Positions 1-64,000 of a DNA stretch of 64,000 bases are shown here, piece after piece. The notes under the pieces were generated by a model. The model made no database searches, was not told the DNA's origin, and was given only the letters and a program-made list of their open reading frames with translations. Position 1 is the stretch's first letter; every line of letters begins with the position of its first letter. The translations under genes were made by a program, and so were the position numbers. This DNA is from Methanosarcina horonobensis HB-1 = JCM 15518 (GTDB taxonomy: Archaea > Halobacteriota > Methanosarcinia > Methanosarcinales > Methanosarcinaceae), in assembly GCF_000970285.1 (NCBI RefSeq), contig NZ_CP009516.1:4815036-4879035 (forward strand), written 5' to 3'.

Positions 1-119
1 TCGGTTTCTTTATCAGTTACTTTTTTACACTTATCTCGCGGACTTTTTGCTTTGATAGCCCAGAACATTACAGGAATTTCAAATAATTTCGACATCTTTA
101 TTATAGATTTGATATTCAT
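1..119 (-). CDS. possible 5' end of an unidentified gene, cut by the window edge
   Basis: An open frame on the minus strand starts with ATG at 119 and runs without a stop to the window edge, giving about 39 residues that begin MNIKSIIKMSKLFEIP. I recognise no family, and there is no clear Shine-Dalgarno sequence. It would be divergent from the regulator gene at 183 with only 63 bp between the two start codons. An open frame this short can occur by chance, so this is a weak call. Confidence 0.2.
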   Translation of the reverse strand, partial: MNIKSIIKMSKLFEIPVMFWAIKAKSPRDKCKKVTDKET

Positions 120-182
120 TACGCCATAGAGAACCAAAACGGAAAATAAAACCTCTCTTCTACTTCCGGGCGGCGACAGTAA

Positions 183-980
183 ATGAATCCTAACCTGCTT
201 GATTTAATCCTGTTTTCAGAGAAAAGAAAGGCTTTTCTCCTGCTCCTGAAGGAGGGACCGAAGAATACCCAGGAGATTCTTGACAGACTTCAGGTTCCGA
301 GAACCGCTCTTCTTCCCCAGATAAAAAAGCTGAAAGAACAGAACCTCGTAATACATGAAGATGGAATCTATCGCCTCAGCCTGGTAGGAGAGATTATTAT
401 AGAGAAAATGCAACCCCTTCTTGATACCCTTGAGGTTTTTGAGAAGAACGAGGAGTTCTGGGCAGACAGAAAACTCTCACCCATTCCCTTGCATCTTATG
501 AAAAGGATCAGCGAACTTGGGGACTACCGCCTGATAGAACCGGACCTGAGCCATACGTTTGACCTTAACCCGGAATTTGTGAAGCATACTTCTAACTCAA
601 ATAATATCCTCATGTTTTTCTCCTATTTTCACCCTCAGTTCCCTTCTTTCTTCCTGAATCTTGCCAGAAAAGGTACTGAGATTTCTCTTGTTCAGAGTGA
701 ATCTGTGTATTTACGATTTTTAGAGGATTTCAGAAAAGAAGGAGAAGAGTATCTCAAAATGGAGAATGCAAGCCTTTTTATTCTGGACAAAAAAGAAGTG
801 GAGATCCCGGCAGTTGTCGTGTCTTCTGATAAAATAATGCTTCTCGGTCTGTTTAATGAAAGCGGAAGGTTTGACCGCCAGTATATAATTAGCTTTGAAC
901 CCGGTGCAATTGAATGGGGAAAAGATCTGTTCGAGTACTTCAGAGACATGAGCAGAGAGATAAAACTTAAAGGAAAGTAA
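183..980 (+). CDS. ArsR-like winged-helix regulator with C-terminal DUF1724/FilR1-type domain
   Basis: The protein has 265 aa. Residues 1-65 form a winged helix-turn-helix with a typical recognition segment (LDRLQVPRTALLPQIKKLKE). The C-terminal half (about 125-255) matches the sensor-like domain of the COG4742/DUF1724 regulators that are abundant in Methanosarcina. Members of this group include the Msr regulators of methyltransferase genes, so a role in methylotrophic gene control is possible. The target cannot be told from sequence, because the gene is monocistronic and about 37 kb from the methylamine genes. The ATG at 183 follows a weakly purine-rich leader. The family call is good; the function is inference. 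Confidence 0.75.
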   Translation: MNPNLLDLILFSEKRKAFLLLLKEGPKNTQEILDRLQVPRTALLPQIKKLKEQNLVIHEDGIYRLSLVGEIIIEKMQPLLDTLEVFEKNEEFWADRKLSPIPLHLMKRISELGDYRLIEPDLSHTFDLNPEFVKHTSNSNNILMFFSYFHPQFPSFFLNLARKGTEISLVQSESVYLRFLEDFRKEGEEYLKMENASLFILDKKEVEIPAVVVSSDKIMLLGLFNESGRFDRQYIISFEPGAIEWGKDLFEYFRDMSREIKLKGK

Positions 981-1179
981 GGATTTAATAAGGCTGTGAG
1001 AAAAGCTGTGAGAAAGGACTTCAAATTAAAGGCTATTTTTGATACACCTGCTGTTTTTGATACTCATGAGTTTGAATTTTTCAAACAAATTCCTTTTAAA
1101 TAAGACTCTTCAGATGAGATCTTTTTAAAAAATCCCGTTTTTACAGAGCTTTTAAAAAATCCTGAAGTACTTCATTAAC

Positions 1180-1187
1180 TTTAAATA
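1180..1187 (+). promoter_or_regulatory. probable TATA box of the feo operon
   Basis: TTTAAATA lies about 70 bp before the feoB start codon and directly abuts the first operator-like palindrome. Archaeal transcription normally starts about 25 bp downstream of the TATA box, which would put the start site between or inside the two palindromes. That is the expected layout for repression by blocking the promoter. Confidence 0.55.
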
Positions 1188-1201
1188 TTAGGTAGCCCTA
1201 A
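1188..1201. promoter_or_regulatory. operator-like palindrome 1 upstream of feoB (DtxR/IdeR-type)
   Basis: TTAGGTAGCCCTAA is an inverted repeat with TTAGG and CCTAA arms around a 4-bp centre. TTAGG...CCTAA half-sites are typical of iron- and manganese-dependent DtxR/IdeR/MntR repressors. It lies next to the TATA box of an iron transporter operon. The binding protein is not in this window. Confidence 0.6.
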
Positions 1202-1219
1202 ACATGGCCAAAATAGAAA

Positions 1220-1235
1220 TTTAGGGGCACCTAAA
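1220..1235. promoter_or_regulatory. operator-like palindrome 2 upstream of feoB (DtxR/IdeR-type)
   Basis: TTTAGGGGCACCTAAA repeats the arm sequences of the palindrome at 1188-1201. The two centres are 33 bp apart, about three helical turns, so both sites would face the same side of the DNA. This site ends 15 bp before the feoB start codon. Confidence 0.6.
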
Positions 1236-1250
1236 AAAGAGAGTAGAAAT

Positions 1251-3395
1251 ATGAAACTGCCACTTATCTGTCCTGAAAAGGAGTGCTGCCGTGGTAAAAG
1301 TGAATGCACGCCAGGGAAGGGGCTTCCCAAAATCGTACTCGTAGGGAGCCCTAACGTGGGGAAAAGCAGCCTTTTCAATTCACTTTCCGGAAGTTATACC
1401 GTAGTCTCCAACTATCCGGGAACCTCAGTAGAAATTAGCCGGGGAAAAGGCAGGATAGGAGAAAGAGAATACGAAATTATTGACACCCCCGGAATGTATT
1501 CCCTTCTCCCTGTAAGTGAAGAAGAGAGAGTCTCACAGTGCCTGCTCTTTGACGAAAAAACCTTTGTCTGCCTGCATGTGGTAGACGCAAAAAATCTCAG
1601 GCGCATGCTCTCTTTCACACTCCAGCTTCTCGAAGCCGAACTTCCCCTAATCCTTGTCCTGAATATGATGGACGAAGCTGAGGAAAGGGGAGTAGAAATT
1701 GATATACAGGGACTTAGCAGAGCCCTTGGGATCCCTGTGGTAGGTACGGTTTCAAGTGAAGGAAAAGGAATTGAGGAACTTAAAACTTCAATTATGGAAT
1801 TCACTCACAAAAAAGAAGAGAGAATTTCTCATGAAATTGATTACGGACAGACAGTAGAGCCTTACATCTCGGAAATGGAAAGCCTGCTGGAAACTGCAGA
1901 GGAAACTGGGATATCAAAAAGAGCTCTTGCCCTCCTGCTGCTTCAGGGAGACAGGACAGCACTTAATGTTATAAGCAGTCCTGAAGAGACATACAGGGAT
2001 GAAAGTGAGAAAGGTCAAAGCGAGAAAAGTAAAAGTGGAAAAAATGACTTTGAGAAATTTCAGAGACTTGCAGAAATAGCTTCGGAAAAGGCTGGAATTC
2101 CTCTGCCCTACCTGTTCACCCTCAAGAGACAGGAGCTTGTAAACGAAATTGTAGAACAGATAATGGAAATACAGGATAAGGAAAAAGAGATTAAGGAACA
2201 GAAGACCGGGCAAAAAGCAAAAACCGAAAAGAGAAAAAAGGCCAGGAAAAAAGTCCTACTCGCAGAAAATATCGACAGCGTACTAACCCACCCTTTGCTC
2301 GGCATTCCGGTGCTCTTACTTGTCCTGTACTTCGGACTCTACCGCTTCGTAGGCGTTTTTGCTGCAGGCACTCTTGTTGACTTTCTGGAAAACACAGTGT
2401 TTGGAGAGCATATAAACCCGTTCGTGACCGAGTGGTTTACATCCCTTGTACCCTATCCTGCGCTGCAGGACCTCTTTGTAGGAGAATACGGTATATTTAC
2501 GCAGGCAGTAACCTATGCAATTGCACTTATCCTGCCGATAGTGGGAGCTTTCTTCCTTGTGTTCTCAATTATCGAAGATACTGGATATCTTCCGAGATTG
2601 GGCCTGCTCCTGGACAGCATGTTCAAAAAAATAGGGCTCAGCGGAAGGGCAGTAATTCCAATGGTGCTCGGCTTTGGCTGTTCCACTATGGCTACTATGG
2701 TCACACGGACCCTTGAAACTAAAAGAGAAAGGCTTATTTCAACCGTTTTGCTGGCTCTTGCAATTCCGTGCTCGGCACAGCTTGGTATCATCCTTTCCAT
2801 CCTTTCCGAAAATCCTGACGGACTGCTTATCTGGGCAGGCGTTGTAGGGCTTGAGTTCATATTCATAGGATATCTGGCTGCCAGACTTCTGCCTGGAGAA
2901 GCTCCGACTTTCATACTTGAAATGCCTCCGCTCAGAATTCCGCAGCTTTCAAACATAGCCGTTAAGACCTATTCAAGGATGCACTGGTATTTCCTTGAAG
3001 TCCTGCCCCTCTTTGTGCTGGCAAGCGTGTTGATCTGGATAGGCAGGCTGACGGGCCTCTTTGCCCTTGCCCTGAAAGTTATGGAATACCCTACTGTCTG
3101 GATAGGACTGCCTTCCGATGCTGCCGACATTTTCCTCTTCGGCTTTTTCAGGAGGGACTTCGGGGCAGCAGGTCTTTACGGAATGCATGATGCAGGACTG
3201 CTGACAGGTGTTCAGCTTGTGGTTGCGGCAGTTACCCTGACCCTCTTTATGCCCTGCATTGCCCAGTTCATGATGACAGTAAAGGAAAGAGGGTTCAAAA
3301 TGGCGCTTGCAATCTCAGGCTTCATTTTCCCCTCTGCCTTCCTTGCAGGCTTTATTGTAAACACCCTGCTGACAGCTCTGGGGGTGAAACTATGA
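1251..3395 (+). CDS. feoB: ferrous iron transporter FeoB
   Basis: FeoB is a 714-aa inner-membrane Fe(II) transporter. The N-terminal G domain shows the P-loop GSPNVGKSS (about 32-40), G3 DTPGMY and G4 NMMDE. A basic, Lys-rich linker (about 300-335) precedes the membrane part, which carries FeoB core features such as GFGCSTMATMVTRTLE and IPCSAQLG. The N-terminus is unusual for its cysteines (CPEKECC and a fourth Cys at about residue 19), which could bind metal. The stop codon overlaps the next start as ATGA. Two iron-regulator-like palindromes sit upstream, so iron repression is likely. Length and motifs fit the family well. Confidence 0.95.
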   Translation: MKLPLICPEKECCRGKSECTPGKGLPKIVLVGSPNVGKSSLFNSLSGSYTVVSNYPGTSVEISRGKGRIGEREYEIIDTPGMYSLLPVSEEERVSQCLLFDEKTFVCLHVVDAKNLRRMLSFTLQLLEAELPLILVLNMMDEAEERGVEIDIQGLSRALGIPVVGTVSSEGKGIEELKTSIMEFTHKKEERISHEIDYGQTVEPYISEMESLLETAEETGISKRALALLLLQGDRTALNVISSPEETYRDESEKGQSEKSKSGKNDFEKFQRLAEIASEKAGIPLPYLFTLKRQELVNEIVEQIMEIQDKEKEIKEQKTGQKAKTEKRKKARKKVLLAENIDSVLTHPLLGIPVLLLVLYFGLYRFVGVFAAGTLVDFLENTVFGEHINPFVTEWFTSLVPYPALQDLFVGEYGIFTQAVTYAIALILPIVGAFFLVFSIIEDTGYLPRLGLLLDSMFKKIGLSGRAVIPMVLGFGCSTMATMVTRTLETKRERLISTVLLALAIPCSAQLGIILSILSENPDGLLIWAGVVGLEFIFIGYLAARLLPGEAPTFILEMPPLRIPQLSNIAVKTYSRMHWYFLEVLPLFVLASVLIWIGRLTGLFALALKVMEYPTVWIGLPSDAADIFLFGFFRRDFGAAGLYGMHDAGLLTGVQLVVAAVTLTLFMPCIAQFMMTVKERGFKMALAISGFIFPSAFLAGFIVNTLLTALGVKL

Positions 3396-3556
3396 ACTGC
3401 CCCCTGTGCGGAAGCAAGTTCGAAAAAGCAAACGAATCGAAATGTACCGGCTGCGGGAGACTGCACAACTGCAACAGGCAGTGCTGCCCAAACTGCGGCT
3501 ATGAACTTGTAAAAGAAGCAAAAGTAGTACAGTTTATAAGGAGTCTCTTTAAATGA
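3392..3556 (+). CDS. 54-aa cysteine-rich zinc-ribbon protein between feoB and feoA
   Basis: This small gene starts at the ATG that overlaps the feoB stop (ATGA) and ends at a TGA that overlaps the feoA start, again ATGA. A GGGGGTGA ribosome-binding sequence lies a few bases before the start. The product has nine cysteines, including CPLCG, CTGCG and CCPNCG arranged as paired CxxC knuckles, so it should bind zinc or iron. A possible role is in FeoB function or iron sensing, like the small Cys-rich FeoC-type partners of bacteria, but I see no sequence kinship with those. The double start-stop overlap is strong evidence that it is translated. Confidence 0.8.
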   Translation: MNCPLCGSKFEKANESKCTGCGRLHNCNRQCCPNCGYELVKEAKVVQFIRSLFK

Positions 3557-3828
3557 TATCAAAAAATCCACATCTAAATTCAAATCTTTCTCTGAATACC
3601 ACCCTGAATACTACTACCCTTTCTTCAATGGAACCCAGGAAGAAAGGAAAAATCTCCCATCTCGAAACAAAAAACACCGGGATTTTGAAGAAACTGATAG
3701 CAATGGGCATCCTCCCCGGTATGCCTGTTACTCTGCTCAGGCGTTCCCCATCATATCTCTTTGAGGTAGATCAGACCCGTTACGCGGTGGACAGGGAGAT
3801 TGCAAACCATATCTATGTTATCTACTGA
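3553..3828 (+). CDS. feoA: FeoA domain protein
   Basis: The product is 91 aa. An SH3-like FeoA domain covers about residues 30-91, with the characteristic segment LIAMGILPGMPVTLLRRSP and a closing strand DREIANHIYVIY. FeoA is a cytosolic partner that supports FeoB-dependent Fe(II) uptake. About 25 extra N-terminal residues, rich in Asn, Ser and Thr, precede the domain. An alternative ATG at 3628 would remove them, but the ATGA overlap with the preceding gene and an AAGGAG sequence 8 nt upstream favour the start at 3553. It is the third gene of the feo operon. Confidence 0.85.
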   Translation: MISKNPHLNSNLSLNTTLNTTTLSSMEPRKKGKISHLETKNTGILKKLIAMGILPGMPVTLLRRSPSYLFEVDQTRYAVDREIANHIYVIY

Positions 3829-3865
3829 TTTGCCTCCAAAAAAGTCGAAAAATATGCGAAAACAT

Positions 3866-4804
3866 TCATTTACGTTCTCCAAGAAAAACCATCATCCCTG
3901 CAGGTGAAACTTTTTTGTAGATTTCCTCCAGCATGTCAAGCAAGTCCTCTTCACTACGCCAGAAGGGAAATTTTCCAAGCCTTTTTGGAAGGGCGGCTGG
4001 AACCTGAGGGATGTGAGCCCCAAGGGAAGGGCTTTTTTCTTCTTCAGGGTTTTCAGGGAGCCTGCCCCAGAAAGTTTCCGGGTCAAAGGGTAGAGGCTCA
4101 GGAGAAACAGAAGAGATTTCAGCTTCAAGTGCAGTCCCTGTTTTATCTTCAGGCCTTTCTGTAAGGACTCCGGCTTCTGCTACCTGATCCGCAGTTTCCG
4201 GAACAAAGCCTTTTCCGAGAATGGACATAAAATCATCCATGTCCACCCCCCTTAGCTTAAAGATAAGGAAAGGGTCCCTGTCAAATTCTTCCCCGAGCAG
4301 GTAGTAAACGGCTGCAATGTGCTTACAGGGGTTTGACCAGTCAGGGCATGAGCAGTCGGTTTCAAGGTCATCGAGAGTTTCAGGAAAAAGAGAGAGTCCT
4401 GTTTCCCTGAATACAGAGTCGATATCTTCCGGCATCTCACCTGCGAGGAGCTTTGCCGCAAAAATCGGTCTCAGGGCAAGTTTTTCTGCCAGGAGTTCCC
4501 ATTCGGAACTTGTCAGTGTCCGGACTTTGATCGTTACCGAATAAGGCGTGGGATCTGAGCCCTGGACTTTAGCTCTTACAAGCCCGGCCTCTATTTTAAT
4601 GGAAGTTACCTGGCCTTTGCGGGCATAGCTTTTTCCGCGGCTTAACCTGGCTCCTATGTTAAAGCTTTCAAGGGTTTCTATCCAGCATTTTGCCCACCAG
4701 CTCCGGGCAAAGCCCCCACGTTTGGATTTTGCCTTGATGCCTCCTTTGACCTCAATTGGTTTTGTAGGCTCATAATTACCATATCCATCCCAGTAAGCTG
4801 CCAT
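3866..4804 (-). CDS. SWIM zinc-finger protein, partner of the SNF2 helicase
   Basis: The 312-aa protein carries a SWIM finger, CxCx6CxH, in CSCPDWSNPCKHI at about residues 151-163. SWIM proteins of this type are regularly encoded next to SNF2-family ATPases and are thought to bind DNA or protein for them. The N-terminal region (RSWWAKCWIETLE) is typical of these partners. The ATG at 4804 has a GGTGA ribosome-binding sequence 5 nt upstream, so it is preferred over the GTG at 4813. The helicase stop codon lies 1 nt before this start, implying an operon and coupled translation. The cellular role is unknown. Confidence 0.8.
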   Translation of the reverse strand: MAAYWDGYGNYEPTKPIEVKGGIKAKSKRGGFARSWWAKCWIETLESFNIGARLSRGKSYARKGQVTSIKIEAGLVRAKVQGSDPTPYSVTIKVRTLTSSEWELLAEKLALRPIFAAKLLAGEMPEDIDSVFRETGLSLFPETLDDLETDCSCPDWSNPCKHIAAVYYLLGEEFDRDPFLIFKLRGVDMDDFMSILGKGFVPETADQVAEAGVLTERPEDKTGTALEAEISSVSPEPLPFDPETFWGRLPENPEEEKSPSLGAHIPQVPAALPKRLGKFPFWRSEEDLLDMLEEIYKKVSPAGMMVFLGERK

Positions 4805-4805
4805 T

Positions 4806-7800
4806 TTATTCACCTACCGCTTCTTCTCGAAGAGCTAGAATATCCTTCAATTCATCATTGGAAAGTTCTGTCAGCCAATCTTCGCCTGTTCCGACGACGT
4901 TCTCTGCGACCTGAACTTTGCGCTCGATAATCTCATCGATTTTTTCTTCCAGTGTGCCGGCACAGATGAACTTATGCACCTCAACGTTCTTTGTCTGGCC
5001 TATACGGAATGCCCTGTCCGTGGCCTGATTTTCAACAGCCGGGTTCCACCAACGGTCAAAGTGAAAAACGTGGTTGGCCTCTGTAAGGTTAAGCCCCGTG
5101 CCTCCTGCTTTGAGGGAGAGGACAAAGATAGGGAGGTATTCTTTTCCCTCCTGGAAACGCTCAAGCATCCTGTCCCTCTGCTTTTTGGGGACCCCGCCGT
5201 GCAGGAAAAGGACTTCACAGCCAAAGCTTGCCTGCAGGTGTTCTTTTAGCATTTTTCCCATCTCCGCAAACTGGGTGAAAACAAGGGCTTTTTCCCCGTT
5301 TGCTAGGACTACGTCCAGCATTTCCGTAAGCCTTGCGAGTTTTCCTGACCTGCCCGGGATAGCGGAGTTATCCTTCAAAAACTGTGCCGGGTGGTTGCAG
5401 ACCTGCTTGAGCCTGGAAAGAGCAGATAGGATTATACCTTTTCTCTGGATGCCTTCTTCAGCTCCTTCCATTGCCTCTTCGATATCTTCGAGGACCGCAG
5501 CATAGAGGGAGGCCTGTTCTTTTGTCAGCGTGCAATAGGTCTTCATCTCCATTTTTTCCGGCAGGTCGGAGATAATCGAAGTATCGGTCTTCAAACGGCG
5601 CAGGATGAAGGGACCTGTAATTTCTTTTAGCCTCCTTGCAGCTTCCTGATCTCTTTCAGCCTGAATGGGAATGAAGAAATTCTGCTTGAAACCTGCCTGG
5701 CTGCCGAGGAAGCCCGGGTTTAAAAACTCCATGATGGACCAGAGGTCTCCCACGTTATTTTCAACCGGAGTCCCTGTAAGGGCTATGCGATAATCGGCTT
5801 CCAGAGCCCTTGCTGCCTTTGCCTGTTTAGTTTCCGGGTTTTTTATATTCTGGGCTTCGTCGAGTACAACGCCGGTCCAGGGAACCCCCTTTAAAAACTT
5901 AACATCGCGCTGTAAAAGTCCATAGCTTGAGATAACAATAGCATGATTCATGGCTTCTTTTTTGAATTCTTCTTCTTTTTTCCGGCTGGTTCCGTGGTGG
6001 ACCATTACCGAAAGTTCAGGCGTGAAGCGGGAAGCCTCTTTTTTCCAGTTGTTGATGACAGAGGTCGGACAGACCAGAAGGACCGGTTTTGGGGCTTTAC
6101 GTTCATCAACCTTTTCTTCAACCTGTTCTTTAGCCGGTTTTTCAACCTGCTCTTTAGCCTGTTCCAGATCATGCTGGATAAGAGCAAGCGTCTGGACAGT
6201 TTTACCAAGCCCCATGTCATCTGCAAGGCAGGCTCCTATGCCCCACTGTCTCAGGAAAGCCAGCCAGGAATAACCTCTGAACTGGTAGGGCCGAAGTGTT
6301 CCGGAAAATCCGTTGGGGGCCGGAAGTTCTTCAAATCCGGTTTTGTCCTTCAAACGGCTGATTAATGCTCCAATCCAGCCGGTTGCATTGAGCCCTTCAA
6401 CGTCCACACCATCGGCTTTTTCGGAAGTTCCCACCGCCATTTTTAGAACTTCGCGCAGGCTTGCTTCCCCGTTGGGATTTTTCTTCCAGAACTCAAGGGC
6501 AGCCCTGATTTCCGCATCGTTTACCTCGACCCACTGCCCGCGGAATTTCACAAGCGGAGCTTTGAGCTTTGCAAGAGCCTGCAGTTCTCTGACTGTAAGT
6601 GCCCTATCTCCAAGGGCAATTTGCCAGTCAAAGCCGACGATTTCATCGAGTGTAAGCCCGCTTCCGGCCTGTAACTTTTTGCCCTTAACCTTAGCCTGGG
6701 CTTTTAAGTGTGTTTTTGTACCTTTACGGGTCCACCAGCCCGGGAGAAGTATTCCGAAACCCACCTGGCTTAAGTTCACTGCACTTTCGGTCAGGAAGCG
6801 GTAAGCCTCTTTCGCATCAAGGGAATATCCGGACGGATTGGGAGCTTCAAGGCTGGAAGCAATTCCTGCACTTATGCCGGCAGCCTGTCCGAGGGAAGAT
6901 AACATAAATTGGCGAATGTTTTTTACATCGTATTTTTTCAAAGGGCTGCCCTTTTTGGGCTTCCAGGCCTCTTTTACAGGGATCAGAAGGCTCGGGTCTT
7001 CGTAGGACTGAAGCAGGTAGCGGACGTACCAGAGTCCTTCGGGAACTTCTATATCAGCTATCCCTTCCCTGCCTTTTTTAGTATCTCCTATCCCACTTTC
7101 ATTTTCTTCTGTTTCTTCTGTTTCTTCTTCCTCAGCCGGTTCTTCCAGCCGGAAACAGAACCTGAAAGGTGAAGTAGTAAGGATAGTAAGGGGACGCTGC
7201 CATTCACGGGTCCGGGCCGCAAGCTGCAGGAGTTCTTTTTCATCCCCATAGATCAGCCCGTCAGGGCTTTTAAGAGCAGAAATCCAGGCATCATGGACGC
7301 TATCAAAGGATTTCCTTTTGCGCGTTTCTTTTGCAAGCTCTTTTTCCCCTATCTCGGACCGGACTATCCAGTCAAGAGAATCTTCAACAAACTGCCTTGC
7401 CGCTAAAGCCGCAGGCATTTCCGGCGGCATGGAATAAGTTTCAGGAGCAAGAGCCCTTGCAGCAGGAGGCATTTGCTTTGCAAGTTTTGCCAGCTCTCCT
7501 GCATCTTCTCCGGAAAATACTGGCTCCCAGAAAGCCCTGTATTCCCCTTCCTCGACCCTGACGCCAGGAAGATATTTCTGTCCTGCTACCAGCGAACCTG
7601 CAAATTTCAGGGCATCTGCCCACCAGAGAAGGTCATTTCCCGAGATTATGCCGGGAGCAAGAACTCGTTTACCCATACAGGCGCACAGGAGAACAATAGC
7701 TTCTTCAGCTTCCAGAGGATATGCATGGATAGTCCAGGGAGCAAGTGCCGGTTCTGCTTTCGAATATGGAATTTCAGCAACGAGAGGGCTGGAAGGGACC

Positions 7801-8042
7801 GGATTCCCGCCTGTTGTCGGGATCCAGACGTTAATTTTCTCCGCCTCTTTCCGGCCAGCACTGCCCAGCAGCAGCTCAAGAGCAGAAGACAGGTTTTCAA
7901 CGCCGGAATCATAAGGGTAAGGTTTTGAAATCGGGTTTTTAGGTTTTCTCCCGCGCCGAACAACCGGAGTTTCAATTTCAGCCGGGCTTTCACCCCATAA
8001 GAAGAACTGTTTTCCGATTCTTCCTGCATGAAGAATTATCAT
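4806..8042 (-). CDS. SNF2-family DNA-dependent ATPase/helicase
   Basis: This is a 1078-aa SNF2/RapA-like ATPase. The two RecA-like lobes occupy about residues 590-1060. Visible motifs are Walker A (DDMGLGKT), the DEAQ box (LDEAQNIKN), TGTPVENNV, and the motif V-VI region (GGTGLNLTEANHV and QATDRAFRIGQ). A SNF2-associated N-terminal domain precedes them (about 370-520). Such enzymes translocate along DNA and remodel protein-DNA complexes. In prokaryotes some act in transcription recycling and others in defence. It forms a two-gene unit with the SWIM-finger gene. The acidic stretch near residues 305-325 is probably a flexible linker. Confidence 0.9.
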   Translation of the reverse strand: MIILHAGRIGKQFFLWGESPAEIETPVVRRGRKPKNPISKPYPYDSGVENLSSALELLLGSAGRKEAEKINVWIPTTGGNPVPSSPLVAEIPYSKAEPALAPWTIHAYPLEAEEAIVLLCACMGKRVLAPGIISGNDLLWWADALKFAGSLVAGQKYLPGVRVEEGEYRAFWEPVFSGEDAGELAKLAKQMPPAARALAPETYSMPPEMPAALAARQFVEDSLDWIVRSEIGEKELAKETRKRKSFDSVHDAWISALKSPDGLIYGDEKELLQLAARTREWQRPLTILTTSPFRFCFRLEEPAEEEETEETEENESGIGDTKKGREGIADIEVPEGLWYVRYLLQSYEDPSLLIPVKEAWKPKKGSPLKKYDVKNIRQFMLSSLGQAAGISAGIASSLEAPNPSGYSLDAKEAYRFLTESAVNLSQVGFGILLPGWWTRKGTKTHLKAQAKVKGKKLQAGSGLTLDEIVGFDWQIALGDRALTVRELQALAKLKAPLVKFRGQWVEVNDAEIRAALEFWKKNPNGEASLREVLKMAVGTSEKADGVDVEGLNATGWIGALISRLKDKTGFEELPAPNGFSGTLRPYQFRGYSWLAFLRQWGIGACLADDMGLGKTVQTLALIQHDLEQAKEQVEKPAKEQVEEKVDERKAPKPVLLVCPTSVINNWKKEASRFTPELSVMVHHGTSRKKEEEFKKEAMNHAIVISSYGLLQRDVKFLKGVPWTGVVLDEAQNIKNPETKQAKAARALEADYRIALTGTPVENNVGDLWSIMEFLNPGFLGSQAGFKQNFFIPIQAERDQEAARRLKEITGPFILRRLKTDTSIISDLPEKMEMKTYCTLTKEQASLYAAVLEDIEEAMEGAEEGIQRKGIILSALSRLKQVCNHPAQFLKDNSAIPGRSGKLARLTEMLDVVLANGEKALVFTQFAEMGKMLKEHLQASFGCEVLFLHGGVPKKQRDRMLERFQEGKEYLPIFVLSLKAGGTGLNLTEANHVFHFDRWWNPAVENQATDRAFRIGQTKNVEVHKFICAGTLEEKIDEIIERKVQVAENVVGTGEDWLTELSNDELKDILALREEAVGE

Positions 8043-8426
8043 ATATTTGTATAAAGAAGGAAGATATATTAAAAATGATATGGGGAAAGCCGTTTCAAAG
8101 CTTTGATTCTATGATTCTATAATTGATATTCAGGAAAAGGTCGTCCACTGTTACATAGTTGATATTTCCATGATTATAGGATTACGCGGTTGAACTGAAA
8201 ATCGATAACATTAAACCTTTAACCGTCTAACTCGCAAGTTTGACCACAATGTCTATCAGATTTTATTTTGTCCTTCAAGTACGTAAGTCCTACTAAAGTA
8301 AAAGTTGAATTCTTCGAAGCATTAGCTCCTAACAGTAAATTTTTTTTGTACAGCCGTTCTCCCCTATCATCCTTGAATATACACATGCAGGAAACGTATA
8401 TTTTGGGAAGTAAACATATTTTTGGA
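8043..8426. other. intergenic region with a repeat remnant and no supported gene
   Basis: This stretch holds the AT-rich promoter region of the SNF2 gene (an ATATATTAAAA-like sequence near 8065-8075) and one copy of a roughly 38-bp sequence at 8139-8176 that recurs at 9070-9107. Short open frames here show no family features. The rest appears to be decayed DNA. Confidence 0.5.
8139..8176 (+). repeat. degenerate copy of the left end of the 9066-9254 element
   Basis: This segment begins GGTCGTC and contains TTGATATT and CCATGATT. By eye it matches 9070-9107 at roughly 33 of 38 positions. It probably marks an older copy or a solitary end of the same small mobile element. Confidence 0.5.
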
Positions 8427-8948
8427 TTAATATTCAACCCCTTCCCTTGCCGGGACGTTTTTCTCGAAGGGGTGCTTTATAAGCTTCATCTCCGTTACCA
8501 GATCTGCCCTTTTTATCAGTTCTCCAGGAGCCCTCCTCCCTGTCAGGACGACTGTGGTTTCTTCTGGGATCTCCTCCAGAAGCTTGAGGATGTCTTCGGT
8601 TTTCACAATGCCAAAGTGGGCTGCAAGATTTATTTCGTCCAGTATCAGAAGTCTGGGCTTCCTTTTTAGGGCTTTCTTTGCAAATTCGAGGCCCTTTTCC
8701 GCCAGTTCATAATCCAGAGGCATGGGATTCCTGAAGTCTATGAACTGCTCCCTTCCAAACTGGTGGATCTTGTATTCCGGCGCTAGCCTGTCCTTTATTT
8801 TGTACTCCCCTATGTACTTCCTGCCTTTCAGGAACTGAATAATTATTACACTGTACCCGTGACCTACAGCCCTGAGAGCCAGTCCAAAGGCGTTTGTGGT
8901 CTTTCCTTCTCCTTCCCCCGTGTAAAGATAAACCATGCCTTTAGCCAA
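8427..8948 (-). CDS. cobA: cob(I)alamin adenosyltransferase, CobA/CobO type
   Basis: The 173-aa protein has a P-loop near the N-terminus (GEGEGKTTNAFG) and the family segments VIIIQFLKG, ILDEINLA and VVLTGRRAP. CobA/CobO enzymes transfer the adenosyl group of ATP to cob(I)alamin in corrinoid salvage or synthesis. That fits a methanogen that relies on corrinoid methyltransferases. The first codon is TTG at 8948, placed 5 nt after a GAGGGG ribosome-binding sequence. The downstream ATG at 8936 is too far from it. The gene stands alone. Confidence 0.9.
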   Translation of the reverse strand: MAKGMVYLYTGEGEGKTTNAFGLALRAVGHGYSVIIIQFLKGRKYIGEYKIKDRLAPEYKIHQFGREQFIDFRNPMPLDYELAEKGLEFAKKALKRKPRLLILDEINLAAHFGIVKTEDILKLLEEIPEETTVVLTGRRAPGELIKRADLVTEMKLIKHPFEKNVPAREGVEY

Positions 8949-9065
8949 TTTAACCCCTCAGAAGGTGTACTTCTTCCCCAGAAAAAGAGCAGTTTGCAGG
9001 AAATGTTATTTTTGTATTAGTGCCTTCATAATCCACAAAAAATTAGTTTTTCTCCATAAAAGGGC

Positions 9066-9254
9066 TTTTGGTCGTCAAGTGTTACGTAATTGATATTGCC
9101 ATGATTTAATATTCGGTATGACAAATGCTTGCGTTTTTGTGCAAGGAACGCAAGTCAGTTCCAGTTGCACTGGGATTTGGAACAAAAAGGACCTGGAAAC
9201 TACTTTACGAGCATTTGGGAATAATATCAACCAGATAATAGAGGACGACCAAAA
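9066..9254. mobile_element. 189-bp MITE-like element with 11-bp terminal inverted repeats
   Basis: TTTTGGTCGTC at 9066-9076 is exactly complementary to GACGACCAAAA at 9244-9254. The interval has no transposase. It contains only a 51-codon open frame (9118-9273) that reads through the right end and resembles nothing I know. A second degenerate copy of the left end lies at 8139-8176. Short length, perfect terminal repeats and a nearby related copy suggest a non-autonomous element. No clear target duplication is visible. Confidence 0.5.
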
Positions 9255-9291
9255 ATTTCCGGCTTATTATTGATGGGTCTCTTTTGTTTGA

Positions 9292-9468
9292 TTAATCTCG
9301 CAGGACTCCATTTATCGGATTAGAGAGTACAATAAAGCACTCCCACTTTATCAAAGGGCACTGGAAATAGTTAAAGAAAAGTTAGGGCAAAATCATCCCA
9401 ATTCAGTAGCAATAAAAAACAATTATAATAGGCTTCTTTCAAAGATGAGTGAAAACAAAAAGAAGTGA
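9292..9468 (+). pseudogene. remnant of a kinesin-light-chain-type TPR protein (C-terminal end)
   Basis: The open stretch encodes a recognisable TPR_10/TPR_12 repeat: YNKALPLYQRALEIVKEKLG followed by NHPNSVAIKNNYNRLL and a Lys-rich tail ending at a TGA. Proteins with arrays of this repeat are common in Methanosarcina. Only one repeat remains and there is no start codon in frame, so this is the 3' end of a gene whose front part has been lost, possibly through the element just upstream. Confidence 0.6.
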
Positions 9469-9555
9469 TTTTTTGGAATCTCACGATAATACTGAGATTA
9501 CCTCTTCTTCAAGCTCATTTATCTCATGAGAAGCCTATCTCCAAACATATCAGAA

Positions 9556-10095
9556 TTATTCCTTCACATGCCTTACAATGTGCCCGGCTTCAGGCATGAT
9601 AATCTCAGAAAGCGCCAGCTTCACCGCGTTTGGTGACCCCGGCAGGCAGAATACAGCCTTTCCTTTCATTACGCCTGCTGAAGCCCTGGTAAGGATCACT
9701 GACGTCCCAATTTCTTCAAGGCTTTTGTATCTGAAAAGTTCCCCGAAACCAGGGATTTCCTTTTCAAAAAGAGGAACTACAGACTCGATAGTCAGGTCTT
9801 TTGGGGCAAGCCCAGTGCCTCCACTTGTTATGACGATATCCGCAGAACTATCAAGCGCGGCAGAAATGGCATCCAGAAGTGAATTTTTTTCGTCAGGCAC
9901 AAGTCTGTAGAAAGAAACATTGTTGCCTGCAGCCTCAAGAAGTTCTTTCATAGCTTTTCCCGAAAGATCTTCCGCTTCTTCAGGAGAAACTGAGTCCCCA
10001 TACTTTTCGTATCTTGAGGTCGAAATTGTAATTAAAGCGAAAGAAAAAGATTTTTTAGCTTCTTTTTTGTGAGTTTCTGGTGTAGATTCTTTCAT
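9556..10095 (-). CDS. moaB: MoaB/MogA-type molybdopterin biosynthesis protein
   Basis: The 179-aa protein shows the MoaB/MogA signature TSGGTGLAPKDLTIE (about 91-105) and PGSPNAVKLAL near the C-terminus. The family adenylylates molybdopterin before insertion of molybdenum or tungsten. Methanogens need this cofactor for formylmethanofuran dehydrogenase. The ATG at 10095 has a GGTGA ribosome-binding sequence 5 nt upstream; the GTG at 10104 overlaps that sequence and is less likely. The N-terminus has an extra basic segment rich in Lys. The gene is monocistronic. Confidence 0.88.
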   Translation of the reverse strand: MKESTPETHKKEAKKSFSFALITISTSRYEKYGDSVSPEEAEDLSGKAMKELLEAAGNNVSFYRLVPDEKNSLLDAISAALDSSADIVITSGGTGLAPKDLTIESVVPLFEKEIPGFGELFRYKSLEEIGTSVILTRASAGVMKGKAVFCLPGSPNAVKLALSEIIMPEAGHIVRHVKE

Positions 10096-10237
10096 GAAAA
10101 TCACCTAAATTGGTTTTTATACATTCTTCAAGTCTTTAATCTTAAATCTTAGAATGTTTTTCAGTTAGCTTCGAACTCCTATAATTACTCCCCCGGAGAC
10201 TGCATAGAATCTTGATTATTTGTCTTGCAGCAAGTAC

Positions 10238-11011
10238 TCAGGCATGACCTATCAGGCATGCAGCATATTTTCCCTTATCCGTTATGACAATAACATTATT
10301 TCTACCCCTTTTTTCAATGAGTATGTACCCGTTTCGTTTTAACTCATTAAGCAAGCCTCTATTTATTCTTACCAGCATATTACTGGACGTCCTTTGTTTT
10401 CCATCCAAACTCTCGTTAAGATCTTCAAAACCCTGAAGCTTACCCTCTTTGATCATATTAATGATATCATTGGTTGTCATTTTCCCTTTCTTATAAAGTT
10501 CAGTGAGGAATATGCTTTTTGCTCCGGTAGGGATGTCAATAGTAAAATTGGTTAAAATGAAATACTTCAGCTCATTAACGATGGACAAACCATGTTCTAA
10601 CAACTCTTCTTCATTTTTTGAATATCCCCCATCCGCATATACGTAGTATACTTTAACATCATGATGCATAGCTGCAAAAGTCGATGAGACAGCGGTCAAT
10701 TTCCCCGACGCACTCATATTGACATAAATGAGGTTATTCTCTTTTTTCTCCTGAACTATTATGTCACTTATAGTCGATAAAAGAGGAAGCGGATCAGAGA
10801 GGTCACTTTCCACAGTAATAACCTCTATGTTCTTCTGTTCAAGGCGCTTTTTTACTTCCTGTAAAAAGTACCAGCTTCCTTTTGAACTGAACTCTTTTCT
10901 TATGTATTTGGTATGCAAGAGGTAGACTTTATTAGCCCTCATTTTGTCAAACGGCTTGACAGCCATATCGATTTCAGAGGCAAGGGGTATAATATGTACG
11001 ATCTCTTCCAT
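10238..11011 (-). CDS. CARF-like plus winged-helix regulator (DUF6293 / HFX_2341 family)
   Basis: The 257-aa protein starts with a Rossmann-like domain (about 1-150) containing MEEIVHIIPLASEID and the ligand-loop-like NMSASGKLTAVSSTF. Together these resemble CARF-family sensors. A winged-helix domain follows (about 165-257), with a helix-turn-helix and a C-terminal wing (ILIEKRGRNNVIVIT). I assign it to the archaeal DUF6293 regulators. No CRISPR or cas gene is nearby. Tandem repeats directly upstream suggest autoregulation, and the divergent MFS gene is a plausible target. Family call fairly sure; ligand unknown. Confidence 0.7.
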   Translation of the reverse strand: MEEIVHIIPLASEIDMAVKPFDKMRANKVYLLHTKYIRKEFSSKGSWYFLQEVKKRLEQKNIEVITVESDLSDPLPLLSTISDIIVQEKKENNLIYVNMSASGKLTAVSSTFAAMHHDVKVYYVYADGGYSKNEEELLEHGLSIVNELKYFILTNFTIDIPTGAKSIFLTELYKKGKMTTNDIINMIKEGKLQGFEDLNESLDGKQRTSSNMLVRINRGLLNELKRNGYILIEKRGRNNVIVITDKGKYAACLIGHA

Positions 11012-11020
11012 AATATCACC

Positions 11021-11055
11021 ATATTAACGTTATTAACAATATTAACGTTATTAAC
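11021..11055. promoter_or_regulatory. two identical 17-bp direct repeats, candidate operator of the CARF-wHTH gene
   Basis: ATATTAACGTTATTAAC occurs at 11021-11037 and again at 11039-11055, a period of 18 bp. Each copy contains the palindrome TTAACGTTA. The pair begins 10 bp upstream of the regulator's start codon, where a bound protein would block its own transcription or translation. A third, weaker match follows at 11056-11065. Confidence 0.55.
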
Positions 11056-11294
11056 GATATTTACGTAGAAGTTATTAAATTATTCTTGATGGATAAGAGT
11101 TGAGGTAGGAGAGAAAAAACGCATGAATAACTATACGTTCAGCCTCTGCCGGCTAAATGGAGCAGTTGCAGGACATACAATATCCCAATCATGAATTGTT
11201 GTTGTCACCCAGATAACCATGGATTAAAAATAGCTATCCTTGCCACCGCAGATCCTGCCAGTTCACTGGCCGGCAGTAAAAACGAGGTAATAAT

Positions 11295-13086
11295 TTGAGT
11301 AAAAATAGTAATGTAACAGATAAAAAAAATATAATGATAAAAGGAAAGGGCATTGCATACAAGTGGATTGCACTGTTCAATATCACACTATCATCGCTGA
11401 TGGGCACGATTAACGGCAGTATAATTCTGATTTCATTGCCCGCCATATTTAATGGAATCAAGATCAACCCTATGTCTCCAGATGCGTTCCAGTACCTTCT
11501 ATGGATCCTTATGGGCTATGGTCTGGTCACTGCGACAATACTCCTCAGTATAGGAAGACTGGCTGACATGTACGGTCGAGTTAAGCTTTTCAGGCTGGGC
11601 TTTTTGATCTTTACCATTGGCTCGGTCCTGCTTTACCTGACCCCGGACACAGGCAATACCGGCGCACTGGAGCTAATTATCTTCAGGTTCATTCAAGCAG
11701 TCGGCGGCGCCTTTACAATGGCAAACGGTGCCGCAATAATTACTGATGTATTTCCTGCCGGTGAACGTGGAAAGGCTCTCGGCATCAATATGGTTGCACT
11801 TATGTCCGGCCAGTTTATCGGTCTGCTGCTGGGAGGAATACTGGCAACTTATAACTGGCGTTATGTATTCCTGGTCAACATTCCCTTTGCTCTCCTGGGA
11901 ACGGTATTGTCCTACAGGGAGATGAAAGAAGTTTCTTTCAGGGCTCCAAAGACAAGTATCGATATTGTAGGGAACTTATTCTTTATTGGAGGGCTTACCT
12001 CGCTGCTTATCGGCGTAACCTATGGCCTGATGCCTTACGAACACAACGGCATTACAGATGCAATGGGCTGGAACAATCCTCTTGTGATCACAACAATTGG
12101 GATCGGCATGCTGCTCTTGATTGCTTTCCCGTTTGTAGAGAGCAGGGTAAAGAATCCCATGTTCAGACTGGAATTCTTTAAGATCCGGGCTTTTACCTAT
12201 GCAAATCTTGCCAGTTTTACGGCAGCTATTGCACGCGGTGGTGTCATGTTCATGCTCATCCTGCTGCTGCAAGGTATCTGGCTCCCGCTTCATGGTTACA
12301 GCTTTGAAGATACGCCTTTCTGGGCAGGTATCTATATGCTTCCCATGACCCTCGGGTTCATTATCATGGGGCCTATTTCAGGGATACTTTCCGACAAATA
12401 CGGTCCAAGATGGATAGCAACTGCGGGCATGGATTCTTGTTGCTCTTGTCTTTCTCGGACTCGCAATGCTTCCCTATAATTTCGATTACTGGGAGCTTGG
12501 CGTCCTTATTTTCCTGATGGGCATAGGCAGCGGTATGTTCAGCTCACCGAACACTTCCTCGATAATGAACTCGGTACCTCCGCAGGACCGGGGTGTTGCG
12601 TCAGGAATGATGTCTACGTTAATGAACTCAGCATCAACGCTAAGCATGGCAGTATTCTTCACCATCGTGATCGTGGGAATTCAGGAAGCATTTCCGGGTG
12701 CAATCCTGGCCTCTTTCGCCAGCTTTGGATCGATTACCCCAGATGTGCAGCAGCTTGTGGATTATCTGATCAGCATGTCGCCGACAAACGCTCTGTTCTC
12801 CGCCTTCCTGGGCTATAACCCTATGGATTCAATTCTGAGCTCAATGAATCCTGGAATCGTAAATGCAATACCGCAACAGATCGTTACCACGCTGACAGGC
12901 AATTACTGGTTCCCGCAGACACTTCAGGAAGCATTCATGCCTGCTCTTCGACTCTCGTTTATAATCGGGGCTGTACTTTCAGGTATAGCTGCGATACTTT
13001 CAGCAATGAGAGGACAGCGATATATTTACGAGGCTCATATCTCGACCAGCGATGTTGGTAAAGGCGAAGTTACACGAGGAGATTAA
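11295..13086 (+). pseudogene. DHA2-type MFS efflux transporter, interrupted by a frameshift
   Basis: The reading frame starts at TTG 11295, 6 nt after a GAGGT ribosome-binding sequence, and encodes the front of a 14-TM drug:H+ antiporter. Visible features are [16 protein letters not shown] after TM2 and the motif C-like region [20 protein letters not shown]. The frame is lost at 12431-12432, where an apparent extra G follows GGCAT. Removing one base restores [14 protein letters not shown] and joins it to the frame ending at 13086, giving about 596 aa. Both halves look otherwise intact, so the change is recent or a sequencing error. The CARF-wHTH gene lies divergently upstream. Confidence 0.75.
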
Positions 13087-13246
13087 AGGACGCGGATCTG
13101 TTATTCATAGTTTAAGAAAAATAAGCTTGAGATGACTGATCAGCAGTAAAGAAAAACTCGGTTATCTCCCATTTTTTCGATATAATTCCTGCTTACCTCT
13201 CTCTGCCTGCCCATATTTTAATAACTTATGAGCTCAATGCTCGGTT

Positions 13247-14368
13247 ATGCACATAATTGCGGCGGACATAGGAACAGGTACGCAGGACATCCTGCTTTTT
13301 GATTCGGAAAAAGAGGTTGAAAACAGCCTGATAATGGTCATGCCTGCTCCCACGCAGGTCACTGCGGAAAGAGTGCGGAGAGTAACAAAGGCAAGAAAAG
13401 CGCTTGTGCTTACAGGAAACATAATGGGAGGGGGACCTTCGGCATGGGCTGTCCGTTCGCACCTGAAAGCAGGACTTCCTGTGTATGCCACTGAAAAAGC
13501 CGCTCTGACTATTCATGACAACCTTGAGAGAGTGAAATCTTTTGGGGTAAGGATTGTTACGGAGGAGGAGGCAAAGAGACTTGCAGATTCGGGAGATGTC
13601 TTGGAAATTGTCATGCAGGATTTTGACCCCTATGCAGCTTCATGCGCATTTTCAAACTTTGAGGTCAGAATGCCTGAAAACTATGCAGTGGCAGTGCAGG
13701 ATCATGGAAATGCTCCGGATAAAAGCAACAGGGTCTACAGGTTTGAACTTTTAAAGGAACTTATCGAGAAAGGAGGAAAACTCGAAGACTTTGTGTACCT
13801 GCCTGAAGAAATTCCCCAGGCATTTACCCGCATGAAAGCCCAGGCAGATTCGCTTCTTAAAGCCACTACAGCCCTTAATACTCGGGCAGTTTTCATGGAT
13901 ACAGGACCTGCGGCCGTATTTGGGGCTTTAACCGACCCAGCGGCAGTCCAGCCTTCCATTGTAGTAAATATAGGAAACGGGCACACACTTGGGGCGCTTG
14001 TGAATGAAAACAGGATCACGGCTGTTTTCGAGCATCACAGTTCCAGTATGAGCCCGGAAAAGCTTCAGGACTATATTATCAGGCTTGCCGACGGGACACT
14101 TGGTTTTGACGAAATCTTTGCAGACGGAGGACACGGGGCGTATATAAAGGAAGCTTCCGGCTTTGAACGGGTACGCTCGATAATGGTTACAGGTCCGAAA
14201 AGGGAGATGCTTGAAAAGCTCTCAGAGCCGGAACTCAGGCAGGAAATTTCAGAAAAGCTGCACTTTGCCGCTCCCTTCGGAAGTATGATGCTTTCAGGTT
14301 GCTTCGGGCTTCTTGCAGGATTCTTTGAGAAATACCCGGAAACATCAATAAAACTTATAAACCACTAA
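13247..14368 (+). CDS. DUF1786 family protein, ASKHA-like fold
   Basis: The 373-aa protein opens with IIAADIGTGTQDILL, a phosphate-1-like loop of actin/hexokinase-type ATPases. It continues with segments typical of DUF1786 (TGNIMGGGPSAWAVRSHL, VVNIGNGHTLGAL, FADGGHGAYI). DUF1786 proteins occur in archaea and some bacteria and were sometimes labelled as pyruvate formate-lyase-activating-related; no reaction is established as far as I know. No neighbour suggests a pathway. Start at the first ATG, just downstream of an AT-rich promoter-like sequence. Confidence 0.75.
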   Translation: MHIIAADIGTGTQDILLFDSEKEVENSLIMVMPAPTQVTAERVRRVTKARKALVLTGNIMGGGPSAWAVRSHLKAGLPVYATEKAALTIHDNLERVKSFGVRIVTEEEAKRLADSGDVLEIVMQDFDPYAASCAFSNFEVRMPENYAVAVQDHGNAPDKSNRVYRFELLKELIEKGGKLEDFVYLPEEIPQAFTRMKAQADSLLKATTALNTRAVFMDTGPAAVFGALTDPAAVQPSIVVNIGNGHTLGALVNENRITAVFEHHSSSMSPEKLQDYIIRLADGTLGFDEIFADGGHGAYIKEASGFERVRSIMVTGPKREMLEKLSEPELRQEISEKLHFAAPFGSMMLSGCFGLLAGFFEKYPETSIKLINH

Positions 14369-14918
14369 GTAGTAGGGAGTAAGTCACGTGACAGCTCCCA
14401 CGAATAAATTCGCAGGCATCTATGGTATTTCAACCAATGCTATACTGCCCTGGAGCAACTATTTATTCGTGTCTCGCTTCCATCGTTTCAAGTCCATCGT
14501 TTCAAGTTTTACCTTTGAGACTACTTCAAAGAATCCTATACCTGGAGTTTCAGAGTAAAGTTAAGCAGCTTCTGTAGTGTTTACAGCTCCCAGAACAAAA
14601 CTTAACAATAAAGTATAGATTTGCAAGTAGAAAGACGTTATCTGTAATCATATTTAGGAGAGGTGACGGCTGTATCCCACCATTAAAATGACGGGGATTA
14701 GCCTTAGAAGTTCCTAAGCCCGGGATATATAAAATTTAAGGGGATGCAGAATTTCAGGCATGAAATTCGCTATCGGAAAACCAGGTAATGCAGAAGTTTC
14801 CTGCCAGAGCCCGCATGGGCAGGTTTACAGATAAATGTAAATACAGGCAGGTATCTCTATATGCACATATCTCCATACTCAACGATTTGCTAAACAGTTT
14901 TTATGAACTTGAAGCAAA
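14369..14918. other. intergenic region with hairpins and short repeats
   Basis: No gene is supported here. An 11-bp perfect inverted repeat (CACGAATAAAT at 14399-14409 against ATTTATTCGTG at 14461-14471) could form a hairpin 3' of the DUF1786 gene. A 14-bp tandem repeat (TCCATCGTTTCAAG) lies at 14479-14506. The segment near 14670-14720 (TGACGGCTGTATCCC, then GACGGGGATTAGCC) resembles the right end of IS200/IS605-type elements, but no transposase is attached. That resemblance is from memory and uncertain. Confidence 0.4.
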
Positions 14919-14920
14919 CG

Positions 14921-15521
<601 letters not shown>

Positions 15522-15555
15522 CCGGTCTGAATTTAAACAAAAGGAAGTATAGAAG

Positions 15556-16164
15556 ATGTACGATTACGAAGAGCTTTTGGACCGTGCAATGGCAAAGATG
15601 CCGGACACAGAGACTACTGACGCTCGATTCGTAATCCCTGAACCCAAACTCTTTTCCGAAGGCAAAACCACAATTCTTGACAACTTCGGAAGTATTGCAG
15701 ACACCCTCAACCGGGACCCTGACCACCTGATGAAATATCTCACCAGGGAACTGGGGACTGCAGGGAAGATAGAAGGCACACGTGCAGTCTTCCAGGGCAG
15801 GTTTACACGAGCTCAGATTGCAGACAACATTCAGGCATATGTTGACGAATACGTTATGTGTTCGGAATGTGAACGCCCGGATACCCAGCTTGTCAGGGTG
15901 GACAGGGTGCTTCTCCTGAAATGTTCTGCATGCGGAGCGCACAGACCTGTCAAAAAGAGAAAGGTAAGCAATGTAGCTGTCAGGGAAGCCATCGAAGAGG
16001 GCGGAACCTACGAACTCCGGATAGATGCCGTTGGGTCCAAAGGTGACGGGATAGCAAAAATAGACAAGTATACGGTCTTCGTGCCCGGAGCCGCAAAAGG
16101 CGATGTTGTCAAAGTAAAGATAAAGAAAATCAGCGGAAACCTCGCCTTCTCGGAAAGGGCTTGA
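15556..16164 (+). CDS. translation initiation factor aIF2 subunit beta fused to a TRAM domain
   Basis: Residues 1-135 are aIF2-beta: the alpha/beta core (about 25-95) and a C4 zinc finger made by [10 protein letters not shown]...CSACG. aIF2 delivers initiator tRNA to the small ribosomal subunit. Residues from about 145 to 202 are a TRAM domain ([20 protein letters not shown]... and a C-terminal [10 protein letters not shown]), a small RNA-binding beta barrel usually found on tRNA-modifying enzymes or as a standalone archaeal protein. This gives the factor an extra RNA-binding module. Cotranscribed with L10e. Confidence 0.92.
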
Positions 16165-16595
16165 GGTTAAGCTTTTTATTTTAAAGAAGCAGTCCAGGCC
16201 GACTACTAATTTTTTCAGTTTTCGTGCCCGGACAGCTAAAGTTCTCATTTTCAAAATTGATACCATTTTCATAATTCATATTCTCAATAATGTTCTCAAA
16301 GTGGGATTTTCAGAATTGATATTTTCAAATTCATGTTTTCACACTTAACATAAGATTTTGCATTCAGTGTTTATATTCGAGTACCGCCTGTTTTCAAAAA
16401 ATCAGTGCTTCTCATAAGCTATTTGAACTGTGTTTCCGGAGTAATACATCGTTGTATAACTTTCGGAAAGAGCAGGTGCAGTTTAAATAAGTTGTTACCA
16501 GATATTTGAACCAGAGTCGGTTTTAAATATTTGTCAGTTAAATCAGGAACCTGTAAGAAAAGTTACCCGGTAAGAAAAATTACCTGTGAGGAAAA
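16165..16595. other. AT-rich intergenic region, no gene seen
   Basis: Besides a T-rich tract after the aIF2-beta stop, the region contains repeated ATTC/TTTTC-type words (for example ATTTTCAGAATTGATATTTTC near 16306) and short A/T-rich blocks near 16520 that could hold the promoter of the next gene. A tandem GTAAGAAAAGTTACC / GTAAGAAAAATTACC motif lies at 16552-16583, immediately before that gene. Confidence 0.4.
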
Positions 16596-17810
16596 ATGAA
16601 TTCTGAAAAAAAGAATGTGCCGGACTTTCCTGCAAAAGATAGGAACATAGAAATCTTCTCCATGCCAGGGCTGTCTGTGAACCTTCAGCGGTATGAAGGG
16701 AAAAACCTGAAACTTACAGCAAAGGGAGCCCTGAAACCTGCCTGCAGCCCAATCCTGAAAAAGATAAATTCACGCCTGCAGGAAGAAAAACCAGCTCTTG
16801 TACAGGAGGACAGGGTTATTCCCTCGGCCTGGCTACCCCCAATCCCGAGCCCTGCATTTAAACGCCTTATTTTTGCAGAAGTTCAGATAGCTCTGGGAAA
16901 ATACATTCCTGAAACCGTTTCCATTGAGATCACCCGCCAGAATAGTTCAAGATATCCACCGGGTACAGTTGCTGATGAACTGGATACAGATACAATTAAA
17001 AGAACAATAGACGAAGCCCTGGAACTTGGCACATTAATTATCAGCTTTACCGAGAATGACCCTCTGCTGCGTGAAGAAATCTTTGAACTTATTGAGTATG
17101 TGGACAAAAAGCGCGCTATCGTAAACTGTTCCACCTGGGGTACGGACTTTTCAAAAGAAACTGCCCTCCGTTTGAAAGAAGCAGGACTTCATTCACTCAT
17201 GGTCGGCGTTTATTCTACCGACCCCAAGAAACATGATGCGGTCCGAAAATCGGAAGGGTCGTACGAGCGGGCAATCTCAACCATAAAACTGGCTCTTGAA
17301 GCAGGACTCCTTGTAGTAATGACAACTCATGCCTCCCCCTCAAACATGAAAGAACTTCCTGCTCTCTATGCACTTGCATCGGAACTCGGGGTACATGAGT
17401 TTTCTGTCTGGGAATCAATGCCAAAAAGAAGGGGCGAACCTGTGATTACTGACAGAGACCGAAGGACAATCCTTGAGATGTATCACCGGATTAACTCTGC
17501 CCCGGAAGGCCCTCGCATGTTCTCAAACACCTATTTCGAAGGACAGATGATGGGTGCAATGGCAGGCAGGCGCTGGATGCATGTGACCGTAGACGGAGAT
17601 GTAAAACCAAGCCCTTACCCTCCATTCAGGTTCGGGAACGTAAAAGAAGTACCCTTAAAAGAAATCTGGCAGAGAATCAGGAGTTATCCGTATTTCCAGA
17701 GGCAGAAGAACTTGAGTCCCATGCATGATCCTGAGTTTATGGACTTCGTTGATAAAATTCCTGAAGAAGCAAAACTGCCCTATCCTTTTGAAGAGATTTG
17801 TGAGAAATAA
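16596..17810 (+). CDS. radical-SAM/SPASM-like protein lacking all cluster-binding cysteines
   Basis: The 404-aa protein follows the layout of radical SAM-SPASM proteins. The barrel entry strand SIEITRQNSSRYPPG (about 109-123) stands where such enzymes have ITxxCNxxCxxC, but Asn, Tyr and Gly replace the three cysteines. Later segments match the barrel (SLMVGVYSTDPKKHDAVRKSEGSYERAI, where others read SLDG) and the post-barrel SPASM entry (VTVDGDVKPSPYPPFRFGNVKE, then EIWQRI), where Ser replaces the usual Cys. Only three cysteines remain, none in a cluster motif. It is therefore probably a pseudoenzyme or a barrel with another cofactor. Full length and an intact frame argue against simple decay. 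Confidence 0.7.
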   Translation: MNSEKKNVPDFPAKDRNIEIFSMPGLSVNLQRYEGKNLKLTAKGALKPACSPILKKINSRLQEEKPALVQEDRVIPSAWLPPIPSPAFKRLIFAEVQIALGKYIPETVSIEITRQNSSRYPPGTVADELDTDTIKRTIDEALELGTLIISFTENDPLLREEIFELIEYVDKKRAIVNCSTWGTDFSKETALRLKEAGLHSLMVGVYSTDPKKHDAVRKSEGSYERAISTIKLALEAGLLVVMTTHASPSNMKELPALYALASELGVHEFSVWESMPKRRGEPVITDRDRRTILEMYHRINSAPEGPRMFSNTYFEGQMMGAMAGRRWMHVTVDGDVKPSPYPPFRFGNVKEVPLKEIWQRIRSYPYFQRQKNLSPMHDPEFMDFVDKIPEEAKLPYPFEEICEK

Positions 17811-17883
17811 CCTCAGATAGTTTGCTGTTTGAGTTTTCATTTGAAAGCTTGTCTCGGGTATTTTTGTGCGTCTTAATCCGAAT

Positions 17884-18306
17884 TCATTCAGCGGATGAAT
17901 CCTGATCTAATAGGCCCTTAACTTCCTGCAAAAAGGATTGGAGAGTCTTAAGATCGTTTTGCAGGACACCATATACCTGATCAAGATCTAGCTGCCAGTA
18001 TATATGAACCAGGACATTTCGGAATCCTGCCAGATCCGAGAGCTCTTCAGCAAGTTCCTCAGGAATTAGCCCTGCCTGGCCCAGTATTTCAAATGTCTCT
18101 CTATAAGTTGTGGGCTTTCCAAGGCCTTCTTTAGCTATTAAGCTGGTAGCTATATCTATAGCTGCCTGAATACTTACCAGCATGGCATGGAGAATCATAT
18201 TCCTTTTGTCCCTATCTTTTTTCAGGTCTTCCAGAGATATGTTCTGATACCTTTGCCAGTCTTTCTGAGATTCGTCAAGCTCTCTGAGGTGGGCCAGTAT
18301 TCTCAT
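17884..18306 (-). CDS. hepT: HepT-type toxin (DUF86 HEPN ribonuclease family)
   Basis: The 140-aa all-alpha protein has the HEPN catalytic motif RX4HXY as R96-NVLV-H101-I-Y103. In characterised pairs, HepT is an RNase that MntA silences by AMPylating this tyrosine. The gene follows mntA with only 1 nt between stop and start, so the pair is one transcript. Residues 30-60 and 85-110 form the two long helices that pack in HEPN dimers. The pair is a type VII toxin-antitoxin module by family knowledge; activity here is inferred. Confidence 0.88.
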   Translation of the reverse strand: MRILAHLRELDESQKDWQRYQNISLEDLKKDRDKRNMILHAMLVSIQAAIDIATSLIAKEGLGKPTTYRETFEILGQAGLIPEELAEELSDLAGFRNVLVHIYWQLDLDQVYGVLQNDLKTLQSFLQEVKGLLDQDSSAE

Positions 18307-18307
18307 T

Positions 18308-18712
18308 TTAGACCCTCGCCAGGAACTCCTTATCTATAAAATCATACATATACTTCAGATCCAGGTAAGTTGAGATCACCTCAGATTCGTAATCTATCCT
18401 CCTGGACTCGTCTCTGGAGAAGATAACCTGTCCTTTTTTGATAACCTCGAACTGAAGTTCCATAGGGGAATTGTTTAGTATTTTTATGTCAAACTCAAGT
18501 CTGGGACTTATCTGTCGCTCCAGTTTACCTGCTACTCTCAGAGAGAACTTGAGACTTTCATAAGGATCCAGGCTTTCGGACAGGAGCAAAGCTATATCTA
18601 TATCGTTGAAATCCTTTCTCTCAAGAAATGAACCGAAGATATAAGCTGTATCCACTTCTTTCAATCCTGCTAAAATCTTGCTTACATCTGCTAAAAATGT
18701 GCTCTTATCCAT
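18308..18712 (-). CDS. mntA: MntA-type minimal nucleotidyltransferase antitoxin
   Basis: The 134-aa protein carries the nucleotidyltransferase signature GS(27-28)...D37-I-D39 within FGSFLERKDFNDIDIALL. MntA antitoxins transfer AMP from ATP to the HepT tyrosine. It is the first gene of the pair and is transcribed away from the IS element that begins 97 bp upstream. An AT-rich stretch with TATATATTT lies at 18736-18744, about 25-30 bp before the start codon, and is a likely promoter. All expected catalytic residues in the signature are present. Confidence 0.85.
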   Translation of the reverse strand: MDKSTFLADVSKILAGLKEVDTAYIFGSFLERKDFNDIDIALLLSESLDPYESLKFSLRVAGKLERQISPRLEFDIKILNNSPMELQFEVIKKGQVIFSRDESRRIDYESEVISTYLDLKYMYDFIDKEFLARV

Positions 18713-18809
18713 CTCACTACAATTGAGCTTTTGAATATATATTTCTGAGGGTTAGAGTCAGGTACTGAAAAAAAGCACAGTTATTAACAGAAAAAAGTGG
18801 ACTACCCTC

Positions 18810-19838
18810 TGTTTTATCCTGAAATAATTTCGCTTTGAAACTTTTTTCCTTTTGTCCATATTTTCACAGCCCAAACAATCTCGTTCCTATTCTGAATTTT
18901 GCCTCAATTGGGAGTCTGTTCCAGAATGCATCTTGTGGTGATTCTAATTGTTCAAGTTTCAAAGCTCCATGAGGTCTCTGGTTATACAATTGAACGAATT
19001 CCTCGAACGATTGAAACTCTCCTCTAAACCTCTGATATGTATCGAACCATTTCTCTATTTTTCCGTTTGTTTGAGGATGTCTGACCCTTGCAAGTATTGG
19101 TTTAATCCCAAGTTCTCTAATTCTCGTTTTAAATTCACTTTCCCATGAACCATCCTCATTAATCCTGTGCGCTCCGAATTCACTTCCATGATCCATGATG
19201 AGCTCCCTTAAAGGGCATATATCCCAGTACTCTCTGACAAGTTCATCGATCACTTTAATGGTGTTTTCCGTGTTGCAATGAGCATACTCTCCTCCTGCAA
19301 TTACCATTCTTGATGAATCATCAAGAATGGCACAGACTTGCAACCCTAATAGAGGGTTTTCATGCCAATCGATATGTGCAGCAGACATACTATGTTCACG
19401 TTCGTATCTACACCATTTTCTTCTCTGTTTCTTTTTTCGGTTTTCCTTGGCAAGGTTCATACTGAGTAGATAGTTATGGATTCTGTTATGAGATATTTTA
19501 CGATTATACTTGCCTTCTATGAGAATTTCAAGATAACAGGCTCCAAACTTATAATCTGAGTAAGTTTGGTCAATTATCTCCTTATCGTCGGAGGATAACT
19601 GTTTACGTGGCCTTCCAAGATTATTACCAACTTGAGGAAGCTGATCAATGTCAACGTATTCTTTATATATCTGCTGAACTCGACGAGCTGAGATCCCCTG
19701 GATCTCAGCTATCGTCGAGGTAGATTCTCCTTTCAACTTTTGAGCAATGATCCAACGTATCTTTTTCCCGTTAAGTTTCACGATAGATAAGGGATTGCAA
19801 CCAACATAGTTAGCGCGAAATAATTTCGGGATAAAACA
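18810..19838 (-). mobile_element. complete IS481-type insertion sequence, about 1029 bp
   Basis: The element is bounded by 24-bp imperfect inverted repeats: 18810-18833 (TGTTTTATCC... to ...ATTTCGC) and its complement at 19815-19838, matching at 22 of 24 positions and ending TG...CA. A perfect 15-bp direct repeat, AAGTGGACTACCCTC, flanks it at 18795-18809 and 19839-19853. This is the expected target-site duplication and indicates that the insertion is intact and fairly young. The exact border can shift by 1 bp because the flanking base is shared. It carries one transposase gene. Confidence 0.85.
18864..19781 (-). CDS. IS481-family DDE transposase
   Basis: The 305-aa transposase has an N-terminal helix-turn-helix (about 1-60; ISARRVQQIYKEY) and a retroviral-integrase-like core. 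Candidate catalytic residues are D in AAHIDWHEN, D in LIMDHGSEFG and E in NGKIEKWFDTY, with IS481-like spacing. A C-terminal integrase segment (YNQRPHGAL) follows. The frame is intact and both element ends are present, so it may still be active. The gene reads toward the mntA/hepT pair. Confidence 0.92.
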   Translation of the reverse strand: MKLNGKKIRWIIAQKLKGESTSTIAEIQGISARRVQQIYKEYVDIDQLPQVGNNLGRPRKQLSSDDKEIIDQTYSDYKFGACYLEILIEGKYNRKISHNRIHNYLLSMNLAKENRKKKQRRKWCRYEREHSMSAAHIDWHENPLLGLQVCAILDDSSRMVIAGGEYAHCNTENTIKVIDELVREYWDICPLRELIMDHGSEFGAHRINEDGSWESEFKTRIRELGIKPILARVRHPQTNGKIEKWFDTYQRFRGEFQSFEEFVQLYNQRPHGALKLEQLESPQDAFWNRLPIEAKFRIGTRLFGL

Positions 19839-19860
19839 AAGTGGACTACCCTCTAAAACC

Positions 19861-19869
19861 TTTATATAC
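19861..19869 (+). promoter_or_regulatory. probable TATA box of trpS, 7 bp from the IS target duplication
   Basis: TTTATATAC, preceded by the BRE-like purine run AAAACC, is the best promoter-like sequence upstream of trpS. The right copy of the IS target duplication ends at 19853. The predicted transcript would start near 19890 and have a leader of about 215 nt. Confidence 0.45.
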
Positions 19870-20061
19870 TGCAGTTAGACTTTTGAGAGTGAAGTTTCTT
19901 CCAGGTGACCATAAGAAAGGAAATATAAGGTAATATTTATTTCTGGAACTGAATGCCAGAAGATAAACATTTACATATGAGCAGGTATTTTTAAAGAGCA
20001 ATTTAGCCGGAACAAAGTTTACACCTTATTTACATTACTCTTATTTATGTAGTAAGAAAAA

Positions 20062-20091
20062 GCTGCCTGCGTGCTTTCCGGAAAAGGCAGC
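20062..20091 (+). promoter_or_regulatory. hairpin just upstream of the trpS ribosome-binding site
   Basis: GCTGCCT (20062-20068) pairs perfectly with AGGCAGC (20085-20091) around a 16-nt loop. The hairpin ends 4 nt before the GAGGG ribosome-binding sequence at 20096-20100. It could influence trpS translation, but no effector-binding features are recognisable. Confidence 0.4.
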
Positions 20092-20105
20092 CCATGAGGG
20101 ACTTT

Positions 20106-21419
20106 ATGACTAATAAACTTGACCCGTGGAGTTCAAGCGATATTACTGACTATTCCAAGTTATTCGAAGAATTCGGGATTTCTCCTTTTGAAAACGTACT
20201 TCCTGAAATTCCGTCCCCGCATAAGTACATGCGGAGAAAAATAGTCTTCGGACACCGTGATTATGAACAGATTGCAGAGGCCATGCGGACAGGTGCCCCT
20301 TTTTCAGTTATGGACGGTTTTATGCCTTCAGGAAAGGTCCACCTGGGACACAAAATGGTAATGGACCAGATAGTCTGGCACCAGGAAATGGGAGCTTCAG
20401 CCTTTGTCGGGATTGCAGACAGGGAAGCTTTTTCGGTGCGCGGCTTTTCCTGGCAGAAGTGCAGGGAAATAGGGGTAGAAGAATACATATTAAGCCTGAT
20501 CGCCCTCGGTTTCAAACCTGAAGGCCTTATTTACTTCCAGTCAGGCTGCGGAAGTGTTAAAGACCTTGCATTCGAACTGGGAGTCAGAGTCAATTTCTCG
20601 GAATTAAGCGCAATTTACGGCTTTTCAGGAGAAACAAGCCTCTCCCATATGATCAGTGTAGCAACCCAGGCTGCAGATATCCTCCAGCCCCAGCTAGAAG
20701 AATTCGGGGGACCAAAACCGGTTGTGGTCCCTGTAGGCCCTGACCAGGACCCTCATCTCCGCCTTACAAGGGGGCTTGCAGGCAAAATGAACATGTTCAG
20801 GGTTGAGGAGAGGGAGGACGCAAAAACAGGCAGGAAATACCTGAGCATCAGGGGAAAAACCGCACAGAAAGAAGCTCTTCAGGAGCTTAAGAAACGCATT
20901 CCCGGGAAAGTAAAACTCTACGAAGAGCACATTGACGTGCTTGAATATCCCGATCTTACAGGGCTTGAAAAGATTGTAAGGGAAGTAGCAGTCGAGTTCG
21001 GTGGCTACGCTTTCATTCCTCCTGCATCCACTTACCACCGCTTCATGAGCGGGCTGCAGGGCGGGAAGATGTCGAGCAGCATCCCCGAAAGCCAGATTGC
21101 CCTGACGGACGACCCCAAAGAAGGGGCAAAAAAAGTAAAAAGGGCAAAGACCGGAGGCTGTGTAACCCTCGAAGAGCAGAAAAAGCTTGGAGGAAAGCCT
21201 GAAGAGTGCTCTGTCTTTGAACTGATGCTTTTCCACCTGCTTGACAGTGATGAAGAACTGCTGGAGATCAGACAGGAGTGTGTTTCCGGGACAAGGATGT
21301 GCGGTTCATGCAAACAGCTTGCAGCCGAGAAAATGCAGGAGTTCCTTAAAGATCATCAGGAAAAGAGGGAACTTGCAAGGGAACGGCTCGACGAGTACAG
21401 AATTGTCTACAAAAACTAA
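20106..21419 (+). CDS. trpS: tryptophanyl-tRNA synthetase
   Basis: This class I aminoacyl-tRNA synthetase (437 aa) charges tRNA-Trp. The HIGH-type motif is PSGKVHLGH and the KMSKS-type motif is KMSSS. The flanking segment [17 protein letters not shown] is typical of archaeal/eukaryotic-type TrpRS. I place the start at 20106 because GAGGG lies 5 nt upstream. The ATG at 20094 would add four residues and contains that ribosome-binding sequence. The C-terminus has a zinc-binding-like [13 protein letters not shown] segment. Probably its own transcription unit; pheS follows after 166 bp. Confidence 0.95.
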
Positions 21420-21429
21420 ACCACTCAGG

Positions 21430-21495
21430 CTAAACTATTCAGACTAAATTATTCAAAATAAATCATTCAAATTAAATTATTTAAAACAAATTATT
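21430..21495 (+). repeat. imperfect tandem repeat of about 15 bp between trpS and pheS
   Basis: About four to five AT-rich units related to AAATTATTCAAAATA follow each other directly after the trpS stop. They may arise by slippage, and the run ends just before the pheS promoter-like sequence TTTATTAAATTTT (21499-21511). Confidence 0.5.
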
Positions 21496-21585
21496 GACAG
21501 ATTTATTAAATTTTCATAAACGGTCAAAACCCTATACATGATCAAATTCTTAATCGTTTCAGGAAGATCAGGACGTGGTCACAGT

Positions 21586-23064
21586 ATGAGTACTCAGGAT
21601 AACCTCACAATTAATGAGAAAAAGGTCTTGCTCGCCCTTGAGGAGCTAGGGTCGGCAACCCCCGATAAACTGGAAGAGAAAGCAGGACTGCAGGTAGATG
21701 CGGCAATGCAGGCAGCCTTCATGCTCCAGGAAAAAGAACTTGCCTCTGTTTCCGAAAAAGTGCTTGAACGCTACTCTCTTACGAAGGAAGGAGAAGAATA
21801 TACGAAAACCGGACTTCCGGAGCGTCAGATAATTGATGCTCTGAAAGCCCCTACTTCCCTTGAAGAATTGAGGAGCCGTTTCTCCCCTCAAACCGTAGGA
21901 ATTGCAACTGGATGGCTCGTAAAAAAGGGATGGGCAAAGGTTGAAAACGGAGTAATGGTACCTTCTGGAGAGGCTCCTGCAGGCAAAGATGAAGAGGTCC
22001 TTGCGGCTTTTGCAGAAAAAGCAAAAACTCTCGAGGAACTTGAAACCGATGAAGGAATTATAAAAGATCTTCTCAAGCGCAAACTTGTCTTAAAGCACGA
22101 AGAGAAGTTCAGGACTGTTTCAATAACAGATGCAGGAAGTTCCCTTGCTGCCGAAGGCATTGTCCTTGAAGAAGAAATTGCTCAGCTCACGCCGGACATG
22201 CTGAAAAGCGGAGCCTGGAAAGGGAAAAAATTCAGACCCTACAGGCTTGATATCACTCCGAAGCCTCTTTACGGAACCAAGATCCACCCCTACAGGCGCC
22301 TGATTGAACAGATGCGCCAGATCTTCCTGGAAATGGGCTTTACAGAGATCAAAGGCGGTATAATCCAGAGTTCTTTCTGGAACTTTGACTCTCTCTTCCA
22401 GCCTCAGGACCATCCTGCCAGAGACATGCAGGATACTTTCCACCTTGGCAGCACCTGCGAGCTTCCGGAAGAGTACTCTGATAAAGTAGCAGCAATGCAC
22501 GAACGCGGAGGGGATATCGACTCCTGCGGCTGGGGCGGAATCTGGGACAAAGAACTTGCCGGACGCAATGTGCTCAGAACCCATACTACTTCAGTTACCA
22601 TAAAGTACCTCGCAGACCACCCCGAACCGCCTGTGAAAGCCTTCTGCATTGACAGGGCTTACCGCAGGGAAACAATCGACCCTACCCACACCCCTGAATT
22701 CGAGCAGCTTGAAGGTGTGGTTATGGACAAGGATATGTCTTTTGCAGATCTTCTCGGCCTCCTTGCAGAGTTCTACCACAGAATGGGTTTCGAAGAAGTC
22801 CGCTTCCGCCCTGGATATTTCCCATATACCGAACCGAGTGTAGAACCCGAGGTTTATGTGGACGGCCTTGGCTGGGTTGAACTCGGAGGCGCAGGCGTCT
22901 TCAGAAAAGAAGTCACGGAGCCTTTCGGGATAAAAGAACCCGTTCTTGCCTGGGGGCTCGGGGTAAGCCGGCTCGCCATGCTGAAACTGGGGCTTAAAGA
23001 CCTGAGGCTTCTCTACCAGTCCGATATTGATTGGCTCAGAAAGAGCGAGATTTGCAGGATCTGA
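21586..23064 (+). CDS. pheS: phenylalanyl-tRNA synthetase alpha subunit
   Basis: Archaeal/eukaryotic-type PheRS alpha, about 492 aa from the ATG at 21586; an upstream ATG at 21538 would add 16 residues and is less like the family. The N-terminal 190 residues hold repeated winged-helix modules ([20 protein letters not shown]...) that bind tRNA. The catalytic class II core follows, with motif 2 near [10 protein letters not shown] and motif 3 near [13 protein letters not shown]. It works as an alpha2-beta2 tetramer with PheT, which is not in this window. Confidence 0.95.
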
Positions 23065-23107
23065 AGAGTTAAAGTGAAAAATAAGGATCTTAAATTAGGT
23101 GACTTAT

Positions 23108-23135
23108 GGGCTGTAAAAACTGCCTGTTTCAGCCC
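23108..23135 (+). terminator. hairpin between convergent pheS and the methyltransferase gene
   Basis: GGGCTG at 23108-23113 is complementary to CAGCCC at 23130-23135. A T-rich tract (TTTCTTTTTTC) follows after a second GC-rich segment. It could end transcription from pheS. Confidence 0.4.
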
Positions 23136-23214
23136 GCAGGCAATTTCTTTTTTCGCATTTTGATCTTCCGTTACCAGGCTGTTGAGATTTTGATGCTCAA
23201 TTATGAGCAGTCGA

Positions 23215-24084
23215 TTATGCTTTCTCCGCGTAGACTATCCGTTCAATTGGCGTAGAGGCAAGCTCCCTACCGGTCAGCCTGACATATCGCTCTGCAAGCT
23301 CTTCGTAACCGACATGCTCGACTACCTGCCAGCCGTACTCCCTGAGAAAATTCGGCCATGCTTCCGGGTCCATTCCGAAAAGCCAGATCTTATCCTCTAT
23401 CACGTACTTTTTATAGCCTTTTTCCCAGCCGTACATGATCCGGCCATCGAGAAAGTCCTTGCGAATATATGTGAAAACCAGGCGGCTACCACGCTCCGCC
23501 TTAGCCAGAAAATCAAAGGTTGCCCTGATACCGGTTTCAGTCAGATACTGTGTGACCGCTTCCCAGATGAAAAACGTCTGCCTGTCTGCAGAGTAGCCGT
23601 ATGATGCCAGAACAACGTCCAGCTCTTCACGATCGAAGTCTATCGGCACAAGCCTGACATGGGATGGAACCTCTCCGAATAACTTATACAGCCGGTTTTT
23701 CTTGGACAGGATGTTTTCAGGTTGATCAACCTCCCATACCGGCATGTCAGATAGAGCTGGCAGCCTGTATATCCGGGTGTCAAATCCCGCACCAAGATTC
23801 ACGACAGCGTTAACCTGCTTAACCGACTCGATCAATTTCTCGTCTATGTACCGTTTTCTGCACATCATTCCGCCCCAGATTCCGGGAGTGTCTTTCTCGG
23901 CAGCTCGGACCATCCAGGCCCTGACCGAATTAAACCGCATCAGCCACACAAAAGCTCTCATGCTGAACGGTAGTATCCGAAAGGCCAGATCATCTTCAAT
24001 GATGCGCTGATTTTCGGGAAAATGTTGTTCAATAGCAACCAGTACTGTTGGACCAATTCCTGTTTTAGCTGCTTCCTTTGTCAT
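23215..24084 (-). CDS. SAM-dependent methyltransferase of the leucine carboxyl methyltransferase-like (LCM) family
   Basis: The 289-aa protein has LCM/PPM2-family features: the SAM-binding loop VVNLGAGFDTRIYRL (about 93-107), the acidic WEVDQPE and FFIWEAVTQYL. Bacterial relatives include many secondary-metabolite O-methyltransferases; the substrate here is unknown. The gene is monocistronic and convergent to pheS. The family is far more common in actinobacteria and other bacteria than in archaea, so horizontal acquisition is plausible but untested. Length matches the family. Confidence 0.8.
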   Translation of the reverse strand: MTKEAAKTGIGPTVLVAIEQHFPENQRIIEDDLAFRILPFSMRAFVWLMRFNSVRAWMVRAAEKDTPGIWGGMMCRKRYIDEKLIESVKQVNAVVNLGAGFDTRIYRLPALSDMPVWEVDQPENILSKKNRLYKLFGEVPSHVRLVPIDFDREELDVVLASYGYSADRQTFFIWEAVTQYLTETGIRATFDFLAKAERGSRLVFTYIRKDFLDGRIMYGWEKGYKKYVIEDKIWLFGMDPEAWPNFLREYGWQVVEHVGYEELAERYVRLTGRELASTPIERIVYAEKA

Positions 24085-24210
24085 ATTGTCCCTCTATTCA
24101 TTTAGTGCGGCCTGTACATTTAATTTTGTTATCATACGGTTTTCATAGGAAAATAAACGTTAAGTAGCTCCCGAGCCTTATTTTTGGCATAAAAATTTGA
24201 AGCAGAGAAA

Positions 24211-24461
24211 GTGGAGTATGGGCAGAACATCAGTTATGAGCGCAAAAAATATGGGAAAATTACTAAAAAGGACTGGTACAGGACAGCTCTCGTGCTCTTT
24301 ATATTTATTATAGTAATAGTTCTCTCCTCTATGGTTTTGCTCCCTTCGAAACTTCAACTCTGGAAAACTTTCTGAGTCCTAACGACGTAGATAAAAAGTA
24401 CCTTAAATTCCCGAAGTGCGGGGAGCGAGATTGGGCCGGGATACTCAGAATTGAGAAATGA
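24211..24461 (+). pseudogene. small single-TM protein gene, probably frameshifted
   Basis: From GTG 24211 a frame encodes VEYGQNISYERKKYGKITKK, then a strong transmembrane segment (about 27-46), and stops at 24375. From about 24345 another frame continues sensibly as PFETSTLENFLSPNDVDKKY then LKFPKCGERDWAG, ending at TGA 24461. Joining the two by a one-base shift near 24340-24355 gives an about 83-residue membrane protein. I recognise no family. The call rests on the protein-like quality of both frames and the absence of another gene in this stretch. Confidence 0.4.
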
Positions 24462-24558
24462 ACTGCTCCAGGGAGTAAAAGTATTATCTGCATATCTCTG
24501 AAAAGATCTGTGTTTATCTAAAAAGCAGCCATTATTCGATTAGCCTGAAACTTGTTAG

Positions 24559-25974
24559 AGAAAGGGAGAGAGAAAGATTCCTGAAGATGCAAAGAAAAAG
24601 GCTTCCGGAAACAAACCGGAAAATATAGAAACAGGTCAGGGAGGTAGCAGTCAGGAAAATCGTCCTGACCCTCCTATAATAGAGAGCATTTCCCTTCTTC
24701 CTCTCCTTACTGTCAATTTCATAGGTACGCTCGGGTTCAGCATCGTTCTCCCTTTCCTTGTGTTTCTCGTGAACCGGCTCGGAGGCAACGCTTTCATTTA
24801 CGGACTTGCAAGCTCGATGTATCCTGCTTTCCAGCTCATAGGCGCGCCTATTCTCGGCAGATGGTCTGACATTTACGGGCGTAAAAGGGTCCTGCTCTTG
24901 AGCCAGGTCGGAACTCTGATTTCGTGGATTATTTTCCTTGGAGCTCTTTTCCTTCCGGTCTCTACCTTGTTTGAAGTCGATTCCGAAGTACTGGGAGCTT
25001 TTGCCTTCACCCTGCCCCTTGCAGTTCTTTTCTTTGCCCGGGCTTTTGACGGGCTGACCGGGGGAAATGTGTCCGTAGCCAATGCCTACCTGGCAGATAT
25101 TACAGAAGAAAAAGACAGAAACCAGAACTTCGGAAAAATGTCGATTTCTTCAAACTTCGGGTTCATAGTAGGCCCTGCCCTTGCAGGGATTTTAAGCGTA
25201 ACAGAATACGGAGAAGCAGCTCCTGTCCTGGGAGCAGTAGTAATTTCACTTATAGGGACTGCAATTATCGTATTTTATATCCCCGAAAGCAAAGAGTGCT
25301 CTCTTGAAGGACCTGCCAGTGCTGAGGGCATGAGAAAAGTGTTTGGTTACGAGCTAAATGAATGCAGAACTATAAAAGAGAAAACAGACAAGCCTTCGTT
25401 CAGGGATGTTTTAAAATTTCCGCATATTCCTTATATGCTTGGCCTTTACTTCCTTATCTTTCTGGGTTTCAACATTTTCTATACATCGTTTCCATTGCAT
25501 GCAATTGCAGCTCTTGACTGGAGTATCGTAGAAATGGGAGTCTACTTTACTGTCCTGAGCGGTCTTCTAATAGTTGTACAGGGTTCTATACTTCCAAGAC
25601 TTTCAAGAAGATATTCGGATGCCTCACTTATTATGTTCGGAAGCCTGATGCTTGGCACAAATTTTCTGCTGCTCATTCCCGGAGACCTCTTTCTTACCTA
25701 CCTTGCAACAGGCTTCTTCGCACTTGGGGACGGGCTTATGTGGCCTTCCTTCCTCTCTCTTTTATCAAAAGTTGCCGGGAAAAACTACCAGGGCACTGTA
25801 CAGGGGTTTGCCAGCAGCTTCGGAGGGCTTGCAAGTATAACCGGGCTGATTCTGGGTGGGCTTTTATATGAAATACTTGCGGGAAGAGCCTTTTTGCTTG
25901 CAGGCATGGTAATTTATACCGTGTTTTTACTTAATTTCAGGCTCAGACGGTTTGAGGAAGAGCTAAAATATTGA
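24559..25974 (+). CDS. MFS transporter, start codon lost or displaced by a frameshift
   Basis: The frame encodes a 12-TM major facilitator. Motif A is visible as GRWSDIYGRKRVLLLSQ, and a tetracycline-efflux-like NAYLADITEEKDRN segment follows. TM1 (LLPLLTVNFIGTLGFSIVLP) lies upstream of the only standard in-frame initiator, GTG 24760, which would cut TM1. The frame is open back to 24559 but offers no ATG, GTG or TTG there. An ATG at 24587 would be in frame if the A5 run at 24595-24599 had one more A. Either an A was lost, by mutation or sequencing, or a rare start is used. Substrate unknown. Confidence 0.75.
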   Translation, partial: RKGERKIPEDAKKKASGNKPENIETGQGGSSQENRPDPPIIESISLLPLLTVNFIGTLGFSIVLPFLVFLVNRLGGNAFIYGLASSMYPAFQLIGAPILGRWSDIYGRKRVLLLSQVGTLISWIIFLGALFLPVSTLFEVDSEVLGAFAFTLPLAVLFFARAFDGLTGGNVSVANAYLADITEEKDRNQNFGKMSISSNFGFIVGPALAGILSVTEYGEAAPVLGAVVISLIGTAIIVFYIPESKECSLEGPASAEGMRKVFGYELNECRTIKEKTDKPSFRDVLKFPHIPYMLGLYFLIFLGFNIFYTSFPLHAIAALDWSIVEMGVYFTVLSGLLIVVQGSILPRLSRRYSDASLIMFGSLMLGTNFLLLIPGDLFLTYLATGFFALGDGLMWPSFLSLLSKVAGKNYQGTVQGFASSFGGLASITGLILGGLLYEILAGRAFLLAGMVIYTVFLLNFRLRRFEEELKY

Positions 25975-26182
25975 GCCAGATACCTTGCCTTATTCCCGGG
26001 ATCAACTATTAATAAACTTTACTGCCATTGATTTTCAGGCATCCGATTAATAACTAGGCCTTAAAGTTCAGAAATACCCTTGATTTGCATAAACTAATTG
26101 TTTTCTCAATAAAATAATCTGATATCAAAGAAAAAAAGAATGGACTTTTTATAGAAGTTACGTAAAAGCCAGAGAAAAAAGA

Positions 26183-26494
26183 GTGGAAAATTTGAAGGAA
26201 GAGAGCGTAGAAAAAGGGGACACAGATAGAGCTTTATTGGAGAACATTTCTAGAAATCCGAACTCCGTACAGGACTGTTATGTGAGCTATGATTTTCAGG
26301 AAAATGGAAACACGCAAGAAAATGTTGACAGAAAGTTATATGAAAATGTGTCAACTGAAAACCCTATTTCTCTTGAGTTTCCGAGAAAAAAAGATTCCAA
26401 GTACAAACTTGAAGTAAAGATAGAGAACAAAGATGAAGCCGTACTGCACAAAAGTGGAGTAGAAATTCATACCAGATCAGAGAAGACTAAGTAA
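26183..26494 (+). CDS. hypothetical hydrophilic protein
   Basis: The 103-aa product begins at GTG 26183 (VENLKEESVEKGDTDR) and is highly charged, rich in Glu, Lys and Asn, with no transmembrane segment or signal peptide. I recognise no domain. It is followed by a small membrane protein gene after 165 bp. No clear ribosome-binding sequence is seen beyond an AGAGAAAAAAG stretch. Composition and length are compatible with a real Methanosarcina orphan gene, but chance is not excluded. Confidence 0.35.
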   Translation: MENLKEESVEKGDTDRALLENISRNPNSVQDCYVSYDFQENGNTQENVDRKLYENVSTENPISLEFPRKKDSKYKLEVKIENKDEAVLHKSGVEIHTRSEKTK

Positions 26495-26659
26495 GGGAAG
26501 CAAAAACCATACTGTTTAAGTAAATCGGGCATTATATTGAAAATAGGTCAGGTCTAAACGAGAACTCCAAATGTTGCTCAAAATAGAGAAAATATCAGAG
26601 TAAAGAAAAATAGAGCTGAAAAAAATCTGACTAATAAAAACTTTATAGGAAACAGTAAA

Positions 26660-26878
26660 ATGTTTGGCAATTCCCTTATTCTTCTGATATTCGGATTTAT
26701 TTTTTTTCTTTCTTTCATCCTCTGGGCGTGGACCCTTATCGACTGCCTGCGAAAAGAAACTGATAAAGGAAATACACGCCTTACCTGGGTTATAATTATT
26801 GTTTTTACATACATTGTAGGAGCTTTTCTTTACTATCTTATAAGGCAGCCTAAAAGAATCAAAGAACTCGGCAGGTAA
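26660..26878 (+). CDS. small two-TM membrane protein, PLDc_N (PF13396-type) domain
   Basis: The 72-aa protein has two transmembrane helices (about 5-24 and 43-63). Between them is the hallmark WTLIDCLRKET and after them IRQPKRIKEL. This is the short standalone form of the phospholipase D N-terminal membrane domain, a widespread module of unknown function in archaea and bacteria. Start at ATG 26660 with no strong ribosome-binding sequence. Neighbours do not clarify its role. Confidence 0.75.
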   Translation: MFGNSLILLIFGFIFFLSFILWAWTLIDCLRKETDKGNTRLTWVIIIVFTYIVGAFLYYLIRQPKRIKELGR

Positions 26879-26920
26879 TTCAGAAAGAATTCATGAAATT
26901 CTAAAAAATAATTAAGGAAA

Positions 26921-26960
26921 TTCCTGAAAGAACTCAGATATTGCTGAAAGGACTCAAATA
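26921..26960 (+). repeat. 20-bp direct repeat, two units
   Basis: TTCCTGAAAGAACTCAGATA and TTGCTGAAAGGACTCAAATA are adjacent and match at 17 of 20 positions; a partial third unit follows. It lies between convergent genes. Confidence 0.6.
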
Positions 26961-27065
26961 ATTCCTGAAAACCATTTTTAAACTCTTGAGGAGCTACATT
27001 TGAAGGATAGAGTATCAAAAATTGAAAAAGGTGAGAAATCTCCCCTTTAAATCTTTTTAAAACCC

Positions 27066-27713
27066 TCAAAGCGTTTTGAGATATTCGACAGTATCATTCA
27101 CGTCTTCATCAGTCATCTTCCACCTGGGCATGGTCAGATCAAGAGGCTCGCCTGCAGGATCTATGCCTTCACGAATTGCTCTTTTGATAGTCTCTTCCGT
27201 GTATGGAGGATGCTCTTCTTCAGTGTGGTTTTCGGAAACAAGGCTTTCATACCTGATATCCGTAGGAATCTCAGAACTCATCATTACCGGATAGCCTCCT
27301 CTACCATCAGTCCGATGGCAGTCAACGCAGCTCCCTCCATGAACATACAGCCATCGAGGGCCGTACTCAATTTCAATAAGCTTACCGCTTTCGTTAAACC
27401 CAGTATAATAAATTAGCTCCCCGTTTGATTCAAAATCACTTATGTTATAGGAAGGAGAGATATTTCCAGGATACATTCCTCTACCGGGATACATTCCTCT
27501 ACCGGGATACATTCCTCTACCGGGATACACTCCACTACCAGGATATGAGGTCCTGTTTTCCGAATCGACATCAGACTGTCCATAGAAGCCATCCCCGGTG
27601 CGGAAAGCTCCCCACATGGCTCCGAACATAAAAATAAGGACAGCTATTCCTGCAATTAATAAAAACAGCAAGATAATCAGGAACGGACTTCTTTTGCTTC
27701 CCCCATCTGCCAT
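27066..27713 (-). CDS. membrane-anchored monoheme c-type cytochrome
   Basis: The 215-aa protein has an N-terminal transmembrane anchor (about 11-33), a Tyr/Pro/Gly/Arg repeat (YPGRGM units, about 60-82), and a cytochrome c domain from about 95 to the end. The heme attachment site is CVDCH (129-133), and Met in MPRWKM (about 196-201) is a likely sixth ligand. The heme would sit outside the membrane. An AAGGGGGTT ribosome-binding sequence is 6 nt before ATG 27713. It lies downstream of a CopB-type copper ATPase on the same strand, so a link to copper stress or redox is possible. A single-heme cytochrome c is unusual for a methanogen. Confidence 0.8.
   Translation of the reverse strand: MADGGSKRSPFLIILLFLLIAGIAVLIFMFGAMWGAFRTGDGFYGQSDVDSENRTSYPGSGVYPGRGMYPGRGMYPGRGMYPGNISPSYNISDFESNGELIYYTGFNESGKLIEIEYGPRWLYVHGGSCVDCHRTDGRGGYPVMMSSEIPTDIRYESLVSENHTEEEHPPYTEETIKRAIREGIDPAGEPLDLTMPRWKMTDEDVNDTVEYLKTL
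27468..27539. repeat. four 18-bp tandem repeats inside the cytochrome gene
   Basis: Units of GGGATACATTCCTCTACC repeat four times; the two middle copies are identical and the outer ones differ by one or two bases. They encode the PGRGMY repeats between the membrane anchor and the heme domain. Copy number could vary between strains and change the spacer length. Confidence 0.85.
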
Positions 27714-27848
27714 ACTTTAACCCCCTTCAATCAGACCTGATTCAATCAGCAGACTTGGTCCTGTAAAAGTCAACGTAGTCAACATACTGACCCATATCAG
27801 CCAGCATATCTTATCCCACAGCCAAAAAATCAGGCTTTTTTATCAATT

Positions 27849-27956
27849 TTATTTTCTTCTTTTTCCCCTTCTATGCTTTGATATGAATCTGGCTGCTGCA
27901 GAAACCAGCGCTACCAGAGCCAGAATCTTTTTCAGACTACGAAATATTCCGAACAC
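27849..27956 (-). CDS. 35-aa basic membrane peptide directly downstream of copB
   Basis: A GTG at 27956 follows the copB stop by 5 nt and is preceded by the GGGGTGA that forms the end of copB, an excellent ribosome-binding sequence. The product has a hydrophobic stretch (ILALVALVSAAARFI) and ends in a strongly basic tail (SKHRRGKRRK). This looks like a small inner-membrane peptide translated with copB. Its role is unknown; modulation of the ATPase is one possibility. Confidence 0.55.
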   Translation of the reverse strand: MFGIFRSLKKILALVALVSAAARFISKHRRGKRRK

Positions 27957-27961
27957 TTAAA

Positions 27962-30277
27962 TCACCCCATCTTTAAAGCTCTTGCATTTATGGCTACAAT
28001 TACGGTACTAAGACTCATGAGAACTGCACCTATGGCAGGGCTCAGTAAAATGCCGTATCCATAAAGTACTCCTGCTGCAAGTGGAATTGCAAACACATTA
28101 TACCCTGTTGCCCATAGCAGGTTCTGGTACATCTTGGAGTAAGTCTTTCTAGAAAGTTCAATAATATACAGCACGTCTCTCGGGTCGTTTTTAACCAGTA
28201 CGATATCTGCAGTTTCGATTGCAACATCCGTGCCTGCCCCGATAGCTATTCCCACATCGGCCTGGGCAAGGGCAGGAGCGTCATTGACTCCGTCTCCGAC
28301 CATTCCGGTAACGTACTGCTTCTGGACTTCCATAACCTTTGCTGCCTTTTCGTGCGGAAGGACTTCTGCAAAGTAGTCATCAAGCTCCAGTTCCCGGGAT
28401 ACCCAGGCAGCAACATAGCGGTTATCTCCCGTAAGCATCAGGCATTTTATACCCATTCCTTTGAGTTTTGAAATTGCTTCTCTTGATTCCTTTCTGACAA
28501 TATCGGCAAGGGCAAGGGCTCCAATTACTCTATCCTCTTCAAGCAGAAATACAACGGTCTTTCCCTGCGCCTTGATTTCTTCAATTTTCTCGTTTTCAGT
28601 TTTCTTATCTTTAAGGTTGATTCCGGCTTCTTCAAGGTAACCCGGACTCACTACAAGGAATTTTTTTCCTTCTATTATCCCTTCTATCCCTTTTCCAGGA
28701 ATGGAACTGAACTTTTCTACCTGGACTGACTCTATCCCTTTTTCTTTCGCACTTTCCAGAATCCCTTTTGCAATCGGGTGTTCCGAACTGGCTTCAAGGG
28801 AAGCTGCAAGACTGAGAATTTTCTCGTAGTCCTCCTTCCCTGAAATAGAAACCACATCAGTTACACCAAACCTGCCTTCGGTTAAGGTACCTGTTTTATC
28901 AAAGATGACAGCTTCAAGACTGCGGGCTTTTTCAAACGCCTGCCTGTCCCGGATAAGGAGTCCAGATTTTGCTGCCATGGATGTTGAAACTGCAACCACT
29001 AGAGGAATAGCAAGCCCGAGGGCATGCGGGCAGGCGATAACCATTACAGTAACTGCTCTCTCAAGGGCAAAGACAAGCTCCTGCCCGAAAAGAGTCCAGA
29101 GGACAAAAGTGAGGGTTCCGACAGTCAGGGCTATGATTGTGAGGTACAGTGCAGCCCTGTTTGCCAGATCCTGGGTTTTTGATTTGCTTTCCTGAGCTGC
29201 CCTGACAAGTTCGACGACCTGATTGAGGTAGGTGTCCTTTCCTGTCTTTTTGACCTCCGCGACAAAAGCTGCTTCCCCATTGATAGAGCCGCCTATGACT
29301 TCACTTCCCGGATTTTTGGTTACAGGCTTTGACTCCCCTGTGAGCATTGACTCGTTTATGCTGCTTGTCCCTTCTACAACAGTCCCGTCAACAGGTACCT
29401 TTTCCCCTGGCTTGACCAGAACCTTATCCCCGATTTTCAGCTGGTCAACAGCTACGTCAACAGTTTCGCCGTTTTTTTTCAGGTGGGCAACCGAGGGCAT
29501 TATCTTAACCAGCTCTTCAAGAGCTCTTGAAGCTCCCATCACAGAGCGCATCTCAAGCCAGTGCCCTAATAGCATGACATCAATAAGGGTTACCAGTTCC
29601 CAGAAGAACACTTCCCCCTGAAGCCCGAAGACCACAGCAGAACTGTAAAAGTAAGCCACACTGATAGCAACGGCTATAAGGGTCATCATTCCGGGAGACT
29701 TTTCGGCAAGTTCCTGTTTTATCCCTTTGAGAAAGGGATAGCCACCGTAGAAATAAACGACCGAAGAAATTAAGAAAACGACGAGTTCCGCACCAGGAAA
29801 AGTAAACTCAAAACCAAAAAAGTCCTGAATCGTAGGAGAGAGAAGCAAAACCGGGAAAGTCAGTATAAAAGAAACGATAAATCTTCTTCTAAAATCTTCA
29901 AGCATATGGGTATGATGGTTCCCGTGGTCTTTTCCACCGGAAGGCTTATGCCCCTCGTGTCCCATTTCTTCATGCTGTTCATGTTTCATTTCTTCATGCT
30001 GTTCGTGTTTCATTTCCCCATGCTGTTCATGAATCTCATGGTTCATTTCCTCATGTTGTCCGTAGCCAAGCGATTTCTCTTCGGTACTCATCGTTTGATC
30101 TTCCGGATATCTCTCGTGCAGCATATTTTCAGCAGGTTCATGCCTGCTCTCTTCGTGCAACTCATTGGGATTCCCTGATATTTTCCTGCCGGAGTTGCGT
30201 TTTTTGTTATAAGGAAGAGGCACATTTATTTGAGTTTCAGAAACATCCGCACTCATCCCCCTTTCTGTAACCTGCAT
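27962..30277 (-). CDS. copB: CopB-type copper-exporting P1B ATPase
   Basis: The 771-aa P-type ATPase has the CPH transmembrane motif ([13 protein letters not shown]), which marks the CopB group rather than CPC-type CopA. It also shows the TGES loop, the phosphorylation site DKTGTLTEG, the HP motif SSEHPIAKG, and the hinge [11 protein letters not shown]. Instead of a CxxC domain, the N-terminus (about 60-125) is extremely rich in His and Met, in repeats of HEQHEEMK type, likely for copper binding. CopB pumps export Cu from the cytosol. It heads a run with a small basic peptide and a cytochrome c. Confidence 0.92.
29963..30034. repeat. three 24-bp tandem repeats encoding the His-rich region of CopB
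   Basis: CATTTCTTCATGCTGTTCAT and following bases repeat three times at a 24-bp period, encoding eight-residue blocks of His, Glu, Gln and Met. The third copy has diverged most. The repeat number sets the number of metal-binding residues. Confidence 0.8.
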
Positions 30278-30469
30278 GTCCCAATGCCCCTGATCTTAAT
30301 TTTATTTAAGATATTATAGTTCCTTAATATTATTTTAAAACAAGGGAATCAAATATCCTGAGTCAAGAAAAAAGTGGAGATTTTATGTTTACTCTGGCAA
30401 ATTATATAAATAACAATCAGTTAAAAATACTTAAATATGCTTCCGCCATATATCTTAAGGGGCAGCAGC

Positions 30470-31018
30470 ATGTCTGGGCAACAAAAGGAAATTGAGTGCG
30501 AATTATTTGAAATATATAGTAAGAATCTGGATCGATTTTTTTCACTGGTAAAACTTATATTTTTAATATTTGGAGTTTATATTTTAACGCTAACTAATGT
30601 ATATGGTAAACTCGACATACAGACATTCGACAGTGTGCAAACTATTTCGATTTATTCTCTGTTTGCGTGCTTACTATTCATCGGCATAGCAACTGTTTTT
30701 CCATTTTCACAGCTGGTGCTGCCAAAGGAATGTAAGTTCAAACTAACGGACAGCTCGATTGAATTTAGAGAAGAAGAGGAACTTAAAATATACAATAAAA
30801 GGCTATTTTTAGTAGTTCAGAAGCAAGAGAATTATTATATAACTTCATTTTTGCTGGTTTTGCTTTCTATTATTTTCTTCTGCGGCCACTTTGCACCGTT
30901 TGCAATTTGTATTTCCATTCCCGTTTTTATAATTTCCGTTTTTTACTATCTTACATTTTCCGAATGGATTAAAAAAGAAAATAAAGATACTAAAACTGTA
31001 CAGCATCATGAAGGGTAG
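30470..31018 (+). CDS. hypothetical membrane protein with four TM segments
   Basis: The protein has about 182 aa from ATG 30470, which follows a TTAAGGGG-like ribosome-binding sequence by several nt; an upstream ATG (30437) would add 11 residues. Hydrophobic segments occur near residues 24-42, 58-78, 124-144 and 147-167, with a charged loop (EFREEEELKIYNKR) between the pairs and a polar tail. I recognise no family. It is divergent from copB, with about 190 bp between starts, but nothing else links them. Confidence 0.55.
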   Translation: MSGQQKEIECELFEIYSKNLDRFFSLVKLIFLIFGVYILTLTNVYGKLDIQTFDSVQTISIYSLFACLLFIGIATVFPFSQLVLPKECKFKLTDSSIEFREEEELKIYNKRLFLVVQKQENYYITSFLLVLLSIIFFCGHFAPFAICISIPVFIISVFYYLTFSEWIKKENKDTKTVQHHEG

Positions 31019-31239
31019 ATTCCAAGTTTATTTCACTTCAGTAATGCACACATATAGCAGAGTTTGCCCCATGTTCCTTAACTCATCAAGCAATCTCCTC
31101 ACACTGTCTTTCAATAATTAGTCGATCCGATTGCACTTAAGTATCCTCAGCGTGTATACTGCATCATGGTGTGAGCTCATGGATTCTTGTGGACTTTGAG
31201 AGCTAGCCCGAATAATATATTGATAATAAAGCCTAATGA
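31019..31239. other. intergenic decayed DNA with possible transposase trace
   Basis: On the minus strand, 31105-31175 can be read as SHHDAVYTLR, which resembles the N-terminus of IS200-type TnpA, and then LLKDSVRRLLDELRNMG before stops. The match is short and interrupted, so this is at best a remnant. Confidence 0.25.
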
Positions 31240-31820
31240 GCAGTAACAGACAAAAATAGTTTTATGGTTCTGGTAGACTGCCAGCCTTCAATGTTTAAAA
31301 TCATCGGCTCAGGAGATAAGAGCCTGATCATGAATGCTGTTGTTGGAGCGGCAAAAGCCGCAAATATCCTGGGAGTCCCTGTCGTTTTGTCGTCTATTAA
31401 TCCTGAAGCGATGGGACAGTTTATTCCGGAAATTAGCAAGATGTTCCCGAATCAGGAAGTAATTGCACGGGAGGTTCCGAGTTTTGATGCTTTTGAAGAC
31501 GAAAAAACCCTGAAAGCTGCTAAGAAGCTGGATAGAAAAAAATGGTTATTTCAGGCCTGTGGACCAGCATGTGTTTTGCATATACTGCTCTGCATGCCTT
31601 AAAGGAAGGGTATGAGGTTTACGGACTAATTGATGCCGCAGGTGACTCAACTCCTGATGCGCATAAATACGGAGTCAAAAGAATGTTACAGGCAGGAGTC
31701 ATTCCGATTACTACCGAATTACTTGTCTCTGAATGGATGCACAACTGGAATAATCCAAAGGCAGGAGAGCTGATAAAAGAAATTTATTCAAAATACGGAG
31801 CAATGGTTGGGTTTAAATAA
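31240..31820 (+). pseudogene. isochorismatase-family (YcaC-like) cysteine hydrolase, truncated and frameshifted
   Basis: The front part reads FMVLVDCQPSMFKIIGSG (the family strand with catalytic Asp) and VVLSSINPEAMGQFIPE. The rear part reads MVISGLWTSMCFAYTALHAL (nucleophile Cys) and YGLIDAAGDSTPDAH. They are in different frames and would join if the A7 run at 31536-31542 had one more A. The N-terminus lacks about 10-15 residues and has no start upstream of ATG 31264. The family hydrolyses amides or ethers, and this copy is probably inactive unless the shift is a sequencing error. Confidence 0.75.
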
Positions 31821-32051
31821 TTTACAGGACTTACGAAACTGCACTAAACTTGGTTCTCAATGTTTGCATGAAAAAAATTAAAAAAATAGGGAAAGATGAG
31901 ATATTTGCTGATTTAATTGGTTTTTCTATAAAACCAGTTAAATTAGCTTTAAGAAACCGAAATAAACAAGTAAAGATTTACCAGGTAGTTAAGTTTGAAT
32001 TAATGAAGATTAATTACTCCAGAGTTCGTTTTTAAGAGATTTCTGTAGAAC
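31821..32051. other. intergenic AT-rich DNA, no supported gene
   Basis: A 61-codon open frame (31850-32035) is Lys- and Ile-rich and shows no family features. The segment ACAGGACTTACGAAACTGC near 31824 resembles the ends of some IS elements, but no partner end was found. Confidence 0.3.
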
Positions 32052-32288
32052 TTAAAAGTTATATATACACCTGGTTTCTTTAATGACTCTACCAGTACTA
32101 TCTTTTTCTAAGAATCTCATGATTTCTTTATCGTGAGAAATCATTGTCTTACAGTACGGGCATGGTTCTGCGTTTTTGTACGTTATAGCGCGCTTAAATG
32201 TTTCTGCATCTTCAAATTGAGCAATTTTTGAGCTGAACCACTTTCTACAACTTGGACACCTAACTTCACAGACTTTTATCTCGCTCAT
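32052..32288 (-). CDS. small zinc-ribbon protein
   Basis: The 78-aa protein has two cysteine knuckles, CPSCRKWF (about 11-18) and CPYCK (about 43-47), forming a four-Cys zinc ribbon. The rest is charged and ends in a short helix. It resembles small archaeal zinc-ribbon proteins of unknown function that probably bind nucleic acid or protein. A TATATATAAAG promoter-like sequence lies about 50 bp upstream of the start at 32288. Monocistronic. Confidence 0.65.
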   Translation of the reverse strand: MSEIKVCEVRCPSCRKWFSSKIAQFEDAETFKRAITYKNAEPCPYCKTMISHDKEIMRFLEKDSTGRVIKETRCIYNF

Positions 32289-32670
32289 TTTTCCATCATC
32301 TTTACGTTTAATTTCACATTATATGAAGTATTCTCGAACTTATATATAAAGTAACATGGCAAAAATTAGTCTTATTATGACACTAAAAGGATAGAGTCTC
32401 CCAATATTTTTTTGCAGATTCACAAAATAAATAGCTGTTCTAGAATATCGTCTAACTATCAAAGAAAAAGGAAGGTTAAATAGAGTATAGAAAAAAAATC
32501 AAAAAAATTAAAGAGAAAAGTAAAACAGAATAAAGAGAAAATCAATAGAACCTAAACATTTTCATCGGTTTAATTTTTTAATAGTTAGTTTTTAGATGAA
32601 ATGTATGCTTAAAAAACAGAAGAATACACCTGTATAAAATAATTAATCAAGTAAAGTTTTTACATATTCT
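32289..32670. other. A-rich intergenic region, no gene seen
   Basis: It contains the promoter of the upstream zinc-ribbon gene and long A-rich runs (AAAAAAAATCAAAAAAATTAAAG near 32488). No coding features, clear hairpin or repeat stands out. Confidence 0.4.
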
Positions 32671-32898
32671 TTACTTTTTCTTTGCAGTGTTAATTCCAAG
32701 AATAGCATAGGGAGTGCAGTGTCTTAGAATTGAGCTGTAGAGACCCGTAAAAGCTATCAGGGCAACAATCCATTTCCAGGGTGACCTTTTCACCAGGCCT
32801 GTTGCCAGAGCAAGAGTTGCGAGTGTTCCGTACATAGTTCTGAACAGGAGATCAAAGCCTCCTACATTTTCTTCCAGAAGCAATTTTTTAAGATTCAT
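32671..32898 (-). CDS. DUF2892 membrane protein (YgaP-TM-like)
   Basis: The 75-aa protein has two hydrophobic segments (about 18-36 and 43-60) with the family pattern LLFRTMYGTLATLALATG and a following SPWKWIVALIAFTGLYSSILRHCTPY. DUF2892 domains occur alone or attached to rhodanese domains, as in YgaP. A role in sulfur or stress biology is often suspected but not established. The cysteine in HCTPY is conserved in the family as I recall it. It is divergent from ycaO, 204 bp away. Confidence 0.75.
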   Translation of the reverse strand: MNLKKLLLEENVGGFDLLFRTMYGTLATLALATGLVKRSPWKWIVALIAFTGLYSSILRHCTPYAILGINTAKKK

Positions 32899-33102
32899 TG
32901 GACAAAATCCCCTTATAAGCCCTCTTACATACTTATAGACCCCACAATATATAGTGTTATCCTGTTTGTATTCTATGTGTTTCCATTTGTTATTCTGTTT
33001 GTCAAATAAATCCCATATGACATATACAAAAACCCTCTGTGAAAAGATCCGTAATCCCGAAAAATCACAAAATATATAACAAGAGATGGGAGGTTTCTAA
33101 CT

Positions 33103-34377
33103 ATGCCCGAGATAAAAATTGACAGATCTCTTTCATACATCGAAGGCACGCAGCGCGTGTATGATGAAGCAGCAACCCTTGAAAACACAAAAGACCAGAT
33201 AAAAAAGATAGGTGTCACCCGAATCGCAGACATTACAAACCTGGACAGGCTCGGAATTCCGATCTTTTCGGCGATCCGCCCAAGTGCCGCTCCGGGAGCG
33301 ATCAGTATCTATTCAGGCAAAGGCTCAACAGAACAGAGAGCGAGAATTTCGGCAATAATGGAGAGTTTTGAACGCTGCCTGGCAGAAAGGCCAGGTTTGA
33401 ACGCAAATATTGCAGGCGACATTTCTGCCCCGGCTCTTGTCGAATCTTACTTAAATGCAAGTGAAAACTACACTGCACTTGACCCCCATGACCTGCTTTT
33501 GTCCCAGCCGTATAACCCTAGCTCCCTTCTGGAATGGGTAGAAGCATACGATTTGCTGAACAGAGAAGAAGTTTTCGTGAGCGCAAATGCTGTATACCAT
33601 CCCTATGACAGCCCGGGTCAGTGCCAGAAACTTTTCCTGAGCAATACAAACGGGCTGGCTTCGGGAAATGTGCTTGAGGAAGCTATCCTGCACGGGCTGC
33701 TTGAGGTCATAGAAAGAGATGCGATCAGCACGGCTCAATTCACCCGGAACCTTGGAAAAGAGATCGTGCTGACTGAAGAAGACGGATATGTGTATGAGCT
33801 TGCCCGAAAGTTCAAAGATGCCGGAATAGGTCTCAAAATCTGGCTTGTCCCGACTGACACAGGGATCCCTACAATAATTGCGGCAACTGATGATGTAAAA
33901 TTGAAAGATCCGGCTCTTCTGGTCATGGGGGCAGGCTCCCACCTGAAACCTGAGATCGCGGTTGCGAGAGCAATAACCGAAGCTGCACAGTCAAGGGTTG
34001 TCCAGATTCAGGGAGCAAGGGAAGATACGGATAGGGAGGGCTTTATCCGAAGTGTAGGATATGAGCGCATGAAGCGCATGAACTGGTTCTGGTTCGAAGA
34101 AGGAGAAAAGATTTCCCTTTCCGAAGTTCAGGATCTTTCTAAAAACAGCCCTGCAGAAAACATCGGCGTGATTCTTGAAAAGTTGAAGGGCCTTGCCGAA
34201 AGAGTGCTTGTAATTGATCTCTCAAGAGAAGAAGTTGCAGTACCTGTGGTCAGAGTGATCATCTCGGGATTTGAACTTTTCACAATCGACCGCGACCGCA
34301 CAGGAAAAAGAATCAAAGCCGGGAAGAAAAGGGAGATTTCCAGGGACAGAAACGATAAACCATGGAAAAGAAGATGA
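33103..34377 (+). CDS. ycaO: YcaO protein for thioamidation of methyl-CoM reductase
   Basis: The 424-aa YcaO enzyme activates a peptide carbonyl with ATP. In Methanosarcina, ycaO with tfuA converts a glycine of McrA to thioglycine (established knowledge). YcaO features seen here include SAIMESFERCLAERPG, LEEAILHGLLEVIERDA and AVARAITEAAQSR. The C-terminal GFELFTIDRDRTGKR is followed by a very basic tail (KAGKKREISRDRNDKPWKRR). A strong GGGAGGT ribosome-binding sequence and a TATATAAC promoter-like sequence precede the start. tfuA follows after 24-36 nt. Confidence 0.92.
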   Translation: MPEIKIDRSLSYIEGTQRVYDEAATLENTKDQIKKIGVTRIADITNLDRLGIPIFSAIRPSAAPGAISIYSGKGSTEQRARISAIMESFERCLAERPGLNANIAGDISAPALVESYLNASENYTALDPHDLLLSQPYNPSSLLEWVEAYDLLNREEVFVSANAVYHPYDSPGQCQKLFLSNTNGLASGNVLEEAILHGLLEVIERDAISTAQFTRNLGKEIVLTEEDGYVYELARKFKDAGIGLKIWLVPTDTGIPTIIAATDDVKLKDPALLVMGAGSHLKPEIAVARAITEAAQSRVVQIQGAREDTDREGFIRSVGYERMKRMNWFWFEEGEKISLSEVQDLSKNSPAENIGVILEKLKGLAERVLVIDLSREEVAVPVVRVIISGFELFTIDRDRTGKRIKAGKKREISRDRNDKPWKRR

Positions 34378-34413
34378 CGTCGTAAAAAAGAAAATGAAGC
34401 CGTGGAAAAGAAA

Positions 34414-35079
34414 ATGAAAGCAAAGGCAGTCATTTTTACAGGAAACAGCATAAGCCACGAAGATGCAAAAAAAATCCTCATGGCAGATTACCAGCCTCCT
34501 GTACGCAGATTCCAGCTTGAAAAATTTGTTCGGCAGGGGTATGAGGTCATGGGAATTATAGATGGAATTTTCTTTGACCGGGCTGCAGTAGGGCACAGGG
34601 AAATTATTTCCGCCCTGAACGCAGGAGTAAAAGTAGTTGGCGGCGCCAGCATGGGAGCTCTCAGAGCTTCTGAACTTGACACACACGGCATGATCGGTGT
34701 TGGAAAGGTCTATGAGTGGTACAGGGACGGCATGATCGAGTCTGATGATGAGGTAGCAGTAAGCACCAACCCTGATACCTTTGAGCCTATTTCCGTGCCT
34801 CTGATAAACATGCGAGAAACCCTTAAAGCAGCTCTGGCTGCCGGGCTTGTAAACGAAAAAGAGCACGAGGATCTTCTGGAGCTCTCAATCAATACTTACT
34901 ACCCTGACAGGAGCTATCTCGGACTTACAAAGGAAGGGGTAAAAAAAGGGCTGATACCGGAAGAAAAAAGAAAGAGACTGCTTGATTTTTGCATTAATAG
35001 TGAAGTCGACATAAAAAGACAGGATGCGGTTCTTGTGCTTGAAACCGTAAAAAAACTCATTGAAGAAAGAAATTATTGA
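34414..35079 (+). CDS. tfuA: TfuA-like protein, partner of YcaO
   Basis: The 221-aa protein belongs to the TfuA family: AVIFTGNSISHEDAKKIL, VGGASMGALRASELDTHGM and YEWYRDGMIESDDEVAV are characteristic. TfuA is thought to deliver or release sulfide for the YcaO thioamidation of McrA. The start is ATG 34414; a GTG at 34402 is in frame. The region around the ycaO stop and tfuA start carries three near-copies of GTGGAAAAGAAAATGAA, a small tandem duplication (34362-34418) that may have created the junction. Same operon as ycaO. Confidence 0.9.
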   Translation: MKAKAVIFTGNSISHEDAKKILMADYQPPVRRFQLEKFVRQGYEVMGIIDGIFFDRAAVGHREIISALNAGVKVVGGASMGALRASELDTHGMIGVGKVYEWYRDGMIESDDEVAVSTNPDTFEPISVPLINMRETLKAALAAGLVNEKEHEDLLELSINTYYPDRSYLGLTKEGVKKGLIPEEKRKRLLDFCINSEVDIKRQDAVLVLETVKKLIEERNY

Positions 35080-35190
35080 AGAGGCCTGTTATTTAAGGTC
35101 TCCTCAAATTAACAGCTGTTCAGGGTTTAAGACAAATTTTTAACTTTTAAGGCATAGTTTCATCTTTTGAGATAAAATCTTACATCTTTT

Positions 35191-35448
35191 TCAGCGCCTT
35201 ATTATGTACAGTCTGATAATGTACAGGCTTACAAGAAGGACAATGAAATTGTATACAGCCGTGAAAATCGGAGTATACTGATATTCGAACCAGATATTGA
35301 TTACTCGGTTAATGGAGAAATAGAGCTGGAAGGTTGCCACAAGCAGGAGCAGCATGGCAATCACAAAAACTCCTTTTTTGAAATTTTCCCCGAGATCTGG
35401 CACTTTTGCCCCTTTTGTCTCTGATCTGAACTCTTCTGTTTCACTCAT
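35191..35448 (-). CDS. hypothetical two-TM protein coupled to the DUF7490-type gene
   Basis: The 85-aa protein starts at ATG 35448, which overlaps the stop of the preceding gene as ATGA, so translation is probably coupled. After a polar N-terminus (MSETEEFRSETKGAK) come two hydrophobic segments (about 25-46 and 58-80) and a basic end (YIIRR). No family recognised. The linked position suggests that it works with the surface protein upstream. Confidence 0.65.
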   Translation of the reverse strand: MSETEEFRSETKGAKVPDLGENFKKGVFVIAMLLLLVATFQLYFSINRVINIWFEYQYTPIFTAVYNFIVLLVSLYIIRLYIIRR

Positions 35449-36410
35449 CCAAACCGCCTCCTTAGAACTGCTGCGGAACATAGCAGGATTGCTGCCAGGA
35501 ACAGGCTGAATCCCGGAGTACCAGTTTCTTCGGCATACTCCTCTTCAGAAGCCATTTCATTTTGATCAACAATTTCGAATTCGCTCGTCTGAATCTTTTT
35601 GGTTTCCGATGCAGTCTTATCTTTAATCTCTACTTCCGGGCTGAGCTGGATGTAGCCCTCTCCGCGCCTCACAATAGTATCATTGTTCCAGACCAGCACT
35701 TCGACAACATAGTTATACTGGTCAGGCATTGTCAGGTTAACACTCCGGATGACTGTTGCTTCGGGTTTGATTTCTCCTGTCTGGATCCAGACCTTATCTG
35801 CAAGAAGCCCTGCATCCATCTCCCGGACCTTGACAAGGGTACGAAAATCAGAGCTGGTTTTCCTGCCCTCGTTTGTCATATAAATATCACTCTCAATGAG
35901 GACTTTCCCGTCTTCTACTTTCTTTACCCTGAAATCCATTTCGGAAATTTCAAGTCCTACATCCTGCACATCGGCAGGCAGAAAATCCAGGTTGTATACA
36001 TTGATTTCTCCGCTACCCTTCTGGATATTCTCTTCAAAGAGAACGGAGCGTATATTGTAACCTCCGGTCTTGGGCAGGCTCAGGCTCTGGCTTACTGCTT
36101 TTGTTTCCTCTTTTTTCAGTTTCCCGAGCTCTGTTTTCTCCTGTACTTCGAGCAGCCCGCTCTCCCTGCTGTAAACCTTCAGAAGAAGAGAGGTATTTTT
36201 CTCTGTATCTCCATAGGATTTTTCTATGTATGTCGTGACATTGAGATCTACAAAAGAAGCCCCCGCATGGTCTGCTGAAATATCCATATCCTTGATGTTG
36301 TAGTAGCTTTCCTCTTCAAAACTCCGGACGCAGCCGCTTCCTGAAGTAAAAAGGAGGATAATGAACATAAAAAATAATATTTGGGTTGGTTTTATCCTCT
36401 GTTTTACCAA
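35445..36410 (-). CDS. exported surface protein with PGF-CTERM-like sorting signal (DUF7490-like)
   Basis: The 321-aa protein has an N-terminal hydrophobic segment with a lipobox-like end (LLFTSGSGC, Cys about 27). A large beta-rich extracellular region contains two similar halves (around SYGDTEKNTSLLLKVYSRES and SDIYMTNEGRKTSSDFRTLV). The C-terminus is TPGFSLFLAAILLCSAAVLRRR, a PGF motif, hydrophobic helix and basic tail, as processed by archaeosortase A. It may thus be anchored by lipid at both ends, or only one. The adhesin or structural role is unknown. Confidence 0.7.
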   Translation of the reverse strand: MVKQRIKPTQILFFMFIILLFTSGSGCVRSFEEESYYNIKDMDISADHAGASFVDLNVTTYIEKSYGDTEKNTSLLLKVYSRESGLLEVQEKTELGKLKKEETKAVSQSLSLPKTGGYNIRSVLFEENIQKGSGEINVYNLDFLPADVQDVGLEISEMDFRVKKVEDGKVLIESDIYMTNEGRKTSSDFRTLVKVREMDAGLLADKVWIQTGEIKPEATVIRSVNLTMPDQYNYVVEVLVWNNDTIVRRGEGYIQLSPEVEIKDKTASETKKIQTSEFEIVDQNEMASEEEYAEETGTPGFSLFLAAILLCSAAVLRRRFG

Positions 36411-36574
36411 AGTCGGTCCTCCTCTTTATTAACTGTATTAAGGAGTATATGCTTTTTGTCTTTATGGACGGCTTTTCCTTTATCCTGGAGTTATTGGATT
36501 AAGATTATTAATATCAACAGTCAAATATTCAGATTAAGATTAGAATTCAGAATATCGGATCATAGAAAGTAATA

Positions 36575-37019
36575 TTTATAGAAAAATTCTGCTTGCAATC
36601 GATGGCTCCGACAGCACCAGAAAAGCTGCAGATGCTGCGATATGCGATAGAACTCGCTCACCCGAGTGAAGCAAGAATTTACGCTGTATACGTTATCATA
36701 GATCAATTTATTCTTCGGTTCCTGAAAATCTGGAGTGAGAAGAGACAATGTACGACAGGTTCAGAGAACTTTCGGAAGAAGCAGTTTCTTACGTGGAAAA
36801 AACTACAAAAAATGCTGATTTGCATGCGAAATCTATTCTTTTTGAAAATTTCCTGAAAAAGAAGTTGCTGGTTTCGCAGAAAAGAAAGGAATATGTATAT
36901 GATTGCAGGCTCTCCTGGAAAAAGCCGAAATTGATCGGTTCCTGCTTGGAGGAATTACGGAGAAAGTCATAAGGCAAGCAAAAGACGAAGTTCCGATTGT
37001 GCGCGCACTCTGCCCTTAA
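36575..37019 (+). pseudogene. universal stress protein (UspA) gene with several frameshifts
   Basis: The pieces of a UspA domain can be read in changing frames: RKILLAIDGSDSTRKAADAA, then ARIYAVYVI, then SSVPENLE, MYDRFRELSEEAVSYVEKTT, HAKSILFE, and finally EIDRFLLGGITEKVIRQAK. The ATP-binding GxxG segment survives only in part. At least three shifts and stops separate the pieces, and no clear start codon precedes ILLAIDGS. This is genuine decay rather than a single sequencing error. Confidence 0.8.
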
Positions 37020-37037
37020 AGAAATCTAAATTCTGGA

Positions 37038-37259
37038 TCATTTCCTGTTCATCGGGCTTCCGCAACGCTCACACTTTACCTGGATGCATGGAACTCCTGG
37101 TTGGTGTGGAGTTTCAAACCCGCACTGCAAACAGATGCAGGATCCACCTGGACCACCGGAAGCGTTTGCGTTCCTGCTCCTGCATCGTTCTTTGTCTTCG
37201 TTTTTCCTGCTTATCCCTGGGCCCTGACCTGCAGGACCGGTACCGTCTCCTCCTGGCAT
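37038..37259 (-). CDS. small Gly-rich zinc-ribbon protein (DUF5320-like N-terminus)
   Basis: The 73-aa protein starts MPGGDGTGPAGQGPG, typical of small redox-associated proteins of the DUF5320 kind. It continues with a four-Cys ribbon (CLQCGFETPHQPGVPC, then CERCGSPM). ATG 37259 has GAGGAG about 10 nt upstream; an in-frame start 48 nt earlier lacks this. Such proteins are common in methanogens and sulfate reducers, often near iron-sulfur or nitrogenase-type genes, but no partner is visible here. Confidence 0.65.
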   Translation of the reverse strand: MPGGDGTGPAGQGPGISRKNEDKERCRSRNANASGGPGGSCICLQCGFETPHQPGVPCIQVKCERCGSPMNRK

Positions 37260-37389
37260 TTGTAAGTGTCTCCTCAGTAAGCTGACTTTTTCATTTAAAA
37301 TCTGCACATGGATTTATATACATGTATCGACTTCCGAGAGGCAACTACCTGAAAGCAGGCTAAAAACGATTCTGGTCAGGTTTTAATTC

Positions 37390-38130
37390 ATGCAGTCTGA
37401 AAAGCACCCAAAAATGTCAAGCAATCTGGAATTCAATATCGTAAAAAAAGGCTTCGATTGGCTTTCCATCCAGAAAATTGAGTCCGTAAAAGAACTTGCA
37501 AGTACAGTATCGGCTCATGCTATATGGGGACTCCCGAATCCATATATTACTCAATTGATCCGTAAAAAAGAAGGCGATTCATGGAACTCTTCAATAAGGG
37601 ACACGGCAAGAGCCTGTTCAGCCCTTTCGGCTGAAGGGATCATACTCAGGGCACCGGAAAAGTGGCTGCTTTCCAGGAAAAAAGAAGGCTCATGGAACGA
37701 AGATGTTTACGATACTGCCTATAGTCTTGGAACTCTTGCAGATATGGAAGTTTCTGACAGGGAAGGGTGTAATTGGCTATACGAAAATTATGGTCCCGCT
37801 TGGGAACAGGTCGGCACCACTTCCCTCATAATCTCAGCCCTGAAAAAACAGGACAATCTGACAGAAAGCAGGGATTTTGAAGAATTTATCCGTCAAAGGG
37901 TTGAATGGATCCTTTCAAAAAGAAGAAAGGATGGAGGCTGGGAGCATATTTCCACAAGCAACCTGGTAATCCAGGCTCTCATCATTACAGGTTTCAAAAA
38001 GGAAGTTGAAGTTTCTGTTAAATGGTTGCTCGGAAAAGCCCATGAAAGCGGGGCCTGGGGAAACAAAGAAGACGATGTAAACGCAACTGCTCTAACTCTG
38101 AGCACACTAGGGATATATGAACGGTCCTGA
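37390..38130 (+). CDS. terpene cyclase/prenyltransferase-like alpha-alpha toroid protein
   Basis: The 246-aa protein consists of repeated helix pairs of the squalene-cyclase/prenyltransferase type: WLSIQKIESVKELASTVSAH, DTARACSALSAEG, EDVYDTAYSLGTLADM, TTSLIISALKKQ, RKDGGWEHISTSNLVIQAL, and a final NKEDDVNATALTLSTLGIYE. It is much shorter than true cyclases and lacks a visible DxDD-type catalytic motif. Related short proteins are known in Methanosarcina, with unknown role. Start at ATG 37390. Neighbour of tRNA-Pyl but probably unrelated to it. Confidence 0.7.
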   Translation: MQSEKHPKMSSNLEFNIVKKGFDWLSIQKIESVKELASTVSAHAIWGLPNPYITQLIRKKEGDSWNSSIRDTARACSALSAEGIILRAPEKWLLSRKKEGSWNEDVYDTAYSLGTLADMEVSDREGCNWLYENYGPAWEQVGTTSLIISALKKQDNLTESRDFEEFIRQRVEWILSKRRKDGGWEHISTSNLVIQALIITGFKKEVEVSVKWLLGKAHESGAWGNKEDDVNATALTLSTLGIYERS

Positions 38131-38425
38131 GCAGAAAAATCTGGTCTGGAAAGCTTGCTTTATCTCTCTATCCGTATACTTTTTATTCCGGTATTTTCGC
38201 CTATCGCTCTCCTCCGAAATTTATATCTAATTTCTTTTTTTCAGGCTTTTACCACTACCTCTTTACAGGAAATCATTTTTCCAAAAACTATAAATAAGAA
38301 CCCGGATTTGATCAGGTTTTCACCAATAAACATATATATTAAATAATATTATTTTATCTTATCAATTAAGATATCTATACAAAAAAAAACAACCTAGAGA
38401 ATTTTTTATTCTATTTTGTCAAGGA
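38131..38425. other. AT-rich upstream region of the tRNA-Pyl gene
   Basis: Several TATA-like sequences occur, for example CATATATATTAAATAA (38332-38347) and ACTATAAATAAG (38288-38299). Either could drive pylT; the distance to the tRNA implies a 5' leader to be removed by RNase P. No gene is supported. Confidence 0.4.
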
Positions 38426-38497
38426 GGAAACCTGATCATGTAGATCGAATGGACTCTAAATCCGTTCAGCCGGGTTAGATTCCCGGGGTTTCCGCCA
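38426..38497 (+). tRNA. pylT: tRNA-Pyl (anticodon CUA)
   Basis: This 72-nt gene is the amber suppressor tRNA for pyrrolysine. The acceptor stem GGAAACC pairs with GGTTTCC. The discriminator base G and an encoded CCA end the gene. The anticodon loop is in GGACTCTAAATCC with CTA, and the T stem-loop is CCGGGTTAGATTCCCGG. Family hallmarks are visible: a very short D loop (GATCATGTAGATC), a single base between acceptor and D stems, and an elongated anticodon stem. PylS, encoded 228 bp downstream, charges it. Confidence 0.98.
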
Positions 38498-38661
38498 CGT
38501 TTCTGAATCCCGGAATGGCACTTGCATAACATTCCACTGAGATCCTTTATAGAATCAGGAAAGGTTTTCCAGAGTCTGTAAACTGTTTCTGTCTCCTGGG
38601 ATATCCATCTCTTTTCCGGGTAGCTGTCAGCAATTGCTGACTCCACGCTTATGTTCTGTAA

Positions 38662-39996
<1,335 letters not shown>

Positions 39997-40221
39997 TTCG
40001 TGGCTTCCGTAAAAAAAGCGTCGGAAAACTCCTGAAACATCAGGAAAAGGAATCAGAACAGCAAAAATGGCGATAAATGACAGATTAACTGAAGATAAAT
40101 GAAGGCCGTAAACCCGGAAACTTAAAATGGCAAACGAGTCAGGGAAGGTCTGTTATGAAAGAAATCTGAAAGGAAGGCTGTAAGGATGGAAAAAACTGAA
40201 AATCTATGAGAGGGTGAAATT
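39997..40221 (+). other. spacer between pylS and pylB
   Basis: This 225-nt spacer contains a small perfect hairpin, CCTGA-AACA-TCAGG (40032-40045), and no open frame of interest. No strong promoter is visible, so pylS and pylBCD are probably on one transcript, perhaps with processing here. Confidence 0.4.
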
Positions 40222-41274
40222 TTGATCCAAAAAATGGCAACCGAGGAACTTGATAAGCTCGGAGAGAAAATCATTGAAGGCTTCGAATTGTCTGACGATG
40301 ACCTCAGGTCTCTTCTCTCCCTTGAATCCGAAGAAGAACTGGAAAAGCTTTACTACGTAGCTCGAAGGGTCAGAGACCACTATTTCGGCAACAAAGTATT
40401 TCTGAACTGCTTCATCTATTTTTCAACTCATTGTAAAAATCAGTGCGCGTTTTGTTACTACAACTGTAAAAATGAGATCAATCGCTATCGTCTGACCGGG
40501 GAAGAGGTCAAAGAGATGTGCAAAGCCCTGAAAGGAGCAGGCTTTCATATGATCGACCTGACAATGGGGGAGGATCCTTATTACTATGATGATCCGGACC
40601 GCTTTGTTGAGCTTATCCGGATAGTAAAGGAAGAACTCGGGCTTCCAATAATGATTTCTCCGGGAGTGATAGATAACAACACCCTTCTTAAAGCCAGGGA
40701 AGAAGGGGCAAATTTCTTCGCCCTTTACCAGGAGACCTATGACCGCGAACTTTACGAAAAACTCAGGGTAGGACAATCCTTCGAAGGACGGTTTAACGCC
40801 CGCAGGTTTGCAAAAGAACAGGGGTACTGCGTGGAAGACGGAATTCTTACCGGCGTAGGAAACAATATCGAATCAACCATTATTTCTCTCAGGGGAATGA
40901 AATCAAACAACCCCGATATGGTAAGAGTTATGACCTTCCTGCCCCAGAAAGGTACTCCACTTGAGGATTTCAGGGATAGTTCAAAGCTTTCGGAACTGAA
41001 GATTATAGCAATTATCAGGCTCATGTTCCCTAAATGCCTTATCCCGGCTTCCCTTGACCTTGAAGGTATTGACGGTATGGTGCACCGCTTAAACGCCGGA
41101 GCAAATATCGTAACCTCTATTCTCCCTTCCGATTCCCGGTTAGAAGGAGTTGCCAATTACGACCGCGGCATGGAAGAGCGGGACAGGGATATTACAAGCG
41201 TTGTCAAAAGGCTGAAGGTCATGGGAATGGAACCTGCATCACAGACTGAATTTGAGAAAATCCTGGGGTGCTAG
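40222..41274 (+). CDS. pylB: pyrrolysine biosynthesis radical SAM protein PylB (lysine mutase)
   Basis: PylB (350 aa) converts L-lysine to (3R)-3-methyl-D-ornithine, the first step of pyrrolysine synthesis. The radical SAM cluster motif CxxxCxxC is C71, C75, C78 in THCKNQCAFCYY. Start is TTG 40222 after the ribosome-binding sequence GGGTGAAAT. The stop codon is TAG (41272-41274), the same codon that encodes pyrrolysine. Readthrough would add Pyl and 20 residues before a TAA at 41335. It overlaps or abuts pylC. Confidence 0.97.
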   Translation: MIQKMATEELDKLGEKIIEGFELSDDDLRSLLSLESEEELEKLYYVARRVRDHYFGNKVFLNCFIYFSTHCKNQCAFCYYNCKNEINRYRLTGEEVKEMCKALKGAGFHMIDLTMGEDPYYYDDPDRFVELIRIVKEELGLPIMISPGVIDNNTLLKAREEGANFFALYQETYDRELYEKLRVGQSFEGRFNARRFAKEQGYCVEDGILTGVGNNIESTIISLRGMKSNNPDMVRVMTFLPQKGTPLEDFRDSSKLSELKIIAIIRLMFPKCLIPASLDLEGIDGMVHRLNAGANIVTSILPSDSRLEGVANYDRGMEERDRDITSVVKRLKVMGMEPASQTEFEKILGC

Positions 41275-41275
41275 C

Positions 41276-42367
41276 CTGAAAACGATATGTCTTATAGGTG
41301 GGAAACTCCAGGGCTTCGAGGCTGCATATCTCTCTAAAAAAGCCGGAATGAAAGTGCTTGTAATAGACAGAAACCCGCAGGCTCTTATCAGAAACTATGC
41401 CGATGAGTTCCGATGTTTTGATGTAATAAAAGAGCCGGAAAAACTCCTCGAGATCTCAAAAAGTGTTGATGCCGTACTGCCGGTAAACGAAAACCTTGAG
41501 TGCATCGAGTTTTTGAGTACCATAAAAGAAAAATTCTCCTGCCCGATACTCTTCGATTTCGAAGCTTACTGGATTAGCAGGGACAAGAGAAAATCAAAAG
41601 AATACTTTGCGTCCATAGGAATCCCGACCCCCCAGGACAAACCATCCGAACCGCCTTATTTTGTAAAACCTCCCTGCGAAAGCAGTAGTGTGGGAGCAAG
41701 AATCATATACGACAGGGAAGAGCTGGAAAAACTTGAGCCTGGAATGCTGATCGAAGAATATGTGGAAGGGGAAGTGGTCTCCCTTGAAGTCATAGGAGAT
41801 GGAAACCATTTTGCTGTGGTAAAGGAAACCCTTGTACATATCGACGAAACTTATGACTGCCATATGGTAACCCCGCTTCCTTTTGATCCTTCCTTCAGAG
41901 AGATATCTTATTCCCTTGCATCTAACCTGCCCTTAAAAGGAATAATGGACGTAGAAGCAATTTCCGGTACCAAGGGGCTGAAGGTTATCGAAATCGACGC
42001 CCGCTTCCCGAGCCAGACCCCGACTGCAGTCTATTATTCTTCCGGGGTTAATCTCATAGAACTTCTGTTCCGCGCCTTTACAGAAGGTATCGAGGAGATC
42101 AAAACTCTTCCAGAAGACAGGTACTGCATTTACGAACATCTCATGCTTGCAGAAAATGGAAACCTGATCCCTGTAGGCGAGCAGGTACTTTCAATGGGAA
42201 ATGATTACGGCAGTTATTATGAAGAGCCCGGCATCGAGATTTTCCTGTGTAAAGGAGAAGACCCTGTATTCACCCTGGTTTTCTGGGGCAAAGACAGGGA
42301 AGAAGCCGAGGCTAAAAAGAGTAAAGGGCTCTCAATTCTAAAAGAACGCTTTGGAGCTGCTGTCTAA
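41276..42367 (+). CDS. pylC: pyrrolysine biosynthesis protein PylC (ATP-grasp ligase)
   Basis: PylC joins 3-methylornithine to the epsilon-amine of a second lysine using ATP. The 363-aa ATP-grasp enzyme begins KTICLIGGKLQGFEAAYL after the initiator, with nucleotide-binding segments PYFVKPPCESSSVGARI and the metal-binding GIMDVEAISG...IEIDARFPSQTP. The expected first codon is CTG 41276, 5 nt after GGGGTG; no ATG is nearby. The only other in-frame initiator is TTG 41252, inside pylB, which would add eight residues foreign to the family. A CUG start therefore seems likely. Confidence 0.95.
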   Translation: MKTICLIGGKLQGFEAAYLSKKAGMKVLVIDRNPQALIRNYADEFRCFDVIKEPEKLLEISKSVDAVLPVNENLECIEFLSTIKEKFSCPILFDFEAYWISRDKRKSKEYFASIGIPTPQDKPSEPPYFVKPPCESSSVGARIIYDREELEKLEPGMLIEEYVEGEVVSLEVIGDGNHFAVVKETLVHIDETYDCHMVTPLPFDPSFREISYSLASNLPLKGIMDVEAISGTKGLKVIEIDARFPSQTPTAVYYSSGVNLIELLFRAFTEGIEEIKTLPEDRYCIYEHLMLAENGNLIPVGEQVLSMGNDYGSYYEEPGIEIFLCKGEDPVFTLVFWGKDREEAEAKKSKGLSILKERFGAAV

Positions 42368-42414
42368 AGCAGAAAAATTTTAAACTTTTTAAAATGGAAA
42401 ATAGAGGTAAAAAA

Positions 42415-43206
42415 ATGGCACTTTTAACCCCAGAAGATCTTGAAAACATTAACAAGCAGCTTCAAGAGGCTGATTCCTCCGTCAGGAAAGTTACAGGGCT
42501 CGATATAAAAGGAATCTGTAAAGACTTCTACGGCACAACCCCATGCTGTGAGAAAGTAGGTATCGTACCTGTGACTTCGGGAAACGGGATTATAGGTAGC
42601 TTCTCGGCTTCCCTGCATGCAATTACCGGGTATTTCGGGTTTGACAGTTTCGTTACGGATATGCCTGATGTTAGCGGGTACTACGAGGCAGTGAGAAATG
42701 GAGCCCAAATAATCCTTATGGCAGATGACAATACTTTCCTTGCCCACAACCTGAAAAACGGAAAAATAGCAAACAACCAGCCCTGCACAGGAATAATCTA
42801 TGCTGAAATAGCTTCCAGACACCTGAAAGCGGACTCAAAAGATGTTCTTGCCGTTGGCCTTGGTAAAGTAGGCTTTCCGGGAGCGGCACACTTCGTACAT
42901 AAAGGATTCAGAGTTTATGGATACGATGCGGATAAAGCCCTTCTCGAAAAGACTGTTTCCAGTCTTGGAATCATTCCTTTTGATCCTGACAACCACAGTG
43001 ACAATTTCAGAAAATTCTCCATTATTTTCGAGGCGACTCCCTGTGCGAATACAATTCCAGAATCTGTGATTTCGGAAAATTGTGTGATCTCTACACCGGG
43101 AATCCCCTGTGCAATTTCAAAGGAGTTGCAAAAGAAATATGGGGTCGAACTGATAATGGAACCCCTTGGCATAGGGACGGCATCCATGCTGTATTCCGTA
43201 CTCTGA
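42415..43206 (+). CDS. pylD: pyrrolysine biosynthesis dehydrogenase PylD
   Basis: PylD (263 aa) oxidises the lysine-methylornithine dipeptide and forms the pyrroline ring of pyrrolysine. The NAD-binding Rossmann loop is VLAVGLGKVGFPGAAHFV. The N-terminal domain begins MALLTPEDLENINKQL, and the C-terminus ends GIGTASMLYSVL. ATG 42415 lies 7 nt after GAGGT; an ATG at 42394 is less likely. Last gene of pylSBCD. Confidence 0.97.
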   Translation: MALLTPEDLENINKQLQEADSSVRKVTGLDIKGICKDFYGTTPCCEKVGIVPVTSGNGIIGSFSASLHAITGYFGFDSFVTDMPDVSGYYEAVRNGAQIILMADDNTFLAHNLKNGKIANNQPCTGIIYAEIASRHLKADSKDVLAVGLGKVGFPGAAHFVHKGFRVYGYDADKALLEKTVSSLGIIPFDPDNHSDNFRKFSIIFEATPCANTIPESVISENCVISTPGIPCAISKELQKKYGVELIMEPLGIGTASMLYSVL

Positions 43207-43271
43207 ATAGAAAAGAAAACTCTGAGTCGAATGAATCAAAGGAAACACGCAGATTATATATACATAAGGCA

Positions 43272-43288
43272 GGGGGCAAGCTGCCCTC
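43272..43288. terminator. GC-rich hairpin between convergent pylD and ppa
   Basis: GGGGGCA pairs with TGCCCTC (one G-T pair) around the 3-nt loop AGC. It lies 66 bp after the pylD stop and 74 bp past the ppa stop, so it could end both transcripts. There is no long T run. Confidence 0.45.
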
Positions 43289-43361
43289 CTTGCCAGAAAA
43301 ATCAGCAGTGCAAAAAAGGCAGCGCGAAAAAAACATCAAATCAGGATAGAAAATTAGTTCT

Positions 43362-43871
43362 TCACTGATCAGATAGTTCGTCTTGTTCAATATATCTATC
43401 CTTAGCTTCCTGGATTACCCTGATTGCTACTTCGAGATCTCTCCAGCCGTGAACCACCACGTTTTTGCGTTCTAAATTTTTATAAGTTTCAAAGAAGTGT
43501 GTAATTTCCTTTAATAAATGAGGAGGAACCTGTTCGATTGTCTCAATAAAATTCCATAGCGGATCCCTTTTTGGGACACAGAGTATTTTTTCATCTCTTC
43601 CTTTATCATCTTCCATATCAAGTAATGCAACTGGATGTACATCTATTACACATCCCGGAAACGTAGGCTCCCACATCAATACCATAGCATCTAAAGGGTC
43701 ACCGTCAAGCGCGAGGGTATCCGGGAAAAAACCGTAATCACAGGGGTATACAATTGAAGAAAAAAGCATTCTGTCGAATTTAATGGCTTTCTTTTCCTTA
43801 TCGTACTCATACTTATTCCGACTTCCTTGAGGAATTTCAATAAGTACACATTCAACTTGTCTTTCAGTCAT
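43362..43871 (-). CDS. ppa: family I inorganic pyrophosphatase
   Basis: The soluble enzyme (169 aa) hydrolyses pyrophosphate to phosphate and drives reactions such as tRNA charging. The active-site segments are EIPQGSRNKYEYDKE, the metal-binding DYGFFPDTLALDGDPLDAMV and GRDEKILCVP. Length fits the family. It is monocistronic and convergent to pylD. A TATA-like AAAATATATAAATTG lies about 125 bp upstream of the start. Confidence 0.95.
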   Translation of the reverse strand: MTERQVECVLIEIPQGSRNKYEYDKEKKAIKFDRMLFSSIVYPCDYGFFPDTLALDGDPLDAMVLMWEPTFPGCVIDVHPVALLDMEDDKGRDEKILCVPKRDPLWNFIETIEQVPPHLLKEITHFFETYKNLERKNVVVHGWRDLEVAIRVIQEAKDRYIEQDELSDQ

Positions 43872-44136
43872 ATCAACACTTCCTATATTGACTCATCCCA
43901 AACCGATTAACTTCGTCATTGTTGCTAAACTTTTCGTTTAAAAGATCATTAAAGATTTCCTACTCATATCTATCTACATAGACAGTGATAAAATATATAA
44001 ATTGTTAATATGGAGCCACAGACTTCAGGCAAATTCACAAAATAAACTGCACATTTAATAAAAATATAAGTTAAATGAAAAAGAAATAGTGGAACGATCC
44101 TCGGATTTTGATATGAGGATGTTCCCTGAAAAAAAT

Positions 44137-45759
44137 TTATTTTGCTTTGATTTTGAGTTTTGTAACATCAATTGCATCTTCAGGGCAGACGCTAACACAC
44201 CGGCGGCAGCTTGTACCCAGGCATTTCTGGCTGTCGTATTTTGCGACCCTTCTACCATCATCAGTTTCGATAATTTCGAGAGCATCTTCAGGACATTCTT
44301 CTACACACTTCTGGCAGTAGATGCATTTCTCCACAGGGACTTCAAGGATTATGCCTATTTCTTTCAGGATGGCAAGCCCTCCGGGTCCTACTTTCTCTAT
44401 GTCCTTGCTGACCCGTTTTTCTATGTCAGCGTGTTCGAGAGTTTTCGGAAGTCTGGGCAGACCATAGAGGTCAAGCATCTGGTCATACATTTCGAGCGGC
44501 ATACCCTGGGTCCAGTAGGAAAGTTCGCAGAGGTAGAAGTTGTTAAAAGTCTCACTGGTTGCCATCATCAGGTGGTCGGCAGTAATCTTTTTTGCAACCT
44601 CGATTACATCATTCAGCCTGGATCTGTTCAGTACAAGTTCCCGTGCAAGGGCAAGGGAGGTGTTTCCGAACTGAACTACTTTTTTTGCATAACCCGGAGC
44701 GGCGCCGAGCCTGCGGGCGTCTTCAGCGTCCACATAAGCTCCTGAGGCTCCCGACATGTATGCGTATTCAAGTTGTTCGTATTTAATCCCGGATTCCACT
44801 ATGAGAGTCAGGTGAGCAGCACGAATCGCACCTATCGCTTTTCCTGCTTCTTCGACATCTGTCTCAGTAATTTCAATTCCGGGGCCCAGAATCAGTTTTC
44901 CATTTGGGAGTTTTGGAGGCTTTTCAATCAACCCACTTCTCAGAGCAAGGGCAAAAGCCGAAATTACTCCTGTCCCTGTAATGCCTGCAGCCTCACACCC
45001 GTTTACTTCTTTCATTTCGCCGGTTACAGGGTTAATAAAGTAAGCGTCCTGCTTTTCCATCTCCCTATCGAGCACCATAATTCTCCAGTATTCGCCCGCA
45101 GACTTTACATCACAGATTGCCCCTGGGCTTGCAAGCATACCCGAACTTATGCCCTGCCCTTCGATAGCAGGACCTGCAGCAGCACTTGCCGTTATTATCC
45201 GGTCACCGACTTTGAGAGCCATTTCTGCATTTGTCCCGTAATCGGTCACAAGAGCAGGTTCTGTCTGGACAAGGAAATCGGTTTCGAGCATCATGGCAAG
45301 GGCATCAGCCCCGATCTCGTGTTTGATTGCCGGAGGTACGATTATTTCACAGTTAGGAAGGTAGTCCCCGAAAAGCTCTGAGGCTGGAAATACACGAGCA
45401 TCTCTTTTTACGTTCTGGACCCCGAGCATTTTCTGCTTGTTTTCCCCGGCATATGCGAGGTCCCTTATTTCGATATTCTGGAAAAGAGAAAGCTGGATAG
45501 GGTTTCCGCAGACTGCAAGCCTTTCTACTTTCGAAAGGTCTGCATCGAATTTAAGGAACATCCTCCTGATGGTCTCGATAATTACGCCGTGAGCCACATC
45601 CTCTCCTGTCGTTATTGCAAAGTCCAGGTGGTCCATAACATTTCCTCCTGGCAGGGGGTGGCCCATGGTTATTACTGTTTTTAAGGTTTCGTTTGTTTCA
45701 AGGTCGATAAGCTGGGCTCTAAAACCGCTGGTACCCAGGTCAAGTGCAATTCCGTACAT
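44137..45759 (-). CDS. ramA: RamA, ATP-dependent reductive activator of corrinoid methyltransferases
   Basis: RamA reduces inactive Co(II) corrinoid on MtmC-type proteins to Co(I) with ATP hydrolysis. The 540-aa protein opens with GIALDLGTSGFRAQLID, the ATPase-like loop of the DUF4445/RACE family, and has VTDYGTNAEMALKVG in the core. The C-terminus holds two ferredoxin-type 4Fe-4S motifs, CIYCQKCVEECP and CLGTSCRRCVSVCP, needed for electron input. It is a separate unit in the methylamine island. Nothing unusual in the motifs. Confidence 0.97.
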   Translation of the reverse strand: MYGIALDLGTSGFRAQLIDLETNETLKTVITMGHPLPGGNVMDHLDFAITTGEDVAHGVIIETIRRMFLKFDADLSKVERLAVCGNPIQLSLFQNIEIRDLAYAGENKQKMLGVQNVKRDARVFPASELFGDYLPNCEIIVPPAIKHEIGADALAMMLETDFLVQTEPALVTDYGTNAEMALKVGDRIITASAAAGPAIEGQGISSGMLASPGAICDVKSAGEYWRIMVLDREMEKQDAYFINPVTGEMKEVNGCEAAGITGTGVISAFALALRSGLIEKPPKLPNGKLILGPGIEITETDVEEAGKAIGAIRAAHLTLIVESGIKYEQLEYAYMSGASGAYVDAEDARRLGAAPGYAKKVVQFGNTSLALARELVLNRSRLNDVIEVAKKITADHLMMATSETFNNFYLCELSYWTQGMPLEMYDQMLDLYGLPRLPKTLEHADIEKRVSKDIEKVGPGGLAILKEIGIILEVPVEKCIYCQKCVEECPEDALEIIETDDGRRVAKYDSQKCLGTSCRRCVSVCPEDAIDVTKLKIKAK

Positions 45760-45958
45760 TTTTTAGATCCTCCAGAAGTATCATTATCGAGGAGTCCCGG
45801 CACCATAGACTACTATGGAAACGAGTAATATGAAGAGTTTATGTTCCAGACACGGAGAGGAGACAATATTATTAGATATGAATTATGTAAAATAGAACTT
45901 ATGAATTATATAAATTATTATTGGTAGAGTATCTGGCTATTTCAATTCTTCAAGTGAA

Positions 45959-46660
45959 TTATTTCTTACAAATGTAACTTGCCATAAATCCGTCATATTT
46001 AATATATTCGATATAAAAACCCACACCTGTGAGCAGGCCCTCCATAACCCAATCCAGTGTTGAAAATTCTTCTTTTATGTGGATTTCCGTTTCTTCAGCA
46101 ATTTTATCTCCAGTAGATTTTTTCAGATCAGTTATAATTTTAGCGAAATAGCTATCATAATTCTGAATAGAAGAAGGAAATACGACATCGTGTAAATAGA
46201 ATTTTCCTTCTTCCTTTAACATTCCGTAAATTCTCCTCAAAGCTATCATTTTCCAATAGTCAGGAAGGTGGTGTAAAGCTAGCTGAGTGACAATTACATC
46301 AAACAACTCATCGTGATTTTCATATGTTAGAAACCCAGCATTATAAAATTGTATATTTGTTTTATTCTGACTTTCAGCCTTACTTCTTGCAAAGTTTATC
46401 ATCATTTTCGAAACATCGATAGCTATAACCTGTTTACAGTGCGCCGAGATATTAAGGGCCAGTTCTCCTGTTCCTGTCCCAATTTCAAGAACTACATCAC
46501 TTCTCTTTATTTTTATGAGTTCTCGGATGCGTTCAGATTCATTTTTAATATCTCTCAAGTTCTGCATACGTAAATCATAAGTTTTTACTTCGTCGATATT
46601 TGTATAATCGATTCCAGATTGTTTGAATTCATCATAATACCATCTTGGATATTGGCGCAT
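45959..46660 (-). CDS. class I SAM-dependent methyltransferase
   Basis: The 233-aa protein has the motif I loop VVLEIGTGTGELALNIS (about 54-70), motif post-I AIDVSKMMINFARSKAE and motif IV DVIVTQLALHHLPDYWK. These place it in the Methyltransf_11/25 group with an unknown substrate. The N-terminal MRQYPRWYYDEFKQSGIDY is seen in small archaeal methyltransferases of this kind. It lies between RamA and mtbA but is more likely an independent gene. Somewhat AT-rich compared with its neighbours. Confidence 0.8.
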   Translation of the reverse strand: MRQYPRWYYDEFKQSGIDYTNIDEVKTYDLRMQNLRDIKNESERIRELIKIKRSDVVLEIGTGTGELALNISAHCKQVIAIDVSKMMINFARSKAESQNKTNIQFYNAGFLTYENHDELFDVIVTQLALHHLPDYWKMIALRRIYGMLKEEGKFYLHDVVFPSSIQNYDSYFAKIITDLKKSTGDKIAEETEIHIKEEFSTLDWVMEGLLTGVGFYIEYIKYDGFMASYICKK

Positions 46661-46814
46661 ATAAACTCCTCCGATCGGGAAAAGAGAAAACGACAGGTAT
46701 GCTGGTTACTGCTTGAACCATATGATAAATACCGGTAAAGCAGGCTGATCGAAAAATATTAATATTTAAAAAAATCTACACCCAAACTGTATGCCTTTTC
46801 AAGATTTAACCTTT

Positions 46815-47060
46815 TCACAGAATCCTTTGTTTACCATTCCACACAGGATAAATAAAAACCATTGCATCCGATCTATGTATCTTTTCCTGTTCCGCTTTTA
46901 CATCATCTGGAACCGGAGGCAATGCTTCCCTGCTCATTTCACGAATATACTGCTCAGGATCTAACTTACACTTAAAGTTAATAGAGTAAAGGTCCCCGAT
47001 TTCAAAGGTATGACCTGATTCTTTCAAATCTTTTAAAAAATGAATGTAAATTTCCGTATC
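46815..47060 (-). pseudogene. fragment of a flavodoxin-fold NAD(P)H dehydrogenase (quinone) family gene
   Basis: The remaining reading frame contains FLKDLKESGHTFEIGDLYSI, then KCKLDPEQYIREMSREALPP and MVFIYPVWNGKQ, a recognisable middle part of the Flavodoxin_2 (NQO1/MdaB-like) family. The N-terminal FMN loop and everything after the VFIYPVW strand are missing. Without start, cofactor loop or C-terminal half, it cannot fold into an active enzyme. Confidence 0.7.
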
Positions 47061-47478
47061 TAAAAACTATATATTCAAAAAATTAGATTGAAGACAGTAC
47101 AAAATAAGGAATACAATACTTAAAAGTCAGAGAATAAAGTATCATACAAAGTCTAAAGTCCGGTAGAAGTTATTTCATTGCTAATAATTAATTTTACGAA
47201 TGTTAAATTGTGCACGGAATTGCTGCGGTTGCCATTGGTTCAAAGTAACTGGCTTTCTTCAACCGAAGACGTAAACCCTCAGATATTTTAAGTTTTCTGC
47301 CCCGACACCATAAATAAAACAATTTTACTTGTTTTAAGAGAATTTTCAGCCGTTTCCGACTGATTAATTAATAAATTTTTATAATAAAATCTTTAATTAA
47401 GGAATAATAATACATATTTATTTATAGTATGGGTTTTTGAATTTAGGGCTGTCTATAGAACTTAGAGAGGGATTATAG
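47061..47478 (+). promoter_or_regulatory. upstream region of mtbA
   Basis: No gene is seen. The last 130 bp are very AT-rich with several TATA-like sequences (TTTTTATAATAAAATC near 47375 and CATATTTATTTATAG near 47413), any of which could be the mtbA promoter. A good ribosome-binding sequence, GAGAGGGA, ends 6 nt before the mtbA ATG. Confidence 0.45.
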
Positions 47479-48498
47479 ATGACAGAATACACACCAAAAG
47501 AAAGATTATACCGTGCATTGAGGAAACAGCCAGTAGACAGAATGCCTGCTGTTTGTTTCACGCAGACTGCAACTGTCGAACAGATGGAAGCCTCCGGAGC
47601 TTACTGGCCTGAAGCCCATGCAGACGCAGAAAAAATGGCAACACTTGCGGAAGCTGGACACACAGTAATTGGCTTTGAGGCAGTTAGAGTTCCTTTTGAC
47701 ATAACGGCTGAAGCCGAACTTTTTGGCTGCGGAATAAAGGCTGGCGACCTGAAGCAGCAGCCGTCCGTGATAAAGCACAGCGTTAAGAACCTGGAAGATA
47801 TGGACAAGATCAAGAACTACAACCTGAATGAAGGTAGAGTAGGCTTAATCCTTGAAGCTGTGAAGATCCTTTCCGAGAAATACGGAAAAGAACTCCCAGT
47901 CATAGGGTCTATGATCGGCCCCTTCTCCCTTGCACAGCACATCAACGGAGATGCCTGGTTCGGGAACCTTTTCACAGGTGAAGACATTGTCCCTGCACTT
48001 CTTGATTTCTGCTCGGATTTCAACGTAGCATACGCAAAAGCAATGGTTGAGAATGGAGCAGACACAATAGCAATTATTGACCCAACAGCAAGCTATGAGC
48101 TTATCGGCGGGGAATTCTACGAGAAATATGCCCTTCCATACCAGAAAAAGATCGTTGACGCTATGAAGGAGCTCGATGTAGGCACAGTTCTCCACATATG
48201 CGGAAATACAACCAACGGACTTTCAATTATGGACAAGACAGGCGTGAACGGCATAAGTGTGGACCAGAGAGTAGACATCAAAACCGCAACAGGCAATGTG
48301 GAAAATGCGATTATTATCGGAAACCTTGACCCTGTAGCCGTACTCTGGAATGGGACACCTGAAGACGTTGAAGAAGCTTCAAAGAAAATACTCGACGCTG
48401 GCGTAGGACTGCTTTCCCCAGGATGCGGAATTGTAAGCATGACACCTAACGCCAATCTCCAGAAAATGGTTGAGTGCGCTAAGAACTACAAGTATTGA
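47479..48498 (+). CDS. mtbA: methylcobamide:CoM methyltransferase, methylamine-specific MtbA
   Basis: MtbA (339 aa) transfers the methyl group from methylated corrinoid proteins to coenzyme M, the final step before methyl-CoM reductase. The uroporphyrinogen decarboxylase-like fold binds zinc through His and Cys in LHICGNT and a Cys in LSPGCGI near the C-terminus. The sequence ([20 protein letters not shown]...) matches MtbA rather than methanol-specific MtaA as far as I recall. Monocistronic, followed by a terminator-like hairpin. Confidence 0.93.
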
Positions 48499-48543
48499 GC
48501 ACTGTATTTGATAAGTGTTGCAGGTCTTAAGACCTTTGAACTG

Positions 48544-48558
48544 CCGGCTTGAAGCCGG
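48544..48558 (+). terminator. mtbA terminator-like hairpin
   Basis: CCGGCTT and AAGCCGG form a perfect inverted repeat (7 bp around one G, or a 5-bp stem with a TTGAA loop), followed by TTTATTTTTTAGTTT. It lies 46 bp after the mtbA stop. Confidence 0.65.
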
Positions 48559-48944
48559 TTTATTTTTTAGTTTCACCTTTTCTATAATTTGCCTTAACCC
48601 GGCCTGAAAAAAGATTATATTTTGTATTCTCAGCCATTGAGTTTTTCCGCAAAACAAAACCTGTCATGCCCCAGTTCATGGGGCCCTGGGATAGGAATAA
48701 TATATAAAGTTTTCCTTTGAAGCAAAATATCATTAACTAATACTTAAAAAGCCAGAGACGCCCGATATTGAAGTCGATTCTAAAATTCGCAAATTCATCA
48801 TATATATAATTTTCTCTTTCTGGTGTTGAAGTGAGTTTTTCAGGAAAGAATAGCTAGAAAAATTCAGATATCAGGCGCTACAATCTGAAAAATCATCATT
48901 GAGAATTTTTCTATTACAATATATAATAAAGAAGTATAGTGTTC
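48559..48944. other. intergenic region between mtbA and the mtmCB promoter
   Basis: No gene is supported. A hairpin CCCCA-GTTCA-TGGGG (48674-48688) is followed by GGCCCTGGGATAGG and a TATATAAAG sequence (48711-48719), which could be an additional, distant promoter for mtmCB. The rest is AT-rich without clear structure. Confidence 0.35.
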
Positions 48945-48960
48945 GTTTATATACTATAAT
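48945..48960 (+). promoter_or_regulatory. candidate mtmCB promoter with inverted repeat
   Basis: GTTTATATACTATAAT contains a TATA box and the right arm of the inverted repeat TATAGT (48935-48940) / ACTATA (48953-48958). Transcription from here would begin near 48975-48985 and give a leader of about 440 nt before mtmC. Another TATA-like sequence lies at 48917-48930. Confidence 0.4.
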
Positions 48961-48984
48961 TTCCATCTTTATTTCAGGAATTGT

Positions 48985-49423
48985 GTCTGAATATTCGGGA
49001 CAATTCCAGGCAGTTCCAGCAGTTATACTGTTGGGAAATTTGGGTTACGAGTGCTAGTTCGACTGGGAAATGAATTTGCAGTCTCCAGCAAAATTCCCAG
49101 GTAGAAATGTCAGGAGAAAAGAAATTATTCACAAAAAATCCGAAACTCGGATAAGAATGGCAAATGGCAGTGAATAATTTCAGTTATAGGCAAGAAGAAT
49201 ACTGCGAAGGCATCCTCCACGCCTAATGGCCAAATAAAAGGCGCAGGGATTGCAGCATAAGTAAAGAACCCCATGCAAACGCTTTTTTTACCTAGCGGAG
49301 CTTGGGCTTGTATCCGGTGCAACTTTGCAAGATCCTTTACCTATTGAACCCCTATACACACTCTACTGCCCAACAATACTGCACAGGAAAGCCAGTTTCG
49401 ACGGAAATGGAGGTTTAATAAAA
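48985..49423 (+). promoter_or_regulatory. long presumed 5' leader of mtmCB mRNA
   Basis: No open frame or other gene occupies this stretch. It has base composition closer to RNA-coding DNA than the AT-rich DNA upstream, and several short stems, for example CGCCT/AGGCG at 49219-49243. It ends in GGAGGT 9 nt before the mtmC ATG. It may hold post-transcriptional control elements; boundaries are inferred from the promoter guess. Confidence 0.4.
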
Positions 49424-50080
49424 ATGGCAAACCAAGAGATTTTTGATAAATTGACCAACGCGATTGTAACTCAGAATATCGCAGGATCTGCACAGTTAGC
49501 CCAGGAAGCCCTGGATGCAGGAATTCCACCTCTTGACATTATCACAAAGGGCCTTTCCCCAGGAATGAAGATTATCGGTGACAAGTTCGAAGCTGCTGAG
49601 GTTTTTCTGCCTCAGATCATGATGTCCGCAAAAGCCATGGAATCTGCAATGAAAATCCTGACTCCCGAACTTGAGAAGACCAAGGTAGAAGGAGAAGAAG
49701 GAACAGGGCTTGCAATCACCTTTGTTGCAGAAGGAGACATTCACGATATAGGACACCGCCTTGTTACAACCATGCTCGGAGCAAATGGGTTTGAGATCCT
49801 TGATCTAGGAACCGATGTCCTTAACGAAACTGTTGTAGAAGAGGCTACAAAGCACAAAGGGCAGAAGGTCATCCTTGTCGGTTCAGCCCTTATGACCACC
49901 TCCATGCTCGGTCAGAAAGACCTCATGGACAGGCTCAGGGAAGAAAACCTCAGGGACAGCGTAAAATGCATGTTCGGAGGAGCTCCGGTATCCGGCAAGT
50001 GGATTGATGAGATCGGTGCGGACGCAACCGCAGAAAACGCTGCAGAAGCTGCAAAAGTTGCACTCAATATCATGAAATAA
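49424..50080 (+). CDS. mtmC: monomethylamine corrinoid protein MtmC
   Basis: MtmC (218 aa) carries the corrinoid that accepts the methyl group from MtmB. The N-terminal helical cap domain (about 1-90) precedes the B12-binding Rossmann domain, whose DxHxxG motif is D105-I-H107-D-I-G110 in EGDIHDIGH; His107 would be the lower axial cobalt ligand. ATG 49424 is preceded by GGAGGT, and an in-frame ATG 99 nt upstream is excluded by family length. mtmB follows after 19 nt. Confidence 0.97.
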   Translation: MANQEIFDKLTNAIVTQNIAGSAQLAQEALDAGIPPLDIITKGLSPGMKIIGDKFEAAEVFLPQIMMSAKAMESAMKILTPELEKTKVEGEEGTGLAITFVAEGDIHDIGHRLVTTMLGANGFEILDLGTDVLNETVVEEATKHKGQKVILVGSALMTTSMLGQKDLMDRLREENLRDSVKCMFGGAPVSGKWIDEIGADATAENAAEAAKVALNIMK

Positions 50081-50099
50081 TCCTGGGAGGCAAAAGCAC

Positions 50100-51476
50100 A
50101 TGACATTCAGGAAATCATTTGACTGCTATGACTTCTACGACAGGGCAAAAGTAGGAGAGAAGTGCACCCAGGATGACTGGGACCTTATGAGAATCCCAAT
50201 GAAGGCAATGGAGCTCAAGCAGAAATACGGGCTTGACTTCAAAGGAGAGTTTGTCCCAACAGACAAAGACATGATGGAGAAACTCTTCCAGGCAGGATTT
50301 GAAATGCTCCTTGAGTGCGGTATTTACTGTACTGACACCCACAGGATAGTAAAGTACACTGAAGACGAAATCTGGGATGCAATCAACAACGTGCAGAAGG
50401 AATTCACCCTCGGTACAGGCAGGGACGCAGTAAACGTAAGGAAGAGAAGCGTAGGCGACAAGAGGAAGCCAATTGTGCAGGGCGGTCCTACAGGATCCCC
50501 GATTTCCGAAGAAGTCTTCATGCCTGTTCACATGAGCTATGCTCTTGAAAGGGAAGTTGACACAATCGTAGACGGTGTAATGACTTCAGTTCGCGGAAAA
50601 GCTCCTGTGCCAGGAAGCCCCTATGAAGTTCTTGCAGCAAAGACAGAAACCCGCCTTATTAAGCAGGCATGCGCTATGGCAGGCCGCCCAGGAATGGGCA
50701 TATAGGGCCCAGAGACTTCCCTGTCCGCTCAGGGAAATATATCCTCTGACTGCTATGGCGGCCAGATCTCTTCAGACAGCCACGAAGTCTCTCAACTCAA
50801 CGAGCTCAAGATCGACCTTGACGCAATTGCAGTAATTGCCCATTATAAAGGGAACAGCGACATTATCATGGACGAACAGATGCCGATCTTCGGAGGTTAT
50901 GCAGGCGGCATTGAAGAAACAACAATTGTCGATGTTGCAACCCACATTAACGCTTTTGTAATGAGCAGTGCAAGCTGGCACCTTGATGGGCCTGTCCACA
51001 TCCGCTGGGGATCAACCAACACAAGGGAAACCCTCACTATTGCAGGCTGGGCATGTGCAACAATCTCAGAATTTACTGACATGCTCTCAGGAAACCAGTA
51101 CTACCCATGTGCAGGACCATGTACAGAAATGTGTCTCCTTGAGGCTTCAGCCCAGTCCATAACTGACACGGCATCAGGAAGAGAAATTCTCTCTGGTGTT
51201 GCTTCTGCAAAGGGTGTCGTAACTGACAAGACAACAGGTATGGAAGCCAGAATGATGGGAGAAGTGGCAAGAGCAACTGCAGGTGTCGAAATCTCGGAGA
51301 TTAACAGAATCCTCGACAAGCTTGTTGCACTCTATGAGAAGAACTATGCAAGTGCACCGGCAGGAAAGACTTTCCAGGAATGCTACGACGTAAAGACAAT
51401 TACCCCAACTGACGAATACATGCAGGTCTATGACGGAGCAAGAAAGAAGCTCGAAGACCTTGGACTTGTATTCTAA
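50100..51476 (+). CDS. mtmB: monomethylamine methyltransferase MtmB with in-frame amber codon (pyrrolysine)
   Basis: MtmB (458 aa) methylates the MtmC corrinoid with monomethylamine. The frame from ATG 50100 meets TAG at 50703-50705, codon 202, and continues without another stop to TAA at 51474-51476. Position 202 is where pyrrolysine sits in this family, within GRPGMGI-Pyl-GPETSLS. The two halves (CDYxxx N-terminal and MEARMMGEVARATAGVEI C-terminal) are one protein. Predicting tools would wrongly split it into two genes. GGGAGG precedes the start. Cotranscribed with mtmC. Confidence 0.98.
50706..50763 (+). promoter_or_regulatory. PYLIS-like stem-loop after the mtmB amber codon
   Basis: Directly after the TAG, nested complementary segments occur: GGCC (50706-50709) with GGCC (50760-50763), CAGAG (50710-50714) with CTCTG (50744-50748), and CCCTG (50719-50723) with CAGGG (50730-50734). 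This corresponds to the stem-loop long proposed to aid amber decoding in mtmB mRNA; later work suggests that it is helpful at most, not essential. Confidence 0.6.
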
Positions 51477-51515
51477 ACCGAAAATTCTGAGCCTGAAATT
51501 ATATTGACGGACAGA

Positions 51516-51537
51516 AGCCAGCGAACTCTCGCTGGCT
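51516..51537 (+). terminator. mtmCB terminator
   Basis: AGCCAGCG and CGCTGGCT form a perfect 8-bp stem with a 6-nt loop, followed by AATTTTTTTT. It is 39 bp after the mtmB stop and is the strongest terminator-like hairpin in the window. Confidence 0.8.
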
Positions 51538-51568
51538 AATTTTTTTGAGGAATTTCAGGCGAAACGAT

Positions 51569-51580
51569 TATAAATATATA
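51569..51580 (+). promoter_or_regulatory. probable TATA box of the mtmP transcription unit
   Basis: TATAAATATATA lies 31 bp after the mtmCB terminator and about 80 bp before the 34-aa gene. The permease genes thus appear to have their own promoter. Confidence 0.55.
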
Positions 51581-51660
51581 TTGCGAATTATACGGGAAAT
51601 TTTTTACGAATAGGTAAACGTATACAAGAACTCGGTATTTAAAAAGAGGGGATATGAAAA

Positions 51661-51765
51661 ATGGATATCTGGACTGTTATAAACGGACTAATATATCTTC
51701 TGGCTTTCGGGCTAATGGCTTGGGTTTTACTGGACGCCAGCAGGGTTTCAAAAAGAAGGGGTTGA
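51661..51765 (+). CDS. 34-aa single-TM peptide upstream of mtmP
   Basis: ATG 51661 follows AGAGGGGAT by 8 nt. The peptide is one transmembrane helix (about 4-26: VINGLIYLLAFGLMAWVLLD) with a basic C-terminal tail (SRVSKRRG). It ends 6 nt before the GTG start of mtmP, and its last codons supply the GGGGTTGAT that serves as the mtmP ribosome-binding sequence. Size and position resemble the small accessory peptides encoded with some solute symporters. I infer a role in permease assembly or activity. Confidence 0.65.
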   Translation: MDIWTVINGLIYLLAFGLMAWVLLDASRVSKRRG

Positions 51766-51771
51766 TATGGC

Positions 51772-53178
51772 GTGTCTGAAAACCATGAAGCTGCCTGCCT
51801 GGTAAAGACTCTGCGGCCCTTCCATGTATGGGCTCTCGGAGTAGGAATCGTGCTGGTCGGAGAGTACATGGGATGGAACTTTACTGTCGCAAAAGGAGGA
51901 GTTCTGGGTTCCCTGCTTGCCATGCTGGTTGCAGGAACAATGTATGTCATAATCTCCCTCTGTGCCAGTGAACTCGGGTCAGCAACCAAACTTGCGGGAG
52001 GGCCGTATGACTGGGCAAGACTTTTTGTCGGGCCCGGAGCAGCTGCCAGTGTAGGGCTTGCAGTTTATATGGAATACATAGCCCTTGAAGCGGCAGATGC
52101 TATTGTTGTTGCATTTATTGCACAGAGCATCTTCCCTGAGCTGCAGGTTTTTCCTGTGACTCTGCTTGTTATTGCTCTTCTGACCTTCATTAATTACCGT
52201 GGCGTAGTTGCGGCATTAACCCTGAACTTTGTCCTGACCATGATCGCTTTCATCGCAATAGTGATCTTCTTCTTCGCAACCGCCTTTGGAGGAGTGAACA
52301 TCCACCCTGAGTACCTTTTCCAGGGGGCCCTGCCAAACGGCATGATAGGCCTCTTTGCAGCCCTGCAATTCGGGCCGTGGTTCTATTTAGGTATAGAAGG
52401 GGCTGCAATGTGCGCCGAAGAGTGCAAACACCCGTCAAGGGCAGTGCCTCTCGGACAGCAGGCCGGGATGATAACCCTGCTTATAGGAGCGGCAATGACC
52501 CTCTATCTGTGCTCAGTGCTGATTCCAGCGGACCTGCTCGGAGTTTCCGTGTATCCGCTTTTTGAAGCTGCACAGAACAGCGGGATCTTTATCTTTATTG
52601 CCCTGCTCGGATTAGGAACATTCCTGACCTGCGTTGCCAGTGCAAACGGCTGCGTCTGCGACTCTTCACGCTCGTGGTTTGCCCTTTCCAGAGACAATTA
52701 TGTGTCTTCCTGGTTCTCGGCAGTGCACCCGAAGTACAATACCCCATACAGGGCAGTGATTTTTACGATGCCTGTTGCAATAGGCTTTGCATTCAGCGGT
52801 TTCCTTGACCAGGTAATTACCTTCTCCATTGTCTCGGGGCTGCTCTGTTACGTGCTGATTCCTTTCTCCCTGATTCGTTTCAGGAATCTATTCCCGCAGA
52901 GCACAAGCAGGATCAGGCCTTTTGTGGGCCCTCTTCAGCCGTATATTGCTTACTTTGCAATCGCAATCGCAATTACGATTCTTTCAACGCTGTTCTGGGG
53001 CTACAAGTATAACCTGATCTTTGCCTTTGTGTTCTACGGCATTGCATACTTCTACTTCAGCCACAGGCACAAGAGTTCAAACATAGAGAACAACTGGGCT
53101 GAAATGGGCTGGCCCTTACCCAATGGCTCGGAAAATAGAAGAATAGGAAAGGAGGCGATGGGCGTTGGAGACGAATAA
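51772..53178 (+). CDS. mtmP: putative monomethylamine permease MtmP (APC superfamily)
   Basis: The 468-aa integral membrane protein has about 12 hydrophobic helices and the amino acid-polyamine-organocation layout: GIVLVGEYMGWNFTVAKGG in TM1, ELGSATKLAGGPYDWAR after TM2, and GPWFYLGIEGAAMCAEE in TM6. It resembles ethanolamine-permease-type transporters. The location beside mtmCB supports uptake of monomethylamine, as proposed for MtmP. Start is GTG 51772; ATG 51767 is in another frame. Confidence 0.9.
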   Translation: MSENHEAACLVKTLRPFHVWALGVGIVLVGEYMGWNFTVAKGGVLGSLLAMLVAGTMYVIISLCASELGSATKLAGGPYDWARLFVGPGAAASVGLAVYMEYIALEAADAIVVAFIAQSIFPELQVFPVTLLVIALLTFINYRGVVAALTLNFVLTMIAFIAIVIFFFATAFGGVNIHPEYLFQGALPNGMIGLFAALQFGPWFYLGIEGAAMCAEECKHPSRAVPLGQQAGMITLLIGAAMTLYLCSVLIPADLLGVSVYPLFEAAQNSGIFIFIALLGLGTFLTCVASANGCVCDSSRSWFALSRDNYVSSWFSAVHPKYNTPYRAVIFTMPVAIGFAFSGFLDQVITFSIVSGLLCYVLIPFSLIRFRNLFPQSTSRIRPFVGPLQPYIAYFAIAIAITILSTLFWGYKYNLIFAFVFYGIAYFYFSHRHKSSNIENNWAEMGWPLPNGSENRRIGKEAMGVGDE

Positions 53179-53434
53179 CCAGGCACTGGAAAGCAAATAT
53201 CACAGCAAACTCAACGGGGACACGATTCTCGTTGTAGGAATGCTTGCTTTGCTTGTAGGCGTGGAAGGATTCATAATATACAAAATCCTCTCCGAAACCT
53301 GGGAGATCGCTTCCGGTTTCTTCTACCTCTACGTAATCTTTCTCGGACTGATCTTTTTGATTGAGACTATCGGGTGCCTGAGAGTAAGGGAATCCATCAA
53401 AAACCACATGTTCGAGTTCAAGTACTACGATTGA
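53165..53434 (+). CDS. small two-TM protein overlapping the 3' end of mtmP
   Basis: The 89-aa protein starts at TTG 53165, 8 nt after GGAGG and 14 bp inside the end of mtmP, so it is probably coupled to it. Two hydrophobic helices (about 19-40 and 47-68) are followed by a charged tail (RESIKNHMFEFKYYD). No family recognised. It may be a subunit or regulator of the permease. Confidence 0.7.
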   Translation: METNNQALESKYHSKLNGDTILVVGMLALLVGVEGFIIYKILSETWEIASGFFYLYVIFLGLIFLIETIGCLRVRESIKNHMFEFKYYD

Positions 53435-53447
53435 GGAGGCAGAAGAC

Positions 53448-53684
53448 ATGGCACAGAAGAACATCGTTACAGAGATCTTTGATATTGTGTTTATTTTCGT
53501 TCTTGCCTTCGCCTGTGTGGTTATTCCCACAGTACTCCAGGGAGCTGTACTCGTTTCCTGGGAAGAAGGAGGAGCAGGAATAGGCTTTGTCTGGGACCCG
53601 GTAGGTTTCTTCAGTTTCTTGCTTGTAATAATTGCTTTCTTTGTAGTGATCCTGTATCATTCGGTAAAGCATTACAGGTACTGA
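53448..53684 (+). CDS. second small two-TM protein of the mtmP operon
   Basis: The 78-aa protein begins at ATG 53448 after a strong GAGGAGG ribosome-binding sequence, 13 nt downstream of the preceding stop. Hydrophobic helices lie at about 11-31 and 51-71, with an acidic loop (SWEEGGAGIGFVWDP) between. The pairing with the 89-aa protein and the tight spacing suggest that both belong to the transporter. No known family. Confidence 0.7.
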   Translation: MAQKNIVTEIFDIVFIFVLAFACVVIPTVLQGAVLVSWEEGGAGIGFVWDPVGFFSFLLVIIAFFVVILYHSVKHYRY

Positions 53685-54812
53685 GAGATTGAAAAAGCTG
53701 AAAGAAACTGAAAATATTGAAAGACTGCGAAGCTAAAAATATTGAAAGAAACTTCAAGAAATGTTAAACTGGATGTCTGCCTGAAGAGAAAAATCGGGCA
53801 GACAATAATTTTTGAAATCCTTAGAATACGACAGAAGATTTCGTTTTTTAGCAGCCATAGTTCATTTCTGCCGCATGAGCATGGTCTCCCTGAAAAGAGG
53901 GAGTTATTCAGGGAGCAATGGAGGGATTTTTTTGTGGATTTTTCCAGAAAACCCGACGGCTTCTACTCGTGGGAGTACAGGCTTTGAACCTTCTTTTAGA
54001 AGTACAGTGACACCATCAGGGATGCATCCTGAAATCTCAGGTCCGTACCTCGTCTAGAAAGTATACTCAAGCCCCTTAACTCCTGAGAAGCATGAGCTTC
54101 CGGTTCGTTTACAATAAAAGATAAAAAACTAATCCTATATATAATTTGCTTTAATAATCCCAGTTAAACAAATATTGTATATATAGTTTGTTATTTGAAA
54201 AGGATAACTAATAGAAGTACTTATATAATATGCTAAAAGAAGAATTTCAAAAAGGGAAAGATATAAAAAGAAGATTCTCACGTCCAAAACAAATTGAAGT
54301 GAAAACAAAAAATTTCAATCAGGATTATAGGATTATATTTAAAGCCAATTTTAATTTCCTACAATGAAATATTCAAGATTAAACGTATTTTCATTCCTAA
54401 AATGTTGTGATCTAAATTTGGCAAGTTTTACTTTTTTCAGTTAGATTCTTCTTTTTCTCAATAAATAAGTTAGAAAAAGACTTTAATTTAAAAATTTAAC
54501 TTTAGATTAGTAACATATTGTCCATAAGATATTTTTTACCATATTTCCGAATATATAAGATATAAATGTCTATATTTAAGGAAGTTTCTTCAAATATAGA
54601 CGTAAAAGTTTATATATTTTTATGTGTTTCTTTTTTATTAAATATTGGAAAATTTTGCGGTATTTATGATTATATAAGTTTTACGGCCAAATCCTCTAAC
54701 AATTAAAGATCAGAGAGTAGTCATTAATTTGAAAAGAGTATGCAAAGAGTATGAAAAATAATTAGTTTGAGAATTTACACAGAAAGTTTATAAAGAGTCC
54801 TCAGAAAGTGAA
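53685..54812. other. 1.1-kb region without a supported gene, very AT-rich from 54.1 kb
   Basis: Just after the mtmP operon, AAAATATTGAAAGA-type words repeat (53711-53752). A stem CTCCCT-GAAAAG-AGGGAG (53884-53901) could end the transcript. Two overlapping short open frames near 53.75-54.05 kb lack protein-like features. From about 54.06 to 54.78 kb the DNA is extremely AT-rich, with TATATA words and an inverted repeat AACAAA/TTTGTT at 54167-54192. It may contain promoter elements for the structured leader downstream. Confidence 0.45.
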
Positions 54813-54938
54813 GTGTGGAGTTCAAAATGTGCTTTCCAATGTCATGACGAACTCCAACACTGCCCTAGGAGGCATAATTAAGTTAGCTTTGCGTATACTT
54901 AAGGCTTAGTTTGGCTTACCTGATTTTGCCTCCTGGGG
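54813..54938 (+). promoter_or_regulatory. candidate structured RNA leader with two long stems
   Basis: Stem 1 pairs GTGTGGAGTTC (54813-54823) with GAACTCCAACAC (54849-54860), with one bulged base. Stem 2 pairs CCCTAGGAGGCA (54863-54874) with TGCCTCCTGGGG (54927-54938), 11 Watson-Crick pairs plus one wobble. The loop of stem 2 contains TTAAG...CTTAA, a possible inner stem. The start of a small secreted-protein frame follows 15 nt later. Sequence outside the stems is AT-rich, so the pairing is unlikely to be chance. Confidence 0.5.
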
Positions 54939-54953
54939 ACTAGAGGATGTAGA

Positions 54954-55139
54954 ATGATTAAGAAAAAGTTTGGAATAGGAATATTAATTTTGGCAATGCT
55001 GCTGGTGAGCATAACGCTTGTGCCAGCAGCAAGTGCAAAGGCCGAAAAGACAGATGAAAACAATTCCTTTGACAGTGAGGTTGAAACGTTTGTTTGCAAG
55101 AAACAGCAAAATATAATGCAGGTCTGGCAAATTATATAG
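54954..55139 (+). pseudogene. signal-peptide start of a truncated secreted protein
   Basis: The frame begins with a clear signal peptide: basic MIKKK, a hydrophobic core and a VPAASAKA cleavage region at about residues 22-29. Only some 30 residues follow before a TAG. The front end looks like that of larger Methanosarcina exoproteins, so this is more likely a broken gene than a 61-aa peptide. The following 360 bp contain short protein-like stretches that may be further remnants. Confidence 0.45.
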
Positions 55140-55500
55140 GTACGTAATTAAAAGCAGATATTGGAAACTAAAAACAAGGATTCCATCCTACTTACAGGTT
55201 GAAAAATTAGTTTCCATTCTTTCTATTTTTTTAAACGCCATTGACATTATGGAGTTATATTAATGAATCGAATATTAATAAGTGGATAGGCTGTCCAACA
55301 ATAGGTCTGGCAACGTAACAGGTTCCTAGGTATAAACCTGACAAGAAGCAGTATATTATCGTCCAGTTATTTTTGAAATCGGACTCTAATGTTATTCGAT
55401 CACAAAAGGCGTTCTCCTGAAGACAAAGAGTACAATATAGAACTTGTACAGTACGTGAAAATAATTCTTCAATCTTATAAATAAGCAAAGCGGGATAAAA
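55140..55500. other. probable remnant DNA after the signal-peptide fragment
   Basis: A short plus-strand stretch near 55262-55315 reads ESNINKWIGCPTIGLAT before a stop, and 55320-55415 reads RYKPDKKQYIIVQLFLK. These could be decayed exoprotein sequence, but no family is certain. No intact gene is present. Confidence 0.3.
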
Positions 55501-56393
55501 GTGAGAAAAAGAAATCTATTGCTCATTCCTATCTTTTTTACTCTTCTAATTATGACCATATTTGTCTATACTCTTTACATGGACCAAGTAGATTGGAGGG
55601 AGCCAGGTCAAAGATATCTCTGTGGCTGCGATGTTAAAGTGACAGGTCTTTCAGGAAAGGAAGTGCAGGGAACTACCGTGATAATGGTTCCTATACCAGC
55701 ATCTAAGGAAGGAAAATTTTTTACTCCCCCGCTCAGAAAGACTCTTATTTTACCCAGAAGTTATGGCATGAAATCAATAACTGGCCTGAAGAGGACCGCA
55801 AAGGTCCCTATTTTGAAAACGCAATCGAAATTTTTGATGATCAACGGGAGATAATAGGAAACTGGATACCTTTTATTGCAGAAACAGATGAAGGCTATAT
55901 GCTTGGATTCAGAACAAACGAAACCAGGCTCAAAGATATTAATTATGGTGTTAGTTTCGTTGCAGACTATTTCGATATTTTTGATCCCATAAATAATGGA
56001 AGCCCGATGTTGTTCCCTGTTGAAAGTCTATCTAATATTTCTTCGGTCCCTTATGGAGAATACACTAAGTATACCTCAAATCCGACATATGATACCTACG
56101 TCTATTTAAGCGATAATCTAAAAGGAGGAGAAAATGTGTCTTTCTTTGTCTATTTGAGTGCAAATAATGATCCCAATGAGTGGCCTGAAAAATACAGAGG
56201 TAGGTACAATAATTTACTAGCAGCAAAAGTTAATGACACAGGCTATGTGAAAGTCAGGGCTATTATGGGACAGGAAGTACCATGGGGGGATCATACTCTT
56301 AATGTATTGAGTACTCAATATTTTTTAGATTTTTATGCTGATGAAACATCTGACAATGTAAACGAAACTCCCAGCTACACAGAAGTTGAATAA
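55501..56393 (+). pseudogene. membrane-anchored hypothetical protein split by a frameshift
   Basis: The front part (GTG 55501) has a TM anchor (about 6-24) and continues to about residue 75 (MVPIPASKEGKFFTP). From about 55725 the sensible frame is SYFTQKLWHEINNWPEEDRK and then NAIEIFDDQREIIGNWIPFI, running on to 56393. A one-base shift in the T6 or C5 run at 55721-55732 separates the halves. Restored, the protein would have about 297 aa with a large extracytoplasmic part. I know no function. It may be a real gene with a sequencing error. Confidence 0.6.
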
Positions 56394-56771
56394 AGTCCTT
56401 AAATTGGCCAGGTTTCTGTGAAATTTTCATTACCTGGCTATTGTGTAGTTTCACTTAATTGCGATGATCAATCTAAAGATGAAAAAGACATTACAGAACC
56501 CGATACTTAGAATTTATACGCATATTTCTATAGACACCGAATTTTGAAATAAAAATAGTAGCTGAAGAGCTTACTTTCCGCAGATTTGTCTGAAGTTTAA
56601 TATTTTCTGAATACAATTATTTGCGTTCTCTAGTGACACTAAATGACCAATTAGTGTTATTTTTAACTACTAATCTGTAACTTTGTATGTATATTTTTAG
56701 ATAGAAGAGAATGCCATTTTTTGAGGATGTCTACTGAAAATCAGGTAAAGAATACCTTAAAATGGAGTGTA
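56394..56771. other. AT-rich upstream region of the subtilisin gene
   Basis: No gene is supported. TATA-like sequences near 56690-56702 (TGTATATTTTTAG) could drive the protease gene. A short direct repeat, GTGACACTAAATGACCAATTA followed by GTGTTATT, is not clearly structured. Confidence 0.35.
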
Positions 56772-58685
56772 ATGAACATGCGGAAAAAGGTCGGAAAATT
56801 TTCAAAAAAGACAAGGATGGAATTACTAAGCATAAGCTGTATAATATTGTTATCGTTGTTCCCATTTACGGCATTAGCTGAGAACACAAATATATCTGAC
56901 AAAACTGGTACAGGCAGTAAGATATCAACAACGCTATCTCTAAAAATTGCTGAAACTTCAGCAACTGAGCAAATTCCTGTAATTATTCTATTGAAAAAGC
57001 AGGGTATTCCATTTAATATTGTAAAAGGGAAATCTCAAATCGAGAACGAGCAGAAAAATCTAACAAACTTTCTTAAGGATGCCGAATCTAGTAAAAAAGC
57101 ACAAAAAATCAAATCCATCAAAATTGTTAACGCTGTTGCAGCTAATGTAACGCCGGATGTGATAGCTTCCCTTACTGAGAGACCCGAAGTTTCGATAATC
57201 GAGCTTGACGAAGCTGTTTCCATAGCAGAAGGCCAGGGATTCTTTGTAAAAGAAATAGAAACATCAGATGTCGTGCAAAATAATGCATGGGGAGTCGATA
57301 AGATTGGAGCGCCGGCAGTATGGCAGCAGGGTATAACTGAAAAAAGAGTTGTCGTTGCTGTTGTGGATTCCGGTATTGATGTGCAGCATCCCGATCTTGA
57401 CGATCTTGATGATAATCCGGGTACAAATGATCCAAAGGTCGTGGACTGGATTGACTACATAAATGGAAATAACTCTCCTTATGATGATTATGGGCACGGC
57501 ACTCATGTTGCAGGAACTATCTCAGGGACCGGTGCTAACGGGTTGCACATCGGAGTTGCGCCGGGTACAAATTTAATTGCAGCAAAAGTGCTTGATGAAT
57601 CCGGTTCGGGTCGTGCGTCCAATGTCATTCTTGCGTTTGAGTGGGCAGCGAATAACGGTGCTCGTGTTATAAATTATAGTTGTGGGGGATTACGTCATTA
57701 TTCTCCATTCACAGTTGCCGTAGATAACCTTGTGGCAGCAGGTGTAATTCCCGTTGTGGCTGCTGGCAACTCCGGGATGAACTCTTATACAATAGAGTGC
57801 CCAGGTGATGAAATCAATTCTACGACTGTTGGCGCAACTGATTCTTCTGATACTGTAGCGGATTTTAGCAGCCGCGGTCCTGTCGATCTTTACGGGCAGA
57901 ATTACATTAAACCTGATGTTTCCGCGCCCGGAGTAGATGTCGAGTCAGCATATCCGGGCGGTTCCTATAAGGTTGCAAGCGGGACTTCAATGGCTACTCC
58001 ACATGTCTCCGGTACTGTAGCTTTAATGCTGGAAAAAAATCCTGCCCTCAGGCCATCTGAGATAAAGCAGATCTTAGAAAGTACAGCTGTGGATCTCGGG
58101 CCGGCAGGAAAGGATAACGAGTATGGCTCAGGCCGGGTAGATGCATATGAAGCAGTATTCTTCAAAGAAGAGAAACCGATCCTTCCTGTAGCGAACTTCA
58201 ACAGCAATGTGACCAATGGTTATGCTCCTCTTCCTGTTCAGTTTACTGACCTATCTCAAAATGCAGTTTCTTTAAGCTGGGATTTTGAGAGTGACGGTAT
58301 AATAGACTCAAGCCTTCAGAACCCGATTCATTTGTATGCAGCCCCAGGAACCTATACGGTTAACCTGATTGCAACCAATGAAAACGGTGCAGATTCAAAA
58401 TTTGCCACAATAACTGTTTTAGAGCAAGGATTACTTCCTGTAGCGGATTTCAGCAGCAATATAACCAACGGTTATGCTCCCCTTACCGTACAATTTACAG
58501 ACCTATCAGAAAATGCAATAGAATGGAGCTGGGATTTTGGGGACAAGACATATTCAACAGATGCGAATCCTGCACACGCGTATAAGAAACCAGGAAAATA
58601 CACCGTCAGCTTAACAGTAAAGAATGCAGATGGAATGGACGTGGAGGAAAAGTCCAAATATATTATAGTTTCGAAAAGAAAATAA
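56772..58685 (+). CDS. secreted subtilisin-like serine protease with two PKD domains
   Basis: The 637-aa protein has a signal peptide (LLSISCIILLSLFPFTALA), an inhibitor-I9-like propeptide (about 55-150) and an S8 catalytic domain. The triad is Asp in VVDSGIDVQHPD, His in GHGTHVAGT and Ser in GTSMATPHVSG, with the oxyanion Asn in VAAGNSG. Two PKD domains follow (each starting PVA(N/D)F and containing SWDFE/SWDFGD). It would degrade external protein or process surface proteins. ATG 56772 follows GGAGTG by 5 nt and is preferred over an upstream TTG. Confidence 0.9.
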   Translation: MNMRKKVGKFSKKTRMELLSISCIILLSLFPFTALAENTNISDKTGTGSKISTTLSLKIAETSATEQIPVIILLKKQGIPFNIVKGKSQIENEQKNLTNFLKDAESSKKAQKIKSIKIVNAVAANVTPDVIASLTERPEVSIIELDEAVSIAEGQGFFVKEIETSDVVQNNAWGVDKIGAPAVWQQGITEKRVVVAVVDSGIDVQHPDLDDLDDNPGTNDPKVVDWIDYINGNNSPYDDYGHGTHVAGTISGTGANGLHIGVAPGTNLIAAKVLDESGSGRASNVILAFEWAANNGARVINYSCGGLRHYSPFTVAVDNLVAAGVIPVVAAGNSGMNSYTIECPGDEINSTTVGATDSSDTVADFSSRGPVDLYGQNYIKPDVSAPGVDVESAYPGGSYKVASGTSMATPHVSGTVALMLEKNPALRPSEIKQILESTAVDLGPAGKDNEYGSGRVDAYEAVFFKEEKPILPVANFNSNVTNGYAPLPVQFTDLSQNAVSLSWDFESDGIIDSSLQNPIHLYAAPGTYTVNLIATNENGADSKFATITVLEQGLLPVADFSSNITNGYAPLTVQFTDLSENAIEWSWDFGDKTYSTDANPAHAYKKPGKYTVSLTVKNADGMDVEEKSKYIIVSKRK

Positions 58686-58915
58686 ACAATTATTGAAAAA
58701 ATAATAAAAAATTAAAGCGACAGAGTAGTATGGGAGCTATTGATCAAATTCAATAACTTCTGCTACAATCATTTAAAGAATGTCAGCCAACTTTTTTGAG
58801 TTAAAGTACTGGAATACAGTATTTTTCGTGAACTACCCCTCCCTAAGTTTCTTCGCCTTATGGCTCAGACGATTGACTGATTTCTAAATTAAAGCTGGCT
58901 GATTTCTAAAATAAA

Positions 58916-59938
58916 TCAGGAAAATGTGGAAATCAGTTCTTCGAGCTGGATCCTCTCACTGGTAGCATCTGTAAGTCTCGCATCGGTTTCTGAGATTTTC
59001 ACGATAAGACGCGCAACATCCTTATCGGTTTCTCCCGAATCTATAAGAGCTTCGGTAAGCCCTTCAAGGATATCGATTCCTGAAAACCCTTTTTCAATAA
59101 TCATTTCGTCTATAAGCTGGCGACCTCTCAAGAAGTCCCCTGCAAGAGCAGCCTCAAGCAGTGAATCCACAATTTCGTCCCTACCTTTCATAGTAGCTTC
59201 AAAGACGATTTCTTCCGTGATTTCAGCGCCTTCTTTCAGGGCAGCAAGCTGGAGGGTCTGAACAGCTCTTGCAACATTCCCTTTAGCGAGATAAAGAATA
59301 GCATCAACTGCCCTGCTTGAGAGATTCAGTTTTTCAGCAAGAACAATTCTCTCAAGATAGGGTTTCAGGACAGAATCCGAAACATAGGCAAAAAAGACCT
59401 GAAGGCCCCTTGAACGAAGGGGAGAAATGAGTTTCGAAGGTCTTGTAGTGGAAAGAATAAACCTGCAGGTTGAACTGTACTTTTCCATGATCCGCCTGAG
59501 AGCGTGCTGAGCATCTGAGCTCAGGGACTCTGCATTATCAATATAAATTATCTTGTAATCAGCGTCCAGGGGAGCCATTCCGGCGTACTCATTAATGATC
59601 TCCTTAAAAATATCGATCACGCTTTTATAGATTTTTTTCGGGTCATCAGTCCCGATGAAGCGGATAAAACGTCGGTCCCTTACAAGATAGCGTTTTCCCT
59701 GATCGAAAAAGTCCGAGGCATTAAAGTATGCAAAATTGTTCTTCCAGGTATCTCCGTAGAGCTGCCTGGCAAGAGCAAGAGAAGATGTTGTTTTTCCTGA
59801 ATTTTCAGGGCCGTAAAAAATGAGGTGGGGAAGAGTCCTGGACTGAACCAGTTCGGAAAGTGTTTTTACGGCATGTTCGTTTCCGAGCAGTCCTTCAAGG
59901 GTATCTGCTCTGTATTTTAGAGTCCAGAGATCCTGCAT
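58916..59938 (-). CDS. replication factor C small subunit, second (divergent) paralogue
   Basis: This 340-aa AAA+ protein belongs to the clamp-loader small subunits that load PCNA. Methanosarcina encodes two small subunits, and this copy looks like the divergent one. Its P-loop is GPENSGKTT instead of the usual GPPGTGKTT, and Walker B reads YIDNAESL, where DEAD/DEAE is usual. The sensor region SDAQHALRRIMEKYSSTCRFI and LRSRGLQVFF (SRC-like motif with Gly for Cys) follow. ATG 59938 has AGGTGG 5 nt upstream. Reduced ATP hydrolysis is inferred. Confidence 0.85.
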   Translation of the reverse strand: MQDLWTLKYRADTLEGLLGNEHAVKTLSELVQSRTLPHLIFYGPENSGKTTSSLALARQLYGDTWKNNFAYFNASDFFDQGKRYLVRDRRFIRFIGTDDPKKIYKSVIDIFKEIINEYAGMAPLDADYKIIYIDNAESLSSDAQHALRRIMEKYSSTCRFILSTTRPSKLISPLRSRGLQVFFAYVSDSVLKPYLERIVLAEKLNLSSRAVDAILYLAKGNVARAVQTLQLAALKEGAEITEEIVFEATMKGRDEIVDSLLEAALAGDFLRGRQLIDEMIIEKGFSGIDILEGLTEALIDSGETDKDVARLIVKISETDARLTDATSERIQLEELISTFS

Positions 59939-60004
59939 TGATTCCACCTATTTTTCAGCTTTTGAATATTCAGTTGTTTTCAGGACTTTTATCTTTTTCC
60001 GGCA

Positions 60005-61720
60005 TTACTCAGCAAAGTCGCCTGCCTGAGCCCCGTTTTCGTTTGTCTCAAGCAGTTCCTTGATAACCACACCGTAAACAGGTCTTGCAATAACCACACC
60101 AATGAAAACTCCAATAATAGTGGTGATGGCAAATCCCTTCAGGGCTCCGAAGCCCATGACCACCAGAGGAGACATGGCAATGATTGTTGTGGCGGCCGCC
60201 CCGAAGATGATTGCGAAGGCTTTCCCGATCCTTGAAAGGAAGACCTTTGTTGGCGGGAGCTTGCCTTCGTAAAGCACCTCATCTGTAATGATTACAAGGT
60301 GGTCAATACCTGTTCCAATCGCAGCAATAATACCTGCAATTGCTGCAAGATCCATCTGCCAGCCGATAGCTGCTGCAACTCCAAGAATCATGATAACTTC
60401 ACTAATGGAAGTCCCGACCATTGGGACCAGGATTTCCGGTCTCCTGTACCTGCGGAAAACAACTGCAGCAACTGCTATTAAGGAAAGAAGGCCTGCGATC
60501 ACGGCTTCGGACTTAAACTGTTCACCAAGAGATGCATCAACATGTCCCGAACCTACGAGCACCACGTTTACAGGTAGAGCTCCTGCCCTGAGGTGAATCT
60601 GGAGCTGCTCGGCTTCAGCCCTTGCTTCCTCGTCAGTGCCTGTAGAAGCTTCCCAGGAATAGATAGGAGTTTCTTTCAGCCTGGCAGCTGCCGAATAGCT
60701 AAGAGGAGCCCCGTAGATTTTGTTTTCATCCAGATACATGTTCAGGTAGTGGGCGTCCGGATTATCCGTAGCTCCGGTCTCAATTGCGATTTTCTGGAGA
60801 GCACGGGCTCCTTCTTCACTCAGGGTAAATGGAGCATGCCACTGGTTATCGTGGTAAGTCGGAATCCCCACACTTTCAACGGAGTCACCGTAAAGGATGT
60901 GCTGGGTCTCATTTCCTGTTGTCTGTATGCGGATCTCGAATTTTCCGGGCTTCTCAGCAATATCTTTTGCAGTTGCAAGGTCAATGCCTGCAAAATCAAT
61001 AAGAATATAGTCTTCTCCAACAGTCCTGACAGGAATATCCTTCAAGCCAAGAGAGTTTAGTTTGTCATTTAGAATATCTCGAGTCAGGTCCCTTGTATCG
61101 GTACTGACTCCCTCTCTATAAGTCAAAGTTCCGTCTTCGTTTCTAAGGATTGTCCCTCCGACCTTCTCCATAAGGGTTTCAACCTCTTCTTCTGAAGCTT
61201 CAGCCCTGATCTCATAGACAACACCGTCTTCGGTACGGATGGGAAGCACTTCCGCATCAAAGGCCTGTGCAAGGTAAGCCTTGATAAGGGCTTCTTTAGT
61301 TGTAGCGATAGTCACCTGTGTTGTGTTCTGGCTCAGCTTATCAACGCTTACAGTGCCAAGCTCCAGAAGCTCAAGTTGCGATGTACTAACCGGAGCGGAT
61401 GTTGTGAATGTGATTGAACTTTCGGACTGGCTCACTCCACCGACACCCAGGTTGCTATCTGTGATCTGGATAGGGGCCCCAATGACAGGTTCTACCATTT
61501 GACTGACTATCATTCCTGGATCAGCATCTACCTGGACAAGAGCTCCCTCTAATTTGATCTGAAGCCAGGAACCACCTTCAAGGTCAAGCCCGTAGTTCAG
61601 GTTAGTTGTTATCCCTTCACCGGGGGTGTAACCCGGATGGATAAGCACAATCGAAGCAAGCAGGGCAAGTATGAAGATGATAACTCTTACATTTTTAAAT
61701 AGACTTTTTTTATCGCTCAT
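60005..61720 (-). CDS. secD: protein-export membrane protein SecD
   Basis: SecD (571 aa) assists the Sec translocon, using the proton gradient to pull out exported proteins. It has TM1 (RVIIFILALLASIVLIHPG), the signature LNYGLDLEGGSWLQIKLEG, a large extracytoplasmic P1 domain and five more TM helices near the C-terminus (GTGIDHLVIITDEV in TM4). The start overlaps the secF stop as ATGA, and GGGAGGT inside secF is its ribosome-binding sequence. The order is secF then secD on the transcript. Confidence 0.95.
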   Translation of the reverse strand: MSDKKSLFKNVRVIIFILALLASIVLIHPGYTPGEGITTNLNYGLDLEGGSWLQIKLEGALVQVDADPGMIVSQMVEPVIGAPIQITDSNLGVGGVSQSESSITFTTSAPVSTSQLELLELGTVSVDKLSQNTTQVTIATTKEALIKAYLAQAFDAEVLPIRTEDGVVYEIRAEASEEEVETLMEKVGGTILRNEDGTLTYREGVSTDTRDLTRDILNDKLNSLGLKDIPVRTVGEDYILIDFAGIDLATAKDIAEKPGKFEIRIQTTGNETQHILYGDSVESVGIPTYHDNQWHAPFTLSEEGARALQKIAIETGATDNPDAHYLNMYLDENKIYGAPLSYSAAARLKETPIYSWEASTGTDEEARAEAEQLQIHLRAGALPVNVVLVGSGHVDASLGEQFKSEAVIAGLLSLIAVAAVVFRRYRRPEILVPMVGTSISEVIMILGVAAAIGWQMDLAAIAGIIAAIGTGIDHLVIITDEVLYEGKLPPTKVFLSRIGKAFAIIFGAAATTIIAMSPLVVMGFGALKGFAITTIIGVFIGVVIARPVYGVVIKELLETNENGAQAGDFAE

Positions 61721-62622
61721 CTGTTATACCTCCCCCTGAATTCGGGTTTCATCGCATACCACCGCAGAATACCGGTATTAAGAAGCCATGTATTCATAAT
61801 ATCCGCAACAAGTCCCACTATCAATACAATTGAAATTTGCGAAAGCAGGGTAATCTGTGTGAATGATGGAATTACCAGATAAGGGAAAGTTGAAACCACA
61901 TACATGACTACAAGGGCCGCAAGAGTTGTCGTGGTCATGGTGATACCGGTCTGCATTGCCCTTGAGACCTTTTCTTCTACCAGGCCCCTTCGTTTGAGTA
62001 CCCTGTTTGTTAGCAAAATGTCACTATCTACGGAATAACCGATGAGCATAAGCAGGGCTGCAACCGTTCCAAGTGAAAGTTCAATCCCTGCAACTCGCAT
62101 GAAAGCAGCGGCAATTGTAATGTCCGAAAGGGCAGAGAGCACAACTGCAAAAGAAGGTACAGCGCTCCGGAAAATCAGGAAGACTACAATTGACATTCCT
62201 ATAAAGGATATAAAAAGAGCCTGAAGAGCCTGAACCTGCAGTTCCTGGCCGTAAACAGGCCCTATCTGCTTGATTTCTACACTGGAATAGCGGCTCATTA
62301 CATCGTCTTCAAGCTGTCGCTGTTTTTCATTGTCCATAATCCCGAACTGCATGATAACCCTGCTTCCGGCTTGCCGGGCATCAGTGATAGGGTAAGAGGA
62401 GTACATTTCTTCAAGCACAGCGGGAGAATCGGTTGTTTCTACCGAAATCTGGGTACCGCCCTGGAACTCCATTCCCAGGATTACCGGCGACCCGCTGCTT
62501 GCAAAGGAAACTAGCAGTACAGCTAAAGAGAGTGCGAGTACTGCAAGAGGGATTGCCAGCAACTGGCGATTATCGTGATTTTTCACGAAATTATCTAAAA
62601 GATCGGTCAAACCTGTTGCCAT
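61717..62622 (-). CDS. secF: protein-export membrane protein SecF
   Basis: SecF (301 aa) is the partner of SecD. TM1 (LLAIPLAVLALSLAVLLVSF) is followed by the conserved GMEFQGGTQISVETT, the periplasm-side P domain, and five TM helices including GYSVDSDILLTNRVLKRRG and AMQTGITMTTTTLAALVVMY. It is the first gene of the pair, starting at ATG 62622. A palindrome about 100 bp upstream may be regulatory. Confidence 0.95.
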   Translation of the reverse strand: MATGLTDLLDNFVKNHDNRQLLAIPLAVLALSLAVLLVSFASSGSPVILGMEFQGGTQISVETTDSPAVLEEMYSSYPITDARQAGSRVIMQFGIMDNEKQRQLEDDVMSRYSSVEIKQIGPVYGQELQVQALQALFISFIGMSIVVFLIFRSAVPSFAVVLSALSDITIAAAFMRVAGIELSLGTVAALLMLIGYSVDSDILLTNRVLKRRGLVEEKVSRAMQTGITMTTTTLAALVVMYVVSTFPYLVIPSFTQITLLSQISIVLIVGLVADIMNTWLLNTGILRWYAMKPEFRGRYNR

Positions 62623-62722
62623 AATTAAATACTCCGGATGAATGTATCTATTTTTTTTGAACTTATCCGAGTTTTTTGTCCGGACTTACAATCCAGAAAA
62701 CATTCAGACTCATAGTTTGAAA

Positions 62723-62738
62723 GTGTAAATGTTTACAC
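62723..62738. promoter_or_regulatory. 16-bp near-perfect palindrome upstream of secFD
   Basis: GTGTAAATGTTTACAC has 7 of 8 matching positions per arm. It lies about 100 bp upstream of secF and 300 bp upstream of the divergent dCMP deaminase gene. A regulator-binding site is possible; no cognate regulator is known to me. Confidence 0.35.
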
Positions 62739-63004
62739 CAGAACCACAAGGACTTCATAGTCCGTAAAGTTCCCGGTAACCTGAGATTAGAAGTTTTTTT
62801 AAGTATTTTTCGAACTCTGGTTCTGGAGAAAAAATTTCCACATTCCTTATAGTGTCAATAAGTTGATTCATTTCAGTTCTAGTTTCGGTTCTATATTCTA
62901 TAGATTATATTAATTATTCCTCGAAAAACAACTCTTTCTCTATATAGCGTTAATTCACTCATTTAAAATTAATTGATAGAAGTGATACAAGTTTTAACGT
63001 TATA

Positions 63005-63014
63005 GCTATATATA
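63005..63014 (+). promoter_or_regulatory. probable TATA box of the dCMP deaminase gene
   Basis: GCTATATATA lies 24 bp before the ATG at 63038, so transcription would begin close to the start codon and the mRNA may be nearly leaderless. Confidence 0.5.
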
Positions 63015-63037
63015 CCATTTACTGTTCATTAAAAATA

Positions 63038-63490
63038 ATGACAGAAAGACCCTCCCTTGACGAATACTTCCTTGAAATAGCCTTTGTGGTAGGCAAACGG
63101 GCGACCTGCCTCCGGAATAACGTAGGGGCAGTGATCGTCCGGGATAAACGCATTCTTTCAACCGGATATAACGGAGCCCCAAGTGGTATGGAGCACTGCC
63201 TTGACATCGGGTGCATCCGGGACCTTGAAAAAATTCCTTCAGGCACGCGGCATGAGAAATGCAGAGCAGTACATGCTGAGCAGAACGCCATCATTCAGGC
63301 TGCAATCCACGGGGTGAGCATTGCCGGAGCAACCATTTACTGCACGCACCAGCCATGTATTCTGTGCGCAAAAATGATTATAAACTCAAATATCAAAAGG
63401 GTAGTATACTCAATACCTTATCCTGACACCGATTCCCTTGTTTTCTTCAGAAGCGCAGGCGTGGAAGTCGAATATATTCCTTTGAACTGA
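63038..63490 (+). CDS. deoxycytidylate (dCMP) deaminase family protein
   Basis: The 150-aa protein has the zinc-dependent deaminase motif AVHAEQNAI (His ligand and catalytic Glu, about 78-86) and PCILC (Cys ligands, about 105-109). It also has the N-terminal [20 protein letters not shown] typical of ComE/dCMP deaminases. It would convert dCMP to dUMP for thymidylate synthesis. The extra Cys residues in CLDIGCIRD are also family-typical. Monocistronic and divergent from secFD. Confidence 0.9.
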
Positions 63491-63627
63491 AATATTGAAT
63501 ACCCTGCCAAGCTATATGTAATTATAAGGATCTCAAATTAGCTCTTAAAATCCCTGATCTAATTTGACAATTCTTTTCTTTAAAAATATCCTCCAAATGA
63601 ATTTCTATTTTGAACTTTGTTTTGTAA

Positions 63628-64000
63628 TTATGTAAGCACCAAAAGTTGATATGCAACGAAGTTTAGGAGTGAATACATTTTTCTACTCTGCTTTCTTACT
63701 CTTCTTACATCGAATTTTACTGTATCCTTAATATGACCATGTATCTTTTCGCATTCAGCTCTCTTTTTGTATAGTTCTTTAAACGAATTATCTCTGATGT
63801 TCTGATTTCTCAGATACATCCCAACCTGTATCATTCTTCCATTCTGATACAGGAACCTAAGTTTATCTTCCGTTTTTGCGTTTATGTCTCCTCCTTTTTT
63901 CCACAACTTATTGACCCAGTGATCTATTCTTTCGATTTCTCCTTCACTATTAATAACAGCATTTGATGCGTAAGAGATGACTGGTTTTGCGCTAAGATGG
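63628..64000 (-). CDS. C-terminal part of a DDE transposase, cut by the window edge
   Basis: The frame is open from the window edge to TAA at 63628. It encodes SYASNAVINSEGEIERIDHW, then YKKRAECEKIHGHIKDTVKF and SLLNFVAYQLLVLT. The ECEKIHGHIK segment, with Glu of the catalytic triad, and the closing helix fit the C-terminus of transposases with an IS5/IS1182-like DDE core. The family is not certain. The rest of the gene lies outside the window. Confidence 0.7.
   Translation of the reverse strand, partial: HLSAKPVISYASNAVINSEGEIERIDHWVNKLWKKGGDINAKTEDKLRFLYQNGRMIQVGMYLRNQNIRDNSFKELYKKRAECEKIHGHIKDTVKFDVRRVRKQSRKMYSLLNFVAYQLLVLT

Follow-up and report, generated by a model that had tools for sequence, protein, structure and literature searches.

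The locus

The window, by which we mean the whole analysed stretch of 64,000 nucleotides from Methanosarcina horonobensis, contains a gene that runs in one unbroken frame from an ATG start through 404 codons to a stop, according to the listing of its open reading frames (Table 1). The encoded protein matches the Pfam families Radical_SAM (amino acids 124–255) and SPASM (amino acids 323–368), both above the curated cut-offs; none of the listed NCBIfam models reaches its own. L10e-like and aIF2-beta-like genes lie upstream of it, and TrpS-like and PheS-like genes downstream. Between the gene and that for TrpS lie a HEPN-like and nucleotidyltransferase-like gene pair, which also occurs in two other loci (L034 and L039), and a transposase-like gene. 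Elsewhere in the window, two overlapping reading frames in different frames look like one MFS transporter gene that a frameshift has broken in two, and there is a gene for tRNA-Pyl.

The same genome encodes paralogues B (L028) and C (L029), both canonical and at 37% identity, which share the N-terminal module of the window protein; S77, W79, P81, P82, P84, R90 and P105 of this module are invariant across all three groups. All Methanosarcinaceae genomes (112/112) have matches, and almost all hold three copies. Comparison of these sequences shows the window gene to be paralogue A of a three-member set in which B and C remain canonical.

Table 1. Coordinates of the gene, its altered sites and other features of the window
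Feature	Position	Strand	Basis or remark
MFS transporter-like gene, apparently frameshift-split (11295-13086)	11295-12479; 12466-13086		Overlapping reading frames
Upstream conserved neighbours, L10e-like (14928-15521) and aIF2-beta-like (15556-16164)	14928-16164	+	Gene order shared by canonical and cluster-less genomes; names by inspection
Group-A radical-SAM/SPASM homologue, almost certainly a pseudoenzyme	16596-17810	+	Reading frame; Pfam Radical_SAM 1e-16, SPASM 7e-6
N-terminal module, amino acids 17-110, with S-x-W-x-PP-x-P motif	16644-16925	+	Invariant residues; common to A, B and C
Former CxxxCxxC, amino acids 116-123, reading NSSRYPPG (N116, Y120, G123)	16941-16964	+	Alignment column counts
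TEND, presumed counterpart of SAM-binding GGE	17049-17060	+	Alignment; TEGD in canonical A, DGGE in B and C
TWG with W181	17133-17141	+	W in 41/41 cluster-less; P or S in canonical A; S in B and C
Former auxiliary-cluster Cys, now A321	17556-17558	+	Alignment column counts
Former auxiliary-cluster Cys of KPCP-type site (KPSP), now S339	17610-17612	+	Alignment column counts
Former auxiliary-cluster Cys, now S374	17715-17717	+	Alignment column counts
HEPN-like and nucleotidyltransferase-like gene pair with transposase-like gene	17884-19781		
Downstream conserved neighbours, TrpS-like (20094-21419) and PheS-like (21538-23064)	20094-23064	+	Same order in Methanosarcinaceae loci; names by inspection
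tRNA-Pyl gene	38426-38497		CTA anticodon

Loss of the iron–sulphur cluster ligands

The window protein has neither the CxxxCxxC motif with which an active radical SAM enzyme binds its SAM-ligated 4Fe–4S cluster nor the auxiliary-cluster cysteines of a SPASM domain, although its sequence homology to SPASM is kept. Its only cysteines are C50, C178 and C402, none of them at a cluster position. The initial annotation had read these same replacements at the CxxxCxxC and KPCP-type sites, counted three remaining cysteines and proposed a full-length pseudoenzyme; the reading frame, the domain matches and the alignment columns bear this out, and the protein is almost certainly a radical-SAM pseudoenzyme.

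Its relatives show what has been lost. We compared it with 37 canonical A orthologues from other Methanosarcinaceae, ANME-2 and Methanotrichaceae, in which columns 116, 120, 123, 321 and 374 hold cysteine in 37/37 sequences and column 339 in 35/37. All six columns are likewise cysteine in 12/12 sequences of paralogue B and 12/12 of paralogue C. In the Methanosarcina-type sequences (n=36; Methanosarcina and two close genera) the cluster columns hold cysteine in 0/36, apart from one stray C120, and in five further sequences from two sister genera (g6 and g8) the cluster cysteines are absent except for C120 in two. The residues that replace the ligands vary among the cluster-less sequences, as would be expected of released sites.

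A single loss at a fixed chromosomal place

Across the 14 genera of Methanosarcinaceae, the cluster-less gene occurs in g1 (Methanosarcina), g4, g5, g6 and g8, and a gene with an intact cluster site in g2, g3, g7 and g9–g14. The orthologues in ANME-3 (L016 and L022) and Methanotrichaceae (L017 and L019–L021) also retain CxxxCxxC. The tree places the window gene with the A orthologues, and in canonical and cluster-less Methanosarcinaceae alike the gene lies between L10e/aIF2-beta and TrpS/PheS (named by inspection). Because the chromosomal place is shared, the clusters must have been lost in place; synteny and tree together rule out replacement by a paralogue. On this combined evidence, the window gene is shown to be the orthologue, in unchanged position, of a radical-SAM/SPASM enzyme that was once canonical.

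All cluster-less sequences form one clade in the larger tree (support 97/96). We weighed two independent losses, one in the Methanosarcina type and one in g6/g8, because the replacement residues differ between them and the g6/g8 branches are long, and the smaller tree does not resolve how these join the other cluster-less sequences. Against this are their join at 97/96 in the larger tree and the W181 common to 41/41. Tree and alignment thus place the loss of both cluster sites in an ancestor shared by Methanosarcina and the genera closest to it.

The loss is therefore not confined to Methanosarcina, where its conservation was to be checked, but extends to four related genera (g4, g5, g6 and g8). 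According to the initial annotation, close homologues with an intact CxxxCxxC would make this one decayed copy. Homologues at about 45–61% identity do retain the motif, but the second half of that argument fails: the loss is clade-wide and old, and together with the dN/dS values given below this rules out a single decayed copy.

Selection on the cluster-less gene

Pairwise dN/dS against the window gene is 0.06–0.11, and within Methanosarcina its median is 0.117, with a median dS of 1.0; canonical A genes of other genera give 0.045–0.10. Measured on the same genome pair, dN/dS is 0.080 for A, 0.027 for B and 0.038 for C, so that constraint on A is some two to three times weaker than on its paralogues. 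By region, the values for A are 0.112 (N-terminal), 0.093 (barrel) and 0.085 (ex-SPASM). A is under strong, mildly relaxed constraint along its whole length, the ex-SPASM region included. Chance does not account for the loss of the cluster ligands, which is fixed throughout a clade held under strong purifying selection.

These data bear on whether A is a decaying pseudogene retained by chance. The replacements in the cluster loop do vary as they would at unconstrained sites, and one metagenome-assembled copy is frameshifted near its end. The frame is nevertheless open in nearly every genome of the clade, all three regions are constrained, and a dN/dS of about 0.1 holds at a median dS near 1. 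The selection data contradict decay, which we regard as very improbable. The frameshifted copy, in a metagenome-assembled Methanosarcina (L018/L065), is damaged near the C terminus and may reflect an assembly error or recent damage.

A retained barrel with an altered SAM site

An AlphaFold model of the window protein built with 22 homologues (pLDDT 82, pTM 0.85) finds its best PDB matches in SkfB, PqqE, SuiB and MoaA. Along with the Pfam match, the model supports a radical-SAM/SPASM fold, rather than the unrelated one that would have undone the initial annotation. A canonical control (L016) gave a similar model, with low confidence at the same loop. The low pLDDT of loop 117–123 is thus no sign of disorder following cluster loss, as the canonical control is equally low there.

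The SAM site has also changed. In the segment that we take, from knowledge of the family, to be the counterpart of the SAM-binding GGE motif, the window protein has no GGE-type sequence, and canonical A had already departed from it. The further change, G154N, is fixed in 36/36 Methanosarcina-type sequences and absent from g6/g8. A second altered SAM-site position, P181W, is common to 41/41 cluster-less sequences. Other features of the subfamily persist: of 19 non-cysteine residues diagnostic of A as opposed to B and C, 15 are kept in cluster-less A, and some of the A-diagnostic residues appear to line the barrel interior, judging from strand-end positions in the predicted secondary structure.

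Such conservation could mean that A remains catalytic without clusters, through a non-radical reaction in the same barrel that was taken up, or kept, after the loss. The residues proposed for this, E153, D155, H213, R217, H245, E268 and E273, are invariant or nearly so in the cluster-less sequences (36/36 and 5/5), and selection over the barrel is strong. However, canonical A has these residues without variation, as do B and C for some of them, and they may serve binding only; moreover, the fixed changes are G154N, P181W and C321A, and no fixed new polar residues were seen among them. We consider non-radical catalysis unlikely. A ligand- or partner-binding role is favoured because the subfamily-specific residues are retained.

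Distribution of the A/B/C set

We found the set in families f3 and f4 of the same order and in f7 (Methanotrichaceae) of the same class. It is absent from families f2 and f5 of the order, of which f5 is probably Methanoperedenaceae, except in one fragmentary genome (G185). Most f2 and f5 genomes encode MqnC of the futalosine menaquinone pathway over cut-off, whereas none of the tested f1, f3, f4, f6 and f7 genomes does. Among 392 genomes of the phylum, 104 hold the set, with at least two strong matches each, and 72 encode MqnC; the overlap is 0 against 19 expected (Fisher p 2e-11, uncorrected for ancestry). The absence of MqnC from all set holders (0/104) is what methanophenazine use would lead one to expect, with MqnC reporting only the futalosine route of menaquinone synthesis. 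One genome with a lone C-like match and MqnC (G298) was left out of the set holders. G298 (a C-like gene at 59% identity) and the incomplete G185 both come from families in which the set is otherwise absent, and their isolated matches may stem from contamination or transfer.

A probable link to methanophenazine

Methanophenazine, the membrane electron carrier of Methanosarcinales, is 2-(2,3-dihydropentaprenyloxy)phenazine, a structure whose assembly needs a C25 donor, a prenyl transfer that forms an ether and the reduction of one double bond. Its biosynthetic pathway has been described as not identified (PMC6315138, PMC8546582), and our literature search found no paper linking methanophenazine to the A/B/C genes.

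The neighbours of B and C would fit these steps. B adjoins a polyprenyl synthase gene in 11/12 loci, and the synthase of the window genome is similar to PDB 3ipi over its full length. The gene for the methanophenazine-specific geranylfarnesyl-PP synthase has both a haem cluster and the ATP-synthase operon in its vicinity (PMC3017947), and the B locus shows this arrangement. By synteny, we identify the synthase adjoining B as the methanophenazine geranylfarnesyl-PP synthase. In 8/8 Methanosarcinaceae loci, C comes after UbiA-like and geranylgeranyl-reductase-like genes (named by inspection); for the reductase, the name is backed by Pfam in a deep relative.

No isoprenoid gene adjoins A in the Methanosarcinaceae loci. 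Four deep lineages (f12, f16, f18 and f22) have A next to another paralogue, a short radical-SAM gene and a gene for a geranylgeranyl reductase. In f12, f18 and f22 this locus also encodes a further paralogue, a membrane protein and an NMT1/THI5-like protein, whereas f16 carries these elsewhere in its genome. These A genes group with A at 98/91 in the smaller tree. The other two deep-lineage paralogues form a clade of their own, which the tree does not match one-to-one to B and C. The assignment of A to the pathway thus draws on co-occurrence and deep-lineage clustering, and we consider it fairly probable.

Could the set instead make or modify another product that tracks methanophenazine? A membrane lipid, a cofactor related to haem and a different redox carrier come to mind. 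In several genera a haem gene cluster is found close to B, and of the named NCBIfam models AhbD and NirJ2 come nearest, although far below cut-off. Most of the deep lineages with the cluster, moreover, have no McrA, which turned up in only one of eight tested genomes (G255); for this reason the product there may be a related or a different carrier. On the other hand, separate canonical AhbC-like and AhbD-like genes are present in the same genome, and the set is missing from the menaquinone-encoding f2 and f5 within the order. We regard another product as rather improbable, and methanophenazine as the better candidate.

The deep-lineage loci L141–L146 (f12, f18 and f22) deserve mention in their own right. 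They combine three radical-SAM/SPASM paralogues and the short radical-SAM gene with a geranylgeranyl reductase, a membrane protein without a Pfam match and an NMT1/THI5-like protein. The genomes that carry these loci lack MqnC and, for the most part, McrA, and the loci form a candidate pathway for a membrane redox carrier.

Proposed role of the cluster-less protein

Ancestral A was a canonical radical-SAM/SPASM enzyme encoded at the present chromosomal place; its cluster sites were lost and positions of its SAM site altered, and the gene was then kept by strong purifying selection. We propose that the set serves methanophenazine biosynthesis, in which B may work close to the supply of the C25 prenyl donor and C close to prenyl transfer and the reduction step. 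A would no longer perform radical or SAM chemistry; its barrel and N-terminal module may still bind an A-specific ligand, the B or C protein, or both. It could then be a non-catalytic partner, perhaps as a subunit of a heteromer, holding an intermediate or passing it on, and a heteromer with B or C is the form of this role that we would prefer. That A belongs to the methanophenazine pathway, having given up its catalytic step but kept a ligand- or partner-binding role, is, in our estimation, an evenly balanced proposition, and we are less sure of the partner mechanism than of the pathway assignment. Slightly more tentative is the suggestion that A/B/C are the missing core of methanophenazine biosynthesis, with A in Methanosarcina a cluster-less subunit that is still needed.

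Peptide binding, one of the roles raised by the initial annotation, fares less well. The family context is one of isoprenoid and redox-carrier genes, and we noticed no precursor peptide in a non-systematic look; a peptide (RiPP) maturase reading finds no support. A scaffold or a new catalytic role, which the annotation also raised, may yet apply.

The A/B/C set supplies named, testable candidate genes for the methanophenazine pathway. The loss of every cluster ligand, with its single origin and long maintenance at one chromosomal place while sister genera kept intact orthologues, is also a natural experiment in what a radical-SAM scaffold can do without clusters. A literature search on radical-SAM pseudoenzymes found nothing relevant.

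Comparison with known systems

The haloarchaeal family TIGR04347, degenerate to judge by its name of ‘pseudo-SAM/SPASM’, is matched weakly by the window protein, at 72.3 bits against a cut-off of 525. We ruled it out as the same phenomenon on one member over the cut-off, L135, which departs in the SPASM region but keeps CxxxCxxC (CNLTCEHC). With the motif intact in L135, the ‘pseudo-SAM’ name of that family may mislead.

Among solved radical-SAM/SPASM structures, PqqE, SkfB and SuiB are the best fold matches (E values of 1.9e-12 to 1e-10), but identity over the match is 11–21%, and these proteins hold 4Fe–4S clusters and act on peptides. The best-scoring named models over the barrel are the haem b synthase AhbD (TIGR04545, 110.6 bits) and NirJ2 (TIGR04055, 98.8 bits); these scores are far below the curated cut-offs of 500, the genome has a separate AhbD-like gene, and the window protein has no clusters, and we do not place it in AhbD.

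The canonical group-A orthologues of other Methanosarcinaceae, ANME-2/3 and Methanotrichaceae, themselves uncharacterised, are by tree the counterparts of the window gene. They share its place within the family, its N-terminal module and its A-diagnostic residues, but keep CxxxCxxC (37/37) and the auxiliary-cluster cysteines, and have proline or serine rather than tryptophan at position 181.
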